DNA from: Metabacillus flavus | GTDB taxonomy: Bacteria; Bacillota; Bacilli; Bacillales; Bacillaceae | Direction: 5' to 3' | Length of the DNA: 64,000 bases | Assembly (NCBI RefSeq): GCF_018283675.1 | Contig: NZ_JAGVRK010000001.1 | Location: 1,550,001-1,614,000, forward strand | Shown: piece after piece, positions 1-64,000 of the stretch | How positions within the stretch are numbered: the first letter of the stretch is position 1 | How the letters are laid out: each line of letters begins with the position of its first letter | Translations under genes and position numbers: made by a program | Notes under the pieces: model-generated | What the model was told of the DNA's origin: nothing | The model's input: the letters and a program-made list of their open reading frames with translations, nothing else | Databases searched by the model: none

Positions 1-1
1 A

Positions 2-646
2 GGAAAAGAGGAGCTCTCCGAAGGCGAAATATGGTTCAGCCATTCTCTTAAAATCGGCTATCTGAGCCAGGAGGTAGAGGACTTAAATGTAAATTTGACT
101 CCAATCCAAGCGCTCGGTTTAACTGATCGGGATACAAAAAGCAGAGCGATGGACATTAGTGCCCATCTGGGATTATCAGAAATGATGGACCGCAAAATTG
201 AAGAGCTTAGCCTTGGACAAAGAACAAGGGTGAAATTAATCGGGCTGCTTTTGCAGGAGCTCGATATGCTCATTTTAGACGAACCTACTAATCACCTGGA
301 TCTTCCATCAAGAGAGCAGCTGGAGGAAACCCTTAGTCTGTTTTCAGGGACATTGCTCATTGTCTCCCACGATTACTACTTTTTGGAGAAGCTGGCTGAT
401 AGTATGCTGGTCATAGAAGAAGATCAGGTAATTCGCAAATATGGAATGACTTTAAAAGAATGGGAGAAAAAAGATTCTGTAACCGAACCTAAGGATGATA
501 AGGAAAAGCTTCTTATTCTTGAGACCGAACTTTCTGCCGTACTGGGGAAGTTAAGCCTGCTGCAGCCCGGAGATCCGGAGTATACAGAGCTCGATAATAG
601 CTTTAAGCAGCTTATGAGCAGAAAAAAAGAACTAAACAATGGGTAA
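2..646 (+). CDS. ABC-F family ATPase, C-terminal part (cut by window edge)
   Basis: The frame is open from base 2 and holds only the second nucleotide-binding domain. An ABC signature LSLGQR lies at 214-231, followed by a Walker B of the ABC-F type, LILDEPTNHLD, at 271-303 and the H-loop VSHD. No membrane segment is seen, as expected for ABC-F proteins, which act on ribosomes rather than as transporters. The last ~60 residues are charged and probably helical, like the C-terminal extensions of ribosome-protection members. Whether it gives antibiotic resistance or has a housekeeping translation role cannot be told from this fragment. The N-terminal ATPase domain lies outside the window. Confidence 0.85.
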   Translation, partial: GKEELSEGEIWFSHSLKIGYLSQEVEDLNVNLTPIQALGLTDRDTKSRAMDISAHLGLSEMMDRKIEELSLGQRTRVKLIGLLLQELDMLILDEPTNHLDLPSREQLEETLSLFSGTLLIVSHDYYFLEKLADSMLVIEEDQVIRKYGMTLKEWEKKDSVTEPKDDKEKLLILETELSAVLGKLSLLQPGDPEYTELDNSFKQLMSRKKELNNG

Positions 647-717
647 AGTAAGACATTGATTGAGCCTAATGGTACAATCGATTCAATAAGCATGTCCGAA
701 AATAGTGGGGGCTGAAT

Positions 718-1800
718 ATGGAAACAATTGTCGAACGGGTGATGGGAATTTTGCCGAATCAAAAACCGGTGATCATAGGGGTCAGCGGAACGAACGGATC
801 AGGATTTGAGACACAAGCCCGGGCACTTCAAGGGGAACTGGTTAAACAGGGGATTCTCGTCCATTTAGAGGAATTAATGGAGGAGCCAGTGGATATTGAT
901 CCTGAAAATCCGGCCAAAAGCTGGTACGAACAATCCATGCCGGATCATAAAGCAAATATGGCTATTGAGAACGCAAAGCTTCACCGGGAGCTGGATATCG
1001 TCATTGTAAGCGGTGCATTTTTGCTAAAAAATACACTTGATCATTTATATGATACGTCTATCTGGATTGACTGCACAAAGCAAACAGCGAGGGAACGGGA
1101 GTACGCAGACGGACAGGTGAACATCGAATGGAAATTCGGTGCCCAGCGAATTCACGAAATCATTGATGAGCCAAAACAAAAAGCCAATCTTATCATCCAG
1201 AATGATCCTCGGCTTGAACAGGGTCCCAGAGTTATTCAAGAGGGATTCCATGGAGGGAAATGGCTGAATGAGCCTTCTTCCTGGATGGAAAGGAGCGGAT
1301 CGCTGACAGTGGAGACGGACCGCCTGACAGACTTTTGGCAAAGAACACATTACGGTTTCAGCAATGATAATGGACATTTTTATTATTTTCAAACCGATCT
1401 CGATTTCATGATGACGGTTACTGTAAAAGGAGAACCAATCCATCAATTTGATCAAGCGGGCTTAATGATTCGTGTGGATGAAGACAATTGGCTGAAAACG
1501 TCTCTTGAACATGAAGTGAATCAGCATCCAAAGCTTGGAGCAGTGGCAACAAATTTCGGATACAGCGACTGGTCCACTCAGGAAACGGATGAAGCTATTC
1601 AAGAACTCACCTACAGAGTAACCAGGACTGGGAATGATTATAAAATCGATGTGCTGCTTAAAGGAAATTGGCAGCAGCTTAGAGTAACAAGACTGCATCA
1701 TGATGAAAAAAAAGTAATGTGCGGGATCTATTGCTGCAGTCCGATTGAAAAAGGCTTTCATGCAGAATTCAGCAGCTTCAGGCTTGTTGAGTTATTTTAA
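718..1800 (+). CDS. Kinase-like P-loop domain fused to DUF1349 domain
   Basis: The 360-residue protein has two parts. Residues ~1-170 resemble the uridine kinase/phosphoribulokinase fold: beta strand VIIGVSG, a P-loop-like GTNGSGFET, and later helices ending in an adenylate/uridylate-kinase-like region. The Walker A lysine is replaced by Phe, so ATP hydrolysis is doubtful. Residues ~180-360 match DUF1349 (concanavalin-like; COG3506): W-NEPSSW, TDFW, YGF-DNGHF, DQAGLMIRVDEDNWLKTSLE and SDWS are the usual landmarks. The ATG follows GGGGGCTGAAT. The gene stands alone, with an intrinsic terminator behind it. The role is unknown. The fusion is inferred from one uninterrupted frame. Confidence 0.75.
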   Translation: METIVERVMGILPNQKPVIIGVSGTNGSGFETQARALQGELVKQGILVHLEELMEEPVDIDPENPAKSWYEQSMPDHKANMAIENAKLHRELDIVIVSGAFLLKNTLDHLYDTSIWIDCTKQTAREREYADGQVNIEWKFGAQRIHEIIDEPKQKANLIIQNDPRLEQGPRVIQEGFHGGKWLNEPSSWMERSGSLTVETDRLTDFWQRTHYGFSNDNGHFYYFQTDLDFMMTVTVKGEPIHQFDQAGLMIRVDEDNWLKTSLEHEVNQHPKLGAVATNFGYSDWSTQETDEAIQELTYRVTRTGNDYKIDVLLKGNWQQLRVTRLHHDEKKVMCGIYCCSPIEKGFHAEFSSFRLVELF

Positions 1801-1807
1801 AGGAAAA

Positions 1808-1845
1808 GGGCAGTTCGGGAACAGCTTCCCGGCTGCTCTTTTTAT
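1808..1845 (+). terminator. Intrinsic terminator after the fusion gene
   Basis: A perfect CGGGAA/TTCCCG stem with a CAGC loop is extended by GCAG/CTGC and followed by CTTTTT. Confidence 0.8.
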
Positions 1846-1857
1846 TTGAGAACCGAT

Positions 1858-1989
1858 CTACGGGCGGACGATTAAATTTTCTTCCCGCTGATCTCCGTCC
1901 GGCAAATTGGCAAACGATACACTCATTCCGCCCAGGATAATCCCTGCCAGCACCAGACTAATCACAATTCTTCTGCCCATATCTCTCAT
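1858..1989 (-). CDS. Small exported peptide, 43 aa
   Basis: On the minus strand a 43-codon frame starts at ATG (1987-1989) behind GGAGG, 8 nt upstream. The product has a basic start (MRDMGRR), a hydrophobic stretch of about 17 residues, and a plausible signal-peptidase region SVSFA-N, leaving a short acidic tail that ends ENLIVRP. Size and layout recall exported Phr-type signalling peptides, but no Rap gene is next to it on this strand, so this is only an analogy. It is convergent to the fusion gene upstream. The function is unknown. Confidence 0.55.
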   Translation of the reverse strand: MRDMGRRIVISLVLAGIILGGMSVSFANLPDGDQREENLIVRP

Positions 1990-2334
1990 CTCTGCAACCC
2001 TCCGCTCATTAAATAAAAAATCCTTCCCCACTATAAAGCGGGGACAAGCTGTTTGGAAAGGGATAAATCTCTTCTTTTTGAAAAATGGGGAAATATACCT
2101 GTACCGAGCTGAAATTATGTCCCATAAGAAGGCGGTAAATCGATCTTCTAAAAATTACCTATCGAGAGAAATGGTTAGAGGGGAACGGTTTTTTGGTTCA
2201 TATAACCGTCGTGGCCATTGGTAATGCATTCTTTTAAAGGTATTCCGCTAAGCCCTTCATCAAAAGCCGTGTCTATGCATGTCATCCTTTCATAGGATAC
2301 AATGCAAATAGAGCATAGGGATAGGAGGAGAATC
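1990..2334. other. Intergenic stretch without recognised gene
   Basis: I see no convincing coding frame here. It holds a TCCCC/GGGGA hairpin at about 2026-2043 and an AACGGTT/AACCGT inverted repeat at about 2188-2211. It must contain the promoters of the leftward small peptide gene and the rightward Nudix gene, but I could not place either with confidence. Confidence 0.5.
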
Positions 2335-2952
2335 ATGGAGCCTAAGTGGGTAACGTGGGCGAAGGAGATTCAGTCTCTGTCACAGGCAGGTCTTGCTTAT
2401 TCAAAGGATCAATTTGATATTGAGCGGTTTGAGCGTCTGCGGGAGCTGAGTCAGGAAATAATGGCTGAATATACAGAAGTGCCGATGGAAAAGCTTCCAG
2501 AATTGTTCGCAAACGAAACAGGGTATCAGACGCCTAAAGTGGATGTTAGAGCGGTTGTTTTCAGAGACAACAAGATACTGCTCGTTCGGGAGATGATGGA
2601 TGGACGCTGGTCGCTGCCTGGAGGATGGGCGGATATCGGGGTAAGTCCGTCGGAAAATGCAGTTAAGGAGGCATTTGAGGAGTCTGGGTTAGAAGTTAAG
2701 CCAGTAAGGCTGATTGCGGTGATGGACAAGAAGTGCCATCCTCATCCGCCTGGAGCCTATCATATCTATAAGCTTTTCTTTTTGTGTGAAGAAATAGGGG
2801 GCAAGCTCGCAACTGGTTTTGAGACACTGGATGCAGGTTTTTTCGGACTGGATGAACTTCCTGAGCTTTCTGTTGGCAGAATTACAGAAAGCCAGATTAG
2901 GATTTTGTTTGAATATGGCTGGGATGCAGGAAAACAGGTGTACTTTGATTAA
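2335..2952 (+). CDS. Nudix hydrolase, YjhB-like (ADP-ribose pyrophosphatase type)
   Basis: The start at 2335 is chosen because AGGAGGAG lies just upstream; an ATG at 2302 has no such site. Residues ~1-60 match the helical N-terminal domain typical of this subgroup (Nudix_N_2, PF12535). The Nudix box runs GGWADIG...KEAFEESGL, with Asp and Lys at positions often occupied by Glu and Arg, and retains the EE pair that binds metal. Family members hydrolyse nucleoside diphosphates linked to another moiety, such as ADP-ribose. The substrate is not defined by sequence. It is a single gene followed by its own terminator. Confidence 0.85.
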   Translation: MEPKWVTWAKEIQSLSQAGLAYSKDQFDIERFERLRELSQEIMAEYTEVPMEKLPELFANETGYQTPKVDVRAVVFRDNKILLVREMMDGRWSLPGGWADIGVSPSENAVKEAFEESGLEVKPVRLIAVMDKKCHPHPPGAYHIYKLFFLCEEIGGKLATGFETLDAGFFGLDELPELSVGRITESQIRILFEYGWDAGKQVYFD

Positions 2953-2960
2953 CGACTGTG

Positions 2961-2986
2961 AAAAGCAGCTGCCTGCTGCTTTTTCT
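2961..2986 (+). terminator. Intrinsic terminator after Nudix gene
   Basis: AGCAGC-TGCCT-GCTGCT hairpin followed by TTTTTC. Confidence 0.8.
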
Positions 2987-3009
2987 CATTTACAAGCAAA
3001 AGAAAGCGA

Positions 3010-3038
3010 CTGACATTAGGCTGAAGGTTGTGTATAAT
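3010..3038 (+). promoter_or_regulatory. Sigma-A promoter of the B12 operon
   Basis: CTGACA (3010-3015), a 17-bp spacer and TATAAT (3033-3038) with a TG extension just upstream. This places the transcript start near 3045, immediately before the riboswitch. Confidence 0.75.
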
Positions 3039-3061
3039 ACTTCGTGTACGAAACATTCATA

Positions 3062-3262
3062 TCGATAAGGTGTAGGTGCTGATTTCTTTTTCGTCAGCTT
3101 AAAAGGGAAGCCGGTTAAACTCCGGCGCGGTCCCGCCACTGTAAATGGGAGTGACCTGCTTAATCCACTGTGCGGCTTTGCATGGGAAGGAGCGGGGAGC
3201 GATGATCATGAGCCAGGAGACCTGCCTCACACCTCGTCACCGCATACCTACGAGGATAGGAT
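3062..3262 (+). promoter_or_regulatory. Cobalamin riboswitch
   Basis: The leader carries the family hallmarks: AAAAGGGAAGCCGGT near 3100, GCGGTCCCGCCACTGTAA near 3126-3143, and the B12 box AGCCAGGAGACCTGCC at 3211-3226. These form the adenosylcobalamin-binding core. A terminator hairpin at 3324-3357 provides the expression platform. It should reduce expression of the downstream btuF-to-cblS operon when cobalamin is plentiful. Confidence 0.95.
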
Positions 3263-3323
3263 GGTGTTACCGTTGACAGGAAAGTCTCTTATTGGCTTAT
3301 GCAGTCTACATAACATGAACCGT

Positions 3324-3357
3324 CATCTCCTTTTGCCAGGGAGGTGTTTTTTGTTTT
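3324..3357 (+). terminator. Riboswitch-controlled terminator
   Basis: CATCTCC (3324-3330) pairs with GGAGGTG (3340-3346), followed by TTTTTTGTTTTT. It lies between the B12 aptamer and btuF, so it is read as the regulated terminator. Confidence 0.85.
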
Positions 3358-3427
3358 TCGGGAAATTCAGCCAGGCTTGAGCTGGTGATGGCAATGAAAT
3401 TGAAGAATGATTACGGGGGATAAAAAA

Positions 3428-4399
3428 ATGAATAAGTTCTTATCAGCTTTAACAGCCCTGCTTTTGACAGCGGGTGTCTTAGGGGGCTGTGCATCTGATT
3501 CTGCAGCGCCTGAGAAAACAAAGGGACAGCAGGCATCACAGGAAGAAAAGGCAGAGTTTCCAGTTAAAATAAAAGATGCTTCCAATTCAGAAGTGACAAT
3601 TGAAGAGAAGCCAAAAGAAATTGTTTCTCTAATTCCAAGCAACACGGAAATCGTTTTTTCTATGGGTTTAGGAGATAAAGTTGTTGGCGTAACCGATAAC
3701 GATAATTACCCGGAAGAAGCTCTTAAGAAAGAAAAAGTTGGAGGAATGGATATTAATGTTGAGAAAATTATTGGCCTCCAGCCTGATTTGGTGCTGGCGC
3801 ATGAATCAGGGGCGCATAATTCCGCTGATGGACTGAAACAGCTGAAGGATGCAGGAATTGATGTAGTGGTGGTCAATGAGGCACAAAGTTTCGAAGAGGT
3901 CTATGAGTCTATGGAAATGATTGGGAAGGCAACTGGAGAAGTTGAGAAGTCTGAGAAAATGATTGATGGAATGAAAAAGGATCTTGCCAATATCGAAGAA
4001 AAAGCAGCGAGCATCCCGGATGATCGAAGAAAAAGTGTATTCGTAGAGGTTTCTCCTTCACCGGAGATTTATACAGCAGGCAAAGACACATTCCTTAATG
4101 ACATATTAACCACGGTCGGAGCTAAAAATGCGGCGGCAGCACTAAGCGGATGGCCAAAAATGACGGAAGAAGCAATTGTTAAATTGAATCCAGATGCCAT
4201 TGTGACGACCTATGGCTATTATAGTCCGGATCCCATTAAACAGGTGATGAGCCGGAAAGGCTGGGAGAGTGTTGCCGCTATTAAAAATAAAGCAGTTTTT
4301 GACGTGCATTCGGATAAAGTTACAAGACCGGGTCCGCGTTTAATTGAAGGAGTAGAGGAACTTGCACACTCAATCTATCCGGACGTTTTTACAAAATAA
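3428..4399 (+). CDS. btuF: Cobalamin/corrinoid ABC transporter, substrate-binding lipoprotein
   Basis: The ATG at 3428 follows GGGGGA. The N-terminus is a lipoprotein signal peptide with lipobox LGGC, and a Lys/Glu-rich linker. The mature part is a class III periplasmic-binding fold: EIVSLIPSNTEIVFSMGLGDKVVGVT near the start, the PDLVLAHE strand, and a C-terminal RPGPRLIEGVEEL typical of BtuF/FhuD-like proteins. It should hold cobalamin or cobinamide at the outer face of the membrane and deliver it to BtuC-BtuD encoded next. Its 3' end overlaps the TTG start of btuC. The riboswitch in front supports corrinoid rather than iron-siderophore specificity. Confidence 0.92.
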   Translation: MNKFLSALTALLLTAGVLGGCASDSAAPEKTKGQQASQEEKAEFPVKIKDASNSEVTIEEKPKEIVSLIPSNTEIVFSMGLGDKVVGVTDNDNYPEEALKKEKVGGMDINVEKIIGLQPDLVLAHESGAHNSADGLKQLKDAGIDVVVVNEAQSFEEVYESMEMIGKATGEVEKSEKMIDGMKKDLANIEEKAASIPDDRRKSVFVEVSPSPEIYTAGKDTFLNDILTTVGAKNAAAALSGWPKMTEEAIVKLNPDAIVTTYGYYSPDPIKQVMSRKGWESVAAIKNKAVFDVHSDKVTRPGPRLIEGVEELAHSIYPDVFTK

Positions 4400-5390
4400 C
4401 CGTACCTTTCAATATGCTTTGGCGATCCTTTTTTTAGCGGTCGCCTTTTTAGCTGCCGTTTCTATTGGAACGGCAGCTATTTCTCCAGCTGAAATTGTTT
4501 CTGTTCTATTAGGCGGAAATGCGGTTTCTGAGGCAAATGAAAATATATTAATGTCGATTCGTATTCCGCGTGTTCTCCTCGCAGGCCTTGTAGGCGCGGC
4601 ACTTGCTTTATCCGGCGCCGCCTTCCAGGGGCTGCTGAGAAATCCGTTAGCAGACCCATATACACTAGGCGTTTCTTCAGGTGCATCTCTCGGAGCTGTT
4701 AGTGTGATTTATTTTGGATTCCAGGCGTTCGGCAGCTTTTCACTCCCTATCGTCAGCATTGCTTCCGGATTCCTGACAATGTTTGGGGTTCTGGGATTTG
4801 CTTATCTTGCTCAGAGAAGAACGTCGATGGAGACGATGATCTTAGCAGGAATTATTTTCAACTCCTTTTTAGGTTCTTTTATCTCCCTGATCATCGCTTT
4901 AAGCGGAGAGGAGCTCAGGCAGGTAATGAACTGGCTTCTTGGAAGTGTGTCTATGAGAGGCTGGCCTTACATTTATATGATTCTGCCGTTTACAGCCGCA
5001 GGTGCATTCCTGCTCTTTATGCACAGCAGAGAATTAAATGCATTTGCCTTCGGAGAGGAACGGGCACGCCATATTGGAGTAAATGTGAGACGCAAACAGC
5101 TTATTATCATCATTTCAGCTTCGATGCTGACTGGCTCTGCGGTTGCGGTATCCGGAACAATCGGTTTTGTCGGACTAGTTATTCCTCATATGACGAGGCT
5201 CCTGTGCGGAAGTGATCATCGCCATCTGCTTCCTTTATCGATGATATTCGGAGCTGGATTTCTGATTTTGGCTGATTTGCTGGCAAGGACGGTGATTTCA
5301 CCGGTAGAGCTACCTATTGGCATCATTACCGCTATTATCGGAGCCCCTGTTTTTGCCGTTATTCTGGCAGCCAAGAAAAGAAGGACATAG
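4362..5390 (+). CDS. btuC: Cobalamin ABC transporter permease
   Basis: The frame opens with TTG at 4362, behind GAAGGAGTAGAGGA, inside the last codons of btuF (38-bp overlap), which implies translational coupling. The 342-residue protein is a FecCD/BtuC permease with about ten membrane helices. Landmarks are PRVLLAGLVGAALALSGAAFQGLLRNPLADPYTLG near residues 68-104 and GLVIPHMTRLLCGSDHR late in the protein, the cytoplasmic ATPase-coupling region. It forms the membrane channel for the BtuF-delivered corrinoid. Confidence 0.93.
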   Translation: MHTQSIRTFLQNNRTFQYALAILFLAVAFLAAVSIGTAAISPAEIVSVLLGGNAVSEANENILMSIRIPRVLLAGLVGAALALSGAAFQGLLRNPLADPYTLGVSSGASLGAVSVIYFGFQAFGSFSLPIVSIASGFLTMFGVLGFAYLAQRRTSMETMILAGIIFNSFLGSFISLIIALSGEELRQVMNWLLGSVSMRGWPYIYMILPFTAAGAFLLFMHSRELNAFAFGEERARHIGVNVRRKQLIIIISASMLTGSAVAVSGTIGFVGLVIPHMTRLLCGSDHRHLLPLSMIFGAGFLILADLLARTVISPVELPIGIITAIIGAPVFAVILAAKKRRT

Positions 5391-5406
5391 GAAAGGAGGC
5401 TGGATT

Positions 5407-6870
5407 ATGATTGCAGTTCAGGATCTTGCTGGCGGATATCATCAAGAAAACGTATTGAATAACCTCTCTTTCACTGTAAAGGAAGGGGAGTTCTTCGGTA
5501 TTCTCGGACCTAATGGCAGCGGGAAAACGACATTGATGAAGATGCTCTCTGGCATTCTGCCGGTGACCAAAGGTTCAATCAAGATAAAAAATAAAAACGT
5601 GAAGGCATACTCCAGTAAAGAACTGGCGAAGGTGATGGCTGTTTTGCCCCAGCTTACCCAGACAGCATTTGACATGACGGTAAAGGAAGCGGTCAGTATC
5701 GGACGGTACCCGCATCAGGCAAGAATTCTTCCAAGATGGACGGTTGAGGATGAAGAACTCGTGGAGCTCGCGATGAAGGATACAGGAGTCGCCGGGTTTG
5801 CCGGGCGTTCAATCCAGAGCTTAAGCGGTGGAGAACAGCAGCGCGTCTTTTTGGCTCAGGCACTTGCACAGGATCCGGATATTTTGCTTTTGGATGAACC
5901 GACGAATCATTTAGATCTTGCTTTCCAGCAGAGTCTTCTTTCACGTCTGAAAAGCTGGACAAAGAAAAGGAACTTGACGATCATTTCTATTTTTCATGAT
6001 TTGAATATGGCCAGCCTGTATTGCGACAGAGTGATGCTTTTGAGCGATGGAGTCATTTCGGACATCGGAACACCGTATGAAGCGCTGCAGGAGCCAACAT
6101 TAAAAAAGGTGTACAGCGCAGATATTAAACGGCATTATCATCCTTCTCATCAAAGCCCGCAGGTTATTCTGGATTCCCCGGGAGGCCCGGAAAGGCCAGT
6201 CAAAATTACAGCGGATTGGCTGTCCATTCACCCTGAGTACATCGCTTTAAAATCACCGGTTCCATTAAAGACACTGTCTTCCGCTGTAGTTCATGCGGGT
6301 ATAGGCTGGTATACGACCTTTTTAAACAGACATGTCGATGTAAACTACAGCACCGATGATGTAAAGGTGGATTTAATCCGTTTCATCCAGTCAAAAGGCT
6401 TTGATCCGAATGAAACGGCCGGGATGATGACGGCGGTTCAGCTAGAGGATGTCAGTGTGAAAATGACGGAGCTTGCTGACTTCTCCATCCTGACAGTTGT
6501 GACAGCGGGAACGGGAAATGCAGCAGATGCTTCACTCGGAAAGGATAGACTGAGTGCTTCACAAGGGACGATCAACACTTGGGTATTTGTTAATGGCATC
6601 TGCTCTGAGGAAGCATTTATTCAAGCGCTGATTACAGCAACTGAGTCGAAAACGAAGGCTTTGGCAGACCGGTTTATTCAAGATCCTGTAACGAAAACCC
6701 TGGCTACTGGAACTACAACGGACAGTGTTCTGATAGCCGCGACACAGCAGGGACAGGAATTGCCTTACGGCGGTCCTGCAACAGAGCTTGGAATGGCTAT
6801 TGGAAAAAGCGTGTATCATTGCACCATTGATTCAATCGACCGATATTTGGAGAAAAAAAGGCATGCTTGA
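5407..6870 (+). CDS. btuD: Cobalamin ABC transporter ATPase fused to CbiZ amidohydrolase
   Basis: The ATG at 5407 follows AAAGGAGG. Residues ~1-255 form an ABC ATPase: Walker A GPNGSGKTT (34-42), signature LSGGEQQR and Walker B ILLLDEPTNHLD, then the H-loop FHD. Residues ~265-487 match CbiZ, adenosylcobinamide amidohydrolase, with VVTAGTGNA, NTWVFVNG and ATGTTTDSVL. CbiZ cleaves the aminopropanol arm of adenosylcobinamide or pseudo-B12 to give adenosylcobyric acid, so imported foreign corrinoids can be rebuilt. B. subtilis YvrA has the same fusion. Uptake and remodelling are thus on one chain. Overlaps cbiB by 8 bp. Confidence 0.92.
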   Translation: MIAVQDLAGGYHQENVLNNLSFTVKEGEFFGILGPNGSGKTTLMKMLSGILPVTKGSIKIKNKNVKAYSSKELAKVMAVLPQLTQTAFDMTVKEAVSIGRYPHQARILPRWTVEDEELVELAMKDTGVAGFAGRSIQSLSGGEQQRVFLAQALAQDPDILLLDEPTNHLDLAFQQSLLSRLKSWTKKRNLTIISIFHDLNMASLYCDRVMLLSDGVISDIGTPYEALQEPTLKKVYSADIKRHYHPSHQSPQVILDSPGGPERPVKITADWLSIHPEYIALKSPVPLKTLSSAVVHAGIGWYTTFLNRHVDVNYSTDDVKVDLIRFIQSKGFDPNETAGMMTAVQLEDVSVKMTELADFSILTVVTAGTGNAADASLGKDRLSASQGTINTWVFVNGICSEEAFIQALITATESKTKALADRFIQDPVTKTLATGTTTDSVLIAATQQGQELPYGGPATELGMAIGKSVYHCTIDSIDRYLEKKRHA

Positions 6871-7810
6871 TCATCTGGTGGCTTTAAGTATTGCCGTTAT
6901 TCTTGACCGGCTAATTGGAGATCCGCCCAAAATGCCTCATCCTGTCAGGTGGTTCGGTAAAATGATTACCATAATGGAAAAGAGGCTGAACAAGGGAAAA
7001 TACAGGAAGATAAAAGGGATCGTGATGGTGCTGGTTCTCTCCGCAGCAGTCGTCACTGCGGTGGTTGTATTACAGGATTTGTGCTACGCTCTCCATCCTG
7101 CAGCCGGAGTACTTTTCCAAGCAGCGGTTATATTTACTGCGATCGCCGGGCGAAGTCTGAAGGAAGCCGCGATGGAAGTGGAAAAACCTTTAAGGTCCGG
7201 CTTACTGGAAGAAGCCCGGCTGAAACTTTCCTATATTGTAGGCAGAGATACAGAAGAGCTTCACGAAAGCGAAATTGTGAGAGGAACGGTCGAAACGGTC
7301 GCGGAAAATACAAGTGATGGAGTGACGGCACCGTTATTCTGGGCGGCAGCAGGCGGCGCTCCCCTTGCTGTTTTCTACCGTCTTATTAATACCTTGGATT
7401 CAATGGTTGGATACAAAAATGAAAGGTATGAAGAATTTGGCTGGGCTTCAGCAAAGCTTGATGATGGACTGAATTGGATACCCGCCAGAATAACGGCTTT
7501 TCTGATGCTGCTGGTTCACGGGAAGCTTGGGTTATGGAATCAAGTCTCCATGGATGCAAAGAAACATCCGAGCCCAAACAGCGGCTGGGGGGAAGCTGCT
7601 GTTGCATTTATGCTTCATATCGAGCTTGGGGGAGTCAACTTTTATCAGGGTATACGATCAGACAGAGCAAAAATGGGAAAGCCGGAACGGAAGCTGAAAA
7701 GGGTCCACATCATTCAATCTGTTGAAATGATGGAAAGAACGGTATTTGCGTTTATTGTTTTCTTATGGATTGGAGGAATGCTTGTTGAATTTGCCCCATC
7801 ATGGTTCTAA
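6863..7810 (+). CDS. cbiB: Adenosylcobinamide-phosphate synthase
   Basis: The ATG at 6863 overlaps the end of the preceding gene (ATGCTTGA) and has GGAGA upstream. The membrane protein begins with the family motif LDRLIGDPPKMPHPVRWFGK, then VGRDT near 150, ENTSDGVTAPLFWAA and the C-terminal PSPNSGWGEAAVAF. CbiB (called CobD in the aerobic pathway) joins aminopropanol-O-phosphate to adenosylcobyric acid. It therefore takes the product of the CbiZ domain encoded just upstream and the decarboxylation product made by the next gene. Confidence 0.93.
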   Translation: MLDHLVALSIAVILDRLIGDPPKMPHPVRWFGKMITIMEKRLNKGKYRKIKGIVMVLVLSAAVVTAVVVLQDLCYALHPAAGVLFQAAVIFTAIAGRSLKEAAMEVEKPLRSGLLEEARLKLSYIVGRDTEELHESEIVRGTVETVAENTSDGVTAPLFWAAAGGAPLAVFYRLINTLDSMVGYKNERYEEFGWASAKLDDGLNWIPARITAFLMLLVHGKLGLWNQVSMDAKKHPSPNSGWGEAAVAFMLHIELGGVNFYQGIRSDRAKMGKPERKLKRVHIIQSVEMMERTVFAFIVFLWIGGMLVEFAPSWF

Positions 7811-8849
7811 CCCGCAGCACGTTTATCATCGCGCTCATATGATTCCCCCTGATAAAATCATAGATTTCAGCGTAAACACGAATCCACTTGGTCCTCCGTC
7901 ATTTATAAAAGAAAACTGGCTGGATTATTTGCAGTATATTAACGATTATCCTGATCCTGAAGCAGCTGCTCTTGTACAGGCCCTTTCTGAAAAAGAGCAG
8001 CTGCCGGCAGAGTGCATTCTGCCAGGGAACGGTGCTGCAGAACTTATTTTTATTCTGGCTCAGCTGTTAAAGGATGAACAGGTGCTGATTGCAGAACCAG
8101 CTTTTTCGGAATACCGCCAGGCATTGGAGGTACAAGGTGCAGTCATCGACTCACTTGTTTTGAAAGAGGAGAATGGCTGGGACCTTGATGAACGGATTTT
8201 TCAGAAGATGCAAGGGAAAAAGGCTGTGTTTATCTGCAATCCAAGTAACCCGACTGGGAGAGTTTACAGCCGGGCTCTGCTCCTTGACGTAATCGAACAG
8301 GCAAAAAAAACAGGAACCCTTATTATCTGTGATGAGGCATTTTACGATTTCACAGCGGAGAGTCATTCACTCTCAGGGGACCTTAGCCGTTATCCGAATT
8401 TGGTTATTTTACGATCCGTTACCAAAATGTATGCTCTCGCTGGAATCAGGCTCGGATATGTGATGGCATCCGCTTATATGATTGAGAAGCTAAAGAGAAG
8501 ACAGCCGCATTGGAGTGTGAATGCACTGGCGCAGAGGATGGGGATTGCCTGTGCAAAGGATACAGATCATGCTGAGAAGACGAGAGGATGGATCGCATCT
8601 GAACGGGAAAGAGTGAAGCACGAGCTCGCTTCCATAGGAATGACGGTTTACCCGAGCTCCACCAACTATTATTTGATTGCAGCGCCCAAGGAAAAAGAAC
8701 TTTTCCCCTATTTGCTGAAAAAAGGCATCGTCACGAGGCATACAGAAAATTTTGCCGGATTGGACGGAAACTTTCTCCGGATTGCCGTGAAGCTTCCTGA
8801 TGAAAATCATGCACTTATTGAGGCACTTCGGGAGTGGAAGGGATGCTGA
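7785..8849 (+). CDS. cobD: L-threonine-O-3-phosphate decarboxylase (PLP-dependent)
   Basis: I start it at TTG 7785, 7 nt after GGAGGA; TTG 7782 is the alternative, and no ATG fits. The protein begins LNLPHHGSNP, followed by IDFSVNTNPLGPP, the usual start of CobD/CobC enzymes. It has the class I/II aminotransferase fold with CNPSNPTGR, CDEAFYDF and the PLP lysine in SVTKMYALAGIRLGY. It makes (R)-1-amino-2-propanol O-phosphate for CbiB. It overlaps the end of cbiB by 26 bp and the start of cobU by 7 bp. Confidence 0.9.
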   Translation: MNLPHHGSNPQHVYHRAHMIPPDKIIDFSVNTNPLGPPSFIKENWLDYLQYINDYPDPEAAALVQALSEKEQLPAECILPGNGAAELIFILAQLLKDEQVLIAEPAFSEYRQALEVQGAVIDSLVLKEENGWDLDERIFQKMQGKKAVFICNPSNPTGRVYSRALLLDVIEQAKKTGTLIICDEAFYDFTAESHSLSGDLSRYPNLVILRSVTKMYALAGIRLGYVMASAYMIEKLKRRQPHWSVNALAQRMGIACAKDTDHAEKTRGWIASERERVKHELASIGMTVYPSSTNYYLIAAPKEKELFPYLLKKGIVTRHTENFAGLDGNFLRIAVKLPDENHALIEALREWKGC

Positions 8850-9382
8850 TTTTTATATCAGGAGGGGTAAGGAGCGGCAAGTCATCATTTGCTGAACGCT
8901 TTGCAGAGGAAGCTGCAGCAGGCACTGGGAAATTAAATTATATTGCGGCTGGACGGGCTTCAGACAAGGAGATGGAACATCGGATTGCCATGCATCAATT
9001 GAAGCGCAATGACTCTCAGAAATCATGGCAGACGTTTGAGAAGCAGCGGAATCTTCATGAGCTTGCTCCTCACTTCAGCCGTAATGATATCCTTGTCCTG
9101 GATTGCCTCACTACTTGGCTGAATAATGAAATGTTTGCCCCCGATCCGCCTGAAGATCCTGTAATTCATATGATGATGGGCATTCGAATGCTCCGTCAAT
9201 CGTGCGGTATGCTGATTACCGTTTCAAATGAGCTGTCATATGATGCACATCTATATGAAGAGTCTGTTTTGGATTACATAAAAGGCTTGGGAAGACTTCA
9301 TCAGGCTGCTGTAAAGGAAGCTGATGCGGCATACTTGGTGGAGAATGGATTGGCCATTCTGAAAAAGGGGGGTCAACAGTGA
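8843..9382 (+). CDS. cobU: Adenosylcobinamide kinase / guanylyltransferase
   Basis: The ATG at 8843 overlaps the cobD stop, with GGAG 8 nt before. The P-loop GGVRSGKSSF is at residues 7-16, the region around the guanylylated histidine reads RIAMHQLKR, and VLDCLTTWL and VSNE follow. These are CobU landmarks. The enzyme phosphorylates adenosylcobinamide and transfers GMP to give adenosyl-GDP-cobinamide for CobS. The C-terminal segment after VSNE differs from the common GLGIVP form, which instead appears in the CobU-like gene at 10969. A GTG at 8834 is a less likely start. Confidence 0.9.
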   Translation: MLIFISGGVRSGKSSFAERFAEEAAAGTGKLNYIAAGRASDKEMEHRIAMHQLKRNDSQKSWQTFEKQRNLHELAPHFSRNDILVLDCLTTWLNNEMFAPDPPEDPVIHMMMGIRMLRQSCGMLITVSNELSYDAHLYEESVLDYIKGLGRLHQAAVKEADAAYLVENGLAILKKGGQQ

Positions 9383-9645
9383 AAGGACTAATGCTCCAAG
9401 ATACCTCCTCCAGTAAAAGAAAAAGCCCTTTTTTATCCGCCATTTGCAATAAGCGTCCCCTGTTTTACAATGGCAGCACCGGATGGCTTTACAAGCTAAG
9501 CATAGCAAAAGGGCTGAATCCAGCTCCAGAATTAAATTTGGAAGCAGTCAAGCATATTCGCTGCAAACTGCCTGCAGATCAAGTTAAAAAGCACTTGGAC
9601 GTGAAAAAATTGATGCGCACAGCTGAAGGCGGGTGTAAGGAGTGA
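9379..9645 (+). pseudogene. Miniature CobQ (cobyric acid synthase) remnant, 88 codons
   Basis: This frame sits exactly between cobU and cobS, overlapping both by 4 bp, and starts with GTG in CAGTGA. Its first residues KGLMLQDTSS resemble the CobQ start KGLM-QGTSS, but the P-loop that should follow is destroyed (SKRKS). The middle GWLYKLSIAKGL resembles the WLN-LR--KGL segment near the CobQ C-terminus, and ADQVKKHLDVKKL resembles its final helix. So it reads as a CobQ (normally ~500 residues) that lost nearly its whole interior while staying in frame. It lacks the amidotransferase and ATPase parts and cannot be active as CobQ. An unrelated small protein remains possible. Confidence 0.6.
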
Positions 9646-10439
9646 TAAAGAGAATAGAAGGCATACTGATAGCCATTCAATTTTTTACGGCTGTTCCAGT
9701 AAAAAAATCCTTTGAGCTGGATGAAAAAAGAGTGCTTTTTGCTGTTCAATGGCTTCCGTTCGTAGGTCTGTTAATCGGTGCTGTCCTGTCTGGAATGCTT
9801 TGGCTTGTCCTGATGTTCACTCCATTTTCAATGCCCGCTGCCGCATTCATCATTTGGCTGGCAGCCATTTTACTGACCGGAGGATTGCATCTTGACGGCT
9901 GGATGGACTCAAGTGATGCTTATTTTTCATACAGAGACAGGGAGAAGCGGCTTGAAATTATGAAGGACCCGCGGACAGGAGCCTTCGGAGTTTTATCTGT
10001 TATCATTTTACTGGCAGCACGATTTCTTTTCATTTATGAGGTGATTGAAGGACTGCAGTGGAGAGACTATTTCCTGATATTAGCTATCCCAATGCTATCC
10101 CGAACAGGAATGGGTGCACTCCTCGCGGCCGTTCCCTCCGTAAAGTCAGAGGGGTTAGCCTATTTCTTTCAAAAGGATTTGAAAAGAAATAAGGTATTGC
10201 GGTCGTACTTCACGGTTTTTCTGGCGGCGGCCGCAGTTTTTTATATGGTCGAGCCTTTATTATCTCTGTACCTTGCTATACTTGCCGCCCTGCTTGTAGG
10301 ATTCACCTTTGCAGCAAAAGCCTTTATTAAAAAAGAATTCGGCGGTGTGACCGGAGATTTGCTCGGGGCAGCAGCTGAAGGAGGAGAAACATGTTTATGG
10401 ATGGGTTTGTGGCTGTTACATTACTACGTCATGGCCTGA
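9642..10439 (+). CDS. cobS: Adenosylcobinamide-GDP ribazoletransferase (cobalamin synthase)
   Basis: It opens with GTG in AGGAGTGA, overlapping the stop of the upstream frame by 4 bp. The 265-residue integral membrane protein carries the CobS signatures IAIQFFTAVPV near the start, GGLHLDGWMDSSDA with the metal-binding Asp residues (~residues 82-95), EIMKDPRTGAFG, and GGVTGD late in the chain. CobS joins adenosyl-GDP-cobinamide with alpha-ribazole (phosphate), the last assembly step. Its tail overlaps the next gene by 49 bp. Confidence 0.95.
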   Translation: MIKRIEGILIAIQFFTAVPVKKSFELDEKRVLFAVQWLPFVGLLIGAVLSGMLWLVLMFTPFSMPAAAFIIWLAAILLTGGLHLDGWMDSSDAYFSYRDREKRLEIMKDPRTGAFGVLSVIILLAARFLFIYEVIEGLQWRDYFLILAIPMLSRTGMGALLAAVPSVKSEGLAYFFQKDLKRNKVLRSYFTVFLAAAAVFYMVEPLLSLYLAILAALLVGFTFAAKAFIKKEFGGVTGDLLGAAAEGGETCLWMGLWLLHYYVMA

Positions 10440-11017
10440 CTGAAAAAAATAGCCGGCATGCCTACATCGGCTGGACAGACGATTCTTTATCCGAGGAAGG
10501 AAAATCCTCCTTGGCTGCAGTTAGCCTGCCTAAACCTGACGCATTGTTTACAAGTGGAATGCTGCGGACCAATGAGACGGCGCACCTGCTTTTTCCAGGA
10601 CTAAAGAAAACGGAGATTCTGGATTTAAAGGAATATCACTTCGGCAGCTGGGAAGGTCGAACATATGCTGAATTAAAGGATGATCGTGAGTATCAGCATT
10701 GGCTTGAAAACATGGAAAATCATGCTCCTCCGGGAGGTGAAAGCTTGCAGGTATTTAAGAAAAGGGTGATGAATGGGTGGGGAAAAGTCCGTAATTCCCT
10801 GCTCAATGACGAAGCAGATACAGCGGCAATCGTCAGTCATGGCGGCCCGCTTAGACAGCTGTTAACTCTACTGTCCGGAGATGGACGGGCTTTCTGGGAA
10901 TGGACTGTAAGCCCAGGAACAGGATATGAATTGATTTGGACAAAGGATTCATTCAGGAGGGGAGAACCATGCGCTTCGTTACGGGCGGTGCCTTCAACGG
11001 CAAGGCTCAATGGGTAA
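10391..11017 (+). CDS. cobC: Alpha-ribazole phosphatase-like histidine phosphatase
   Basis: The ATG at 10391 follows GGAGGA inside the cobS 3' end. The protein has the catalytic LLRHG-T motif near residue 11, the acidic EYHFGSWEGRTYAEL segment characteristic of CobC-type phosphatases, and the second histidine in SHGGPLR. CobC-type enzymes remove the phosphate from alpha-ribazole-5'-phosphate or adenosylcobalamin-5'-phosphate. The operon position supports this role over a general phosphoglycerate mutase. The tail overlaps the next start by 49 bp. Confidence 0.88.
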   Translation: MFMDGFVAVTLLRHGLTEKNSRHAYIGWTDDSLSEEGKSSLAAVSLPKPDALFTSGMLRTNETAHLLFPGLKKTEILDLKEYHFGSWEGRTYAELKDDREYQHWLENMENHAPPGGESLQVFKKRVMNGWGKVRNSLLNDEADTAAIVSHGGPLRQLLTLLSGDGRAFWEWTVSPGTGYELIWTKDSFRRGEPCASLRAVPSTARLNG

Positions 11018-11391
11018 GAGAGCAAACCTGGTGGAGGGAAGAAGAAGGTTTATGGCTCAGTGCTTATAAAAAAGACCCTTTAATTCAAGACTTCAGACAG
11101 GTTACGGTCATTGAAGGACTTGAACAATATATTCGGGAAGACGTCCTTCAAAAGGGAGAAGAGGCTTCCAGTCAATGGCGGGCTGCAATCAGCAGGTGGC
11201 TGGAATGGGAAGGAAATGCTCACGGCAGAAGGCTTGTCCTGATTGGTTCGGATATTTCAAAGGGAATTGTCCCGATTGAAGCGGAAAACAGGATTTGGAG
11301 AGATGTAACGGGGTGGATCTACCAGGAAATCATGAGGAAGTCGGTTCAGGCGGATCTGATCTGGTACGGTATTCGAACAACTTTGAAATAA
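10969..11391 (+). CDS. Second CobU-like protein, divergent
   Basis: The ATG at 10969 follows AGGAGGGGA. The start MRFVTGGAFNGKAQWV has a CobU-like P-loop with GK but not the usual GKSS. The histidine segment RIaxH of true CobU is not visible. The C-terminal GSDISKGIVPIEAENRIWRDVTGW closely follows the CobU tail pattern GLGIVPxxxxxRxxRDxxG. At 140 residues it is shorter than CobU (~180). Since a good CobU is encoded at 8843, this copy may have a specialised or non-catalytic role, or the two may complement each other. It is co-transcribed with the salvage operon. Confidence 0.65.
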   Translation: MRFVTGGAFNGKAQWVREQTWWREEEGLWLSAYKKDPLIQDFRQVTVIEGLEQYIREDVLQKGEEASSQWRAAISRWLEWEGNAHGRRLVLIGSDISKGIVPIEAENRIWRDVTGWIYQEIMRKSVQADLIWYGIRTTLK

Positions 11392-11416
11392 AAGTAATGG
11401 CGGAAGGATGTAGAGT

Positions 11417-12118
11417 ATGCGGGATATCGAAACATTCCAGCTCTCTAAAGGTGAGTGGCTGGTTGCAGCATCAGATAATGCGGGGGCTATCGGCGAAAAG
11501 GCTGAGGATCAGGTCAATGCCCCGCTGGAAATAGTGGCAAAGCATACATTGAGAGTAGCACTGATGGAATGCATGTCCGCAGGGGCGTATCCTTTTTCCA
11601 TAATGCTGCACAACTTTAACGGGGAGGAAGCATGGGAACGAATTGAAGGGTCATGCAGAGAATTGCTGGATGAAGCCGGAATAGGCAAAGTGTCCATCTC
11701 AGGCAGTACGGAAAGCAATATGAAGATGATTCAGTCAGCGCTTGGAATAACGGTCCTTGGAAAAGCATCCATAGTAAGAACTGGCCACACTCCAAACGGG
11801 GCAGGATTTGCAGTGATTGGACAGCCGCTTGTAGGTTCTGAAGTGCTTGATAAAAAAGATCGAATGATTCCCATGTCCCTTTTTCTCAAGCTGCTGGCTC
11901 ATCCAGCAGTATATGAATTGATACCAGCTGGATCAAAAGGGATTGCACATGAGATAAAAAGCCTGTGTCCTCATGCAAGGTTCATAGAATGCGAGCTTGA
12001 TATGCATAAATCGGCCGGGCCCGCATCCTGTGTCATTATGTCTTACGACAAAGCGTTTAATATAGAATTAATAAAACTTTCCGGAGGTCTGTTTCATTCT
12101 GTTTCCCTGACAGGATGA
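11417..12118 (+). CDS. cblS: AIR synthase-like ATP-binding protein, probable alpha-ribazole kinase
   Basis: GGAAGGA precedes the ATG. The 233-residue protein begins with the PurM/ThiL-like pattern GEWLVAASDNAGAIGEK, in which the DN-G-IG element corresponds to the nucleotide/metal-binding start of that superfamily. It lacks the second half of long PurM proteins. AIR-synthase-like CblS proteins of Listeria and Geobacillus are known alpha-ribazole kinases that work with the transporter CblT. Being the last gene of a riboswitch-controlled salvage operon fits that role, as it would supply alpha-ribazole phosphate to CobS. No cblT is visible in the window. The family match is good; the exact substrate is inferred. 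Confidence 0.65.
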   Translation: MRDIETFQLSKGEWLVAASDNAGAIGEKAEDQVNAPLEIVAKHTLRVALMECMSAGAYPFSIMLHNFNGEEAWERIEGSCRELLDEAGIGKVSISGSTESNMKMIQSALGITVLGKASIVRTGHTPNGAGFAVIGQPLVGSEVLDKKDRMIPMSLFLKLLAHPAVYELIPAGSKGIAHEIKSLCPHARFIECELDMHKSAGPASCVIMSYDKAFNIELIKLSGGLFHSVSLTG

Positions 12119-12131
12119 TCAGGCTTTTTTT
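12106..12131 (+). terminator. Terminator of the B12 operon
   Basis: CCTGA-CAGGATGA-TCAGG hairpin overlapping the stop codon of the last gene, followed by CTTTTTTT. Confidence 0.8.
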
Positions 12132-12247
12132 AAGTTTTTCAGCATCTTCAAAAGCTTTTGATTTTCCTCTGATACCTTATATCCCAGGTCAGCTGTAGTG
12201 AATTTTTTCGCTTTTTTAAAGCTGTTTTTTTTATTTTTATGCTCCAT
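12119..12247 (-). CDS. Small basic protein, 42 aa
   Basis: On the minus strand, GGGAGAGG precedes an ATG at 12245-12247 and a 42-codon frame ends within the B12 terminator. The product is very basic (about one third lysine), without membrane segment: MEHKNKKN at the start and ending KLLKMLKNLKKA. Part of it (YKVSEENQKLLK) distantly recalls the SpoIISB-like proteins encoded at 57608-58102, and an orphan SpoIISA homologue lies 5 kb away; that link is speculation. I do not recognise it. Confidence 0.55.
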   Translation of the reverse strand: MEHKNKKNSFKKAKKFTTADLGYKVSEENQKLLKMLKNLKKA

Positions 12248-12362
12248 AGCCGAACCTCTCCCTTGCAGTTCATCATGATATATTTATATGTCATTCACCG
12301 TGAAAAATATCCGGTTTTCTGCCTATTTAAGAATAGATAAATAAGGGTAAGTGTTTAATAGA

Positions 12363-12377
12363 ATGGAAGCGGTCTCT
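12363..12377 (+). promoter_or_regulatory. cre site (CcpA) upstream of the lacI operon
   Basis: ATGGAAGCGGTCTCT matches the WTGNAANCGNWNNCW pattern at every fixed position. It lies about 29 bp upstream of the -35 box at 12406, a place where CcpA could affect transcription. Confidence 0.55.
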
Positions 12378-12405
12378 AAAACTTAAATATTTAGAAAAAT
12401 AAAGA

Positions 12406-12434
12406 TTGTTTTTCGAAAAAAAATCGTTTAGTAT
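12406..12434 (+). promoter_or_regulatory. Sigma-A promoter of the lacI-type gene
   Basis: TTGTTT (12406-12411), 17-bp spacer, TAGTAT (12429-12434). The start point falls just before the palindromic operator. Confidence 0.65.
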
Positions 12435-12442
12435 GTAAGTGG

Positions 12443-12458
12443 AGTTAACCGGTTAACT
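12443..12458 (+). promoter_or_regulatory. LacI-type operator (autoregulation)
   Basis: AGTTAACCGGTTAACT is a perfect 16-bp palindrome with the central CG typical of LacI-family sites. It lies between the promoter and the ribosome binding site of the LacI-type gene, so binding would block its own transcription. Confidence 0.75.
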
Positions 12459-12468
12459 AGGAGGAATT

Positions 12469-13500
12469 ATGAAAAAGAAGGTCACGATTAAGGATGTTGC
12501 CAAGCATGCCGGCGTTTCCAGCGCAGCTGTTTCTTATGTCCTGAACGGGAAAAATAAGGTCTCGGGAGAAACGAAGGAAAAGATCCGCAGATCTATTGAG
12601 GAACTTCACTATCTTCCCGATTTAACAGCCATTAGCCTTTCTAAAAAGCAATCCAAGCTGATCGGCTTGCTTAAAATTTTAAATCAGGACTCCTTATTGC
12701 CGGTATTCCAGACAAATCTTTATTATAATGAATTTATCAGCGGAGTCGAAAGTGTAGCCCGGGGTTACGGGTATGATATTCTCCTGGCAGGAATCGGTGT
12801 GGCAGATGAATGCAGCCAATGGGTTCAGAGAAGGAATCTGGATGGACTGATTGTCATGAATGCATCAGGCTCCATCGCAGAGGAGCTGGCCCGCCATATA
12901 GCTATTCCGATCGTTCTGGTAGATACATATGATGTACCGGAAGGCAGCTATCACACGATGAATATCGATGACGAGGAAGGCGGCTATCAGGCTACCGCAC
13001 ATTTGCTTTCACTGGGTCACACATCCATTGCCATGGTTGTTGCAGAAGCAAAAAACAGTCCGGTTGATGAACAGCGGCTAAAAGGCTACAAGAGGGCACT
13101 GAAGGAATTTGGCATTCCGTTTAAACAAGAACTGATTTTTGAGAGCGGTAACAGTACGCTTGAAGCTTCACTGGATGCCGGACAAAGCATCCTGGACAGT
13201 TCAGAGCCTATTACGGCGGTATTCGCTACTTCTGATATTGTATGTTTAGGAATTATGAGAAGATTTGCTTCAATGGGAAAAAAAATTCCTCAGGACTTTT
13301 CAATAGTCGGATTTGATGATTTAAATGTTAGTCAGTATCTATCTCCAAGTCTGACCACAGTAAGGCAGGATATTTTAGCAAAAGGAATTCAGTCATCTGA
13401 AATGATTTTCTCGGCTCTTTTTCAAAAGGAGCAGGGGCTCACTAAAAAGGTCCTTCCGGTTGAGCTCGCAGTCAGAGAATCAACTATGCAGATTACGTAA
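12469..13500 (+). CDS. LacI family transcriptional regulator
   Basis: The ATG follows CTAGGAGGAATT. Residues 1-55 form the LacI helix-turn-helix with TIKDVAKHAGVSSAAVSYVLNG and the hinge; residues ~60-340 form the periplasmic-binding-like effector domain (GLLKIL, DGLIVMNA, GFDDL, SPSLTTVRQD). It probably controls itself and the genes to 17438, as a palindrome lies before its start and a related core lies between it and thuA. The effector is likely a sugar acid or disaccharide used by the neighbouring dehydrogenases. Confidence 0.92.
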   Translation: MKKKVTIKDVAKHAGVSSAAVSYVLNGKNKVSGETKEKIRRSIEELHYLPDLTAISLSKKQSKLIGLLKILNQDSLLPVFQTNLYYNEFISGVESVARGYGYDILLAGIGVADECSQWVQRRNLDGLIVMNASGSIAEELARHIAIPIVLVDTYDVPEGSYHTMNIDDEEGGYQATAHLLSLGHTSIAMVVAEAKNSPVDEQRLKGYKRALKEFGIPFKQELIFESGNSTLEASLDAGQSILDSSEPITAVFATSDIVCLGIMRRFASMGKKIPQDFSIVGFDDLNVSQYLSPSLTTVRQDILAKGIQSSEMIFSALFQKEQGLTKKVLPVELAVRESTMQIT

Positions 13501-13511
13501 ACGATTAACCC

Positions 13512-13519
13512 AACCGGTT
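13512..13519 (+). promoter_or_regulatory. Second LacI-type operator core before thuA
   Basis: AACCGGTT inside ATTAACCCAACCGGTTAAT shares the AACCGGTTAA core of the upstream operator, but its left arm is shifted. It may be a weaker site for the same regulator. Confidence 0.45.
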
Positions 13520-13554
13520 AATTTATAGAAAAATACATAAGGATGGTGCAGAAA

Positions 13555-14274
13555 ATGAATGTAACAGTATGGAATGAGAATCGTCATGAACAGAAAAATC
13601 CGGAAGTACGCTCCATTTATCCAGACGGAATTCACGGAACCATAGCGGGATTTCTTGAAGAAATGGGCCACCGCGTTCAAACCGCTACTTTGGATGAGCC
13701 TGAACACGGCTTGACTGATGATGTTCTTCGCAATACAGAAGTGATGATCTGGTGGGGCCATCTTGCGCATGAAGAAGTAGACAGTGTAATTGTAGAAAAA
13801 GTGAAAAATAGGGTATTAGACGGAATGGGACTGATTGTTCTTCACTCCGGCCATTTTTCTAAAATCTTTAAGTCCCTAATGGGGACAGGCTGTGACCTGA
13901 AATGGAGAGAGGCTGACGAAAAAGAACGGCTATGGGTAGTAGAGCCAAGCCACCCAATCGTAGATGGAATCGCCGAGTACATCGAACTTGAAAAAGAGGA
14001 AATGTACGGCGAACACTTTGACATTCCAGCACCTGACGAGCTTGTTTTCATGAGCTGGTTTGAAGGCGGAGAAGTATTCAGAAGCGGCTGTACGTACAAA
14101 CGCGGCAGCGGCAAAGTGTTTTATTTCCGCCCTGGCCATGAAACGTATCCTACCTATCACAATAAAGACATTCAAAAAGTAATAGGAAATGCAGTACTAT
14201 GGGCAGCACCTGCCGATCGTGAAAAACCGGTATACGGAAATGCACAGCCGCTTGAAAAGATCACAGTAAAATAA
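13555..14274 (+). CDS. ThuA-like domain protein (glutamine-amidotransferase fold)
   Basis: I place the start at ATG 13555 with AAGGATGGTG upstream; ATG 13543 has no usable site. The 239-residue protein has the ThuA pattern: [16 protein letters not shown], a DVLIWWGH-like strand ([14 protein letters not shown]), [12 protein letters not shown], and PGHETYPTY near the end. ThuA-like proteins accompany Gfo/Idh dehydrogenases in oxidised-sugar (3-keto) metabolism, and two such dehydrogenases follow here. The biochemical role is not settled. Confidence 0.85.
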
Positions 14275-14376
14275 GAGATCAAAAGACGGCTGTTTAGAAT
14301 CATGAAGCAGAAATATTTTTCAAGCCGGCGAATAAAGCCAGAATGAACATTATCCATTTTGAGGAGGAACCATCAC

Positions 14377-15420
14377 ATGACAAAAATTAGAATTGGTGTG
14401 GTTGGATGCGGAAGCATTGCCATCCACCGCCACCTGCCTGAATATGCAGTACTTGATACTGCAGAAATCACAGCCGTATGCGACATCGTTGAGGAACGCG
14501 CAAATGAAATGGCATCTATTTACGGAGCAGCTGCCTATACAGATTATCAGGACTTAATTGCCAGCGGCAAGGTAGATGCAATCAGTGTCTGCACACCGAA
14601 CTACCTTCATGCCCCAGTATCAATAGCAGCGCTTAAAGCGGGATTGCACGTTCTATGCGAAAAGCCGATGGCCACATCAAAAGAAGACGCTGAAGCAATG
14701 ATTGCTGCCGAAAAGGAATCAGGCAAAAAGCTTATGATCGCACACAATCAGCGTTTTACTGCTGCACATCAAAAGGCGCGCAAGCTGATTGAATCAGGCG
14801 AAATGGGAAGAATCTACAGCTTCCGTACGGCATTTGGCCATCCCGGACCTGAAGCATGGAGCATCGATGGAAAAGACAGCTGGTTCTTCAAAAAAGAAGA
14901 AGCATTTATTGGGGCAATGGGAGACTTGGGAGTTCATAAAACAGACTTAATGCGCTACCTGCTTGGAGAAGAGTTTACGGAAGTTGGCGCATTCGTTCAA
15001 ACGAGTGCAAAAACATTCGGAGATGTTGACGATAATGCGGTGTGTGTTTTGAAAACAGGATCAGGGATACTTGGTACATTAACCGCGAGCTGGTCTTATA
15101 CAGGAAAGGAAGACAATTCCACCATTATTTATTGTGAAAATGGAATTATCCGCCTGGAGGATGATCCTGTTCACAGCCTGGTAATTCAATATTCAAATGG
15201 TGAAATTGCAAAATTTGAGCTTGGAAAAATTCAGTCAAATGAAGAAGGCGGTCAAGTCATTTCGAAAGTTGTGAATCACTTCGTCGAATGCATCTTGGAG
15301 GATAAGCAGCCGCTGGTTACAGGGGAAGAAGGAAAAAAATCGCTTGAAGTGATTTTAGCTGCTATGGAATCCAGTGAAACAAAGCAAATTGTGTCAATCA
15401 GCCAGGGCGTTATTGCATGA
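14377..15420 (+). CDS. Gfo/Idh/MocA family oxidoreductase (first)
   Basis: The start ATG 14377 follows GAGGAGGAACC. The N-terminal Rossmann motif GVVGCGSIAIHRHLP (residues ~7-21) binds NAD(P). CEKPMATSKEDAEAM carries the catalytic-lysine EKP motif, and GDLGVHKTDLMRY supplies the active-site Asp/His pair. Such enzymes oxidise cyclic sugars, inositols or sugar acids. It overlaps the next gene by 4 bp (ATGA), so the pair is translated together. Confidence 0.9.
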   Translation: MTKIRIGVVGCGSIAIHRHLPEYAVLDTAEITAVCDIVEERANEMASIYGAAAYTDYQDLIASGKVDAISVCTPNYLHAPVSIAALKAGLHVLCEKPMATSKEDAEAMIAAEKESGKKLMIAHNQRFTAAHQKARKLIESGEMGRIYSFRTAFGHPGPEAWSIDGKDSWFFKKEEAFIGAMGDLGVHKTDLMRYLLGEEFTEVGAFVQTSAKTFGDVDDNAVCVLKTGSGILGTLTASWSYTGKEDNSTIIYCENGIIRLEDDPVHSLVIQYSNGEIAKFELGKIQSNEEGGQVISKVVNHFVECILEDKQPLVTGEEGKKSLEVILAAMESSETKQIVSISQGVIA

Positions 15421-16448
15421 AAAAACTAAGGATTGGCATCATTGGAGCAGGAGGCATTGCTACCGGACGCCACATTCCATCCTTTCAGCACTTTTCAGAC
15501 CAGGCAGAAATTACAGCTGTGAGCGATATTAATGTGCATCGTGCAGAAGATGTAGCGAAAGAATTCGGGATTCCCCGGTTTTTTGGGGACTATACCGAGA
15601 TGCTTCCTGAAGTAGATGCGGTTGTCGTATGTACACCAAATAAATTTCATGCAGAAATCTCCATTGCCGCGCTTCAGGCAGGCGTTCATGTTTTATGCGA
15701 GAAGCCGATGGCATTGTCCGCAGCAGAATGCAAAGTAATGATTGAAACGGCTAAAGAATGCCAGAGAAAGCTTGCTATCGCCTATCATTACCGCTATATG
15801 AAGGAAGCGCAGGCAGCCAAAAAAGTGATGATTACAGAGGAAATCGGCACACCTTTAGTCGTCCGCATAAAAGCCTTGCGGCGCAGAAAAGTTCCAGGCT
15901 GGGGGGTCTTTACAAACAAGGAGCTGCAAGGAGGAGGCAGCTTAATTGATTACGGCTGTCACCTGCTTGATCTGGCCCTTTGGCTGATTGGCAACCCGAA
16001 AATTATCGACGTAACAGGCAGCACCTACAATGCGTTAAGCAAAGTACCGAATCAGGTAAACCTGTGGGGCCATTATGATCATCAAAGATTTAATGTTGAT
16101 GATCATGTGACGGCATATATTCGATTTGAAAATGGAACGTCAATGCTTTTTGAAACGTCATGGGCAACAAACATACGTGATGATGAGGAACATCTCAGCA
16201 TCTCTGGCGTAAATGGCGGGATCAGTGTTTTTCCAATGGAATTGTACACAACTAAATACAACATGCTGTTCAATAGCCAGCCTGCCTGGATTCCTGGAGA
16301 AGAGGATCCAGGAATTCTTCAGGCGAAGAATTTTATTGCTGCCTGCTTCAACGAAGAAGAGCTCATTGTTCAGCCTGAGGAAGCGATGCAGGTTTCTGAA
16401 GTAATCGATGCGATTTACGAAAGCGGAAAGATTACCATTAAAGAATAG
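15417..16448 (+). CDS. Gfo/Idh/MocA family oxidoreductase (second)
   Basis: A paralogue of the preceding gene, starting at the overlapping ATGA. The Rossmann motif GIIGAGGIATGRHIP, the CEKPMALSAAE segment and the active-site DYGCHLLDLALWL are intact. Two consecutive dehydrogenases plus a TIM-barrel isomerase suggest a stepwise oxidation, epimerisation and reduction of one sugar-type substrate, as in inositol or 3-keto sugar pathways. The substrate cannot be told from sequence. Confidence 0.9.
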   Translation: MKKLRIGIIGAGGIATGRHIPSFQHFSDQAEITAVSDINVHRAEDVAKEFGIPRFFGDYTEMLPEVDAVVVCTPNKFHAEISIAALQAGVHVLCEKPMALSAAECKVMIETAKECQRKLAIAYHYRYMKEAQAAKKVMITEEIGTPLVVRIKALRRRKVPGWGVFTNKELQGGGSLIDYGCHLLDLALWLIGNPKIIDVTGSTYNALSKVPNQVNLWGHYDHQRFNVDDHVTAYIRFENGTSMLFETSWATNIRDDEEHLSISGVNGGISVFPMELYTTKYNMLFNSQPAWIPGEEDPGILQAKNFIAACFNEEELIVQPEEAMQVSEVIDAIYESGKITIKE

Positions 16449-16469
16449 AGAATAAAAGGAGTGGGAGAC

Positions 16470-17438
16470 ATGAAACTAGGCGTATTCACTGTTTTATTTT
16501 CCGATATGGAATTCGAGCAAATGCTTGATACCGTTCAAGCAGCTGGTCTGCATGCGGTCGAAATCGGTACTGGCTGCTATCCGGGAAATGCTCACTGCAA
16601 TTTGGATGAGCTTTTGTCCAGCGAAGAAGCAAGAAAGCAGTATAAAGAAAAAGTAGATAGCCGCGGACTGAGCATCAGTGCTTTCAGCTGCCACGGCAAT
16701 CCGATTTCTCCTGACCGTGCTTTCGCAGCAGAATCGGATGAAACCCTTCGAAAAACAATCAAGCTTGCTTCTCTTCTCGAGGTCCCGGTTGTGAACTGCT
16801 TTTCCGGAACTGCAGGTGAATCCGAAGACGCAAAATACCCGAACTGGCCCGTTACTCCATGGCCAAATGAATATGGAGATGTTTTGACTTGGCAGTGGGA
16901 AAATAAGCTTGTTCCTTATTGGAAAGAGGTTGGGGAACTGGCTAAAGAGCATAATGTGAAAATTGGTCTTGAGCTTCATGGCGGCTTCCTGGTTCATACA
17001 CCTTACACACTGCTCAAGCTTCGTGAAAAAACATGTGATGCGATTGGCGCAAACCTGGATCCAAGCCATCTGTGGTGGCAGGGAATTGATCCTGTAGCAG
17101 CGATTAAAATTCTTGCTAAAGAGAACGCCATTCACCATTTCCATGCAAAAGACACTCATATTGACCCGGAAAATGTCAACATGTACGGCTTAACTGACAT
17201 GCAGCCTTACGGTGAAGTCCGTTCAAGAGCCTGGTCATTCCGTTCTGTCGGGTGCGGCCATAGCAATGATGAATGGGGCCGCATGATCAGCACACTGGTC
17301 ACATACGGATATGATTACGTTGTCAGCATCGAACACGAAGACCCGATCATGAGTATCCAAGAAGGCTTCAAACGTGCCGTAACCAATCTCCAATCTGTAC
17401 TAATTGAAGAAAAACCTGCTGATATGTGGTGGGTATAA
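16470..17438 (+). CDS. TIM-barrel sugar phosphate isomerase/epimerase family protein
   Basis: The ATG at 16470 follows AAAAGGAGTGGGAGAC; a GTG at 16461 is too close to that site. The protein has the AP_endonuc_2 fold: GVFTVLFSDMEFEQML, HAVEIGTG, SAFSCHGNP, a metal-ligand Glu in GLELHGGFLVH, NLDPSHLWWQGIDP, HFHAKDT and the late YVVSIEHEDP. Divalent-metal ligands Glu, Asp, His, Glu are all present. It ends the LacI-controlled unit and is followed by a strong terminator. Confidence 0.88.
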   Translation: MKLGVFTVLFSDMEFEQMLDTVQAAGLHAVEIGTGCYPGNAHCNLDELLSSEEARKQYKEKVDSRGLSISAFSCHGNPISPDRAFAAESDETLRKTIKLASLLEVPVVNCFSGTAGESEDAKYPNWPVTPWPNEYGDVLTWQWENKLVPYWKEVGELAKEHNVKIGLELHGGFLVHTPYTLLKLREKTCDAIGANLDPSHLWWQGIDPVAAIKILAKENAIHHFHAKDTHIDPENVNMYGLTDMQPYGEVRSRAWSFRSVGCGHSNDEWGRMISTLVTYGYDYVVSIEHEDPIMSIQEGFKRAVTNLQSVLIEEKPADMWWV

Positions 17439-17444
17439 TAACAG

Positions 17445-17480
17445 AAAGGACAGCCCTGCCAATGGGAGCTGTCCTTTTTT
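17445..17480. terminator. Strong terminator, probably bidirectional
   Basis: AAAGGACAGC pairs with GCTGTCCTTT across a 13-nt loop and is followed by T6. It also lies downstream of the leftward gene at 17571. Confidence 0.85.
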
Positions 17481-17570
17481 ACAGGCGGAAATGTCATCTG
17501 GGTGTTCAAAATTAAAAATTTAAGCTGGATGTTTCTCAGCATAACCTGAAATACCTTATCAAAATAAAGC

Positions 17571-18383
17571 TTACTCCGCCATTTGACTTCCAGGTTCACT
17601 CTTCTTCGATTGCGTCCGCCACTCCAGTATCTTCACTAAATTGATGACATGCAGGGTGTCTATTTCCATGATTGAATTTTCTCTGGCTGAGAGGATAAGC
17701 AGATACGAGTAGTGTCCGTATATGGGGATGACGGCCACCGTTTCTTCATTAAATGAATGGACCCGGGCCTGTTTCAGCTGATCTGAAACGTGCTGTTTAT
17801 CGTTGATGGAAATATTAAAAATGGTTTCCAGACGTCCCAGCACCTGGTGAATGCTTTGGGTAAAATGATAATCATCATCCCCGCCCAGATAATAAAGTTT
17901 TACATGAAAATCAAACTGATCCGTGTAAATTTCCACGTATGCGGTTACGGATTTCTCATATTCTTCAAAGCTTTGCAGTGAAGATTCCTTTGGCATCAAG
18001 TCCTCTTCCTCCTGTATAATGAGCGAAAACGCAGTTGATTTTTTCCTCATATATTCCAGAGTCCGCTCGTTATGCTGGATGGTCTGTTCAATCCATTCAC
18101 TATGCTTGAACTCAGCCGAACCGATCTTTTGGATATTGGGAGTTTGAAAAATGCTAAGATCAATAAAGACAGCAGCGGCTGCCAGCTGAAGAATAAGAGG
18201 CCAATCCTGAAATGAAAGAACATTATAAAAAAAACACCCTGAAAGAAACACCAAAAATAATGCGTACAGCCATTTTCTTAAAGCCTGCAGCAGGGAAGAG
18301 TAGACAGTTTTGTTTATCATATAAAGTACGATGGCGGCGGCAGAATAGATGACCATAATTAGAAACAGCCACTGTACGTACAT
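17571..18383 (-). CDS. SpoIISA-like membrane toxin homologue, orphan
   Basis: The start is the ATG at 18381-18383, 7 nt after AAGGGGG. Residues ~1-85 contain three predicted membrane helices. They align with the SpoIISA encoded at 58129-58851: LRKWLYALFL against IRKTWYLLFL, then F-DW and a late VF-D--IF. The cytosolic part (~90-270) ends with a GAF-like half (VAVIPIYGHYSYLLILSA against ALIPIEIQGVTFVLKIKA). B. subtilis SpoIISA is a three-helix membrane toxin neutralised by SpoIISB. No SpoIISB-like gene is found beside this copy, so it may be a sensor-like relative or an unpaired toxin. Confidence 0.65.
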   Translation of the reverse strand: MYVQWLFLIMVIYSAAAIVLYMINKTVYSSLLQALRKWLYALFLVFLSGCFFYNVLSFQDWPLILQLAAAAVFIDLSIFQTPNIQKIGSAEFKHSEWIEQTIQHNERTLEYMRKKSTAFSLIIQEEEDLMPKESSLQSFEEYEKSVTAYVEIYTDQFDFHVKLYYLGGDDDYHFTQSIHQVLGRLETIFNISINDKQHVSDQLKQARVHSFNEETVAVIPIYGHYSYLLILSARENSIMEIDTLHVINLVKILEWRTQSKKSEPGSQMAE

Positions 18384-18454
18384 ACACATACCCCCTTCTA
18401 ACCATATTTATTGGACGAAGGGCAGAAAGATGATAGAGAAAGGGCGAAAAGGCC

Positions 18455-19216
18455 ATGCATTTTGTAGAACGTCATGAAAAAATCATTCAAACCCTTGAAA
18501 AAGAGAAAATAGTGAAGGTAACAGAACTGAGCATCAGCCTGAACGTAACGGAAAAAACCGTCCGGCAGGATCTCATTGTGCTTGAGAATAAAGGATTGCT
18601 CAAACGTATTTACGGGGGAGCTATTTTACCTGAAAGTACAGGGATGCTGCCTGTCGAGAAAAGGCAGGCTAGCTTCCTGCATGAAAAAAAGCAGGCAGCT
18701 AAAGCAGCAGCTGAAAGGATAGAAGAAGAGGATACTGTTTTTTTGGATGGGGGGAGCACGATGCTTGAGCTTGCCAAGCTCCTTATTCACCGCAAAATAA
18801 CGGTCATAACAAACGATATTAAAATTGCGCACACTCTATTAGGAGCAGAAAAAGTTCAGCTGATCATGCCGGGGGGAGGAAGAATTCCGGCTTCATCCGG
18901 CTTATACGGTCCCATTGCTCAGGAAGCACTTCAAAAAATGAAAGTGAAAAAACTCTTTCTTGGAACGACAGCGGCAGATTTTGTGAACGGTCTCACTGTG
19001 TTCAGCCACTTTCAGGCTGAATATAAAAAAACCATCATCTCCATGGCAGATCACGTGACGCTCGTAACGGATCATACAAAATTTGGACAAACGGCTCTTA
19101 TTCAATATGCCGGTTTTCAGGACATTGATGAAGTGGTAACGAATGCAGATTTAACAGAGCGCTGGAAAAAGGAATTGGAAAAACGGGGAATATCGGTCAC
19201 TTATGCTGTTGGCTAA
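18455..19216 (+). CDS. DeoR family transcriptional regulator (uronate cluster)
   Basis: An AAAAGG-like site precedes the ATG. Residues ~5-57 hold the DeoR winged helix-turn-helix (RHEKIIQTLEKEKIVKVTELS, ending LKRIYGGAI). Residues ~75-230 form the ribose-5-phosphate-isomerase-like sensor domain with the conserved DGGSTMLELAKLL, TNDIKIA and TDHTKFGQTAL. The effector should be a phosphorylated sugar or sugar acid such as 2-keto-3-deoxygluconate phosphate. It stands directly ahead of kduD-kduI-GH88-lyase and most likely controls them. Confidence 0.9.
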   Translation: MHFVERHEKIIQTLEKEKIVKVTELSISLNVTEKTVRQDLIVLENKGLLKRIYGGAILPESTGMLPVEKRQASFLHEKKQAAKAAAERIEEEDTVFLDGGSTMLELAKLLIHRKITVITNDIKIAHTLLGAEKVQLIMPGGGRIPASSGLYGPIAQEALQKMKVKKLFLGTTAADFVNGLTVFSHFQAEYKKTIISMADHVTLVTDHTKFGQTALIQYAGFQDIDEVVTNADLTERWKKELEKRGISVTYAVG

Positions 19217-19417
19217 GCTAGAGGAATCCCGGGAAATCAGGGATTCAATTAAAAGCAGGATTAATACAATCAACAGCACCCTTAATGGAACCGAAATCTC
19301 CGGTAATTCAATAATTCTCTCAAATTCGCTTGCTCGATTTATAATTTTATCTAAAATCTCAAAAACTTCCAAAACCTACTATCCCTATTTTTCCCAGTGT
19401 GCTAAACTAATGAAAAC

Positions 19418-19446
19418 GAACATAAAGATACAAATATGAACACGAA
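19418..19446 (+). promoter_or_regulatory. Possible DeoR operator before kduD
   Basis: CGAACATAAA (19418-19427) and TGAACACGAA (19437-19446) are similar repeats one to two helical turns apart, just upstream of the kduD ribosome site. CGAAC-type repeats are common in DeoR-family operators. A TGC-TAAACT extended -10 lies at 19400-19408. Confidence 0.35.
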
Positions 19447-19466
19447 TGGGAAGTGGAGGGATTTTT

Positions 19467-20219
19467 TTGTCACAATTTTCGCTTCATGGAAAGGTGGCTC
19501 TTGTGACAGGGGCAAGCCGCGGTCTTGGCAGGGGAATGGCTCTTGGATTGGCGGAAGCAGGTGCCGATATAATCGGCGCAGGGATCAGCGATATGTCCAA
19601 TGTGCAAGAAGAGATTGAGAGTTTGGGAAGATCATTTTTGGGAATTAAAGCGGATTTTTCAGAAGAAAATCAGCGAACCAATTTGATTAAGGATGCTATT
19701 CGGGAAAACGGGAGAATTGACATTCTTGTCAATAATTCCGGCATAATCCGGCGTGCCCCTGCAGTTGATTACTCAATGGAGGACTGGAGAGCGGTCATCA
19801 ATTTGAACATGGATGCGGTGTTTCAGCTGTGCTCAGAAGCAGGGCGGCATATGCTGGAGCGGGGTTCAGGGAAAATCATTAATATTGCCTCTATGCTTTC
19901 CTTTCAGGGCGGGATCCGTGTACCTGCTTATACAGCAAGCAAGCATGCGGTAGCAGGGTTGACCAAAGCACTCTCAAACGAGTGGGCAGGAAAGGGAATC
20001 TGCGTAAATGCGATTGCCCCGGGTTATATGGAAACAGACAATACAGAAGCACTTAGGCAGGATGAGGAGCGCAGCGCTTTTATCCAATCAAGAATTCCGG
20101 CAGGAAGATGGGGTTTGCCTGAAGATTTAAAGGGGCCGGCTGTTTTTCTGGCATCGGATGCATCCAATTATGTAAGCGGTCACATACTTGCGGTTGACGG
20201 TGGATGGCTTAACTTTTAA
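19467..20219 (+). CDS. kduD: 2-dehydro-3-deoxy-D-gluconate 5-dehydrogenase
   Basis: I take TTG 19467 as start, 6 nt after GGAGGG. The product begins SQFSLHGKVALVTGASRGLGRGMALGLAEAGADI-like, which is the KduD version of the SDR NAD-binding motif. The catalytic Ser and YxxxK are in IASML and YTASKHAVAG, then APGYMETDNT. It interconverts 2,5-diketo-3-deoxygluconate and 2-keto-3-deoxygluconate, the step after KduI, encoded next. No kdgK or kdgA is visible in the window. Confidence 0.88.
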   Translation: MSQFSLHGKVALVTGASRGLGRGMALGLAEAGADIIGAGISDMSNVQEEIESLGRSFLGIKADFSEENQRTNLIKDAIRENGRIDILVNNSGIIRRAPAVDYSMEDWRAVINLNMDAVFQLCSEAGRHMLERGSGKIINIASMLSFQGGIRVPAYTASKHAVAGLTKALSNEWAGKGICVNAIAPGYMETDNTEALRQDEERSAFIQSRIPAGRWGLPEDLKGPAVFLASDASNYVSGHILAVDGGWLNF

Positions 20220-20238
20220 AAAGCAGGGAGAGGAAAAA

Positions 20239-21066
20239 ATGGAAACGAGACATTGTGCAAGCAAGGAAGAAACGATAAGGTATACGACGGAAGAGCTAAG
20301 AAATGCTTTTTTAATTGAGTCGCTGTTTGAAAACGATCAGCTGAAGCTCACATATACCCATGAAGACAGGATGCTGATTGGCGGAGCTGTGCCTGTGAGG
20401 GAGCCTTTGACTCTGATTGAGCCTGATATTAAGACAAAGGCATTTTTTGAAAGAAGAGAGGCCGGAATCATTAACATCGGCGGACCGGGTTCCATTAAAG
20501 TGGATGGAGAAGAATATCATCTAGATCAAAAAGACTGTCTTTATGTGGGGCTCGGAAAAAATGAAGTGGTGCTCTCAAGTGAAGATCAGAAGAATCCTGC
20601 CCGTTTTTATATTTTATCTGCCCTGGCGCATCAAGAATATCCGACGGTTAAAATTGGGATCAATGAAGCAGCTCCTGTCCATTTGGGTGATGAAAAAAAC
20701 TCCAATAAACGGACGATCTACAAGTATATTCATGCGGAAGGCGTGCAAAGCTCGCAGCTGATGATGGGAATGACGCTCCTTGCACCGAATTGCATGTGGA
20801 ATACAATGCCTGCACATATCCACGATCGCCGCTCCGAAGTATATTTATATTTTGATATGGAACCGGACACCCGCGTTTTTCACTTTATGGGCGAGCCATC
20901 TGAAACAAGACATTTAGTAGTGAAAAATGAGCAGTCTGTTATTTCTCCAAGCTGGTCAATTCATTCAGGAATCGGCACGAGCAATTACACATTTATTTGG
21001 GCAATGGCTGGTGAAAATTATACATTTGATGACATGGAACAGGTCAAGATGAGTGATTTGCGATAG
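20239..21066 (+). CDS. kduI: 4-deoxy-L-threo-5-hexosulose-uronate ketol-isomerase
   Basis: GGGAGAGG precedes ATG 20239. The double cupin protein (275 aa) shows the metal site in NTMPAHIHDRRSEVYLYFDM (two His and a Glu) with a further His in the SWSIHSGIGTSNYTFIWAMAGEN region, all characteristic of KduI. It isomerises the unsaturated monomer released from uronate oligosaccharides by the GH88 enzyme encoded next, yielding the substrate of KduD. Gene order kduD-kduI-GH88 supports a pathway for lyase products. Confidence 0.92.
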   Translation: METRHCASKEETIRYTTEELRNAFLIESLFENDQLKLTYTHEDRMLIGGAVPVREPLTLIEPDIKTKAFFERREAGIINIGGPGSIKVDGEEYHLDQKDCLYVGLGKNEVVLSSEDQKNPARFYILSALAHQEYPTVKIGINEAAPVHLGDEKNSNKRTIYKYIHAEGVQSSQLMMGMTLLAPNCMWNTMPAHIHDRRSEVYLYFDMEPDTRVFHFMGEPSETRHLVVKNEQSVISPSWSIHSGIGTSNYTFIWAMAGENYTFDDMEQVKMSDLR

Positions 21067-21080
21067 GGGGGAACTAATTC

Positions 21081-22289
21081 GTGAGTGTGGTCAATGAAGG
21101 AATAAAAATAAACCGGTACAAAGCTTTAGATGTTTCACCTGATTTCGTTGATAAGGCTTTGGAACATGCTTTAGAAAAAATCAGTGCTAACCTTGAGCCG
21201 TTTACTTATATTTTCCCTGATGACACGACAATCGAGGGCCTGTATTACGCACGCAAGCCTGAAAAAACCGGCCAGACTAGAGGAGGGAACCATGGCTGGA
21301 CTACGAGCTTCTGGACAGGGATGATCTGGCTTGCCTATGAAATAACCGGGGATAAGAAGTACCGGAAAGCAGCTGAAGTTCATGTTGAAAGTTTTTATGA
21401 CCGAATCGTTAATAAATCTGACTGCGGCCATCATGACCTGGGGTTTCTGTATACTCTTTCCTGTGTAAGCGGGTATAAGCTAACTGGAAATGAAACGGCG
21501 AAGAAGGCCGCTCTATTGGCCGCCGACCACTTAATGACGCGTTATTTTGAAAATGCAGGTATTATCCAGGCATGGGGAGACTTGAATGATCCAAAACAAA
21601 GGGGCCGGATTATTATTGATTGTCTCATGAATCTGCCCTTGCTTTATTGGGCGGCAGAGGTTACGGGAGAGGCTCGTTACAAAGCGGCTGCGGAAAAGCA
21701 TGCACAGAATGCTTATAAGTGGATTGTAAGGGAAGATGCATCTACGTACCACACCTATTTCTTTGATCCTGAGACAGGAGAAGCGAAATACGGAAAAACA
21801 CATCAGGGGTACCGGGATGATTCCTGCTGGGCCCGGGGGCAGGCTTGGGGAATTTATGGGTTTCCGTTAAGCTTTATCTATACAAAAAATCCTGAATTCC
21901 TGGAAATGACCGAAAAGCTTGCCCACTATTTTTTGAACCGGACACCGGCTGACGGTATTGTATATTGGGACCTTGCCTTTACAGATGGAAGCGGTGAGGA
22001 AAAGGACAGCTCATCAACGGCCATCGCTGCCTGCGGACTGGATGAACTTGCGAAGCATACAGGGAATCAGGAACTGAGAAGCTATTATAGTCAGGCTGCT
22101 TCCGTGATGCTGAGAGATTTATATGCAGGCTATTCAACGAAGAACCATCCGGAGTCAAATGCACTCTTATTGCATGGAGTATATGCAAAACCTGAGCATC
22201 TTGGAGTGGATGAAGGCAACTTGTGGGGCGACTATTATTATATGGAAGGCCTCGTCCGCCTGAAAAAAAACTGGAACTTGTATTGGTAA
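21081..22289 (+). CDS. Unsaturated glucuronyl hydrolase, GH88
   Basis: GTG start behind GGGGGAACT. The 402-residue (alpha/alpha)6-barrel protein shows GH88 landmarks: GGNHGWTTSFWTGMIWLAYE, the catalytic Asp of HDLGFLY, the second Asp of DCLMNLPLLYWA, and GYRDDSCWARGQAW with SSSTAIAACGLDEL. GH88 enzymes remove the 4,5-unsaturated uronic acid from disaccharides formed by chondroitin, hyaluronan or heparin lyases. No signal peptide is present, so it works in the cytoplasm on imported oligosaccharides. Confidence 0.92.
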   Translation: MSVVNEGIKINRYKALDVSPDFVDKALEHALEKISANLEPFTYIFPDDTTIEGLYYARKPEKTGQTRGGNHGWTTSFWTGMIWLAYEITGDKKYRKAAEVHVESFYDRIVNKSDCGHHDLGFLYTLSCVSGYKLTGNETAKKAALLAADHLMTRYFENAGIIQAWGDLNDPKQRGRIIIDCLMNLPLLYWAAEVTGEARYKAAAEKHAQNAYKWIVREDASTYHTYFFDPETGEAKYGKTHQGYRDDSCWARGQAWGIYGFPLSFIYTKNPEFLEMTEKLAHYFLNRTPADGIVYWDLAFTDGSGEEKDSSSTAIAACGLDELAKHTGNQELRSYYSQAASVMLRDLYAGYSTKNHPESNALLLHGVYAKPEHLGVDEGNLWGDYYYMEGLVRLKKNWNLYW

Positions 22290-22290
22290 G

Positions 22291-22317
22291 AGCAGCTGCC
22301 TGACAGCTGCTTCTTTT
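22291..22317 (+). terminator. Terminator after GH88 gene
   Basis: AGCAGCTG-CCTGA-CAGCTGCT hairpin followed by TCTTTT. It separates the kdu/GH88 unit from the secreted lyase gene, which therefore probably has its own promoter. Confidence 0.75.
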
Positions 22318-22325
22318 AAAATAGG

Positions 22326-22501
22326 CTGTGTTAAAGCATTATGTTGATTTATTAACACCTGTTGATTGGAGCGGAAGGCGTGAGACTGCGGGAGCAGCGG
22401 GACAGGTGAGACCCCGCAGTGGCGAAGCCAGGAGGAGGCTCACCGCCCGCCCAAGGATAAGCGAATGCCTGCATCGGAAATCAACAGCTAAGTTTAACAG
22501 A
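22326..22501. repeat. Bacillus-type GC-rich interspersed repeat, copy 1
   Basis: A non-coding element bounded by GTTAAA...TTTAAC with an inner perfect 9-bp inverted repeat CTGTTGATT (22359-22367) and AATCAACAG (22479-22487). Inside are GGAGCGGAAGGCG, GGTGAGACCCCGC, GAGGAGGCTCACCGCCCGC. The same modules recur at 41765, 51911 and, as an end fragment, 40433. It looks like a non-autonomous, palindromic intergenic repeat. A frame running through it is an artefact. Confidence 0.75.
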
Positions 22502-22518
22502 GCATTAAAAAAAGAGAA

Positions 22519-22533
22519 ATGGAAGCGCTTAAA
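22519..22533 (+). promoter_or_regulatory. Possible cre site before the lyase gene
   Basis: ATGGAAGCGCTTAAA fits the cre pattern except for one position near the right end. It is ~90 bp upstream of the lyase start, suggesting glucose repression. Confidence 0.45.
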
Positions 22534-22623
22534 AATACGGTTTGGCTCATTTTCATGGAAATGGTTTCACTTGCTTCCTGCCAGTATAAGAGCATGTGAG
22601 CGGGCTTTAACCGGGGGAAATGG

Positions 22624-25600
22624 ATGGTAATCAAGAGGGGAATAATGATTTTACTGTCTTTGATGCTATTGATGCTGAGTTGTCCTTACTATGCAAAAGC
22701 TGATGATCCGCCTGCTGAAGAAAATAGAGAAGAAGAGCAGCTTGTCATTCAGGACTTTGAGGCTATAACCGAATGGAAGGGGCTGGTGGAGGAAACGGAA
22801 ACCATTCATGAAGGCAGTTATGCCGGAAAATGGATGATCACGGATAGAAACAGCGGAAATATGACAAAAGCCATTGAGACAAATTCCATTCCTAATGACT
22901 GGTCCTCCTATAATTCTTTAAATCTTTGGATCCACTCCGAAAAAGCAACAAACGATCGAATCTACGTAGTACTCTACTCAGATAATTCTGCTACCGCACA
23001 GCTTGACTACTATATCACCTCTATTCAAATTACATGGCAGGGATGGCAGAAAGTCAGGCTGCCCTACTATTCCTTCCGGGCAGGATATACGCCAGCCGGT
23101 TTTAATAAAATTGATCAGCTTAGACTCCATGCTTCCTGGTACGGGGAAACCCCTAATCCAGACACCCGTTTAATCCTGGATCAAATGACACTGGACTATA
23201 CAAAAGAATCTGATATTCTGCCAATAGACGGTTTTGAAGATTCGAAGAAATGGACATCGATTACTGAGAACAGCAAATACGTGAAAGAGGGACTTTTCAG
23301 CGGTAAATGGGATCAGATGCCCTCAAAAAAAGCGGTTCAGTCTACAGCCATCCCAAAGGACTGGTCGCGCTATGACAAGCTTGATTTTTGGATGTATTCT
23401 GAAAAAGCAACCGGCACCATGATTTATCCAATATTGGACTCGGATGATCCGGCTACAGAAGGATTTGATTATTTTCTTACAGGCCTGAAAATTGACTGGA
23501 CAGGATGGAAGCTGGTTTCCATCAATTTAAAAGACTTTACTCCATCCAGACAGCCGCTTGGGCTTCATACAGTGAAAAAACTGACATTTCACTCCTACTG
23601 GTACAGCGATCAGACGCCGGATCCGGAGACAGTTGTATATTTTGATGATATGAAGCTTGTAAGAGAATCGTTTCAGGTTTCTCCTAAAATCATCGCAAAA
23701 GAAGGGGTTCCCGGAACAGAACAAACGTATTTCGTGACACTATTAAATAAAGCTGATGAGACGGACCATTTTGATGTCAGTATACCTGAAGAGTTTTCTA
23801 ATGATGTTACTGTAAGTGAGAAATCCGGGGAGCTGCAGCCGGGAAAATCCAAAATTCTGGCCGTTCAATGGAAATGGCCTAAGGAAACACAGGCAGGAGA
23901 GGAACAGACCATGACAATATCGATATTGTCCCGGTTAAAGCTTGGGGCAAGCTTTCAAGTAAAGCTGAAATGGAAGCCGGTTCAGTGGAAGGCAGTCAGC
24001 CATTCAAGGCCGAAATCTTTTATAAATGCTAATGAGCTATCAGAAGCGAAGAGAAGGACGGCCGAAGAACCGTGGGCCGCAGATTACTATAAAAAATTGA
24101 TCAAGTCCGCCGATCAGCTTCTCCTATCGAACCTGGATGTTCTGGACCAGGCAGGAGGCCATGGAATGTGGTTCCTGTGTGATGACAGCTCGCCCCTTCA
24201 ATATGACCCGGCGAGTCCCAATAAACACTACTGTCCTTCAGAAGATAAATATTATACAGGGGATTCTTATGATGCAGGCTGGCGTTATTACCGCCACAAT
24301 GAAGTCATCAAAGCAGCCCGCACGCTGGCGTCAGCGTACAAACTGAGCAGTGATATGAGGTATGGCAGAAAAGCCGCAGATCTGCTAATCAATTACGCAA
24401 ACTATTATCCGAATTATGCAAAGCAGGCAAGGGGAGGAAGGCTTTTTTGGCAAACTCTTGATGAATCGGTAAGCATGGTCGACCTCGCTTACACGTATGA
24501 TCTGCTTTATGACAGCGGATTATTTTCAGATCGGGATAAAGCGAATATCGAGTTGAATATGCTCCGTCCATCAGCTGTTGCCATCAGTGAATATGATATG
24601 GGACGATCCAACTGGCAGGCGTGGCATAATGCTGCTGTAGGCATGGTCGGATTTGTTCTTGGAGACCGGGAGTACATGGAATTTGCCATCAACGGGGAAC
24701 ATGGATTTCATTATTTGATGAAGGAGAGTGTTCTTTCGGACGGATTTTGGTGGGAAGGGTCCATGGCCTATCATTTGTATGCATTGAGGGCCCTGCAGCA
24801 TCTGGCAGATGGGGCTAAAAACTGGGGATATGATTTATATAGCAGTCCTGAACTTAAAAAAATGTATGAAGTTCCTTTAGATTATGCGTACCCGAATTTT
24901 GGCCTCCCTTTTAATAATGATGGCGGAATATATGGAAGCTCGCTGATGGATCCGGTCACAAAAAAAGGGAATTTTGATTATGAACCGGCATATTCAGCAT
25001 ACAAGACTCCTAGTTTTGCCTGGCTGCTGGATACGAAATACAAGCAAATCCCTCGTGAAGGAGAATATGCGCTTTTTAAAGGCCTCCCAGTCATTCCGGA
25101 CAATGGTTCTTATGAATGGAAGAGCAGGAATTTCGAAGGGGCAGGCCAAAGCTTACTGCGGACCGGCAGCGTGTATGCCCTCATGGACTATGGTCCTTAT
25201 GGAGGGTCACACGGGCACCCTGATAAGCTCCATATTGATTTGTTTGCAGAAGGAGAAGCATTTGCGCCTGATTTTGGAACCCCAAGCTATGGCCATGTCC
25301 TTTATACAGGCTGGTATAAGCAAACAGTCAGCCATAATACACTGACTGTGGATGGAACCTCACAGAGAGCAGCAGAGGGGAAGCTTGAACATTTTGCATT
25401 AGGCAAGAGTTTGCAGGTGATGAAGGCTGAAGGCGGTGAAGCATACCCTGGTGTGGAAGTGAAAAGAACGGTATTGATGTGGGACCGCTATGCAGTGGAC
25501 TGGATGGAAGCGTCAAGTCCTGGTGCAATCAGGCAATATGATTGGGTGTTCCACGGTCTTGGTGATTTCTCATCCAATCTGAATCTCTCGGAACGTCATT

Positions 25601-26184
25601 CCCCTCTCGGAGCACAGAATGGATATCAATTTCTTAAGAATCCAAAAAGCGCTTTCGTGCAGGATTCCTTTCAAACAAAATGGAAGCTTGGCAATAAAAC
25701 GCTGGGAATGATTTCGCTTGGAACAGGATTGAAGGAAGTCGCATCGGCAATGGGTCCAGGACCTTCTTCAGAGCCTGAAAAAACCTATCCCGTTCTCTTT
25801 CAGCGCCAAAAAGGCGAGAAAGCACACTTTGTTAATGTTTTTGGTGCAGGAGAGATGGAATTCAGCGCAAAATGGGCTGACGATCATGTTATACAAATAG
25901 CGGATGAGGGCGGTGCAGCCTGTTTGTTTGCTAACCCGGAGACAGATGAGGGCGGTCTTTTCGCAGGAAGGATTGCACTAGATAAAGGTAAGGTGAAAAG
26001 CTGCCAGGAGCTGCCTGTAAAGGTACTGGCTGCAGGAGAAAAACTGACGATCGTCCTTCCATCTAAAACAATCATGCGAAGTGCGACCTTAATGATTAAG
26101 GGAACCGGCTATAAAGTAATTACCGTAAATGGAAAGGAAACTTCCGGCAACGAGATGAACGGATTGACTGTTATTGAACAATAG
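22624..26184 (+). CDS. Secreted heparinase II/III-like polysaccharide lyase with two CBM-like domains
   Basis: GGGGGA precedes the ATG. The 1186-residue protein has an Sec signal peptide (cleavage probably after AKA, ~residue 26). Residues ~40-210 and ~215-365 are two homologous beta-rich modules (each with IP-DWS-Y, SEKAT, W-GW and a late D-M), probably carbohydrate-binding. Residues ~370-450 look Ig-like. From ~470 follows an (alpha/alpha) toroid with NWQAWHNAAVG and DGFWWEGSMAYHLYAL, then the heparinase II/III beta-sheet core with GGSHGHPDKLHIDLF and SHNTLTVDG. It likely cleaves an acidic polysaccharide outside the cell. The exact substrate (heparin, chondroitin, other uronan) is unknown. 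Confidence 0.85.
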   Translation: MVIKRGIMILLSLMLLMLSCPYYAKADDPPAEENREEEQLVIQDFEAITEWKGLVEETETIHEGSYAGKWMITDRNSGNMTKAIETNSIPNDWSSYNSLNLWIHSEKATNDRIYVVLYSDNSATAQLDYYITSIQITWQGWQKVRLPYYSFRAGYTPAGFNKIDQLRLHASWYGETPNPDTRLILDQMTLDYTKESDILPIDGFEDSKKWTSITENSKYVKEGLFSGKWDQMPSKKAVQSTAIPKDWSRYDKLDFWMYSEKATGTMIYPILDSDDPATEGFDYFLTGLKIDWTGWKLVSINLKDFTPSRQPLGLHTVKKLTFHSYWYSDQTPDPETVVYFDDMKLVRESFQVSPKIIAKEGVPGTEQTYFVTLLNKADETDHFDVSIPEEFSNDVTVSEKSGELQPGKSKILAVQWKWPKETQAGEEQTMTISILSRLKLGASFQVKLKWKPVQWKAVSHSRPKSFINANELSEAKRRTAEEPWAADYYKKLIKSADQLLLSNLDVLDQAGGHGMWFLCDDSSPLQYDPASPNKHYCPSEDKYYTGDSYDAGWRYYRHNEVIKAARTLASAYKLSSDMRYGRKAADLLINYANYYPNYAKQARGGRLFWQTLDESVSMVDLAYTYDLLYDSGLFSDRDKANIELNMLRPSAVAISEYDMGRSNWQAWHNAAVGMVGFVLGDREYMEFAINGEHGFHYLMKESVLSDGFWWEGSMAYHLYALRALQHLADGAKNWGYDLYSSPELKKMYEVPLDYAYPNFGLPFNNDGGIYGSSLMDPVTKKGNFDYEPAYSAYKTPSFAWLLDTKYKQIPREGEYALFKGLPVIPDNGSYEWKSRNFEGAGQSLLRTGSVYALMDYGPYGGSHGHPDKLHIDLFAEGEAFAPDFGTPSYGHVLYTGWYKQTVSHNTLTVDGTSQRAAEGKLEHFALGKSLQVMKAEGGEAYPGVEVKRTVLMWDRYAVDWMEASSPGAIRQYDWVFHGLGDFSSNLNLSERHSPLGAQNGYQFLKNPKSAFVQDSFQTKWKLGNKTLGMISLGTGLKEVASAMGPGPSSEPEKTYPVLFQRQKGEKAHFVNVFGAGEMEFSAKWADDHVIQIADEGGAACLFANPETDEGGLFAGRIALDKGKVKSCQELPVKVLAAGEKLTIVLPSKTIMRSATLMIKGTGYKVITVNGKETSGNEMNGLTVIEQ

Positions 26185-26188
26185 GAAG

Positions 26189-26226
26189 AACAGCCCCCGC
26201 TTGATTCAGCAGGGGGCTGTTTTAAT
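26189..26226. terminator. Bidirectional terminator between lyase and LOV genes
   Basis: CAGCCCCC (26191-26198) pairs with GGGGGCTG (26212-26219), followed by TTTTAATT; the other side carries AAs for leftward transcripts. Confidence 0.8.
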
Positions 26227-26974
26227 TAAGGGCATTAATTGCCTGTTTCACATTCATATACGTTCGAATACTGGATAGCTGCCCGATTAAATCAGTGCTA
26301 GTCTCCATAATGAGCAAAGGAGTTACACCTGTCAAAATCAATTCCGTTCCCATCATATTTAGTACATTATAAAGCTTGAGCAGGCTTGCAACCTCATCTT
26401 TCTCTACTTTTACCAGTCCTGACAGATCCACAATGATTGCATGATCCTCAGCCTCGGAGGCATAAGAAGAAACGGCGTTCAATACTTCTTCGGATCTTTT
26501 GTTGCTAAGCTCTCCGATCAATGGAAGGACGGAGAGCTTATCACTAATGGGAACAATTGGAGTAGAAAGCTCAGTAATTCTTTCAAGGTATTCCTTTTGC
26601 TTTGTTACGTTCTTTTGAATACCAATAAAATATGTTTTTTGCTCACTTTCTACAAAGGCAGGCTCGATATGTAATTCATTCCAAAAGGCGGATCCGTCTT
26701 TCCTATAATTAACGATTTCAATAAGGATGGGCTTATGGTCTTTCAGTGCTTTTTTAATCATACCAACTGTTTCAAAGCTTGTATTCTTCCCTTGAAGAAA
26801 GCGGCAGTTTTTTCCCAGGACATCCTGATGGGAATACCCTGTCATTTCTACAAATCCCTGATTTACATAAACGAGGGGATTATCCGGAAGGGAAGGATCG
26901 GTTACGGATATTCCAACATGGGTAGAATCCAGCGTTTTTTTAAATAGCTCATCACTCATCATCATTTTTGCCAA
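26222..26974 (-). CDS. ytvA: Blue-light photoreceptor LOV-STAS (YtvA-type)
   Basis: The start is TTG at 26972-26974, 7 nt after GGAGGA. Residues ~8-115 are a LOV domain with GKNCRFLQG; Cys57 is the flavin-adduct cysteine. Also conserved are NYRKDG, FWNELHI and the Gln of FIGIQKNVT. A coiled linker (TKQKEYLERITELSTPIVPI) leads to a STAS domain (~135-250) with VDLSGL. In B. subtilis YtvA joins stressosomes and activates sigma-B in blue light. A sigma-B-like promoter lies upstream here too. A second LOV-STAS gene is at 52228. Confidence 0.93.
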   Translation of the reverse strand: MAKMMMSDELFKKTLDSTHVGISVTDPSLPDNPLVYVNQGFVEMTGYSHQDVLGKNCRFLQGKNTSFETVGMIKKALKDHKPILIEIVNYRKDGSAFWNELHIEPAFVESEQKTYFIGIQKNVTKQKEYLERITELSTPIVPISDKLSVLPLIGELSNKRSEEVLNAVSSYASEAEDHAIIVDLSGLVKVEKDEVASLLKLYNVLNMMGTELILTGVTPLLIMETSTDLIGQLSSIRTYMNVKQAINALN

Positions 26975-27009
26975 AAATAGTTCCTCCAGGTCGTTTTCTT
27001 ATTTGATTT

Positions 27010-27034
27010 AATCCCTTTTTCGAAACCTCTAAAC
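27010..27034 (-). promoter_or_regulatory. Sigma-B-like promoter of ytvA
   Basis: On the minus strand GTTTAG, 13-bp spacer, GGGATT, about 35 nt upstream of the start codon. The -10 deviates from GGGTAT at two positions. B. subtilis ytvA is itself sigma-B controlled. Confidence 0.5.
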
Positions 27035-27185
27035 AACCTCTCTCAAACTTGGAATCCTAAAGAAAATCAAGAAATTAATAATTTTTGAAAAAGCCGGTTT
27101 GGGAAACTTTCCTTTCATATGATAGTTTCGGCGGCATTTCCACTAAAGGGATTGTAAAGCTTTACTTAGGTATATGGTTAGTCTC

Positions 27186-27240
27186 CTGAGCGCTGAGCGT
27201 CTGGTGTTCTCAACTGTCCAGCTGCTCCAGCAGTCGCTTC
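27186..27240. repeat. Remnant of a CTGTCCAGCT-type intergenic repeat
   Basis: CTGTCCAGCT-GCTCCAGCAGTCGCTTC resembles the short GC-rich intergenic sequences scattered in many Bacillus genomes. The rest of 26975-27292 shows no gene. Confidence 0.3.
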
Positions 27241-27292
27241 AATTAATGATCAGAACCTATTTGTAAATAACTGTTTTTTAAAATGAGCCTAA

Positions 27293-27318
27293 AAAAAGCC
27301 TGGAGCTCCAGGCTTTTT
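27293..27318 (-). terminator. Terminator of mreBH
   Basis: A self-complementary AAAAAGCCTGGAG / CTCCAGGCTTTTT hairpin directly downstream of the leftward mreBH gene. Confidence 0.85.
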
Positions 27319-27332
27319 CAGAAACAAGTTTG

Positions 27333-28340
27333 TTATTTAGCTGCTTTTTGAAGCTTGTGAATGACACCGAGAGAGCGTCCGGTCCCGATTGCGACTGATT
27401 CAAGCGGATTTGGTGCCAGATGGACAGGCACAACAATCTCTTGGCTCAGCCAGTCCTGCATGCCGTTCAGCAGCGCTCCTCCGCCTGTAAGAATCACTCC
27501 GCGGTCTACAATATCCCCGCTGAGTTCCGGCGGGCAATCTTCTAATGTCGCACGGATGGCTTCTAGAATATGAGACAGGGACTCTTTCATCGCCTGCTGA
27601 ATTTCATTGGAACGAAGCTGGATGGTTTTAGGCAGTCCGGTTACTAAATCCCGTCCGCGCACATCCATTGTTAATTCTTCGTGATCAACAAGTGCGTATC
27701 CAATTTCTATTTTAATTTGTTCAGCTGTCCGTTCCCCAACAAGAAGGTTATATTTTTTCCGGACATATGTAACAATATCCTCGTCAAGCTGGTCTCCGCC
27801 GATACGAATGGAGTGGCAGGAAACAACGCCTCCAAAGGAAATGATGGCAACTTCCGTCGTCCCGCCGCCGATGTCCACCACTACGTTCGCTACCGGTTCT
27901 GCTACAGGCAGGTCGGCTCCGATGGCTGCGGCTACAGGTTCCTCAATCAAATGCACATGCTTCGCACCGCAGTTTTTAACAGCATCATGGATAGCGCGGC
28001 GTTCAACTGATGTAGATCCTGAAGGTGTACATACGACGACACTCGGTTTTCTGATGGAAAACCCAAGCTGCTTACTGGCTTTTTTCATAATTTGTTTTAG
28101 CATCTCAGTGGTTACATCATAGTCAGCAATAACCCCATCTTTAAGCGGGCGGATCGCAACAATTTTACCTGGTGTTTTTCCAATCATGCTTTTCGCTTCA
28201 GCACCGACAGCGAGCACGGTTTTTGTTTCCGTATCAATTGCTACTACGGACGGTTCGTTTAATATAATCCCTTTGTTTTTTGTGTAAACCAATATATTGG
28301 CAGTTCCAAGATCAATCCCGATTTCAGTGTTAGAAAACAT
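27333..28340 (-). CDS. mreBH: Actin-like cell-shape protein MreBH
   Basis: The start is the ATG at 28338-28340 ([12 protein letters not shown]), as GGGTGA lies 5 nt upstream; the ATG four codons earlier lacks a site. The ~335-residue protein has the actin-fold motifs [12 protein letters not shown] (phosphate 1), [19 protein letters not shown] (phosphate 2), and [11 protein letters not shown] (adenosine). The gene stands alone, not beside mreCD, as is usual for mreBH and unlike mreB. In B. subtilis MreBH guides lateral wall synthesis and the hydrolase LytE. Confidence 0.93.
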
Positions 28341-28599
28341 GTTTTCACCCATTCTTTATAGAATTCTAGACTTATATATGGCTTCTATTAATTATGTCGA
28401 TTTATGGGGGTGGTTTTCAATGGAATGTTGTGGAAGCTGATTTTTCTCTGTTCCAAATAGGTTGTTCCGCCCGGTAACGGGTATCATTTTACATAAGAAT
28501 TTGATACAGTTAGTCTGGAAATCAAAAATAGGGTTATTAGAAGAAGGAATAAGGGAAGTAATGTAGTCATGAAGAAAAGTTTTGTCAATGAAAGATGGA

Positions 28600-29088
28600 A
28601 TGATGATAATGGTGAAAAAACAGCTAAAAACAGTTGCAGCAGGAACATTGATTATATATCTCGCATTTTTGCTCAAACTGGTATTATTCAAACACGTCAC
28701 ACTGTATGAGTCTCCGGAACATTTTGCAGCTTTGAGCGGAGATTTGATAAAACAGAATTTTGCTTACAGTAATATGATGCCTTTTGCGACCGTAAAGAGG
28801 TATATGTTGGTGGCGCATAGCAGACCTGGATTAAGCATTCCCAATCTTTTAGGTAATCTGGCCGGATTCATTCCGTTTGGTTTGCTCATGCCGGTTATGG
28901 TGAAAAAATTAAGAAATATTTGGTTTATGCTTTTGCTTTCTTTTTTATTCAGTCTCGCTTTGGAAATCATTCAGCTATCATTAGCCCTCGGTGTATTTGA
29001 TGTGGATGACCTGCTTCTTAATACAGCAGGTGGAGTTTTTGGCTATCTGCTTTTCAGTCTTCTAATAAAAACAGGGCGATCCAGATGA
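28600..29088 (+). CDS. VanZ family membrane protein
   Basis: About 160 residues with four membrane helices. It has the VanZ pattern: N-terminal helix, SNMMPFATVKRY, then NLLGNLAGFIPFGLLMPV, and EIIQLSLALGVFDVDDLLLNTAGGVFGYL. The start is uncertain: ATGs at 28588, 28600, 28603 and 28609 are all possible and no ideal ribosome site is visible. VanZ-like proteins are associated with low-level teicoplanin resistance in one case, but most are uncharacterised. Confidence 0.85.
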   Translation: MMIMVKKQLKTVAAGTLIIYLAFLLKLVLFKHVTLYESPEHFAALSGDLIKQNFAYSNMMPFATVKRYMLVAHSRPGLSIPNLLGNLAGFIPFGLLMPVMVKKLRNIWFMLLLSFLFSLALEIIQLSLALGVFDVDDLLLNTAGGVFGYLLFSLLIKTGRSR

Positions 29089-29104
29089 GGATCGCCCTGT
29101 TTTT
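29067..29104. terminator. Bidirectional terminator between vanZ-like and adh genes
   Basis: AAAACAGGGCGATC pairs with GATCGCCCTGTTTT around a short loop. Confidence 0.9.
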
Positions 29105-30236
29105 ATGGTTTTAATACAACCTTTACACACTCATCCTCATGATCATTGAAAATATTATATGCATGAGAAGCCTCGTCCAGCGAGATCTTGTGGGAGACAA
29201 TTTCGGAAGGAACAATCTGATTGGACTGAATCATGTCAAACAGCCTTGGCATATAGTGAATAACTGGTGCCTGTCCTGTTTTAACTGTAATATTTCTGGA
29301 GAAAATATCTCCAAGCGGAAAATCGTTATAGGATGAACCGTATACCCCAGTCAGCTGAATGGTACCGAACTTACGGACTGCTTCTGAAGCAATCCGGATC
29401 GGACCAAGGCTCCCGCCATGCAGCTTCAGTTTCTGTCCGACTTTTTCCATAGCTGTCATTCTTCCGTCCATTCCTACACAGTCGATTACAACATCCGCTC
29501 CGCCTTTGGTAAACTCGTGCAGATAGGAACCGGCATCTTCCGTGCTCGTAAAATCAAATGTTTCAACTGAATTCATCTTCTTCGCTTTATTTAAACGGTA
29601 ATCAAGCTGATCAACCGCAATTACCCGCTCCGCTCCAGCCATCGCTGCAAATTTTTGTGCCATAAGTCCGACGGGACCGCAGCCGAGAACAATTACTGTG
29701 TCTCCGGCTTTAACGCCTGCATTTTCTACACTCCAGTATGCTGTGGGAAGAACATCAGACATAAAAAGAAGATCTTCATCTTCACGTTCGCAAGACTCCG
29801 GCACTACAAAGGATGTGAAATCTGCATAAGGTACACGCAGATATTCGGCCTGTCCTCCAGGATGACCTCCAAACATTTCAGTGAATCCGAATAGTCCTCC
29901 CTGATCACCAAGAGGATTGGAGTTGTCGCATTGGCTTTCCATCTGGTTGCTGCAGTAGAAGCAAGTTCCGCAGCCGATATTAAAGGGGATCACTACCCGG
30001 TCGCCTTTTTTGACCTTCGTAACCTCGGAACCTACCTCTTCAACGATTCCCATCGGTTCATGGCCAATAACGTAATCCTTATTTATGGGCATATTTCCTT
30101 GATAGAGGTGAAGATCTGATCCGCAAATTGCCGTAGAAGTAATCTTAACAATCATATCGCTGTTTTCTTGAATCCTTGGATCCTCCACCTGTTTTACTTC
30201 TATCTTCTCACTGCCTTGATAAGTAACTGCTCTCAT
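29103..30236 (-). CDS. Zinc-dependent alcohol dehydrogenase, formaldehyde-dehydrogenase-like
   Basis: The 377-residue medium-chain dehydrogenase shows the catalytic zinc ligands in CGSDLH and GHE, structural zinc cysteines in GCGTCFYCSNQMESQC, and the Rossmann motif VLGCGPVGLMAQ. The insertion LGDQGGLFGFTEMFGGHPGGQAE-like region is typical of the glutathione-independent formaldehyde dehydrogenase/threonine-dehydrogenase-like branch (B. subtilis AdhB type). CACTCCTG-like AGGAGTGTG lies before the start on the minus strand. It may detoxify aldehydes; the substrate is not determined. Confidence 0.88.
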   Translation of the reverse strand: MRAVTYQGSEKIEVKQVEDPRIQENSDMIVKITSTAICGSDLHLYQGNMPINKDYVIGHEPMGIVEEVGSEVTKVKKGDRVVIPFNIGCGTCFYCSNQMESQCDNSNPLGDQGGLFGFTEMFGGHPGGQAEYLRVPYADFTSFVVPESCEREDEDLLFMSDVLPTAYWSVENAGVKAGDTVIVLGCGPVGLMAQKFAAMAGAERVIAVDQLDYRLNKAKKMNSVETFDFTSTEDAGSYLHEFTKGGADVVIDCVGMDGRMTAMEKVGQKLKLHGGSLGPIRIASEAVRKFGTIQLTGVYGSSYNDFPLGDIFSRNITVKTGQAPVIHYMPRLFDMIQSNQIVPSEIVSHKISLDEASHAYNIFNDHEDECVKVVLKP

Positions 30237-30412
30237 TCTTCACACTCCTGTTTATATGTTATTTGACTCTTGTCCTTTTCCCTTTTATTCATCTTGTAAT
30301 CCTGATCAGCTGAAAAAATATGCCAAAAGCTTCCTGCAGTGAAGCTTTACAACTTTCAGCAATAGGATTATGCTCAATTTGAAGAGTAGAGAAAGGCTGA
30401 AAGGAGTAGAGT

Positions 30413-31455
30413 ATGAAGGTAGAAAAAAAGGTATTTGGACAATTGGCCGGACAGGATGTTTATGGCTACATAATGAGAAACAATAATGGAGTCGAGGTTG
30501 AATGCATAGAATATGGCTGCGCGATAACGAGAATTGTAACTCCTGACAGGGATGGAACACTTGATAATATCGTACTCGGATGCCGCAGGCTTGAAGATTA
30601 CATAAATAGAGTTCCTTACTTTGGAGCGGTCGTTGGCCGTGTCGGAGGAAGAATCGGAAAAGGGCATTTGCCTTTAAATAAAAACACTTATCAGGTAACT
30701 GCGAACCAGGAAGGCAATCACCTTCATGGGGGGAAAAAGGATTCAGTCACAGGATTTGGTCTTCAAATGCAATTGAATATGAGCAAGATGCTGCAGTTGC
30801 ATTTACTTACTTCAGTCCGGATGGTGAGGAAGGGTTTCCAGGGAATCTGGAGGTGAAAGTAACATACAGGCTAACAGATAAGAACGAATTAATCTTGAAG
30901 TACGAGGGAAAAGCGGATCGGGATACTGTACTGAACATGACGAATCACACCTATTTCAATTTGAGCGGTTCCGTCAAAGATTCGATAGCAGAACATTTGC
31001 TGACACTTCCAAGCAGCCGCTACCTGGAGCTCGATGACGAATCATTGCCTACAGGGAGAGAGCTTGAAGCAGGAGGAACGGTCTTTGATTTCCGGCAAGG
31101 CAGGAAACTGAAAGATGGTATATTCTCCGATCACGAACAAATAAAAATTGCTGGCGGAGGCTATGATCATCCGTTCTTGCTTGATGAAGGGAAGCAGATG
31201 GTCCTTTATGAAGAAAAGAGCGGCCGACTTCTAAAAGCGGAAACGGATCAGCCGGCTGTCATCATATATACAAGCAATTCCATGGGAGATGACATTGTCC
31301 TTCAAGAAGGGAAAACTGCACAAAAGCATATGGCTGTCTGTCTTGAAACGCAAGTTCCGCCGGATGCCGTACACCACGATTCATTTCCGCCCATTATTCT
31401 TAAAAAAGGCGATAAATACCATGCTGAAACGAAATGGACATTCTCAGTTAAATAG
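30413..31455 (+). pseudogene. galM: Aldose 1-epimerase galM, broken by a -1 frameshift
   Basis: The first part (30413 to about 30735) encodes the GalM N-terminus: YGCAITRIVTPDRDG, DNIVLGC, FGAVVGRVGGRIG and the HLHGG substrate motif. Right after CATGGGGGGAAAAAGG the correct sequence continues in the third-offset frame: KGFSHRIWSSNAIEYE, then FSPDGEEGFPGNLEV and VTYRL, the active-site NHTYFNLSG histidine and the final Glu of ETQVPPDAVH. One extra base in the G6A5 run would restore a ~348-residue protein that converts alpha and beta hexoses. It is either a true pseudogene or an assembly error. Confidence 0.85.
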
Positions 31456-31485
31456 AAAGACAGCGTGCGCGCTGTCTTTTTTTGT
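31456..31485 (+). terminator. Terminator after galM
   Basis: AAAGACAGCG / CGCTGTCTTT hairpin with T7. Confidence 0.85.
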
Positions 31486-31577
31486 TAACTTTCCATTGTT
31501 AAGAATTAACAAAATATTTACTTTTCTTCATTCAGGCTTAGTCTATACTAAAAATAATACCTGAAAAGCATCACGTG

Positions 31578-31602
31578 GTTTTGTCTTCTTTATTCCGGGT
31601 AA
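31578..31602 (+). promoter_or_regulatory. Sigma-B-like promoter of egtB-egtD
   Basis: GTTTTG (31578-31583), 13-bp spacer, GGGTAA (31597-31602), matching GTTTWW-N12-15-GGGWAW. It lies ~75 nt upstream of egtB. Confidence 0.55.
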
Positions 31603-31677
31603 AAGTCAGATTATGAGTATAGCTATTGATTTTATATTTGAACGGAATTGGTCCGTCCATATTCGGGGAGGAAAATC

Positions 31678-32943
31678 ATGCTTCTTCAAAATGATCAAAA
31701 ACAATTGCTAAAGCGTTTTAAGGAAGTGCGGTACTTATCGGAACAATTAACAGAGCCGCTTGAAATCGAAGACTTTGTTGTTCAGGGTATGGCGGATGCG
31801 AGCCCTCCGAAATGGCATCTTGCCCATACTACCTGGTTCTTTGAGCGCTTTATTCTTAAAGATCATTTGGCAGGGTATGAGGAGCTGAATCCTCAGTTTG
31901 ATTATTTGTTTAATTCCTATTATGAGACGATCGGACCGTTCCACCCCCGTAACCAGAGGGGTTTACTGACAAGGCCCACAGCGAAAGAGGTCTTTTCTTA
32001 CCGGAATTACGTGAACGCACATATAGAGAAGCTTTTTAACGATCTGCCTGAAAGCAAAGCAGAGCTTGTTCTGGATTTGCTGGAAATCGGTCTGCAGCAC
32101 GAACAGCAGCATCAGGAGCTGCTGCTGACGGATATTAAATACAATTTTGCCCAAAACCCGCTGCTCCCTGTCTACTCCGAGGCTTCTGAACCTTCCGGCA
32201 TAAATAGCCGTGAATTTGCAATGATTCCAATAGATGGCGGGCTGGCTGAAATCGGGCACAGCGGAAGAGATTTTTGTTTTGATAATGAATCTCCAAGACA
32301 TAAGGTCTATCTAGAACCATTTTCCCTTGCCTCCCATCCGGTTACCAATGGCGAGTATGTGAAATTCATAGAGGGGGGTGGCTATGAAAAGCCTGAATAT
32401 TGGCTCTCCGACGGCTGGACTCACATAAAAAAAGAGGGCTGGAACGCTCCAATGTATTGGTTTAAGGCAGAGGACGGATGGAATACATTCACACTTAGCG
32501 GACAGAAAAAAATCGGACTCGACGAGCCGGTATGCCATGTGAGTTTCTATGAGGCGGATGCTTATGCCAGGTGGGCAGGAAAGCGCCTTCCAACAGAAGC
32601 GGAATGGGAACATGCTTTGGAAAGCACTGTGTGTGAAGGGAATTTTGTTGAAAGCCGCAACTTTCATCCGCGTCCTGCTAATAGCAGGAACGGCAAATTC
32701 TATCAGGCGTATGGAGATGTATGGGAGTGGACAGCAAGTGCCTATACGCCTTATCCGGGAAGCAAACCGCTCGAGGGGGCACTGGGGGAATACAACGCCA
32801 AATTCATGTGCAACCAGATGGTCCTGCGCGGAGGCTCTTGCGCAACCTCTTCCTCGCATATCCGTTCATCTTACCGGAATTTCTTTCAGCCTGAGAAACG
32901 ATGGCAGTTCAGCGGTTTCCGTCTTGCAGAGGATGCGGAATGA
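31678..32943 (+). CDS. egtB: Ergothioneine biosynthesis sulfoxide synthase EgtB
   Basis: ATG 31678 follows GGGGAGG. The N-terminal DinB-like domain (~residues 1-160) carries the iron ligands: His in HLAHTTWFFE and the HEQQHQE triad. The C-terminal half is a formylglycine-generating-enzyme-like domain (MIPIDGGLAEIG, HPVTNGEYVKFI, RLPTEAEWEHA, GDVWEWTASAY, VLRGGSCATSSSHIRSSYRNFF). EgtB couples trimethyl-histidine to a thiol donor with O2. With egtD overlapping by 4 bp this forms a two-gene ergothioneine operon; egtA, egtC and egtE are absent here. Confidence 0.92.
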   Translation: MLLQNDQKQLLKRFKEVRYLSEQLTEPLEIEDFVVQGMADASPPKWHLAHTTWFFERFILKDHLAGYEELNPQFDYLFNSYYETIGPFHPRNQRGLLTRPTAKEVFSYRNYVNAHIEKLFNDLPESKAELVLDLLEIGLQHEQQHQELLLTDIKYNFAQNPLLPVYSEASEPSGINSREFAMIPIDGGLAEIGHSGRDFCFDNESPRHKVYLEPFSLASHPVTNGEYVKFIEGGGYEKPEYWLSDGWTHIKKEGWNAPMYWFKAEDGWNTFTLSGQKKIGLDEPVCHVSFYEADAYARWAGKRLPTEAEWEHALESTVCEGNFVESRNFHPRPANSRNGKFYQAYGDVWEWTASAYTPYPGSKPLEGALGEYNAKFMCNQMVLRGGSCATSSSHIRSSYRNFFQPEKRWQFSGFRLAEDAE

Positions 32944-33905
32944 CAACAGTGAGACATGCTATTCAATTTACGGACCATGGAGCTGTACAATCCAGTTTTT
33001 TAACAGAGGTATTAAAGGGGTTAAAGCGAGAGCCGAAAACCTTGCCGGCGAAATTTCTTTACGATGAAAGAGGCTCTGAGTTATTTGAGGAGATTACGAA
33101 TCTGACTGAATACTACCCTACCAGAACGGAAATTGCCATTTTGGAAAGAGTGAAGCATGAATTAGCTTTACTGATTGGGCCGGAAGCTGCACTCATAGAG
33201 TTCGGTAGCGGCAGCAGCCGTAAAATTCAAATTCTGCTGCAGGCACTTAAAGATTTAACTGTCTATGTGCCGATAGATATCTCAAAGGAATTCCTTTATG
33301 CATCGAGTTTGAAGCTGGGACACGATTATCCGTCCCTTCACATTCATGCAGTCGCAGGGGATTATACGGCTCCCATGACTTTGCCTGAACTGAATTGCCG
33401 GAAAAAAGCCGCCTTTTTCCCTGGATCGACAATCGGAAATTTTGAACCGCACGAGGCAGGCGCTTTTTTCGATACGGTGGCAGCCATGCTTGAAAAAGGG
33501 GACGGCTTTCTAATAGGGGTAGATTTGAAAAAAGACATACGTATATTAAATGCGGCCTATAATGATGCCAGAGGTATTACAGCGGAGTTTAATCTGAATA
33601 TACTGAAAAGAATGAACCGTGAGCTTAGTGCTGATTTCGATTTGGAAGCATACCGCCATCACGCTTTTTACAATGAAGCAAAAGGCAGAATGGAAATGCA
33701 TATTATTAGCCAGAAAGATCAGAAAGTGACCATTCAATCTGAAGAAATTGCAATTCAAAAAGGAGAAACGATCCATACTGAAAACTCATATAAGTATGAA
33801 GTGGAGGATTTTCATAACCTTGCATCAAAGAGCGGTTTTACGGCGCAGAAATTCTGGACAGATGAAAAACGGCTGTTCAGTCTCCACTATCTTGAATTGA
33901 GGTAA
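32940..33905 (+). CDS. egtD: L-histidine N-alpha-methyltransferase EgtD
   Basis: It starts at the ATG overlapping the egtB stop (ATGA), with GAGGA before. Landmarks of EgtD (DUF2260 family) are LPAKFLYDERGSELFEEIT-like at residues ~29-47, YYPTRTE, the SAM-binding EFGSGSSRKIQILL, YVPIDIS, FFPGSTIGNF and GVDLKKD. EgtD trimethylates histidine to hercynine, the substrate of EgtB. Followed by a very strong terminator. Confidence 0.94.
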   Translation: MTTVRHAIQFTDHGAVQSSFLTEVLKGLKREPKTLPAKFLYDERGSELFEEITNLTEYYPTRTEIAILERVKHELALLIGPEAALIEFGSGSSRKIQILLQALKDLTVYVPIDISKEFLYASSLKLGHDYPSLHIHAVAGDYTAPMTLPELNCRKKAAFFPGSTIGNFEPHEAGAFFDTVAAMLEKGDGFLIGVDLKKDIRILNAAYNDARGITAEFNLNILKRMNRELSADFDLEAYRHHAFYNEAKGRMEMHIISQKDQKVTIQSEEIAIQKGETIHTENSYKYEVEDFHNLASKSGFTAQKFWTDEKRLFSLHYLELR

Positions 33906-33907
33906 CA

Positions 33908-33944
33908 AAAAAGCTCGGCCGGGTTCGAACCGGCCGAGCTTTTA
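33908..33944. terminator. Strong bidirectional terminator after egtD
   Basis: AAGCTCGGCCGG pairs with CCGGCCGAGCTT around GTTCGAA, with T/A tracts on both sides. Confidence 0.9.
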
Positions 33945-34163
33945 CGCGTTTTGGATTTCTTCTGATTGCATACCGTGCTCACTCAAAGCCTTCATAATCA
34001 ATTCTGGAGCTATTTGCATTTCATTGTACGAAATCCAAATGCTTCCCGAGACAATATCCACTAATGCCCTCTCAATCCCTTCGGTTTGAGCCAAACGTGA
34101 TTCAATCATTTGAATTCTCTCTTCATTCAGCGGCTCTTTAACCTGGATCGTTGTCTCTCTCAT
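33942..34163 (-). CDS. Small HMA-fold-like protein without metal-binding cysteines
   Basis: A 73-residue product with AGGAGAG before the ATG. The pattern IQVKEPLNEERIQMIESRLAQ, EGIERALVDIVSGSIWISYN and IMKALSEHGM follows the beta-alpha-beta-beta-alpha-beta layout of heavy-metal-associated (CopZ-like) domains. The CxxC metal site is missing and the protein has no cysteine, so copper binding of the usual type is unlikely. The function is unknown. Confidence 0.6.
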   Translation of the reverse strand: MRETTIQVKEPLNEERIQMIESRLAQTEGIERALVDIVSGSIWISYNEMQIAPELIMKALSEHGMQSEEIQNA

Positions 34164-34270
34164 TTGTCAGCTCTCCTCGCAATATTTTCCTTCTTGCAAA
34201 TCAATACCCTTAAATGAGAAAAAATATGTAAAGCGAAAAAGTTTTTTGTATGGTTGCATCAAATAAGTTT

Positions 34271-34310
34271 ATTGCTTATAATAACTTATGTATTACTTAT
34301 TATTACTTAC
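34271..34310 (+). promoter_or_regulatory. Four 10-bp tandem repeats before a DeoR gene (probable operator)
   Basis: ATTGCTTATA, ATAACTTATG, TATTACTTAT and TATTACTTAC follow each other without gaps. A CTTA core recurs every 10 bp, one DNA turn, on one face of the helix. They end just before the ribosome site of the DeoR gene, so they are a likely self-regulatory operator; TATAAT-like boxes overlap them. Confidence 0.55.
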
Positions 34311-34324
34311 AAAGGCGGATATTG

Positions 34325-35098
34325 ATGTATCAAGAAGAGCGCCTTGAGGCGATCATAAATTATTTGAAAATAGAAAAAAGGATTTCTGTTGAGCAAATCT
34401 GTTCTATATTTCATGTATCAAGGGATACCGCCAGAAGAGACTTAGTTAAGCTCGAAGAAATTAAGGCGGTAATTCGGACTCGCGGTGGAGCTATTCTGCC
34501 ATCAGCTCACCACAAAATTAAAGACTACACCAATCGTTTAAATCATGTATCGGCTGAAAAAAAGCGGATCGGTGAAAAAGCAGCTTCACTCATTTTGCCT
34601 GGAGACCGGGTCATACTTGATTCTTCAACTACTGTTCAGGCCTGTGCGGAATCTCTGTCTGAGGAGGATTGCACCGTCATTACAAACTCGATTCACCAGG
34701 CAGGAATCCTTGCTGGAAAAAGAGGAATTCAAATCCATCTTCTTGGAGGAGAACTGCAAAAGGAACACGGGTTTTTATACGGATCTGCTGTGCTGGATAA
34801 ATTGGCGAACTATCACGTGGAAAAGGCATTTATAGGTCTTGTAGGAATCTCCGCACATGGCTTGACTATCGCACATGAAGAGGATGGAATGGTTAAAAGA
34901 AGAATGCTGAAGCAGGCAGAACAGGTAATCATTTTAGCGGACCACTCTAAAATGGAAATCACAGACTTTTTTAAGTTCGCCGATCTGTCAGAAATTGATA
35001 TTGTTATCACGGATAGAGAACTTTCTGAGAACATGATGGCCGTTTTAGAAAAAAACCATGTAGAATTATTAATAGCAGATACGGAGGAAACAGGATGA
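34325..35098 (+). CDS. DeoR family transcriptional regulator (HAD operon)
   Basis: I start at ATG 34325 (MYQEERLEAIINYL), behind AAAGGCGG. The winged helix-turn-helix covers residues ~3-55 (VEQICSIFHVSRDTARRDLVKLEE, then RTRGGAI). The sensor domain has DSSTTVQACAESL, TNSIHQAGIL and ADHSKMEITDFFKFADL. Its stop overlaps the start of the HAD phosphatase gene (ATGA), so the two form an operon, a common pairing of sugar-phosphate sensor and phosphatase. Confidence 0.9.
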   Translation: MYQEERLEAIINYLKIEKRISVEQICSIFHVSRDTARRDLVKLEEIKAVIRTRGGAILPSAHHKIKDYTNRLNHVSAEKKRIGEKAASLILPGDRVILDSSTTVQACAESLSEEDCTVITNSIHQAGILAGKRGIQIHLLGGELQKEHGFLYGSAVLDKLANYHVEKAFIGLVGISAHGLTIAHEEDGMVKRRMLKQAEQVIILADHSKMEITDFFKFADLSEIDIVITDRELSENMMAVLEKNHVELLIADTEETG

Positions 35099-35942
35099 TT
35101 AAGCTCGCAGCCATTGATTTGGATGGAACCCTCTTGAACAGCAGAAACCGAATCAGTGAGGAAAACTTATCTGCTATTAAAAAGGCGGAAGAGAGAGGCA
35201 TTCAGGTCGTAATTGCTACTGGGAGGGCGCATTTTGATGTGCAAAAATTTTTAACGGAACCGGTCTTAATCCTTGGATAATAGCAGCTAACGGTGCTACC
35301 ATTCACGATCCTGATGGAACCCTGTTTCATTCTGTTCCAATAGATAGGGAAGAGGCCGATGGAATACTGGCTTGGCTTGAGGAAAATGATTTTTATTTTG
35401 AAGTTTTCAGCAGCCATTTCATCTATACACCTCAAAGAGGGCGTGAGCTGCTTCAAATCGAAATGGACCGGATCAGCAGTTCAAATCCCGAAGTATCCAT
35501 TCAGGATTTGCAGCAAGCTGCATCCAAGCAATACAGCCAATCCGGATTCTCATTTATTGAATCCTTTAAGGACATTCCTGGAGGGGCGGAAATCTATAAC
35601 ATACTTGCCTTTTCTTTTGATGAAGAAAAAAGAAAAACAGGCTGGAACGAATTCAAAGATAGAGAAGCATTGACGATTGTAACGTCAGCCAATCATAATT
35701 TCGAGCTTGAACATGAAAAAGCATCAAAAGGAATTGCTATGGCAAAGCTTGCTGAAAGAATGGCAATCCCGCTCGCCGAAACAGCAGCAATAGGAGACAG
35801 CATGAACGATGAATCAATGATAAGAGCGGCTGGAATAGGCTTTGCAATGGGTAATGCAAGAATCGAAATTAAGAACATATGTGACACCATTTGCGGTACA
35901 AATGATGAACACGGTGTAGCGCAAATGTTAGATAGCCTCTAA
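35095..35942 (+). pseudogene. Cof-type HAD phosphatase, broken by a -1 frameshift
   Basis: The frame starts with the HAD nucleophile motif KLAAIDLDGTLLNS and the FDVQK region, then stops at 35280 after an A5T5 run (35244-35252). The correct sequence continues in another frame as FNGTGLNPWIIAANGATIHDPDGT and on to the late motifs VTSANHNFELEHEKASKGIA and AIGDSMNDESMIRAAGIGFAMGNA at 35942. One base missing from the homopolymer run explains the break. The intact protein would be a ~282-residue Mg-dependent sugar-phosphate or FMN-type phosphatase. Confidence 0.85.
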
Positions 35943-35943
35943 C

Positions 35944-36003
35944 AAACCTGCTGCCGGCGTAACCTGATTTTTCGGGGCGTGACGGAGCAGGTTATATTTT
36001 TTT
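35944..36003 (+). terminator. Possible terminator of the DeoR-HAD operon
   Basis: AACCTGCT (about 35945-35952) can pair with AGCAGGTT (35986-35993), followed by ATATTTTTTT. The loop is long, so this is weaker than others in the window. Confidence 0.5.
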
Positions 36004-36017
36004 CTAAAGAAAACGTA

Positions 36018-36533
36018 TCACTCCCCAATTCCATGCAAAGAATCCCCGGGCATGAGCAGCTGGGGAATTTGTTTTAATTTCCCTGTGTGGCCATCTATCT
36101 CCCATAGCACATCATAACGGTCTTCGGGCCATTTTTCAGGAACGAGTTTTGCATTCAATTCTCTGGCCAATTCGGGCAATTTTTTATGCGACCAGCAAAC
36201 TATCACAACCTTTTTATGGTAAAGGCCGTTTGTAAGAATTTTATTCGCCGTGGGCTTCGTTTCAAAAGATAAGCGGACCGTATTAATAGCTGTTCCGCCA
36301 TTGCCTTCATTGAGCTGATACTTGATAAGAGGAATGATGGTTTGGATTTTTCTTTTGCTTTGATCATCAGGTCCTATTCCGGCAGCATATACGCCCGCTA
36401 TATGCTGATACAGGAATATAAGTAATGGGCAAAGCAGTTTGGCCCGAATCCAACCCTCAGGGGACAGGTTATGATGATTGGGCTCATTCGGTTCTTCCGC
36501 ATGACGCAGCAGAACAATTTTTGAGGGGTGCAT
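36018..36533 (-). CDS. Histidine phosphatase superfamily-like protein
   Basis: The second ATG (36531-36533) has the better spacing to GAGAGG; the first is two codons earlier. The product begins KIVLLRHAEEP, with the catalytic RH, and has a second histidine in VIVCWSHKKLPELARELN. Between them GPDDQSKRKIQTIIPL corresponds to the usual S-x-x-R-T-x-x-T segment. At ~171 residues it is short but complete for the branch. The substrate is unknown. Confidence 0.75.
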   Translation of the reverse strand: MHPSKIVLLRHAEEPNEPNHHNLSPEGWIRAKLLCPLLIFLYQHIAGVYAAGIGPDDQSKRKIQTIIPLIKYQLNEGNGGTAINTVRLSFETKPTANKILTNGLYHKKVVIVCWSHKKLPELARELNAKLVPEKWPEDRYDVLWEIDGHTGKLKQIPQLLMPGDSLHGIGE

Positions 36534-36656
36534 AGTCATCAGCCTCTCTTGAATATTAGTTCATTATATGACTGGTATTGCCTGGTTCATTATGGTAAAA
36601 TCATTCTCTATCTGAATATTCAGGCGTGCAATCTCATAGGAGGAGGTAACTGACTC

Positions 36657-38747
36657 ATGGAAAAAAATGTTCAAAGTGCCTTTCAGTTCGAGTCGCAGCA
36701 GCTCAAAAAATTTGCTGCCGAGATCGATCGCCAGCTTATCCGTTTACATTCTGTTCCGAGGTACAGAGGTGATGATTTAACGGAGCAGGCACTGGAGGAT
36801 TCGAGGGAACGGAATCGTGAAAATTTAGCCATCGCAGAAAAAGAACCTTATTTTGGCCGGCTGGATTTTAAAGAAGCGGGACAGGAAGAAGCAGCTCCGC
36901 TTTACATCGGCAAGGCCGGTGTTTCAGAAGGGGAGAGCGGAGAGGCGATGATTATTGACTGGCGGGCCCCTGTCGCGAGTCTATTTTATTCATTTACCGG
37001 CGGGGAAGATGAGGTCTGGTATATGGCCCCTGAAGGAATGATTGAAGGAGATATCTTCCTAAAGAGAAACCTCGTCATACGTGATAGGAATCTTCAACGG
37101 GTCGTCGATACATATGAACAGGGGAAAGAAAATGCTGGTGCTGCTGATGAATTTCTCCTTTACAGACTGGGGGATCGAAAGGATAACAGGTTGAGGGACA
37201 TCGTTTCAACCATTCAGGCTGAGCAGAATGATATGATCCGGGCATCACGAGATACCGCCCTTATTATTCAAGGAGTCGCCGGGAGCGGGAAAACGACGGT
37301 GGCCCTTCATCGCCTCGCCTTTCTTTTATATGAGTACAGGGAAAAGATGCTGGCAGAGCAAATGATTATTTTCGCTCCCAACGCAATGTTTTTGGATTAT
37401 ATATCAAACGTTCTGCCAGAACTGGGAGTCGGAGATATTCAGCAAACCACCTTTTCAAAATGGGCTCTTCTTAAACTAGGGGGACGTTTAAAGGAGAAAC
37501 CGGCTGATTGGCAGCAGTGGTTTGAACCGGGATTAAAAAGAACGGAGAGCGGAAGCGCAGAGCCTGGAAGGGTGAAGGGGTCACTGGATTATATGAATGC
37601 CATTGATGAAGCCCTTCAGCTTTTTATAAGAAACGGCATGCCCCAAAAGGACTTTGAGCCTTGGAATGGCATGGTCCTGAAACAGAAAGTGATTCAAAAA
37701 TGGTATATAGAAGATTTCCGGGAATATCCTGCCGTAAAAATAAGGGAACTGATCTCCGCTAAAATCAAACAGTGGATAAGCAAAGAACTGGATAAAATTT
37801 GGGAGAAAAAAGTTCAGAAAGAAATGAAGACGAAGGCAGGGCAGAGATTTCGCGCTTACATGAAAACCTGGCCCGAGCTCGATGTTCTTGCAGTTTATAG
37901 GCAGCTTCTATCTGCCGAGTCTGTACGTGAACGGTTATCAGATGAGATCGTGCAGCAAACCTTCAAGAATCTAAAGAAAAAAGAAGCTGCCCATGAGGAC
38001 TTAGCTCCGCTTATGCATATTCATTTGACGCTGAATGGCCTTGAAAAAGGAGAGCGCTATCACCACATCGTCATTGACGAAGCGCAGGATTTTTCTCCTT
38101 ACCAGATTGCCGTGCTTCAAAAGCTATCACTAAAAAATTCTTTTACGATTCTCGGTGACCTTTCACAGGGCATTCACAGCAACGTTGGTATCAATGCATG
38201 GGAGGAAATCATGCCGGTATTTTCAAATGGAAAGCTCGCATGCAGAGAATTGGAAAGAAGCTACAGAACCACAATGGAAATCATAGAGTTTGCCAATCGA
38301 GTACTCTCAGCTGCCTATAAGCCTGCTGTACTGGCAAAACCGGTCTTTAGGACCGGTGAAGGGGTGACTGTGACACAGGAAGATGACCCAATCGCTTTTA
38401 TAAAGAATTGGATTGCTGAGCGAAAAGCAGCTAGTGCAAGCAGTCTTGCCATTGTTTGCCGAACGGCTAGAGATGGAGAAGAATTCTTTACTAAATTGCA
38501 CGAGAATGGAGTGGATGTTCATCTTGTCCGTGAAGGCCAGGAAGGATATCAAGGCGGAATTTCCATCATTCCAGTCTATTTAACGAAAGGACTGGAGTTT
38601 GATGCTGTGCTGATTGTGGATGCAGATGCTGAAAATTATCAGCAGACCGCTTCCGATGCGAAGCTTTTATATGTAGGCTGCACACGGGCGCTCCATTCTT
38701 TGACCCTCATTTATTCCAAACACGCCTCCCCGCTGATCACTGCATAA
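36657..38747 (+). CDS. HelD-like superfamily 1 helicase
   Basis: AGGAGGAGG precedes the ATG. The 696-residue protein has the HelD N-terminal region with IGKAGVSEGESGEAMIIDWRAPVASLFY, Walker A GVAGSGKTTVALHRLAFLLY (~residue 206), the DEAQDFSPYQ Walker B, then ILGDLSQGI, ELERSYRTTMEI and the C-terminal LTKGLEFDAVLIVDAD with VGCTRALHSL. HelD proteins free stalled RNA polymerase and affect rifampicin response. This one is shorter than typical HelD (~770 residues). It is a single gene with its own terminator. Confidence 0.85.
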   Translation: MEKNVQSAFQFESQQLKKFAAEIDRQLIRLHSVPRYRGDDLTEQALEDSRERNRENLAIAEKEPYFGRLDFKEAGQEEAAPLYIGKAGVSEGESGEAMIIDWRAPVASLFYSFTGGEDEVWYMAPEGMIEGDIFLKRNLVIRDRNLQRVVDTYEQGKENAGAADEFLLYRLGDRKDNRLRDIVSTIQAEQNDMIRASRDTALIIQGVAGSGKTTVALHRLAFLLYEYREKMLAEQMIIFAPNAMFLDYISNVLPELGVGDIQQTTFSKWALLKLGGRLKEKPADWQQWFEPGLKRTESGSAEPGRVKGSLDYMNAIDEALQLFIRNGMPQKDFEPWNGMVLKQKVIQKWYIEDFREYPAVKIRELISAKIKQWISKELDKIWEKKVQKEMKTKAGQRFRAYMKTWPELDVLAVYRQLLSAESVRERLSDEIVQQTFKNLKKKEAAHEDLAPLMHIHLTLNGLEKGERYHHIVIDEAQDFSPYQIAVLQKLSLKNSFTILGDLSQGIHSNVGINAWEEIMPVFSNGKLACRELERSYRTTMEIIEFANRVLSAAYKPAVLAKPVFRTGEGVTVTQEDDPIAFIKNWIAERKAASASSLAIVCRTARDGEEFFTKLHENGVDVHLVREGQEGYQGGISIIPVYLTKGLEFDAVLIVDADAENYQQTASDAKLLYVGCTRALHSLTLIYSKHASPLITA

Positions 38748-38776
38748 AGAACCCGCCAACTTTGGCGGGTTCTTTG
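38746..38776. terminator. Terminator between helicase and amj genes
   Basis: AAAGAACCCGCC / GGCGGGTTCTTT hairpin, useful in both directions. Confidence 0.85.
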
Positions 38777-38777
38777 C

Positions 38778-39596
38778 TTAAATCCACTTAGCAAACCATG
38801 CGACATACCATGCTGCAGGCAAAAGAAATGCCTGTGCAGCAACCGTACCGATTAGCTTTGAACTGACCATGGTTAGGGAATAACTTTTTAAATAAATATA
38901 GCCTTCCTGTTTCTTCGAGACACGATCTGCAAGGACTGAAGCCTTAGGGTCAATAAAAAGAGTGAGAAGGATGGTTGCCACACCGTTGATAATTCCTGAT
39001 GACATAAGGGCTGCCTGTGAATATTTTTCAGGAACCAGCTCGGAAGCATAAATGGAAGATAAAACTCCGACTGTGAATACCGCTGAAATAAGTACGTTCA
39101 TTACAAAAATACGTTTTGGTATGGTCTTTAATGTAATGCCTTTTAAATAAGACCATCTCGGAAAATGAAAGCAGCTAATCATTTTTCTGAATACGTTTCG
39201 ATTAAAGTTCTTCGCCAATAGAGAAACGATAGAACCGCGTTCCTTGGATAACTGGATAATCGCTCTTGAAAAGAGAGCAATAAAGGTAGGAAACAAAAAG
39301 ATTCCCAGAAGAACTCCAACCGTTGTTACGGCAATTAAAATTCTGTACTGTTCTTCAATAATCTGCATGTTGTTCTCAAAGCGTGCAGCATCTGTAATCA
39401 GCTTTGCTGTCATAGGCTGCTGGATCATGACAGAAAACCGTGAGACGAGGACCATCGTGCTAAATAATGAAAGTGCTGTCGCAATCAATTTCACTCGGGC
39501 GCCTGAAATCCTTGCAGAATATGCAAGTGTTTCAACCATAGTTATAATCAGCAGGAAAACAGAAATGATCAGAACTCTCTCTGTAATGAGGTGCAT
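38778..39596 (-). CDS. amj: Lipid II flippase Amj
   Basis: The start is ATG at 39594-39596 (MHLITERVLIIS) behind AAGGAGATATTCC; longer versions have no site. The 272-residue membrane protein has about six helices and the DUF2837 signature: ETLAYSARISGARVKLIATALSLF, LFSRAIIQLSKE, PKRIFVMNVLISAVFTVGVLSS and LFIDPKASVLADRV. Amj is the alternative to MurJ for moving lipid-linked peptidoglycan precursor across the membrane. In B. subtilis it is induced by sigma-M; I found no clear sigma-M box here. Confidence 0.9.
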   Translation of the reverse strand: MHLITERVLIISVFLLIITMVETLAYSARISGARVKLIATALSLFSTMVLVSRFSVMIQQPMTAKLITDAARFENNMQIIEEQYRILIAVTTVGVLLGIFLFPTFIALFSRAIIQLSKERGSIVSLLAKNFNRNVFRKMISCFHFPRWSYLKGITLKTIPKRIFVMNVLISAVFTVGVLSSIYASELVPEKYSQAALMSSGIINGVATILLTLFIDPKASVLADRVSKKQEGYIYLKSYSLTMVSSKLIGTVAAQAFLLPAAWYVAWFAKWI

Positions 39597-39665
39597 GGAA
39601 TATCTCCTTACTATGTGGACTAACTGCATTATATATGAGAAAAGAATATATTGGAAAATATAAAA

Positions 39666-39677
39666 ATATCTCGAATT
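39666..39677 (+). promoter_or_regulatory. Second MhqR-like half-site
   Basis: ATATCTCGAATT equals one arm of the MhqR consensus (TATCTCGAATTCGAGATA). It lies 25 bp upstream of the -35 box of the DoxX gene. Confidence 0.35.
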
Positions 39678-39689
39678 AAAAATAAATGA

Positions 39690-39718
39690 TTGACTCACTG
39701 TTGAGAATGTATTATCTT
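39690..39718 (+). promoter_or_regulatory. Sigma-A promoter of the doxX-like gene
   Basis: TTGACT (39690-39695), 17-bp spacer, TATCTT (39713-39718). The -10 is part of the palindromic operator. Confidence 0.7.
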
Positions 39719-39730
39719 TAATTCAAGATA
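39713..39730 (+). promoter_or_regulatory. MhqR-like palindromic operator
   Basis: TATCTTTAATTCAAGATA is an 18-bp palindrome with one mismatched pair. It follows the frame of the MhqR operator TATCTCGAATTCGAGATA and covers the -10 box, so a MarR-type repressor would block transcription directly. Confidence 0.6.
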
Positions 39731-39761
39731 CTTTATTTCAAACTAATTAGGAGGAATCATT

Positions 39762-40142
39762 ATGGATTATGCACTGCTTATTTTACGTCTTGTAATCGGA
39801 GTTACCTTTATGGCTTATGGAAGCCAAAAGCTTTTTGGATGGTTCGGAGGGTATGGACTAAATGGAACGGCTCAATGGATGGAGTCGTTAGGCATGAAGC
39901 CGGGAAAACTTACGGCATTTGGAGCGGGGGCATCTGAACTGCTTGGAGGATTGCTGCTCGTACTTGGATTATGGACCGGAATTGGGGCAGCATTGATTAT
40001 TTTAACGATGATCGTCGCGATTGCAACGGTCCACGGAAAAAACGGGTATTGGAATGGAAAAGGCGGATTTGAATACAATCTGCTGATTATTGCGGCTGCA
40101 TTGGTTCTTGCATTCGCTGGACCTGGATCCATCTCTTTATAA
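39762..40142 (+). CDS. DoxX family membrane protein (quinone-stress type)
   Basis: AGGAGGAATC precedes the ATG. The 126-residue protein has four membrane helices: the first ends YGSQKLFGWFGGYGLNG, the second is SELLGGLLLVLGLW, and HGKNGYW-N-GG-EYNL lies before the last. B. subtilis CatD and MhqP, of this family, are induced by catechol and quinones through YodB/CatR and MhqR. The MhqR-like operator over its promoter supports the same role here. Which of the two it corresponds to is not decided. Confidence 0.85.
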   Translation: MDYALLILRLVIGVTFMAYGSQKLFGWFGGYGLNGTAQWMESLGMKPGKLTAFGAGASELLGGLLLVLGLWTGIGAALIILTMIVAIATVHGKNGYWNGKGGFEYNLLIIAAALVLAFAGPGSISL

Positions 40143-40242
40143 TCAACCGTGGAAAAAACAGGACTTCATCACATTGGCAATTCCCGAAGCTAAACAGAAA
40201 AGAAGCAGAAGGAAAAATCCAGCAGCTAAAATTACTGCAGGG

Positions 40243-40276
40243 GGAGTGCTCTCATCATAAGAGCACTCCTTTTTTG
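40243..40276 (+). terminator. Terminator downstream of doxX-like gene
   Basis: GGAGTGCTCT / AGAGCACTCC hairpin with T6. The ~100 bases between the gene and this hairpin hold nothing recognisable. Confidence 0.85.
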
Positions 40277-40432
40277 ATGGAAGCGAAAACCTGCAGGCTG
40301 GAATTTATTAGAATAAGAACGGCATAATGGGAACGGCTAAATAGAATAGCAGAACGGACGGATAGCGTGCTCCATCGGACAAATAGAAGGCAACGGATTC
40401 TCAATCGGCAAAAACATGCTCCTCTGACACCT

Positions 40433-40490
40433 AACCAGTGAAAAGCGGATGCTGTGGCGGAAATCAACAGCCAAGCTTAACAGTGCTAAA
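40433..40490. repeat. End fragment of the GC-rich interspersed repeat
   Basis: GGCGGAAATCAACAGCCAAG-CTTAACAG matches the right end of the element at 22326-22501. The rest of 40277-40558 lacks the GC-rich core and shows no gene, so this is a decayed copy. Confidence 0.5.
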
Positions 40491-40558
40491 TTTTTCTAAA
40501 ATTGAGGCAATTTAATGGTAAAATAATCCTTAATGTTAAATGAAAGCGGGAGATAAAG

Positions 40559-41164
40559 ATGCTGTTTCACTACCACTACTGGACACCTTATTTAGAAGAG
40601 ACAGAAAGGTTTTATACAAAACTTGGGTTTACTGTTCATCAGCGGATTGGCAGGCTTAACGGGTCATTTCAATCCTTTAATCCGCCGCTTGCATGGGAAG
40701 ACTTCCGTGAAAACACGCCGCTGTTCCGGATTATCGAAATGAAGAAGGGGAAAATCAACGTTACGGTTGGATATGGAAAAAAGGTGATATTTGATCACAT
40801 TGGTTTCTTTGTTTCAAAAGAGGAACATAGAATGGTTTGCGGAAAGGCAAGGAATCTCGGATGGAAGGTAGAGGAGGATGAACGAAGAACCTTTCTTTCA
40901 ACTCCATATGGTTTCCGCATTGAGCTTCAAACTCATCTGGATGTACTAGCTTCGGGAGATGCAGCCATAGAAGAAATGGTTATTTGCGTGTCTAAAGAAG
41001 GATTAGAAAAAGATATAAATCATTTATTTAATAAGGATGTTCCGGTTTTCTCTGTTATGGATGAGGAATCAAAATTGCATCAAGTAGTACTAAACGGGAT
41101 AGGGAATGGAATGGATCCGAACGGAGTGCGCTTGAGTGACACGAAAAAGGAATCTGTTAATTGA
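40559..41164 (+). CDS. VOC family (glyoxalase-like) protein
   Basis: GGGAGA precedes the ATG. Residues ~1-120 show a vicinal-oxygen-chelate domain: FHYHYWTPYLEETERFYTKLGF, then DHIGFFVS and TPYGFRIELQTH with the terminal Glu. A second, weaker half follows (~130-200), so the protein may hold two unequal modules. The ligand is unknown. It overlaps the downstream lipoprotein gene by 4 bp and is probably co-transcribed with it. Confidence 0.75.
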   Translation: MLFHYHYWTPYLEETERFYTKLGFTVHQRIGRLNGSFQSFNPPLAWEDFRENTPLFRIIEMKKGKINVTVGYGKKVIFDHIGFFVSKEEHRMVCGKARNLGWKVEEDERRTFLSTPYGFRIELQTHLDVLASGDAAIEEMVICVSKEGLEKDINHLFNKDVPVFSVMDEESKLHQVVLNGIGNGMDPNGVRLSDTKKESVN

Positions 41165-41739
41165 GGCGGGCTGTCTTCCTGGCATTTATTCTGTTTTTCT
41201 TAGCAGGCTGCCAGAATACACAATCTAAAGAAGTAATCAAAAAAGCGCCAAAAGCTCCGGAATCTACGATGGCTGTAAAGGACTTGAGCACTGGCAATGA
41301 GGAACTGGTCCGTTATACAGCTTCGGAACACTCATTCAACAGCAACGTAAATAACATTGATTTTTCCATTGAATCCCTTTATAACAGCAACAATAAAAAA
41401 TATATATACATAATGAAACTGAGCAACAAAGACCCGATTGAAATCCAGGGGAAAAACAGACCGAACCGATATAAAATTTTAAGGATCAGTGCAGGTGTAA
41501 ATGAAGATAGAAGCAAAGGGCAATTTATGATTTCAGCTTCTTCTCCTTTATACAGAAATGGTTCAGATTATAAGCTCGAAGGAACCTATCAGTTATTTTC
41601 TGCTAAACAGAAGTTTGCCGGCGAACAGTTCTTAGTAGAGGCAATTTTGACAAATGATGAACGAATTGGTGACAGCGAACCTGGTGTTCAAACGTTTCGA
41701 GCTTATTTTGAGAACGAAAAAACAATCCTTTATGATTAA
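41161..41739 (+). CDS. Lipoprotein of unknown function
   Basis: It starts at TTG 41161 (TTGA overlap with the VOC gene), with AAGGAA upstream. The first 20 residues are a lipoprotein signal peptide with lipobox LAGC. The mature part is about 170 residues, beta-rich and without recognisable motif. It is likely anchored on the outer membrane face. I do not recognise the family. Confidence 0.7.
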   Translation: MRRAVFLAFILFFLAGCQNTQSKEVIKKAPKAPESTMAVKDLSTGNEELVRYTASEHSFNSNVNNIDFSIESLYNSNNKKYIYIMKLSNKDPIEIQGKNRPNRYKILRISAGVNEDRSKGQFMISASSPLYRNGSDYKLEGTYQLFSAKQKFAGEQFLVEAILTNDERIGDSEPGVQTFRAYFENEKTILYD

Positions 41740-41764
41740 CTAAAGGCTCCTTTTAATGTGATTA

Positions 41765-41886
41765 AAGCGGAAGATGCGAGGCTTCTATAGAAACAGCGGG
41801 CCAGGAAAGACCTTACATGCGCTGTGCACTGAGGAGGCCGCCCGTTCGCTCCATGCAATTCAATATCCTGTGTGGAAATCAACCTA
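41765..41886. repeat. Degenerate copy of the GC-rich interspersed repeat
   Basis: It begins AAGCGGAAGATGCG, has GAGGAGGC-CGCCCG in the core and ends TGGAAATCAACC, matching modules of the copies at 22326 and 51911. No coding frame. Confidence 0.55.
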
Positions 41887-41929
41887 ATGTAATTTCATAG
41901 CATCAAAGATTGAGATAATACGCTAACTA

Positions 41930-41954
41930 AAAGACCAATTTCATCAGGTCTTTT
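41930..41954 (+). terminator. Terminator of the VOC-lipoprotein unit
   Basis: AAAGACC / GGTCTTT hairpin with T9. Confidence 0.65.
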
Positions 41955-41975
41955 TTTTTATGCACTCCATTAGGC

Positions 41976-42119
41976 ACTTCCAGGTACCTATCGTACATAA
42001 AAGTGCGTACTTTCCCCAACGACAGAAATATCCCATAATGACTAACAGCTCCCTTGTACTGTTTTTAACGAAGCGGATAGGAACTTCTAAGTACCTACAG
42101 CACTTCAAAGTGCGTACTT
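41976..42119 (+). promoter_or_regulatory. Two 37-bp direct repeats upstream of the MFS gene (probable operators)
   Basis: Copies at 41976-42012 and 42083-42119, 107 bp apart, share ACTTC at the left, GTACCTA (41984 and 42091) and AAGTGCGTACTT (42001 and 42108), with identical internal spacing of 17. The right part is itself an AAGT-n4-ACTT inverted repeat. The intervening sequence is not conserved, so the repeats look selected. HxlR/DUF24-type regulators of MFS pumps bind GTAC-containing dyads of this kind; that assignment is inference. Confidence 0.55.
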
Positions 42120-42232
42120 CTATTAAATAACAGTATGGGTCATAATAGCTTCAGAAGGTTCCAGGAATGCCGGGCCCGCATTTCTGCAGCAGCAATTATT
42201 TATGTGTATTTACATGAAAAGGAGGAGTTCGA

Positions 42233-43441
42233 ATGAGCTCAACTGCAATCAATCAAAGGGAGAAAAAAGGCGGATCACTCGCCCTTCTTGCTTTGGCCAT
42301 TAGTGCTTTTGGAATTGGAACGACTGAATTTGTACCAGTTGGTTTGCTTTCATCTTTAGCGAATGATTTAAATATATCAATTACACTTGCTGGACTCTTA
42401 ATTTCCGGCTATGCCATGGGAGTAGCAATCGGAGCTCCTGTTTTAACTGCACTCACAAATAAAATGAACAGAAAAACACTGCTTATGCTGCTCATGGTTG
42501 TATTTATAGCAGGAAACTCAGTTGCTGCAATGTCAGGAAGCTTTACCTTGCTCCTCATTGCACGCTTTATTACAGCTTTCTCCCATGGAGTATTTTTCTC
42601 CATCGGTTCAACGATTGCGGCAGATTTAGTTCCTGAAAACAAACGTGCCAGTGCGATTGCCTTTATGTTTACAGGTTTAACCGTCGCAACAGTTACAGGA
42701 GTGCCGCTTGGGACATTCATTGGCCAGGCATTCGGTTGGAGAGCAACGTTCTGGGCAGTGGCGGCATTAGGAGTTATAGCCATTATTGCAAGTGCAATTT
42801 TAGTACCTGGCAACTTGAAAAAAGCACCTGAATCTAAAATAAGCGATAACTTTAAAATTCTTGGAAACGGTCCGCTCATGCTTTCCTTTGCCATCACTGC
42901 ATTGGGCTACGGCGGAACATTTGTAGCGTTCACTTATTTAGCTCCAATACTTGAAGATATTACAGGATTTGCTGCAGGTTCAGTCAGCGTTCTGCTGCTT
43001 GTTTATGGAGTAGCCGTTGCTATTGGTAATGCAGTAGGAGGAAAAGCAGCGAATAAAAATCCGCTAAAAGCTTTGTTCTGGATGTTTTTGGTCCAAGCCA
43101 TCGTGCTAGTAGTGCTCACTTTTACCGCTCCATTTAAAGCGGCAGGTTTAATTACCATTTTCTTAATGGGATTGCTCGCTTTTATGAATGTGCCGGGGCT
43201 GCAGGTATTTGTGGTGCAGCTCGCTGAGCGCCATGTGCCTTCTGCTGTAAACGTTGCTTCTGCCCTTAATATAGCAGCATTTAACGTAGGTATTGCAATC
43301 GGTGCGTTCGTTGGAGGTTTGATTGTGGACTCTATCGGATTGATTCACACACCTTGGATCGGCGGTGTGATGGTATTTAGTGCAGTTCTTCTAACAGCCT
43401 GGAGTTCTGCGATTGAGAAAAAACACACACGTTCCGCTTAA
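42233..43441 (+). CDS. MFS transporter, drug/arabinose efflux type (YtbD/YdhP-like)
   Basis: AAAAGGAGGAG precedes the ATG. The 402-residue protein has 12 predicted helices in two halves. ISAFGIGTTEFVPVGLL in helix 1, the motif A region LTNKMNRKTLLMLL, and HGVFFSIGSTIAADLVPENKRASAIA are typical of this branch of DHA1 exporters. It probably exports a small toxic compound. The oxidoreductase 15 bp downstream may be in the same operon. Confidence 0.9.
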   Translation: MSSTAINQREKKGGSLALLALAISAFGIGTTEFVPVGLLSSLANDLNISITLAGLLISGYAMGVAIGAPVLTALTNKMNRKTLLMLLMVVFIAGNSVAAMSGSFTLLLIARFITAFSHGVFFSIGSTIAADLVPENKRASAIAFMFTGLTVATVTGVPLGTFIGQAFGWRATFWAVAALGVIAIIASAILVPGNLKKAPESKISDNFKILGNGPLMLSFAITALGYGGTFVAFTYLAPILEDITGFAAGSVSVLLLVYGVAVAIGNAVGGKAANKNPLKALFWMFLVQAIVLVVLTFTAPFKAAGLITIFLMGLLAFMNVPGLQVFVVQLAERHVPSAVNVASALNIAAFNVGIAIGAFVGGLIVDSIGLIHTPWIGGVMVFSAVLLTAWSSAIEKKHTRSA

Positions 43442-43456
43442 AGGAGGAATGCTCGG

Positions 43457-44425
43457 ATGACACTGTTTAATGGACACCGTTCATACAATCGGATGTATAA
43501 AGAGGGAGAGCTGACTCTCGGTCTGCATATCCCGCTTGAAAATTACCGCTTTGAAACACCGACCATGGAAAAACAGGTGGAGCTTTCACAAAAGGCAGAA
43601 AAGTATGGTTTTACCAGTCTTTGGTTCAGAGATGTTCTGCTGCAGGATCCTCAGTTTGGGGATCCTGCCACAGGGCAGATTTATGACATGATGATTTATC
43701 TGACCTATTTGGCAAGTAAAACGAAAGAAATAGCTTTAGGTACTTCGGCTGCCGTTCTCTCGCTGAGACATCCATTAAGGGTGGCAAAAGAAGCGGCTAC
43801 TTTAGATGCACTTTTTCCAGAAAGGCTGATTCTGGGGGTTTCTTCCGGAGACCGGCGGGCAGATTTCCAAGCTCTGGGTGTGACTCATGCCACCAGAGGG
43901 GAGCGCTTTGCTGAGGCATTCCACTATATGAATAAAGTTTTGTATGAAGACTATCCTGTACTTTCAGGAACGATGGGATCAATCAATGGAGCAGATCTTG
44001 CTCCGAAACCTTATAGGAAAATTCCAACCATGATTACAGGATACAGTCAGCAGGATATGAAATGGTTTGCGAAATATGGAGACGGATGGATGTATTATCC
44101 CCGCAGTCCGCATCTTCAGGCCGAATCAATCAGGCAGTGGAGGGAGCTTTCAGCCAAATTCCATCCTGATGTGTTTAAACCGTTCAGCCAGCCAATGCAT
44201 CTGGATCTTGCAGAAGATCCGAATGAAAGTCCCGTTCCTATACGTCTTGGCTTCAGAGCAGGCAGGAACACATTGAAAGAACTGCTGGAACAGTATAAAG
44301 AAATTGGAGTAAATCACTTGTTTTTCGCTTTATTCGACGGAGAACGGCCGGCAGATGAAGTGATTCAGGAACTAGGAGAAGAAGTACTGCCTCATTTTCC
44401 TGCACATGCTGTACCCAGGGTATAA
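43457..44425 (+). CDS. LLM class flavin-dependent oxidoreductase
   Basis: AAAGGAGG lies 9 nt before the ATG. The 322-residue luciferase-like protein has a TIM barrel: ELTLGLHIPLENYRF, GFTSLWFRDVLLQDPQFGDP, EIALGTSAAVLSLRHPLRVAKEAATLD, LILGVSSGDRRADF and MITGYSQQDMKWFAKYGDGWMYYPR. Such enzymes use reduced flavin to oxidise small compounds. Position directly behind the MFS gene suggests detoxification of the compound the pump handles. Confidence 0.87.
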   Translation: MTLFNGHRSYNRMYKEGELTLGLHIPLENYRFETPTMEKQVELSQKAEKYGFTSLWFRDVLLQDPQFGDPATGQIYDMMIYLTYLASKTKEIALGTSAAVLSLRHPLRVAKEAATLDALFPERLILGVSSGDRRADFQALGVTHATRGERFAEAFHYMNKVLYEDYPVLSGTMGSINGADLAPKPYRKIPTMITGYSQQDMKWFAKYGDGWMYYPRSPHLQAESIRQWRELSAKFHPDVFKPFSQPMHLDLAEDPNESPVPIRLGFRAGRNTLKELLEQYKEIGVNHLFFALFDGERPADEVIQELGEEVLPHFPAHAVPRV

Positions 44426-44430
44426 ATATA

Positions 44431-44460
44431 TCGACCAAAATAAAGTTAAATCGACCAAAA
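44431..44460 (+). repeat. Short direct repeat TCGACCAAAA
   Basis: TCGACCAAAA at 44431-44440 and again at 44451-44460, a 20-bp period, in an AT-rich stretch after the oxidoreductase gene. Confidence 0.4.
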
Positions 44461-44493
44461 ATAAAATATATAGGTTTTACGACAAAATCTGCT

Positions 44494-44528
44494 AAACCCG
44501 GTTTGATATAATACCGGGTTTTTTTTCA
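44494..44528 (+). terminator. Terminator after the oxidoreductase
   Basis: AACCCGGT / ACCGGGTT hairpin followed by T8. Confidence 0.85.
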
Positions 44529-44610
44529 TGTGATAAGCCTGCTCAGTTTACATACCAACCCTTTTTGCTTACAGTTAAAAGGGATTCTACATATGGAGGG
44601 GGAAAAGGGT

Positions 44611-45381
44611 ATGTTTTTGCCGTCTTTTAGTCTTGAAGGGAAAACAGCTATTGTAACCGGTGCTGGAAAAGGAATTGGCAGGGCGATTGCAATAGGATTT
44701 GCAGAGGCTGGGGCCGATGTCGCACTCATCGCAAGGACGCAGCTTGATTTAGATGAAGTGAAGAATGTGATTGAAAAGGACCATGGGAAAAAAGCATATG
44801 CCATTAAAGGGGATGTAACGGTAAGGGAAGATCTTGCATCAGCATTTAAACAGGTTCATGAAAAAGCAGGAAAGCTCGACATTCTCGTCAACAATGCCGG
44901 TATGAATATTCGAACACCTGCATTAGAGGTTACAGATGAAGAATGGAATGAAATTGTGAATACGAATTTAAAATCTGCTTTTATGGCCTCCCAGGAAGCT
45001 GCAAAGGTGATGAAAAACACTGGAGGAAAAATTATCAACATCGCTTCGGTAGCGGGGCATACTGCTCTGCCGACTGGCGTGGTATATGGATCAACAAAAG
45101 CAGCCCTTATTCAAATGACAAAAATACTTGCTTATGAGTGGGGGAAACATAATATCCATGTAAATGCATTGGGCCCCTGGTATTTTGAAACACCTCTTAC
45201 AGAGAAACTGCTGCAGGATGAAAAATACGTCAATCAGCTTCTATCCGTTACGCCGCTAAACAGGATTGGCCAGCTCCCGGAACTGGTAGGCCCTGCAGTC
45301 TTTCTGGCATCCGAAGCGGGGAATTATGTAACCGGCCAAACGTTATTTGTAGATGGCGGAATGACGATTCATGGATTTTGA
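44611..45381 (+). CDS. Short-chain dehydrogenase/reductase
   Basis: The ATG at 44611 follows GGAGGGGGAAAAGGG. The 256-residue protein has TGAGKGIGRA (cofactor), NNAGM, the catalytic Ser in IASVAG, Tyr/Lys in YGSTKAAL, then LGPWYFETPL and a C-terminal LFVDGGMTIHGF. It resembles gluconate 5-dehydrogenase/KduD-like SDRs but the substrate is not clear. It stands as a single gene. Confidence 0.87.
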   Translation: MFLPSFSLEGKTAIVTGAGKGIGRAIAIGFAEAGADVALIARTQLDLDEVKNVIEKDHGKKAYAIKGDVTVREDLASAFKQVHEKAGKLDILVNNAGMNIRTPALEVTDEEWNEIVNTNLKSAFMASQEAAKVMKNTGGKIINIASVAGHTALPTGVVYGSTKAALIQMTKILAYEWGKHNIHVNALGPWYFETPLTEKLLQDEKYVNQLLSVTPLNRIGQLPELVGPAVFLASEAGNYVTGQTLFVDGGMTIHGF

Positions 45382-45386
45382 AAAAA

Positions 45387-45412
45387 GTTTCAGTGAAGTC
45401 TGCTGGGGGAAT
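45387..45412 (+). promoter_or_regulatory. Sigma-B-like promoter of the 75-aa gene
   Basis: GTTTCA (45387-45392), 14-bp spacer, GGGAAT (45407-45412), 36 nt before the start codon. Confidence 0.4.
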
Positions 45413-45448
45413 AAGTACCTATAATCTGCCAGTTCAGGAGGGGTTAAA

Positions 45449-45676
45449 TTGCCAGCATTCACTGCAAACGACATCTATATTACACTCAATGAAGAAAAAT
45501 ATGTTCCGCAGCAGCTGCATCCATATCAGCTGCAGGCTCTGAAACATGATTACCGTGCCATGCTTGAAGAAAACAGGAATGATCCTGTAAAATTAGAGGC
45601 TTCCCAGAAGGCTTTCAGAAGAGTATTACACAGTATCGGCTATCAAATGGAAATAAAGAGCGGTCCCTCAACATGA
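45449..45676 (+). CDS. Small conserved-looking protein, 75 aa
   Basis: It starts with TTG, 6 nt after GGAGGGG. The product is soluble, helical and charged, with PQQLHPYQLQALKHDYRAMLEEN and a second helix ASQKAFRRVLHSIGYQ. A strong ribosome site, a possible sigma-B promoter and a following terminator support a real gene. I do not recognise the family. Confidence 0.65.
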   Translation: MPAFTANDIYITLNEEKYVPQQLHPYQLQALKHDYRAMLEENRNDPVKLEASQKAFRRVLHSIGYQMEIKSGPST

Positions 45677-45689
45677 TTTGAAGAATAAT

Positions 45690-45713
45690 CCTCCCGGGTG
45701 GAGGGTTTTTTTT
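45690..45713 (+). terminator. Terminator after the 75-aa gene
   Basis: CCTCC-CGGGT-GGAGG hairpin followed by T8. Confidence 0.75.
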
Positions 45714-45727
45714 ACTGGAAAAGGAAG

Positions 45728-45753
45728 GTTTTTGTAATATTTGGAAGGGGTAT
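45728..45753 (+). promoter_or_regulatory. Sigma-B-like promoter of the zinc-ribbon/DUF2628 gene
   Basis: GTTTTT (45728-45733), 14-bp spacer, GGGTAT (45748-45753), a full -10 match, 70 nt before the start. Confidence 0.55.
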
Positions 45754-45823
45754 ATGACATATGTCCATTTTTTTACCAAAGTCTTAAGTTACATAAAATC
45801 CATGTCAGGGAGGAGCCTCCATT

Positions 45824-47035
45824 ATGTTCTGTACAAAATGCGGAATGAAACTTCTAGCAGAAGACAAATTCTGTGCAAGATGCGGGAATGCCATTAGCAG
45901 CGGGGAGAGAGCTTATGACCCTGCTCACATCGAGCAGGCCGCGGCTGTTCAAGGAATACAGGAAACGACAGCACCCGTTTCGATGCCGCGTGAAAAAATT
46001 TGGAATATAAGCACGAATGAGCCATTAATAAATATCAGCGGAAATGAGAGTTTTTCAATGGAGGAGGAAGACATTGAAAAAAAAGAACCCGCACATTCCA
46101 GGATGAAGGAAACGGCGGTTCTCCATCATGAAGCACAAAAAAGAAATCCAAATTCTCCTGCGAATATTCCCGAATCACCGGAATTGGCCTATGCTGGATT
46201 GTTTTCAGGAGAAAACTCATTGGATTCGGTCTCTAAAAGTAATCTTTCTTATGAGGAGCAAGTCATAAGAGCTGATGAACCGCAAATGACTTATCCCGGA
46301 AAAATTGAGAAAAGCCAGAATGCAAGTACAGCATCTTTTCATGAAACGGCTCCAAAAAAATCTAAAAATCGCTACCCTGATTCTAATAAAAAGAGGCTTT
46401 CATCTGCAAATGGAAAACCGGTCGATATTGACCGGGAAAATAAACCAAATCCTATTAATGTTAAACAATCAAGGCTGCACCCTGTTCAGTCTGCTGTTTC
46501 TATCAGCACAAGTGCCATTGAACACTCCATGCAGCAGCCGACGGATCAAATTCACTCTCCTGTCTCCCAGCATCCTGCCCGCTTAAATCCTCAGGAGGAG
46601 GAGCTATTGGGGATTTTTGCAGGACCGAAAAGCGATTATTATCTGTCCAGCTGGAAAAAGCAATATAGCATGAACTGGGCAGCGTTCTTTCTAACTATTT
46701 TTTGGATGGGCTATCGAAAGATGTTTGCCCCAATGGTCATTACAGCAGGGGCTTTTATACTTGCAGGCTTGGTTATCGCTGTCACAGGAATGTATTGGAT
46801 AGCGGCAATAGCGGTTCCTTTCCTATTAGCAGTGATCGGAATCTTAGCGAACCGGATTTACCTCAGTCATGCAAGAGAGGAATTGGATCGGGTTCATGCT
46901 TCGCAAGGTTCATGGGCAGCTAAAAACCAGCTGGTTGCTTCGAGAGGCGGAACGGCTCCAGCCGGCATCTATATTACTTTTGGGGTGATAATAGGGTATT
47001 TGCTTATTTCTGTGCTTCTCTTTACCATCCTTTAA
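45824..47035 (+). CDS. Zinc-ribbon protein with C-terminal DUF2628-like membrane domain
   Basis: GGGAGGAG precedes the ATG. Residues 1-22 form a zinc ribbon (MFCTKCGMKLLAEDKFCARCG, two CxxC pairs). Residues ~25-260 are low-complexity, polar and probably disordered. Residues ~265-403 carry W-KQYSMNWAAFFLTIFWMGYRKMF, the DUF2628 landmark, and about three to four membrane helices. The layout suggests a cytosolic sensor or adaptor tethered to the membrane. The function is unknown. Its sigma-B-like promoter points to stress. Confidence 0.8.
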   Translation: MFCTKCGMKLLAEDKFCARCGNAISSGERAYDPAHIEQAAAVQGIQETTAPVSMPREKIWNISTNEPLINISGNESFSMEEEDIEKKEPAHSRMKETAVLHHEAQKRNPNSPANIPESPELAYAGLFSGENSLDSVSKSNLSYEEQVIRADEPQMTYPGKIEKSQNASTASFHETAPKKSKNRYPDSNKKRLSSANGKPVDIDRENKPNPINVKQSRLHPVQSAVSISTSAIEHSMQQPTDQIHSPVSQHPARLNPQEEELLGIFAGPKSDYYLSSWKKQYSMNWAAFFLTIFWMGYRKMFAPMVITAGAFILAGLVIAVTGMYWIAAIAVPFLLAVIGILANRIYLSHAREELDRVHASQGSWAAKNQLVASRGGTAPAGIYITFGVIIGYLLISVLLFTIL

Positions 47036-47037
47036 AG

Positions 47038-47057
47038 AACCGGCCGATGCCGGTTTT
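47038..47057 (+). terminator. Short terminator after the DUF2628 gene
   Basis: AACCGGC-CGAT-GCCGGTT hairpin followed by TT; the T tract is short. Confidence 0.55.
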
Positions 47058-47129
47058 GTCATGTTCAGACATATTTACGCTATGATGCCTCTGTTATATA
47101 ATGGAAGGATCGCTGAGAATGCGGCTTTG

Positions 47130-47177
47130 AAGCTGCTTTCTATGGGGATGTTAATATGCTGATTTGGAAAGCAGCTT
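47130..47177. repeat. 11-bp perfect inverted repeat
   Basis: AAGCTGCTTTC (47130-47140) and GAAAGCAGCTT (47167-47177), 26-nt loop, no T tract. It lies 80 nt upstream of the DUF218 gene. Confidence 0.5.
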
Positions 47178-47259
47178 AAGAAAGACTCTGCAGACACAAA
47201 TACATTACGGACAGCCTTATTAAAGTGTTTATTGGAGAAGTTAAAAAGTGAGGGAGAAT

Positions 47260-47844
47260 ATGAAAAAAAAGAAATGGTCTTTATGGCTGCTCGCAGGACT
47301 GCTTGTTTCGGGATTTGTTTATTTCATTTTTTTAAATGTGAAAATACATCAGTATGCCCAATCCAAACCGCCTGCAAACGCCGATTACTTAATTGTCCTT
47401 GGAGCCAAGGTGAATGGGAATGTCCCATCTTTAGCCTTGAAATACCGGATTGAAGCAGCGGCTAAATATATGAGTGAAAATAGAAGCACAGTGGCAATCG
47501 TCTCCGGAGGAATGGGACCAGGGGAAAACCGCACAGAAGCGGATGCAATGAAGGAAGGCTTGCTAAATCTGGGGATTGATTCTGGGCGAATCATCAGTGA
47601 GGATCAATCAACAAGCACTAATGAAAATATCAGGAATTCAAAGCAGCTCCTTCCGAAAAATGCGAAAGCAGGAATCATTGTTACAAATGATTTTCATCTA
47701 TACCGTTCCATTATGATTGCAAAAGACCATGGACTTGCAGTTTCAGGACTGGCAGCTAAAACTCCTGCTGTAATTAAATTGAAATCTTACATAAGAGAAT
47801 ACCTGGCCTTATCGAATTTTTATGTCCAGAGAAATTTGCAGTAA
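47260..47844 (+). CDS. DUF218 (YdcF/SanA-like) membrane-anchored protein
   Basis: ATG 47260 is preferred, with GGGAG upstream; the GTG at 47248 overlaps that site. One N-terminal membrane helix (~residues 5-25) precedes the DUF218 domain: ADYLIVLGAKVNGNVPS, RIEAAAKYM, VSGGMGPGENRTEADAM, DQSTSTNENIRNS and VTNDFHLYRSIMIAK. All the usual polar residues are present. E. coli SanA is linked to envelope barrier function and vancomycin sensitivity; the biochemical activity is unknown. Confidence 0.85.
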   Translation: MKKKKWSLWLLAGLLVSGFVYFIFLNVKIHQYAQSKPPANADYLIVLGAKVNGNVPSLALKYRIEAAAKYMSENRSTVAIVSGGMGPGENRTEADAMKEGLLNLGIDSGRIISEDQSTSTNENIRNSKQLLPKNAKAGIIVTNDFHLYRSIMIAKDHGLAVSGLAAKTPAVIKLKSYIREYLALSNFYVQRNLQ

Positions 47845-47873
47845 ACGAATAAAATATATTAATCATATAGGCG

Positions 47874-47900
47874 CAGGGGGAGTCCCTGGGTCTCTTTTTT
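47874..47900 (+). terminator. Weak terminator after DUF218 gene
   Basis: CAGGG / CCCTG hairpin followed by GGTCTC and T6. Confidence 0.45.
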
Positions 47901-48041
47901 ATGGTTTTTGTGACCATTTACCCTGATGAACAGTATTTTTTCCAATATATGTTTCGGAATGTGTAAAAATGGTTAAAGATTACTGTTACTTATGACTATG
48001 GTAATCGAGCTGCTTAAACTTTTAATAAGGAGGTCATTTGC

Positions 48042-49604
48042 TTGTATTGCAGGGAATGCGGGAAGAAATTGAACGGAAGTGAAGGTTTTTGTCCGATGTG
48101 CGGGACAAAAGTCATAAAGGATCCTGATTCAGTTCATTATGACCATCAGGAGGAGTATTTACATACTAAAAGTGCTGGTCAATTTGAACAGCAGGAAAAG
48201 CATTATGAAAAAGATCATGAAACAGCAGAATCCATTCATTTTATGGGACATGATGAGCGGAATGATGATTCATATCAAGAGAAAGAAAACAATATTTATG
48301 GAGAAGATCACGCTGAAAAAGATGTGCCTGCTCTAAATGAGAATGAACACTTACAGCAATCTCATGAATCTAAAGAAGATTCTCATAATGAGGATGGAAG
48401 TTCTCATTCAGCTGGGGATGCTCTGTACCCTGAAGAGCCTCAATATGATCCATATGCCCAGGATAGGCATGATCAAATCGATATAGGCAATCAAACGGAG
48501 TTCGCATCAGCTTCAGAGACTAATCAGAGTAACGTTCAACATAAAAGAAAAGCGACGAAAAAAGAATGGTTATTAACCATCGGCATTCCTGCAGCAAGTC
48601 TTCTTCTTTTTACTGGCACAGCGTTTGCAGTCCAATCCAATGAAAAGAATGCGAATCAAAAGGCTGAAGCCCTTCATTATGAAGGAGAAGACTATGCGCT
48701 TGACGGCAGCTATGAACAAGCAGTTAAAAAATTAGCAGAAGCTTCGAAGATTAGACCGGAGAACTCCGTCATTAAACGGGTAAAAGTAGAAGTAGAGTCT
48801 GCATTAAAGGTAGAAAAGACTTTATCATCTATTGAACAGAAGATTGACAGCAAAGAATTCGGTGAGGCAAAGGATGCTCTGAACAACGTCCGCAATGATA
48901 TTCAAGCAAGAAAAAGTCCAATCTTTGCTCCCCTTGAGACGAAAACATCTGATCAGGAAACTGAGTTAATTGTCGAAATGGTCAAAACTGAAACGGCAGA
49001 AATGGATTCAGTGGATGAAATCGGGGAGCAGCTTAAAAAAATAATCAGTCTGAAAACAGCTGAGGCAGAGGAAGTAAAAGGACAGCTTGTTAAAAAGATT
49101 GTTGCGATTTCCCAGAAGACTTCCGAAGAATATATGAGGAAGAAAAATTTTGATGCAGCCATAAAGGCATTGAGATCCGGGCTTAAATATACGAATTATG
49201 AGAATGCGGAGCTGACAAGCCGGCTCAGTGAAATTGAGGATCAAAAATTAAGCTATTCCGGTTCTCTTCCGGTTTTCTTAGAAAGACATTGGTCTGTAAT
49301 CAATTCAAAAGCGATGCGTTCAAAAAAACCGCCACTAAAGATTGGTAAAGTGACGTTCGAAGAGGACCAATTTACCTATGTTGTAACGGGAAAGCTGAAA
49401 AGCATGACGAGATCCACTTTGAATAACCCAACACTTTATTTGAAAATTTACGATAAAAAAGGAAAGTTTCTGTTCAATGAGGATGTATCGTCAAAAGAAG
49501 TAGCTATAAAAAGCGGCCAGGAGGCAGAATTTTTCTTTTTTCTTGATAAAGAATATGGAAAAGAAATCAAAATTGTACTTGATCAGGCAGTTTACAGAAA
49601 ATAG
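48042..49604 (+). CDS. Zinc-ribbon, single-pass membrane protein with extracytoplasmic repeats
   Basis: It starts with TTG 48042 behind AAGGAGGTC. Residues 1-22 are a zinc ribbon (YCRECGKK...FCPMCG). A ~150-residue acidic, His-rich disordered stretch follows, then KKEWLLTIGIPAASLLLFTGTAFAV as a membrane helix (~residues 180-200). Outside, residues ~210-395 look like a helical repeat (Tyr-Ala-Leu/GSYEQAVKKL, FDAAIKALRSGL, TPR-like). The end (~410-520) is beta-rich. The gene is 8 bp from the protease gene downstream, so a shared envelope function is likely. It resembles membrane zinc-ribbon proteins such as TcaA only in outline. Confidence 0.75.
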   Translation: MYCRECGKKLNGSEGFCPMCGTKVIKDPDSVHYDHQEEYLHTKSAGQFEQQEKHYEKDHETAESIHFMGHDERNDDSYQEKENNIYGEDHAEKDVPALNENEHLQQSHESKEDSHNEDGSSHSAGDALYPEEPQYDPYAQDRHDQIDIGNQTEFASASETNQSNVQHKRKATKKEWLLTIGIPAASLLLFTGTAFAVQSNEKNANQKAEALHYEGEDYALDGSYEQAVKKLAEASKIRPENSVIKRVKVEVESALKVEKTLSSIEQKIDSKEFGEAKDALNNVRNDIQARKSPIFAPLETKTSDQETELIVEMVKTETAEMDSVDEIGEQLKKIISLKTAEAEEVKGQLVKKIVAISQKTSEEYMRKKNFDAAIKALRSGLKYTNYENAELTSRLSEIEDQKLSYSGSLPVFLERHWSVINSKAMRSKKPPLKIGKVTFEEDQFTYVVTGKLKSMTRSTLNNPTLYLKIYDKKGKFLFNEDVSSKEVAIKSGQEAEFFFFLDKEYGKEIKIVLDQAVYRK

Positions 49605-49612
49605 AGGAGCGG

Positions 49613-50362
49613 GTGAAAAAGGTGAAAAAGTGGATTGGGAGCGGCATCATTACGGTTCTTATTTGGGCAGCTGGAGTTACAAGCATTTTTATATTCCACA
49701 ACAGCATTCCTAAGGAGCTTAAGCTCTCCTCTCAAATTATTGAGCTTGATACAGCAAAGGCTGCAAGCACGGACAGCGCGGATGCAGTGAAAAAAATTAT
49801 TGAAGATTCACAAAAACATGTTGTAACGATTCAGCTTGATGATGGATCCCTTGGCTCTGGATTTCAGTACAATGAAAAAGGGGATGTAATCACCAATGCC
49901 CACGTTGTAGCAAATGCAAAAGAGGTAATGGTTTTAACCAAGGATTCACGCGAGATGGGCGGACAAGTCATTGGTGTAAACCCTTCGAGGGATATCGCTC
50001 TTGTCCGAGTCAAGGATCTAAAAGGGAATGAACCGCTTCCGGTTGAGCGAAAGAAGAAATCTGCTATTGGAGATGAAGTGCTGGCATTGGGCAGCCCGCT
50101 TGGCCTGCAAAATACGGTTACAGATGGTATTATCAGCGGTGTGGACAGGGAAGTGAACATTGAGCAAACCTACTACAAGGATGCCTATCAAATTTCTGCT
50201 CCAATTGCACCGGGTAACAGCGGAGGGCCTCTAGTAGATAAGAAAACTGGAAAAGTAATAGGTATAAATTCCGCAGCGACAGATCAGGGAACAATCGGCT
50301 TTAGCATACCGATTATAGCTGTACTGGATGAAATAGATTCCTGGGCAAACCAGGCTGAATGA
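49613..50362 (+). CDS. HtrA-like serine protease without PDZ domain
   Basis: It starts with GTG behind GAGGAGC. One N-terminal membrane helix (~residues 8-30) anchors a trypsin-like domain. The triad is visible: His in ITNAHVVA, Asp in SRDIALVRV, Ser in APGNSGGPLV. IGFSIPI follows at the end, where HtrA/DegP proteins normally continue with a PDZ domain; here the protein stops at 249 residues. It probably acts at the outer membrane face on the product of the zinc-ribbon gene just upstream or on misfolded proteins. Confidence 0.87.
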   Translation: MKKVKKWIGSGIITVLIWAAGVTSIFIFHNSIPKELKLSSQIIELDTAKAASTDSADAVKKIIEDSQKHVVTIQLDDGSLGSGFQYNEKGDVITNAHVVANAKEVMVLTKDSREMGGQVIGVNPSRDIALVRVKDLKGNEPLPVERKKKSAIGDEVLALGSPLGLQNTVTDGIISGVDREVNIEQTYYKDAYQISAPIAPGNSGGPLVDKKTGKVIGINSAATDQGTIGFSIPIIAVLDEIDSWANQAE

Positions 50363-50397
50363 AGGGGACATGCAGCTGAATAATAAGGCTGCCTGTT

Positions 50398-50540
50398 TCA
50401 TTGAAGGACTATGGTAACCAGCCTTATCAGCCCTCCTGTCAATCTTGCCGCATAAAGAAGCATTTCCGGAAAAGAAATTAGGAACTCCATACAATAAGCA
50501 AACAATCTCTTCTTCTTCACTTTTTGATTCCATTTACCAT
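50398..50540 (-). pseudogene. Small hydrophobic protein gene, possibly frameshifted
   Basis: On the minus strand AGGAGAG precedes ATGs at 50546 and 50540, but that frame stops after NGIKK at an A5 run (50521-50525). The neighbouring frame then reads VKKKRLFAYCMEFLISFPEM, a helix, and TGGLIRLVTIVLQ before a stop at 50398. Adding one base to the A run gives one ~47-residue basic/hydrophobic protein with a good ribosome site. Alternatively translation starts at the GTG within the second frame. The rest of 50363-50691 shows no gene. Confidence 0.4.
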
Positions 50541-50626
50541 GACCATCTCTCCTGTTCTTAACAATCAATATGTACCACGAAGTATAAGGTTTCATAAATC
50601 TGTCACCCGTTTTAAATGGCTCTTCA

Positions 50627-50655
50627 TTGTTCAGGTGATTTGATAAGGGTATAAT
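50627..50655 (+). promoter_or_regulatory. Sigma-A promoter of the 53-aa membrane protein gene
   Basis: TTGTTC (50627-50632), 17-bp spacer, TATAAT (50650-50655). Confidence 0.65.
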
Positions 50656-50691
50656 GGCTACTATACTAATGGTTGCTGAAGGAGTTTTGTA

Positions 50692-50853
50692 ATGGGATCC
50701 GGAAATTTACTGTTTATGATTTTGGTTGCTGGTCTGGCCCTCGTTTTAGCGGCTATCTTTGTAATGATGGGAGTCGTTATCGTTAAATCGGTTAAAAACG
50801 CTAAAAATAAAGCGGAAGTAGAAAAAACGAATGAAAATGATGACCGCCTATAG
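50692..50853 (+). CDS. Small single-pass membrane protein, 53 aa
   Basis: AAGGAG lies 7 nt before the ATG. The product starts MGSGNLLFM, has one long hydrophobic helix (~residues 6-30, Ala/Val/Leu/Met) and a cytoplasmic-type charged tail KSVKNAKNKAEVEKTNEND. Promoter, ribosome site and terminator all fit, so it is a real small gene. The function is unknown. Confidence 0.75.
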   Translation: MGSGNLLFMILVAGLALVLAAIFVMMGVVIVKSVKNAKNKAEVEKTNENDDRL

Positions 50854-50880
50854 CATCCGGTATGACCGGATGCTTTTTTT
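50852..50880 (+). terminator. Terminator of the 53-aa gene
   Basis: AGCATCCGG-TATGA-CCGGATGCT hairpin and T7. Confidence 0.85.
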
Positions 50881-50997
50881 CGTTCTAACAATTATCCACA
50901 TTGAAATAATTTTGCATGACAAGTTGCCATTCCCCATAAAATGTTACAAAATAGGACTAACCGAAAAGAAAGAAAAACTGGCCGCGAGGAGATTAGT

Positions 50998-51789
50998 GTG
51001 GAGACATTATTACATTATCAGGATGATTCATCAAATAAATTTTGGAAAATAAAAGTAAGCGGAACTGCATTTATCGTTACCTTTGGTAAAGCGGGAACAA
51101 CCGGGACGGTTCGTTCCAAGAAGTTTGAAAGTGCTGGCGAATGCCACCAAGAGGCTGAGCGGCTAATTCGATCAAAACTAAAAAAAGGATACAGGCCAGG
51201 TACGTCATCTATGCAGATGTTAAAGAAAAGCGGGATGACAGAGGATGCATTCTGGTCAATTTTCGAGCAAGCCAAAACGAAGGGAGATGAGCAGGAGGAA
51301 CAGCTGGAATGGCTCGTTGAACATTTAGCGAAAAAACCGGTTCAGGACATTATTAAATTTGATGAAATCTTTTCACGCTATTTTGTGAAATCCTACACCT
51401 CACACCTTTGGGCCGCGGCTTTTATTATTATGGGCGGCTGTTCTGATGATGGATTTGACTATTTCAGAGCATGGCTTCTCTATCAGGGCAAAGAAGTTTA
51501 TGAGTCTGCCATTATGGATCCGGAAAGCTTAATTCCTTATTTGAATAATCTAGAAGAAAAGGAAGAGATTCCTCAATTCGAAGATTTAACATATATTGGA
51601 GCCCTCGCGTTTGAGGAAAAGACTGGACAGGATGATAACAGCTTTTATGAGTTATATGATCAAATTGTGCTGGAACCGGTAATGGAGCCCGATATTGTAC
51701 TTGATTGGGATGAAGAAGATGAAGAAGGTTTAATGCTGCGTTTCCCTAAGCTATGGGAACGTTATGGAGAAAATCCGCTCGAATGCTAG
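50998..51789 (+). CDS. WGR domain plus DUF4240 protein
   Basis: I start at GTG 50998, 6 nt after GAGGAGA. Residues ~1-75 form a WGR-type domain (NKFWKIKVSGTAFIVTFGKAGTTGTVRSKKFES). Residues ~90-210 match DUF4240 (MTEDAFWSIFEQAK, LEWLVEHLA, FDEIFSRYFVKSYTSHLWAAAFIIMGGCSDDGFDYFRAWLLYQG, ESAIMDPESL). The tail is acidic. WGR domains occur in PARPs and in bacterial proteins of unclear role; DUF4240 proteins are often linked to toxin immunity or polymorphic systems. No toxin is adjacent. Confidence 0.85.
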   Translation: METLLHYQDDSSNKFWKIKVSGTAFIVTFGKAGTTGTVRSKKFESAGECHQEAERLIRSKLKKGYRPGTSSMQMLKKSGMTEDAFWSIFEQAKTKGDEQEEQLEWLVEHLAKKPVQDIIKFDEIFSRYFVKSYTSHLWAAAFIIMGGCSDDGFDYFRAWLLYQGKEVYESAIMDPESLIPYLNNLEEKEEIPQFEDLTYIGALAFEEKTGQDDNSFYELYDQIVLEPVMEPDIVLDWDEEDEEGLMLRFPKLWERYGENPLEC

Positions 51790-51842
51790 AAAGAGAGGGG
51801 CTGGCTAAAAAGTCCTGCTGAGAAGAGATATATTGAAATTGA

Positions 51843-51883
51843 AACCCCCGGGACGCTGTATGCATTCCAGGGGTTATTTTTTT
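51843..51883 (+). terminator. Terminator after WGR gene
   Basis: AACCCC / GGGGTT hairpin with a long loop, followed by ATTTTTTT. Confidence 0.65.
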
Positions 51884-51910
51884 ATATTGTTATTTGAACA
51901 ATTATAGTAA

Positions 51911-52062
51911 GGCTGATTGGAGCGGAAGATGCGCGACTCCTGCCTAGAGCAGCAGGAGAGGTGGACCCCGGAGGCACTTGCGCCCCGGAGCCTCACCGCC
52001 CGCCCTGCTGGTCGCTGACAATCTGCAGCGGAAATTAGCCCAAACCAAACTAGTTTAAACAG
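51911..52062. repeat. GC-rich interspersed repeat, copy 2
   Basis: GGCTGATTGGAGCGGAAGATGCG at the left, GGTGGACCCCGGAGG and CGGAGCCTCACCGCCCGCC in the middle, GCAGCGGAAATTAGCC then TTTAAACAG at the right. Its near-terminal arms GGCTGATT and AATTAGCC pair with one mismatch. It matches the element at 22326. The region has no coding potential. Confidence 0.65.
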
Positions 52063-52133
52063 AGGAAGCAACTATAAACCTGCTTTCATTTTATTATTGC
52101 AGCAATCATAGAACATTCTTGGCACATCCAAAT

Positions 52134-52162
52134 TTGTCCGCAATTATCAGGATTGCTATAGT
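52134..52162 (+). promoter_or_regulatory. Sigma-A promoter of the second LOV gene
   Basis: TTGTCC (52134-52139), 17-bp spacer, TATAGT (52157-52162). Confidence 0.65.
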
Positions 52163-52227
52163 AGGGAAAGAAAAGTTAGATTATGGAAATAAATTGGCGA
52201 ATGTCTAAGGAAGGGGGAAGGGAGAAA

Positions 52228-53055
52228 ATGATTTTGGAAAAGAATCTGGATCATCCACAGCTGAAACTGCTATTCAAAGCCCTGGATTCTTCTCAAACAG
52301 GAATCATTATCACGGATCCATCCGTAAAAGAAAATCCCATCTTATATATGTCCAGAGGATTTACAGAAGTAACGGGCTATAGGGAGGAAGAGGTTCTTGG
52401 CAAAAACTGCAGGTTTCTGCAAGGAGAAAAAACAGATCAAAAAGAAGTTGATAAAATCAGAGAAGCCGTTCATGAAAAGAAGTCTGTTTCTGTAACATTG
52501 CTAAACTATCGAAAGGATGGAACCCCTTTTTATAATCAGCTGAATATCGACCCATTCTATATAGAGGAAGAAAATCGCTATTATTTTATAGGAGTCCAAA
52601 AAGATGTAACAATGGAAAAACATTATCAGTCCTTGATGGAACAAGCTATGATGGAGGCGGATAAAAGATCAACCCCTATCATTTCCATTGAAGATCAGGT
52701 TTCTGTTCTTCCGCTGATCGGGTCTTTTCCAAGCGAGAGGCTTACCATTTTAATGAGAAATATTATGGAGCATAAAGATAAAACGAGGGACAAATATTTA
52801 ATCCTTGATATTTCAGGTCTGTCCGTTTTCGACCGTGCGCTTTCGAATTATATGGTGAACTTAAATGGATGGCTAAAGCTTCTTGGTACCCAGCTCATGA
52901 TTACAGGGATATACCCGCGCATGGCCGTTACAGAACTTGAGGATTACGAAGAATTAAACACTATTAAAGTGTTCCCCGCTGTAAAGCATGCATTGGAATA
53001 CGTAAAAAAAGAAAGCAGCCAAAGCCCTGATGTGTTCTTCAAAAACCGTATTTAA
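52228..53055 (+). CDS. Second LOV-STAS blue-light photoreceptor
   Basis: The ATG at 52228 lies behind GGGGGAAGGGAG. Residues ~12-125 are a LOV domain with GKNCRFLQG (Cys61 as adduct cysteine), NYRKDG and the Gln of FIGVQKDVT. A longer linker than in the other copy (MEKHYQSLMEQAMMEADKRSTPI) leads to a STAS domain with LDISGLSVFDRALSNYMV (~residues 190-265). It is a paralogue of the YtvA-type protein at 26222, with a housekeeping-type promoter rather than a sigma-B one. Its partner and output are unknown. Confidence 0.9.
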   Translation: MILEKNLDHPQLKLLFKALDSSQTGIIITDPSVKENPILYMSRGFTEVTGYREEEVLGKNCRFLQGEKTDQKEVDKIREAVHEKKSVSVTLLNYRKDGTPFYNQLNIDPFYIEEENRYYFIGVQKDVTMEKHYQSLMEQAMMEADKRSTPIISIEDQVSVLPLIGSFPSERLTILMRNIMEHKDKTRDKYLILDISGLSVFDRALSNYMVNLNGWLKLLGTQLMITGIYPRMAVTELEDYEELNTIKVFPAVKHALEYVKKESSQSPDVFFKNRI

Positions 53056-53066
53056 TTAAATCAAAT

Positions 53067-53104
53067 AAAAACCCGGTACCTAAAATAACTGGTCCGGGTT
53101 TTCA
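53067..53104. terminator. Bidirectional terminator
   Basis: AAAACCCGG / CCGGGTTTT hairpin between the LOV gene and the leftward permease operon. Confidence 0.8.
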
Positions 53105-53131
53105 TTTGCCATACACCCTGATTTTTCAATA

Positions 53132-54610
53132 TTAGGCAGTCTTCTCTTCATCTGCAGCTTTATTAACATGACTGGAACGAGTAAGGGCACTCACACCTAA
53201 CATGAAAATCACGTTAAAAAATAAGGCGGCAATCCCGATATTTAAATCCTTGACCGGCTGAGGAAGTGCTGGAAATAACCCTCCAATTGTAGTTCCTGCA
53301 AGAGTCGTATAGGCGACGATGGAAACTCCTGCTATAATTCCGGCCATTGCCCCCTGCTTTGTAACGAATCTGCTGCGGAACAGACTGAACAGTAAAGCTG
53401 GGAATAATTGTGTAACAAGGCTGTAGCCCATCAAAAGAAGCGTGACAATCGTATTTCCGCCGTTAAAGGTAAAGAAAGCGGCAATCAAAGCGATGACCGG
53501 GACGAGATATTTTGCGAGCTTGGCTACCTGCTGATCGGTAGCGGAAGGAACCGCTGCCTTGTACACATTTTTTGCAAACAAAGTTGCGGCTGCCATCAGC
53601 ATCATCGAACCGGGCACCAGGGCAGTCAGCAGGCCTGCTGCACCAATCAAGCCGATCATCCATGGATCAAATGTCTGCATGGAAAGTCTGAATAGGGAGA
53701 GGTCGCCATCCGCACCTTTGAGACCGGGTACTTTCAAAATAGCTGCAAATCCAACAAATAGTACAAATATCAACACAACCGAATATAGAGGCATTAAAAA
53801 GGCGTTTTTCTTAAAAACTTTTGCATTTTGAGCCGTATAGGCTGACGCAAAAGTATGCGGCCACATGTAATACCCAAAAACCGTCAGAATAATGGTTGAA
53901 ATAAACCAGCTAATGCTCATCCCCGAATCAGGAAGGGTAAGGAATCCCGGTTTAGCTGCTTCAATGGATTCAAACATCGGCTGAAACCCGCCATAATAAT
54001 GAATGGGCAAGTAAATGCCGAGAAATACGACTATGACCAGAATTAATAGATCCTTCACAACGGCAGTCCAGGCAGAGCCATGAATACCTGACAGCATGAC
54101 ATAGACCGTTACGGTAATTAAGCCAATCCAAACTGAGATGACGGGTGAAATGGCACCGTAGGAAGCTTCTGAGACAATAATTCCAAGACCCTTCAGCTGC
54201 AGAACGAGATATGGAATGAGCGCAGCAATTCCTACCAGCGAGACAAGAACACCAAGCATCGGACTCTTATATTTACTGACGAAAAAGTCGGATTGAGACA
54301 TCAGATTTTTCTCCTTGGCATATGTCCAAATTGGCGGAAGGAGCCAATAGGATAAAACATAGGCGAGTGTGCCATAGACAAGAATATAGAGAGCAGGTCC
54401 GCCTTTACCATATGCCCAGCCGCTGCCTCCGAGGAAAGTGAACGTAGTATAAATTTCACCAGCCATCAGCAAGAATACAAACATCGTTCCAAATCCCCGG
54501 CCCCCGACAGTCCACTGCTCCAAATCCATATCTTTACCGCGTTTTGCCTTGAGTCCCAAAAAGAGGGAAAAAATTAAAAATGCACCTACAATCAGCAGTG
54601 AAACAGCCAT
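53132..54610 (-). CDS. Sodium:solute symporter family permease
   Basis: The 492-residue protein has about 13 membrane helices and SSS family features: SLFLGLKAKRGKDMDLEQWTVGGRGFG early, GEIYTTFTFLGGSGWAYGKGGPALYI, YGTLAYVLSYWLLPPIW and GVYMLSGIHGSAW-like segments. It overlaps the upstream DUF3311 gene by one base. The pair resembles B. subtilis YhjB/YhjC. The M20 amidohydrolase gene upstream suggests uptake of an amino-acid conjugate or carboxylate; the substrate is unknown. Confidence 0.88.
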   Translation of the reverse strand: MAVSLLIVGAFLIFSLFLGLKAKRGKDMDLEQWTVGGRGFGTMFVFLLMAGEIYTTFTFLGGSGWAYGKGGPALYILVYGTLAYVLSYWLLPPIWTYAKEKNLMSQSDFFVSKYKSPMLGVLVSLVGIAALIPYLVLQLKGLGIIVSEASYGAISPVISVWIGLITVTVYVMLSGIHGSAWTAVVKDLLILVIVVFLGIYLPIHYYGGFQPMFESIEAAKPGFLTLPDSGMSISWFISTIILTVFGYYMWPHTFASAYTAQNAKVFKKNAFLMPLYSVVLIFVLFVGFAAILKVPGLKGADGDLSLFRLSMQTFDPWMIGLIGAAGLLTALVPGSMMLMAAATLFAKNVYKAAVPSATDQQVAKLAKYLVPVIALIAAFFTFNGGNTIVTLLLMGYSLVTQLFPALLFSLFRSRFVTKQGAMAGIIAGVSIVAYTTLAGTTIGGLFPALPQPVKDLNIGIAALFFNVIFMLGVSALTRSSHVNKAADEEKTA

Positions 54611-54804
54611 TACAACTCCTCCTTATTAGCAGGATCAAAGCGGTAGATGACAGCCATAATGACCGAAGTCAGCGCCACCCAAAGAATAATCCAGAAAAAT
54701 AAAAAAGGAAGTCCTAATACGTATGGTTCCACACGGTTTGCAAATGAGAGCCCTCCAAAGAATCCTATGACGGGGAAAATTGCCAGCAAATAGAGGGGCT
54801 TCAT
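54610..54804 (-). CDS. DUF3311 small membrane protein
   Basis: A 64-residue protein with two membrane helices: LLAIFPVIGFFGGLSFANRV and LGLPFLFFWIILWVALTSVIMAVIYRFDPAN. DUF3311 proteins are encoded next to SSS permeases and are probably accessory subunits. It overlaps the amidohydrolase stop and the permease start by one base each, showing tight coupling. Confidence 0.88.
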   Translation of the reverse strand: MKPLYLLAIFPVIGFFGGLSFANRVEPYVLGLPFLFFWIILWVALTSVIMAVIYRFDPANKEEL

Positions 54805-55976
54805 TATTCGTCCCCCTTACCGGAAAGCATGACCCTGGCTGCTTCTGCAAACATGCTCACACCTATCTCCAAAGCATCTTCATCAATTGTGAATTTTGCA
54901 TGATGGTGAGGATAGGTGATTCCCTTTCCTTTATTTCCTGCCCCTGTAAAGAAAAAGCATCCAGGCGCTTTTTGCAGATATGCAGAAAAATCTTCACCCA
55001 CCATACTTGGTTTCATGATCTCAACTGCTTCTTGTCCATACAGATGTTCTGCTGCTGCATGAAGTAGTTTTGTTGTGTGCTTTTCATTAATTACTGGACG
55101 ATAGCCCGTTACATAGTTAAATTCGTAAGAAGCTTGATGTGCATCTGTAATCCCTTTAATTATCCGTTCAATTTGCTCGGGAATCCGGTTTCGTAATTTT
55201 TCATTGAAACTTCTGACAGTTCCTCCAAATTCAACAAAACCGGGAATGACGTTATCTGCAGAACCGCCTGAAATTTGAGTAACCGAAAGGACAAGCTGCT
55301 CGGAAGCATCAGTCGTCCTTGAGACAATCTGCTGCAGACTGGAAATGATTTGGGCGGATACCGCAATGCTGTCAACTGTTTCATGAGGCACTCCTGCATG
55401 TCCGCCTTTTCCAATCACCCGAACCTTAAATGTATCTGGGGCGGCCATCATCGGACCATAAACGATGCCAATTTTTCCCGTTTCCAGGGGAGACCATAAA
55501 TGGGTTCCAATCACAAAATCAACGCCATCCATAACCCCGGCATTGACAAGTTCTTCTGCCCCTCCCGGAGGGTGTTCTTCAGCATGCTGAAAGATGAACC
55601 GAACCTCTCCACTAAGCTTTTCCTTATGTTCAGATAATATTTTTGCCGCTCCCAAAAGCATCGCCGTATGTCCGTCGTGTCCGCAGGCGTGCATAACTCC
55701 CGGGGTTCGAGAGGTGAACTCAAAGTCATTTTCTTCTTCAATTGGCAGTGCATCCATATCCGCTCTGATTGCAAGGATTTTTCCTGGTTTCCCCATATTG
55801 AGCCTTGCTAATACAGAAGTAGGTGTTGGCTTGGATAACACTAAACCATCAAGCTTTTGAAGTTCGTTATAGACAAATTGGGACGTTTTTGTTTCCTGAT
55901 AAGAAAGCTCTGGATGCATGTGGAGATGTCTTCTCCATCCAATCACTTTTTCACGGTCTTTTTTCTGTACGATCAT
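54804..55976 (-). CDS. M20 family amidohydrolase/aminoacylase
   Basis: The start is the ATG at 55974-55976, 7 nt after GGAGGA. The 390-residue protein has the M20D pattern: RRHLHMHPELSYQE, IRADMDALPIEEE, MHACGHDGHTAMLLGAA (metal-binding Cys and His), FIFQHAEEHPPGGA (catalytic Glu), GTHLWS, and YPHHHAKFTIDE near the end. Such enzymes deacylate N-acyl amino acids or indole-amino-acid conjugates. It is first in an operon with DUF3311 and the permease, a logical uptake-plus-hydrolysis unit. Confidence 0.9.
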   Translation of the reverse strand: MIVQKKDREKVIGWRRHLHMHPELSYQETKTSQFVYNELQKLDGLVLSKPTPTSVLARLNMGKPGKILAIRADMDALPIEEENDFEFTSRTPGVMHACGHDGHTAMLLGAAKILSEHKEKLSGEVRFIFQHAEEHPPGGAEELVNAGVMDGVDFVIGTHLWSPLETGKIGIVYGPMMAAPDTFKVRVIGKGGHAGVPHETVDSIAVSAQIISSLQQIVSRTTDASEQLVLSVTQISGGSADNVIPGFVEFGGTVRSFNEKLRNRIPEQIERIIKGITDAHQASYEFNYVTGYRPVINEKHTTKLLHAAAEHLYGQEAVEIMKPSMVGEDFSAYLQKAPGCFFFTGAGNKGKGITYPHHHAKFTIDEDALEIGVSMFAEAARVMLSGKGDE

Positions 55977-56244
55977 CCATACATCCTCCATCCTTTTTTA
56001 AGTATAGTTGCAATTATATAAAAATTGAGACAATTAAGAAAGTATTTAATGCTGAAGAATTAAAAAAGGAAGGGAAAGGGGAGGAAGAAGGAATAGGAAA
56101 TAGAAATATACTGGGAAGAAATGACTCAGGGGGGATCAGTTATTAGATTTGTATTTGGATTGCCTTAGTCAAATCAGATTGATCTTGAGCTGCCCGCCGC
56201 TGGAAGACCGACTCTGGGGAATAATGGAACATTGGCTGTATGGG

Positions 56245-56273
56245 TTGGTTCTTTTCAGATTTTGCGGTAGAAT
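56245..56273 (+). promoter_or_regulatory. Sigma-A-like promoter of the RsbR-like gene
   Basis: TTGGTT (56245-56250), 17-bp spacer, TAGAAT (56268-56273), 44 nt before the GTG start. The remaining divergent region 55977-56244 shows no gene. Confidence 0.5.
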
Positions 56274-56316
56274 AGTAGAAGCTTTTTACTTGTATAACCG
56301 GCAAGGAGGAAAACAA

Positions 56317-57114
56317 GTGGCAACTTCAGCGAATATTAACTTAATTAAGTTTAAGGATCTAGTCCTTCAGAAGGCATACAGAAATCAAAGCTTTAGTTCG
56401 TTTAAAGGAAATAAACAGGATTTAACGGACTGGAGGAAAAAATTAATTGAAATTTATGCAAACTCATTAACCCTGTCTTCAGAACAATCAGCTGGCGAAG
56501 TTAAGAAATGGGGAAAGGATTTTGCGAACAAGCTGGTAGAGCTAGGCTTGCCTCTGGATGCAGCAATTGCTGAGATGAGGACCGCCAAGCAGAACATTGG
56601 AGAACTCCTTAAAGAAGAAGCCAGCAAGCAAGAATTGACGATCAATGAATACTATTCGATCTATTCCATCTTTGACAGAGTAGTAGACCAATCTGTTGAG
56701 CTTGTTTCGATTTGTTATATGAAGGCACATGATGAAAAGATTTCTTCTGCCCAGCATGCAGTAGATGAGCTTTCCATTCCTGTAGTGAAAATTGAAGAAG
56801 GAATCGGCATCCTGCCAGTCATTGGAGACATTGATACAAGAAGAGCCCAGCTATTAATGGTAACAGCTCTGGAAAAGAGTGCAGAATTTAAACTGGAGTA
56901 TTTGATTCTTGACCTTTCAGGAGTTCCGGTGATTGATACGATGGTGGCTCAGCAAATATTCCAAGTACTTGAAGCGCTTAGAATTTCAGGCGTAACCAGC
57001 AAAATCAGCGGCATCCGTCCTGAGCTTGCGATTACGATGACTCAGCTCGGTGTAAACTTTGAAGTGCAATCCTTCTCAAGTCTGCATCAAGCAATTGCAA
57101 GTATTAAAGAGTAG
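56317..57114 (+). CDS. RsbR-like stressosome protein
   Basis: GTG 56317 is the start, behind AAGGAGGA. Residues ~1-135 are helical and globin-like, as in RsbR N-domains, without haem ligands that I can assign. Residues ~150-265 form a STAS domain: IPVVKIEEGIGILPVIGDID, LILDLSGVPVIDTMVAQQIF and GIRPELAITMTQLGV. The two RsbT phosphorylation positions carry Ser (DLSG) and Thr (AITM). RsbR paralogues build the stressosome that controls sigma-B, into which YtvA also assembles. It resembles the YqhA/YojH group. Single gene with terminator. Confidence 0.87.
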   Translation: MATSANINLIKFKDLVLQKAYRNQSFSSFKGNKQDLTDWRKKLIEIYANSLTLSSEQSAGEVKKWGKDFANKLVELGLPLDAAIAEMRTAKQNIGELLKEEASKQELTINEYYSIYSIFDRVVDQSVELVSICYMKAHDEKISSAQHAVDELSIPVVKIEEGIGILPVIGDIDTRRAQLLMVTALEKSAEFKLEYLILDLSGVPVIDTMVAQQIFQVLEALRISGVTSKISGIRPELAITMTQLGVNFEVQSFSSLHQAIASIKE

Positions 57115-57122
57115 TAAAATGA

Positions 57123-57149
57123 AGGCTCCCGAATCCGGGAGCCTTTTTC
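57123..57149 (+). terminator. Terminator of the RsbR-like gene
   Basis: AGGCTCCCG-AATC-CGGGAGCCT hairpin and T5. Confidence 0.85.
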
Positions 57150-57331
57150 TGGTTCTTTTCACTTATTTAGCCTGAAAAGTGCCTGGACTTAAGTTCTGCA
57201 AAGGATACATTTACCAACTTAATTTGTGCTTTTGACCTTTGAAAAATCAGTGAATTAGGTCTATAGAAATTTTTTTGAATAAAACCGATATTTAAAATAC
57301 ATCAATTAAATTTTATATCGGAGGAAACAAG

Positions 57332-57541
57332 ATGCTAGCCCTGCATACAGAAATCCTGGCCTATAATTACAATGATATGCTTACTATTTGGGTGAAAGTT
57401 ACAAGAAAAAGCAAATCTTATACAGCCGTAGCGCAGCATCCCATTAAACGGAACAAATATGCCAGAGCCACTCACCCTGTGAAGGAAAAAGCAATTGAAG
57501 AGGCTGTGAGAAAAGTGACGATGAAGAAAAATAATGATTAG
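57332..57541 (+). CDS. Small basic protein, 69 aa
   Basis: CGGAGGAAACAAG precedes the ATG. The product is basic, with WVKVTRKSKSYTAVAQHPIKRNKYARATHP and a helical end EKAIEEAVRKVTMKKNND. It has no membrane segment. I do not recognise the family. The ribosome site is strong and the length fits a real gene. Confidence 0.6.
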   Translation: MLALHTEILAYNYNDMLTIWVKVTRKSKSYTAVAQHPIKRNKYARATHPVKEKAIEEAVRKVTMKKNND

Positions 57542-57607
57542 GGAACAGGATTTTTGCATGCTGCCCGTGCATTTATGAATACTTGTAAGTGGATGAAACA
57601 GGTTGGA

Positions 57608-57748
57608 TTACTCTCCAAGCAGGTATTTGTTCTTTAGTCCGTTAAAAAATCTTATTGCTTCTTTATTTTTTTGGAGCAGATCTTTTGTTTTAGGGGACTC
57701 AGTGACCCAAGGGGATTTAATTGAGGAAGCAACTGTCCGCTTTTGCAT
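57608..57748 (-). CDS. SpoIISB/SpoIISC-like small antitoxin candidate, 46 aa
   Basis: On the minus strand GCGGTGAT precedes the ATG (57746-57748), and TATAAT (57763-57768) lies just before, so it seems to have its own promoter. The product reads SSIKSPWVTESPKTKDLLQKN at residues 8-28, which aligns with SSIKAPSVTMSPQTKRLLEAN of the SpoIISB-like protein encoded at 57935-58102. The shared pattern SSIK-P-VT-SP-TK-LL--N is strong for such short proteins. B. subtilis and B. cereus spoIIS loci are known to have a third gene, spoIISC, encoding an extra antitoxin; this is a good candidate. Confidence 0.65.
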   Translation of the reverse strand: MQKRTVASSIKSPWVTESPKTKDLLQKNKEAIRFFNGLKNKYLLGE

Positions 57749-57895
57749 ATGATCACCGCTTTATTATAGTTTAGGTAAACACTTGATTCTTTAACCTGCC
57801 GGAGCTTCGTCCAACTCCAGTGTCTGGGCCTCAAATATAAAGCTCAGGGCATTCCGGAAACGTGCAACCTTTCTGATTACTATATGCTTTGTGCA

Positions 57896-57930
57896 GAAAA
57901 AAAGACGCTAAGGAGACAATCCCAGCGCCT
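57896..57930 (-). terminator. Terminator of the spoIISA-spoIISB transcript
   Basis: On the minus strand AGGCGCT pairs with AGCGTCT (one G-U), followed by T7. It separates spoIISB from the third small gene. Confidence 0.65.
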
Positions 57931-57934
57931 ATTA

Positions 57935-58102
57935 TTATGAAGAAAATCGTGTTTTTTTATACTCGGAGAGCAATTTGCTGTTCGCTTCAAGCAGGCGTTT
58001 TGTCTGGGGTGACATCGTAACAGAAGGGGCTTTGATGCTTGATTTCTTGACGCGTTTCATCCTGTTGTCCCCGAAATCGTGCTCAATGGTTTTTGAACTC
58101 AT
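57935..58102 (-). CDS. spoIISB: Antitoxin SpoIISB
   Basis: The ATG (58100-58102) follows AAAGGCGGTGG, 26 nt after the spoIISA stop. The 55-residue product is strongly basic and probably disordered alone, with VKKSSIKAPSVTMSPQTKR and ending LLEANSKLLSEYKKTR. The second half follows B. subtilis SpoIISB (VSPHTAR...ENERLIDEYKRKK). SpoIISB binds the cytosolic domain of SpoIISA and neutralises it. Gene order toxin-antitoxin is the same as in B. subtilis. Confidence 0.82.
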   Translation of the reverse strand: MSSKTIEHDFGDNRMKRVKKSSIKAPSVTMSPQTKRLLEANSKLLSEYKKTRFSS

Positions 58103-58128
58103 TTTGAACCACCGCCTTTAAGGTTCTT

Positions 58129-58851
58129 TTAATAAATTATATCATACATATGAATTAAGGAAAGAAAAAGGAGACAATCCGATTCATTGACTTCATCGGC
58201 TGCAGCTTTAATCTTTAATACAAATGTGACTCCCTGAATTTCAATCGGAATCAGAGCTGTCTTTTCTTCGGGCCGATAGACAATTTCATTTCGTTCAAGC
58301 GCGGAACGAATGCCTCCTTTTCTTTCAATCACCCCTAGAAGCTGTTCCTTTTCCTGATCTGTGTCAAACGAATGGAAGGAAGCAGCCATATCGTTTTTTT
58401 CTGCAAATGATTGAATCAGCTCATCCAGCCCTTGCATGTATTCAGTAAGGCCGCCTTGATACAGATTAATGGAAACATGCTGAAGGAGATTCGCGAATGT
58501 TTTAAGGCGATGATTATTCTCCTGGACAAGTCGGGCATTCTCTTCTAAAACCTCCGTATGCCTTTCCAGTTCGTTAACCCCAAGTTTTTTAATATACATA
58601 CCCAGAAACAGAAAAGCATCGACTAGAACAAAAACCCCAAAGACAATCAGGTAGTTTTTCCAATCAGAGAATAGAGAAGCAGGGTATGCTGTCCAGAATA
58701 CAGCAGCTCCCAGCAAAAATAGCAGATACCACGTTTTGCGGATTGATTCAGATGCCTTCTTTACCCGATCCTCCCAAATCCAATGAGAAATACCGTAAAA
58801 TGCCAGCAATAAAAGCACAAACCAAACCAGCCATTGATAAAAAAGAATCAT
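58129..58851 (-). CDS. spoIISA: Membrane toxin SpoIISA
   Basis: A 240-residue protein with three N-terminal membrane helices (residues ~5-20, ~38-58, ~68-88) and RKTWYLLFLLGAAVFWTAYPASLF in between, which follows B. subtilis SpoIISA closely. A coiled segment (NELERHTEVLEENARLVQENN) connects to a cytosolic GAF-like domain with LNRLKTF-like helices, YRPEEKTALIPIEIQGVTF and a final LIHMYDIIY. SpoIISA kills by damaging the membrane during sporulation unless SpoIISB is present. It is followed directly by spoIISB. Confidence 0.9.
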   Translation of the reverse strand: MILFYQWLVWFVLLLLAFYGISHWIWEDRVKKASESIRKTWYLLFLLGAAVFWTAYPASLFSDWKNYLIVFGVFVLVDAFLFLGMYIKKLGVNELERHTEVLEENARLVQENNHRLKTFANLLQHVSINLYQGGLTEYMQGLDELIQSFAEKNDMAASFHSFDTDQEKEQLLGVIERKGGIRSALERNEIVYRPEEKTALIPIEIQGVTFVLKIKAAADEVNESDCLLFLSLIHMYDIIY

Positions 58852-59074
58852 AAACGATTTAGTGAGGAAGCGCTCAGTTTTAAATCCATTAAGTGATTCA
58901 ACCTCCTTTTCCTGTCTGCTTATTCGACAAAAAGGGAGAAATACCCTGCATGTTTAAACGTATTAATTTAACCTAAAACATTATCTTAGGCCAAATGTCC
59001 TTTACAGGCTTGATTTGACCGCGGTGGCTAATTTCATCTTCCATTTTATATAAGGGTGAATAGATGAGATGGAA

Positions 59075-59140
59075 TTCCGGAAAAACGGAAATTTCCGATT
59101 TTCCGGAAGTTTAAACGTGTCTTTTCCGGGAAACCGGAAA
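59075..59140 (+). promoter_or_regulatory. Three inverted repeats upstream of a sigma-54 promoter (activator sites)
   Basis: Sites at 59075-59091 (TTCCGGAAAAACGGAAA), 59092-59108 (TTTCCGATTTTCCGGAA) and 59123-59140 (TTTCCGGGAAACCGGAAA) share TTCCG-n-CGGAA arms. The first two are mirror images, making a 34-bp near-perfect palindrome. They end 95-127 bp before the -24 element, where enhancer-binding proteins of sigma-54 promoters usually bind. Confidence 0.75.
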
Positions 59141-59190
59141 TTTTCTAAGGTCTTGTTCTTTCATGAAAATTTTCAATATGTGTCCTATCA

Positions 59191-59216
59191 ATGTTCTGTG
59201 AACTTTTTCTGAACAT
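59191..59216 (+). promoter_or_regulatory. ATGTTC / GAACAT inverted repeat near the sigma-54 promoter
   Basis: ATGTTC (59191-59196) and GAACAT (59211-59216) with a 14-bp spacer, 18 bp before the -24 box. Possibly a further regulator site. Confidence 0.3.
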
Positions 59217-59234
59217 TCAATCCTTTCTGTATCG

Positions 59235-59252
59235 TTGGCACGCTTCTTGCTT
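59235..59252 (+). promoter_or_regulatory. Sigma-54 (SigL) -24/-12 promoter
   Basis: TTGGCAC (59235-59241), 5-bp spacer, TTGCTT (59247-59252). It matches the TTGGCACNNNNNTTGCWW consensus at every fixed position. Confidence 0.88.
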
Positions 59253-59270
59253 AATAGTTTAGTAAGTTGG

Positions 59271-59285
59271 TTGGAAGCGCTTCCT
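59271..59285 (+). promoter_or_regulatory. cre site (CcpA) downstream of the sigma-54 promoter
   Basis: TTGGAAGCGCTTCCT contains a perfect palindrome GGAAGCGCTTCC and fits the cre pattern at all fixed positions. Lying about 20 bp after the -12 box, bound CcpA would act as a roadblock. Confidence 0.75.
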
Positions 59286-59321
59286 TTTTGACCGGCTTCA
59301 CAGAAGAAAAGGGGGATATAT

Positions 59322-60767
59322 GTGGAAATCATTATTATTTTATTGTCTTTAAGCTTGCTGATGTTTGTAGCGTACAGAGGATTCTCAGTCATTTTGTTTG
59401 CTCCGATTTGTGCACTCTTTGCTGTACTTCTTACGGATCCAAGCTTCGTGCTGCCATTTTTCTCAAATATATTTATGGAAAAAATGGTTGGTTTCATCAA
59501 GCTGTATTTCCCGGTCTTTTTACTTGGGGCCATCTTTGGAAAAGTCGTGGAAATGTCCGGCTTAGCCGAAACGATTGCAAAGACAATCGTGAAGCTGGTG
59601 GGAGCGAAGAGGGCGATTCTTGCTATCGTCCTTATGGGAGCAATCCTTACTTACAGCGGTGTCAGCCTGTTTGTCGTTGTGTTCGCCGTATATCCGTTTG
59701 CTAAAAACCTGTTTATGGAAGCAGACATTCCGAAACGGCTTATTCCCGGAACGATTGCGCTTGGGGCATTTACCTTTACGATGGATGCTCTGCCGGGAAC
59801 TCCTCAGATTCAGAACGTCATTCCTACGACTTTCTTTAAAACTGATATTTATGCTGCACCCGTTTTAGGGATTGTCGGAGCGATTTTTGTATTGACACTC
59901 GGTATGCTTTATTTGGAATCCCGCCGCAAGAAAGCAGAAAAAGCAGGAGAGGGCTATGCAGGTTTTGCATCCGAGCTCGCTGCAGCATCCGAGGGTTCAG
60001 ATCTTGTGCTTGAAAAAGAAGCTGCTTCCGTATCGGCAAATACAGATCCCTCAACAGCAAGGCAAATCCTTGCATTTGTCCCGCTTATTCTTGTTGGGGT
60101 GATGAATAAATTTTTCACAGTATCCTTCCCTCAGTGGTATCCGGATGGTTTTGATTTCACTGCCATAGGGCTTGAGGCATTCGGTAAAATTGAGCTTTCT
60201 TCCGTTGTCGCAATCTGGTCGGTGGAGCTTGCATTGCTCATCGGTATTATTGCAACCTTTGCATTTAACTGGAAAGCTGTTACCTCAAACATTCAGGAAG
60301 GGCTGAATGCTGGGATTGGAGGAGCGCTGCTTGCCGCAATGAATACGGGTGCTGAGTATGGATTTGGAGGAGTAATCTCAGCTTTGCCAGGATTCAAAAC
60401 CGTTAGTTCTGGTATTTCCAGCACATTTACGGATCCGCTTGTTAACGGTGCGGTTACAACCACAACCTTAGCCGGAATTACGGGATCTGCATCCGGCGGT
60501 ATGGGTATTGCGTTGAGTGCAATGTCTGAAACGTACCTGCAGGCAATTGAAAAGTACAATATTCCACCAGAAGTTATGCACAGGGTCATTTCAATGGCTT
60601 CCGGCGGTATGGATACGCTGCCGCACAATGGAGCGGTTATCACCTTGCTTGCCGTAACAGGATTAACACATCGTCAGTCCTATCGCGATATCTTTGCGAT
60701 CACGATTATTAAGACCATTGCCGTATTTGTCATCATTGGTCTTTACAGTTTAACTGGTTTAGTCTAA
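59322..60767 (+). CDS. GntP-family permease, probable hydroxybutyrate/acetoacetate uptake (YxjC-like)
   Basis: It starts at GTG behind AAAAGGGGG. The 481-residue protein has about 12 membrane helices and GntP features: [19 protein letters not shown] early, [52 protein letters not shown]-type loop, and [31 protein letters not shown] near the end. B. subtilis yxjC stands in the same order before scoA, scoB and yxjF. It probably imports a short hydroxy- or keto-acid for the enzymes encoded next. Confidence 0.9.
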
Positions 60768-60795
60768 CAAACAAGCATCAGGAAAGGGGAAACTC

Positions 60796-61500
60796 ATGGG
60801 TAAAGGAAAAATTCTTAAATCTTTTGAAGAAGCAATTGAACCGATACAGGATGGCGCAACATTGATTGTTGGAGGATTCGGGCTATGCGGTATTCCTGAA
60901 AAAAGCATTCTTGCCTTGCAGGAAAAAGGAGTTAAAAACCTAACTGTCGTCAGCAACAATTGCGGGGTGGATGACTGGGGACTTGGATTGCTCCTGGCTA
61001 ATAATCAAATAAAAAAGATGATGTCTTCCTATGTAGGAGAAAACAAGATTTTCGAACGCCAGTTTTTAAGCGGAGAGCTGGAGGTCGAACTTATTCCTCA
61101 AGGAACACTGGCGGAAAGAATGCGTGCTGGGGGAGCCGGGATTCCCGGCTTCTACACGGCTACAGGTGTTGGAACAAAAGTAGCGGAAGGGAAAGAGCAT
61201 AAGGAGTTTGACGGGAAAACGTATATTCTGGAACGCGGAATCATCGGAGATTTTGCTCTTGTTAAAGCATGGAAGGCAGATTCTCTCGGAAATCTCGTGT
61301 TTAGAAAAACATCGAGGAACTTTAATCCTGTTGCCGCTATGGCTGGGAAGATTACCATTGCAGAGGTTGAAGAGATTGTAGAAGCTGGCGAGCTTGACCC
61401 GGATGAAATCCATACACCGGGAATTTACGTCCAGCACGTACTCCTTGGGGAAAATTACGAAAAACGCATCGAGCGGCGAACCGTACTACAGGCACAGTAA
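60796..61500 (+). CDS. scoA: 3-oxoacid CoA-transferase subunit A
   Basis: GGAAAGGGGAAA precedes the ATG. The 234-residue protein has the subunit A pattern: [72 protein letters not shown] and [12 protein letters not shown]. With ScoB it transfers CoA from succinyl-CoA to acetoacetate, the entry step of ketone-body use. Encoded 15 bp before scoB. Confidence 0.95.
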
Positions 61501-61515
61501 AGGAGGCAAAATGCA

Positions 61516-62169
61516 ATGATGGAAAATCGCCAAAAAATGGTCAAGAGAGCTGTAAAAGAAATAAAAGACGGCATGAACGTAAACCTGGGGATTGGGATGC
61601 CGACACTTGTAGCCAATGAAATACCTGCTCATTACAATGTTTTGCTTCAGTCAGAAAATGGACTTCTCGGAATTGGGCCATATCCGGTTGAAGGAACAGA
61701 AGATCCTGACTTGATTAATGCTGGCAAAGAAACGGTAACGGCCGTTCCTGGTTCCTCTTATTTTGACAGTGCAGAATCCTTCGCGATGATACGCGGCGGC
61801 CATATTGATCTGGCCATTCTTGGAGGCATGGAGGTTTCCGAAGAAGGGGACCTGGCTAACTGGATGATTCCGGGGAAAATGATTAAAGGAATGGGCGGCG
61901 CCATGGATTTGGTGAATGGTGCTAAAAGAATTATCGTAATTATGGAGCATGTAAATAAACATGGGGAGTCCAAAGTGAAATCAGCATGTACACTGCCTTT
62001 AACAGGAAAGCAAGTGGTACATCGCCTCATTACAGATCTGGCTGTTTTTGATTTTCATTCAGGCAGAATGGAGCTGGTTGAACTGCAGGAAGGTGTTTCG
62101 ATCGAAGAGGTGAAGGAAAAAACAGAAGCCTCTTTTACCATCAGCCAAAATTTATTGACGGCCCATTAA
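61516..62169 (+). CDS. scoB: 3-oxoacid CoA-transferase subunit B
   Basis: AAAGGAGG lies upstream of ATG 61516. The 217-residue protein contains LGIGMPTLVANEIP, the catalytic glutamate in QSENGLLGIGPYP, SYFDSAESFAMIRGGHIDLAILGGMEV and SACTLPLTGKQVVHRLITDLAVF. The Glu forms the enzyme-CoA thioester. It forms the heterodimer with ScoA. Confidence 0.95.
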   Translation: MMENRQKMVKRAVKEIKDGMNVNLGIGMPTLVANEIPAHYNVLLQSENGLLGIGPYPVEGTEDPDLINAGKETVTAVPGSSYFDSAESFAMIRGGHIDLAILGGMEVSEEGDLANWMIPGKMIKGMGGAMDLVNGAKRIIVIMEHVNKHGESKVKSACTLPLTGKQVVHRLITDLAVFDFHSGRMELVELQEGVSIEEVKEKTEASFTISQNLLTAH

Positions 62170-62193
62170 AATCACATGGAAAAGGAGCCTGAC

Positions 62194-62979
62194 ATGGAAC
62201 GCTTACTAGAAAAAAAAGTGGCCCTGATCACAGGTGCAGCGAGCGGGATCGGATTTGAAATTGCGAAAGAATTCGCTTCTCAAGGTGCAGTGGTAATCGT
62301 ATCTGATTTAAAAGCAGAGTCAGCAGAAAAGGCAGCTGGTCAATTAAGAGAGGCAGGCGGAGTAGCAATTTCTGCTGTGTGTGATGTAACGAAAGAAGAG
62401 CATATTGCTGAAGCCATTGAAACGGTCATGGAAAAGTACGGCCGTCTTGATATCCTTATTAATAACGCGGGGCTGCAGCATGTTTCACCAATTGAAGAAT
62501 TTCCGACAGACCGGTTTGAATTTTTGATAAAGGTGATGCTGACAGCTCCTTTTATAGCCACAAAGCATGCATTTCCAATTATGAAAAAACAGAAGTTTGG
62601 CCGGATCATCAATATGGCATCCATAAATGGTTTAATTGGTTTTGCAGGGAAAGCTGCTTACAATAGTGCGAAGCATGGAGTAATTGGTCTTACAAAAGTA
62701 TCTGCTCTTGAAGGGGCGGAGCATGGAATTACGGTAAATGCCGTTTGCCCTGGATATGTGGATACCCCTCTTGTCCGCAATCAGCTCTCTGATCTGGCTA
62801 AAACGAGAAACGTCGAACTGGAAAAGGTACTTGAAGAAGTAATTTATCCGCTTGTTCCGCAAAAAAGGCTCCTTGATGTACAGGAAATTGCAGACTATGC
62901 CGTATTTCTTTCAAGTGATAAGGCACGAGGCGTAACCGGCCAGGCTGTAGTATTGGATGGCGGTTATACGGTACAATGA
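62194..62979 (+). CDS. 3-hydroxybutyrate dehydrogenase (YxjF-like SDR)
   Basis: The ATG at 62194 follows AAAAGGAGCCTGAC; ATG 62176 lacks a site. The 261-residue SDR has TGAASGIGFEIA, NNAGLQHVSPIEEFPTDRF (the hydroxybutyrate dehydrogenase-type substrate loop), MASINGLIG, YNSAKHGVIGLTK and CPGYVDTPLVR. It would oxidise D-3-hydroxybutyrate to acetoacetate, the substrate of ScoAB, completing the pathway of the operon. Confidence 0.92.
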   Translation: MERLLEKKVALITGAASGIGFEIAKEFASQGAVVIVSDLKAESAEKAAGQLREAGGVAISAVCDVTKEEHIAEAIETVMEKYGRLDILINNAGLQHVSPIEEFPTDRFEFLIKVMLTAPFIATKHAFPIMKKQKFGRIINMASINGLIGFAGKAAYNSAKHGVIGLTKVSALEGAEHGITVNAVCPGYVDTPLVRNQLSDLAKTRNVELEKVLEEVIYPLVPQKRLLDVQEIADYAVFLSSDKARGVTGQAVVLDGGYTVQ

Positions 62980-63012
62980 AAAAAGGAACTCCGACGGCGG
63001 AGTTCCTTTTTT
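62979..63012. terminator. Strong bidirectional terminator
   Basis: AAAAAAGGAACTCCG pairs with CGGAGTTCCTTTTTT around ACGG, between the operon and the leftward gene. Confidence 0.9.
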
Positions 63013-63034
63013 TATTGAGCAGAAGGTTACAATA

Positions 63035-64000
63035 TTAATTAGTTACCTTTTCATAAAACCGGTGATTTCTGTCAAATAGCATAACGTCCAAGTTCACTGA
63101 ATTGTCTGCGGGCAGGACAATTTCTTTACTGGCTTGTGAAATGCTTCCATTTGCTTCGTGCACGTCAAAATTGACCCTATACTTACCGGCTTTTAATGGA
63201 ATCTCTCTTTTCAAATCCTCTTTTTCTGAATAGCTGAACGGAACAGATGAATCGTCAGTGCGAACGACGGTAATTTTAACATCTGTTATCTCTTCTGCTA
63301 TAATTCTAGCGGAAACGGTTCGATCCGCTGCTTCCGTGTAAAGTTTAGGAGGCAGCTGGTTTTTTCGCGTGATGTTCTTATCTAAATAATCTCTTGGAAC
63401 TGATTGGGAGATGTACCATCTCTCCAATAGGTACAATTTTTCATTCGGAAAACGCGTTTCGGAAAATTGAATCCATGCTTGTACTTTTTCATAGGGTATT
63501 CCTGCTGCGTAAAACGGCTGAACACGGCTGATCAGATTAAAGCTGCCAATCCGGTCTATAGCATAATTAGGGGCGTCAGCCGGGGTGTTCCATGGGTGAT
63601 CCATGGTGTACTCGTTAAAAAGCCACTTTCCGATTTCCACATCAGCTTTCATCCATTTTTTATTGCCCCAAACCTGTGCAAGCTGGTACAGCATATTACC
63701 TGAATATCCTCCGTAATTCGTATCTTCCACAAGAGGAAGATTTTGAGTCAAAGGAAGAGACCCGTTTTTCTTTTGCAAAGCAAGAACAGCTCCCACTTCA
63801 TTTAATACAATGTCCTTTGCAAGCGGACTATGATAAAATCTGGATTTTGGCTCCCAGTATAATTCAGAAAACAGGGAAGCCACCTGTAAATTTTGATTCG
63901 GATTAATTTCCAGCGGGCCTGTTTCACCTTTATCTGATATTCCATATGGAAATACCGTAAATCCAAGGTTTCTGCCGCGTGGAACTTGCTGTATCCATTT
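63035..64000 (-). CDS. Unrecognised protein, C-terminal part (cut by window edge)
   Basis: The frame is open to the window end, so the start lies beyond 64000; a GTG at 63883 is internal, since homogeneous coding sequence continues upstream (FTVFPYGISDKGETGPLEIN). The visible ~321 residues have an alpha-helical first part with aromatic pairs (SELYWEPKSRFYHSP, YGGYSGNMLYQLAQVWGNKKW, WLFNEYTMDHPW) like (alpha/alpha)-barrel carbohydrate-active or terpenoid-cyclase-fold proteins. The last ~95 residues look like a beta-sandwich (KAGKYRVNFDVHEANGSISQASKEIVLP). I cannot name the family. Confidence 0.6.
   Translation of the reverse strand, partial: KWIQQVPRGRNLGFTVFPYGISDKGETGPLEINPNQNLQVASLFSELYWEPKSRFYHSPLAKDIVLNEVGAVLALQKKNGSLPLTQNLPLVEDTNYGGYSGNMLYQLAQVWGNKKWMKADVEIGKWLFNEYTMDHPWNTPADAPNYAIDRIGSFNLISRVQPFYAAGIPYEKVQAWIQFSETRFPNEKLYLLERWYISQSVPRDYLDKNITRKNQLPPKLYTEAADRTVSARIIAEEITDVKITVVRTDDSSVPFSYSEKEDLKREIPLKAGKYRVNFDVHEANGSISQASKEIVLPADNSVNLDVMLFDRNHRFYEKVTN

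Follow-up and report, generated by a model that had tools for sequence, protein, structure and literature searches.

A probable local sigma-54 circuit, with a neighbouring PAS-type activator and a phased three-site module, at a 3-hydroxybutyrate operon

Judged from its sequence, the 3-hydroxybutyrate operon of Metabacillus flavus is very likely driven by a local sigma-54 circuit, in which a neighbouring activator, three TTCCG-N6-CGGAA sites and a -24/-12 box act together and CcpA damps expression. The sites, the box and the activator gene were read directly from the DNA, as were their joint conservation and loss among relatives, the spacing of the sites and the phasing of these sites to the promoter. 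We infer that the PAS-AAA+-Fis protein encoded behind the operon would bind the three sites and loop to the sigma-54 polymerase at the box, thereby opening the promoter. Opening would in turn allow uptake and oxidation of 3-hydroxybutyrate through the permease, the dehydrogenase and, here, also the CoA-transferase. CcpA would damp the operon from a site that lies after the promoter and ahead of the first gene, and in this genome a perfect cre in the activator leader would probably extend this damping to the activator gene. Evolutionary support for the proposed circuit is clear, and the phasing is its one unexpected quantitative feature.

The stretch of DNA analyzed, hereafter the window, comprises 64,000 nucleotides (C1:1550001-1614000) of a 4.03-Mb genome and contains all four operon genes (Table 1). 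The names yxjC and yxjF were taken from an earlier note on this DNA, and family assignments come from Pfam and NCBIfam profile matches. Translation of yxjC begins at a GTG codon, and its product shares 97% identity with the Bacillus sp. SJS protein (L153). The surroundings also include a SpoIISA-type toxin gene (PF14171; 58129-58851, minus strand) divergent from yxjC, genes for a PAS-STAS protein and a second STAS protein less than 4 kb apart (52183-53055 and 56149-57114), and a terminator-like 34-bp near-perfect palindrome followed by a T run just 3' of yxjF (62979-63012).

Table 1. Features of the operon, its upstream region and the activator gene (window positions unless another frame is named).
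Feature	Sequence	Position	Strand	Remark
Site 1 (distal)	TTCCGGAAAAACGGAA	59075-59090	.	letters read directly
Site 2	TTCCGATTTTCCGGAA	59093-59108	.	letters read directly
Site 3 (proximal)	TTCCGGGAAACCGGAA	59124-59139	.	letters read directly
Sigma-54 -24/-12 box, TTGGCAC-N5-TTGCTT	TTGGCACGCTTCTTGCTT	59235-59252	+	exact match, 1 of 5 in genome
cre-like site	TTGGAAGCGCTTCCTT	59271-59286	+	imperfect, 2 mismatches; perfect palindromic core
yxjC		59322-60767	+	GntP/CitMHS-like permease; weak Pfam matches
scoA		60796-61500	+	3-oxoacid CoA-transferase subunit A family; TIGR02429 above cut-off
scoB		61516-62169	+	3-oxoacid CoA-transferase subunit B family; TIGR02428 above cut-off
yxjF		62176-62979	+	3-hydroxybutyrate dehydrogenase family; NF009093 and TIGR01963 above cut-off
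Activator gene		C1:1615148-1616557 (L029:9148-10557)	+	beyond window end, behind operon

The earlier note had described three TTCCG/CGGAA inverted repeats before the operon, two of them forming a 34-bp near-palindrome. All three were read, at 59075, 59093 and 59124, and sites 1 and 2 pair at 16 of 17 positions, which ties them with the palindrome at 62979 as the best 34-mer of the window. The 16-bp TTCCG-N6-CGGAA pattern occurs at 16 places in the 4.03-Mb genome, three of which lie here inside 65 bp, and a backwards control of the pattern occurs at 4. Since the other 13 places are all more than 83 kb from any other exact box, no second target was found by the combination of site and box. The consensus -24/-12 box claimed ahead of the operon was also recovered as an exact match at 59235; its end is separated by 70 bp from the yxjC start codon at 59322, and transcription would be expected to start near 59262. 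Exact TGGCACN5TTGCW was found at five places in the genome, with controls giving 0 and 1 by strand. Only exact matches carry weight, because those with 2 mismatches occurred at chance level in the window (39 versus 34.4 expected) and were dropped. Two of the remaining exact boxes, at 1598614 (window 48614) and 1997173, fall within open reading frames; another, at 725906, sits in a gap between the longer frames of its locus, and the last, at 2412518, lies between one activator gene and one metabolic gene, which we take to be BkdR-like and ptb-like, respectively. A simple scan of 58800-59400 found no sigma-A-like promoter on the plus strand and one on the minus strand.

The activator had been presumed to be encoded elsewhere or lost. 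Instead, a PAS-AAA+-Fis gene was found behind the operon, its ATG 1,148 bp and the first possible start of its frame 1,118 bp past the window end. The ATG, preceded by a plausible ribosome site, opens a frame for a 469-aa enhancer-binding protein, and the leader contains a sigma-A-like promoter (9 of 12; three such matches were found versus 0.8 expected, two of them on the other strand). One opposite-strand gene separates the operon from the activator; it encodes a 634-aa SbsC_C-domain protein (L029:7035-8939, minus strand, running from window 63035 past the end), and a gene of this kind was found at the equivalent place in L064, L065, L066 and L074. A whole-genome Pfam search with Sigma54_activat returned seven matches, three of them strong, the strongest being the operon's neighbour; of the other two strong matches, one lies beside a ptb-like operon with its own exact box and one has no Fis-type HTH match. 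The neighbour carries sequence features of a sigma-54 enhancer-binding protein, namely, an AAA+ domain (PF00158, 237 bits), a Fis-type HTH (PF02954, residues 438-476 of the 479-aa reading) and a GAFTGA-type loop, here the Ser variant GSFTGA rather than the strict motif. Among 21 aligned activators, the G, F, T, G and A of this loop are invariant and the second place is S or A. The genome also contains one sigma-54 gene to match the -24/-12 box at the target. Fold searches with the AAA+ model matched FleQ, NtrC1 and others. The best NCBIfam match, PrdR (NF041552, over residues 22-476), scored 452.8 bits, below its cut-off of 795, and AtoC (NF008469) scored 326 bits, below 714; both identities were rejected.

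Activator, box and sites travel together among relatives. A first pass yielded 20 of 150 related genomes with an activator match of at least 59% identity (the gene being in two pieces in G065), and their loci were fetched. A yxjC-type gene lay near the activator in all 20 loci; in L082 it was split into two pieces with 45-51% identity, and in the other loci its identity was at least 77%. Counting the window's own locus, 21 of 21 had at least two sites and the box upstream of the operon, each within 1 mismatch. A yxjC alignment scan then provided a named set, the best 80 of 264 loci, in which a locus counted as having the activator when an ortholog of at least 59% identity was in the examined flank and as lacking it when none was there. 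The activator was present in the flank of 64 of these best 80 loci. All 64 had the box within 1 mismatch (34 exactly), and at least two sites were found in 62 and at least three in 55, so that a sigma-54 promoter preceded by enhancer-type sites, as the earlier note had proposed, is upheld; the absence of the repeats from related genomes, which the note had named as evidence to the contrary, was seen neither here nor in the 21 first-pass loci. Among the 16 of the best 80 without the activator, the box was found in one and at least two sites in one, both cases being Bacillus siamensis L159; L211, L213 and L222, also among these 16, have a 44-46% activator nearby. Box and at least two sites thus occurred jointly in 62/64 loci with and 1/16 loci without the activator (Fisher test on this best-80 set, 3e-13, ignoring kinship). 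As background, the remaining 1.35 Mb of DNA in the loci contained 76 sites, and 1 of 3315 tiles of 400 bp had two. In genus g6 outside the named set, no site within 1 mismatch was found in the 800 bp upstream in L132, L133, L135, L136, L145 and L146. In two genomes, a second yxjC copy (L138 and L139) follows, at a distance of about 4 kb, an activator of 43-44% identity that has an exact -24/-12 box near it but no TTCCG-N6-CGGAA sites, perhaps a sister circuit with another operator.

One might suppose that the palindromes bind some other regulator and that the adjacent activator works at another place or by way of different DNA. L169 and L174 fit such a view, as both have activator and box, no site within 1 mismatch and only degenerate half-sites. 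Against it, among the best 80 of 264, sites accompany the activator in 62 of 64 loci, and 15 of the 16 loci lacking the activator have no such sites. A second tier of 16 loci with activators of 44-52% identity, drawn from many more such matches, points the same way: the activator is usually ahead of the operon, the sites lie between the two, and at least two sites (within 2 mismatches) were present in 11/11 loci whose yxjF is at least 67% identical, versus 1/5 of the others. We therefore consider a separate regulator very improbable. In these second-tier activators, the recognition helix has ISR or VSR in four site-less loci (L086, L087, L088 and L091) and mostly GK or SK where sites are present, a suggestive candidate for a specificity position drawn from too few loci to use. 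A different objection accepts the proposed circuit and changes its signal to acetoacetate or another short acid, which we regard as quite possible without being the better guess. It draws on the presence of scoAB in the window's operon and on the PAS domain, in which the invariant N-x-R-M and A-N-R residues could hold some carboxylate; the nearest solved fold to the PAS model, the cytoplasmic PAS of the kinase CitA, is uninformative on ligand, and the structure models and fold searches recovered the AAA+ and PAS folds only, indicating no ligand. On the other side, yxjF lies downstream of yxjC in 60 of the 64 activator loci among the best 80 of 264 (four lack a neighbouring yxjF), as opposed to scoA within 2.5 kb in 28. 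Because yxjF is the steadier partner and scoAB is often absent, 3-hydroxybutyrate appears to be the likelier signal. In 54 of the 59 loci where it could be measured, no more than 500 bp separate yxjF from the start of an activator gene on the same strand, and the activator may for this reason be co-transcribed and self-reinforcing there, unlike in the window genome, where the reverse gene intervenes and the activator has its own leader.

The module itself has a near-fixed spacing of about 18 and then 32 bp: among the 55 three-site loci of the best 80 of 264, sites 1 and 2 are 17-19 bp apart in 53 and sites 2 and 3 are 31-33 bp apart in 52. The order is reversed (32 then 18) in L199 and, by eye, in L176, a turn that would be tolerated as it may be in an enhancer. 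The nearest site lies 47 to 363 bp from the box across 69 loci. For distances below 200 bp (66 loci, leaving out L185, L186 and L195, which exceed it), the best period was 11.1 bp (R 0.57), with 0 of 2000 jittered sets as strong; at 10.5 bp, R was just 0.36. An in-cell period slightly above 10.5 bp is known from lac looping. This periodicity could be an artefact of shared ancestry or of a few insertions rather than a trace of DNA looping, considering that lineages collapsed on a quick tree remain partly related and that the control distance from site to cre was intermediate rather than flat (R 0.37, 101 of 3000 as strong), as was that from box (-24) to cre (R 0.36, 186 of 3000). However, the period persisted when each distance was counted once (R 0.52 at 11.3, none of 2000 jittered sets as strong), after collapsing clades of like distance to 40-43 lineages (R 0.60-0.67; of 5000 jittered sets, none was as strong in three of the four settings and 1 was in the other) and once the two loci with a turned module had been taken out (R 0.62 over 37 lineages, 0 of 3000). 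Moreover, neither control distance to the start codon showed a period: 1730 of 3000 jittered sets were as strong when it was measured from the box (R 0.22), and 1556 of 3000 when it was measured from the site (R 0.25). An artefact thus seems unlikely, and the phasing is consistent with looping between activator and promoter.

The cre downstream of the promoter, previously called perfect, is not so despite its perfect palindromic core. Measured against the two consensus forms of cre, it has more than 1 mismatch to WTGNAARCGNWWWCA by scan (2 when counted by eye) and 3 to TGWAANCGNTNWCA, also counted by eye. The underlying claim of a putative CcpA-type site between promoter and gene fared better, since a cre within 2 mismatches was found in 59 of the 64 loci with and 13 of the 16 loci without the activator among the best 80 of 264 yxjC loci; the operon cre therefore persists in most loci that lack the activator. 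The activator leader of the window genome contains a perfect cre as well (L029:9119-9133). Leaders of relatives had a cre with 0 or 1 mismatch in 7/70 cases (L163 left out), compared with 0/70 in shuffled and 1/70 in coding controls, and with this count the leader cre was rejected as a general feature of activator genes.

The association was also examined along a yxjC tree (87 rows, quick method), on which activator presence changes 5 times and the sites change 6 times. Over 5 independent pairs, the sites changed along with the activator in 4.5 on average and the opposite way in 0 (sign test, 0.0625, the least value that five pairs can give). Sigma-54 was retained in 18/18 genomes tested, 12 without and 6 with an activator locus. 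Compared side by side, the Bacillus loci can be read as successive stages of decay of the presumed circuit. It is intact in B. atrophaeus (L158); in B. mojavensis (L163), the activator gene is in two frames and the sites are present; and in B. siamensis (L159), the activator gene is gone, leaving two sites and a weakened, one-mismatch box, apparently as a relic. No site or box within 1 mismatch was found in L161, B. inaquosorum (L197) and B. tequilensis (L208). The cre is kept in most Bacillus loci at these stages. A fragment of the activator gene was found in L136.

No description of the activator or of the TTCCG-N6-CGGAA site was recognised in the literature searched, which consisted mainly of the starts of abstracts with few subscription papers. 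In the accessible parts of PMC4591507 and PMC4348106, yxjC appears in gene tables only; the activator targets named in the accessible part of PMC4428206 do not include the yxjC-scoAB-yxjF operon, and the terms sought do not occur in the text of PMC4524646. According to the portion available, PMC12316311 counts subunits of 3-ketoacid CoA-transferase among the sigma-54 targets predicted across bacteria, so that sigma-54 control of genes of this kind in general is already in print.

We consider it reasonably probable that the loci described here belong to a sigma-54 activator family absent from the literature searched, with its own operator and a module of about 18 + 32 bp that dozens of lineages have maintained on a single face of the helix with respect to the promoter, with a period of about 11.1 bp. 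The module is turned in one locus and, judged by eye, in another, and the circuit would have been dismantled in several species of the B. subtilis group, leaving relics in some. Since several relatives in that group have lost the switch, the group would not have revealed it. If this is true, natural variation would read out DNA looping inside Gram-positive cells, the operon would gain an activator, an operator sequence and a probable signal, and some 70 natural enhancers would form a comparative set for reading spacing, phasing, orientation and decay.

Several known systems resemble parts of the proposed circuit. AtoC, the acetoacetate regulator of Escherichia coli, is a sigma-54 activator of an acetoacetate CoA-transferase operon; it works with a partner kinase and carries a receiver domain, whereas the present activator has a PAS domain. 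The NtrC enhancer at glnA has sites about three helical turns apart and loops to sigma-54; by comparison, the present module adds an abutting site at 18 bp and has another site sequence. GabR of Bacillus thuringiensis, as described in the part of PMC4279683 available, is likewise a PAS-AAA+-HTH activator whose target is a sigma-54 catabolic promoter next to it, with the substrate or one of its breakdown products as inducer; it protects 96 bp of DNA with a 21-bp inverted repeat 105 bp before the start codon. The present circuit differs from that description (PMC4279683) in having three TTCCG-N6-CGGAA sites of 16 bp and in its target genes. The cellobiose genes of B. thuringiensis, again from the accessible part of the source, offer the likeness of a sigma-54 operon with three possible activator sites and a glucose repression that involves CcpA (PMC10864463). 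Their activator, CelR, is however of the PRD/PTS type, in contrast to the PAS-type activator encoded behind the 3-hydroxybutyrate operon.
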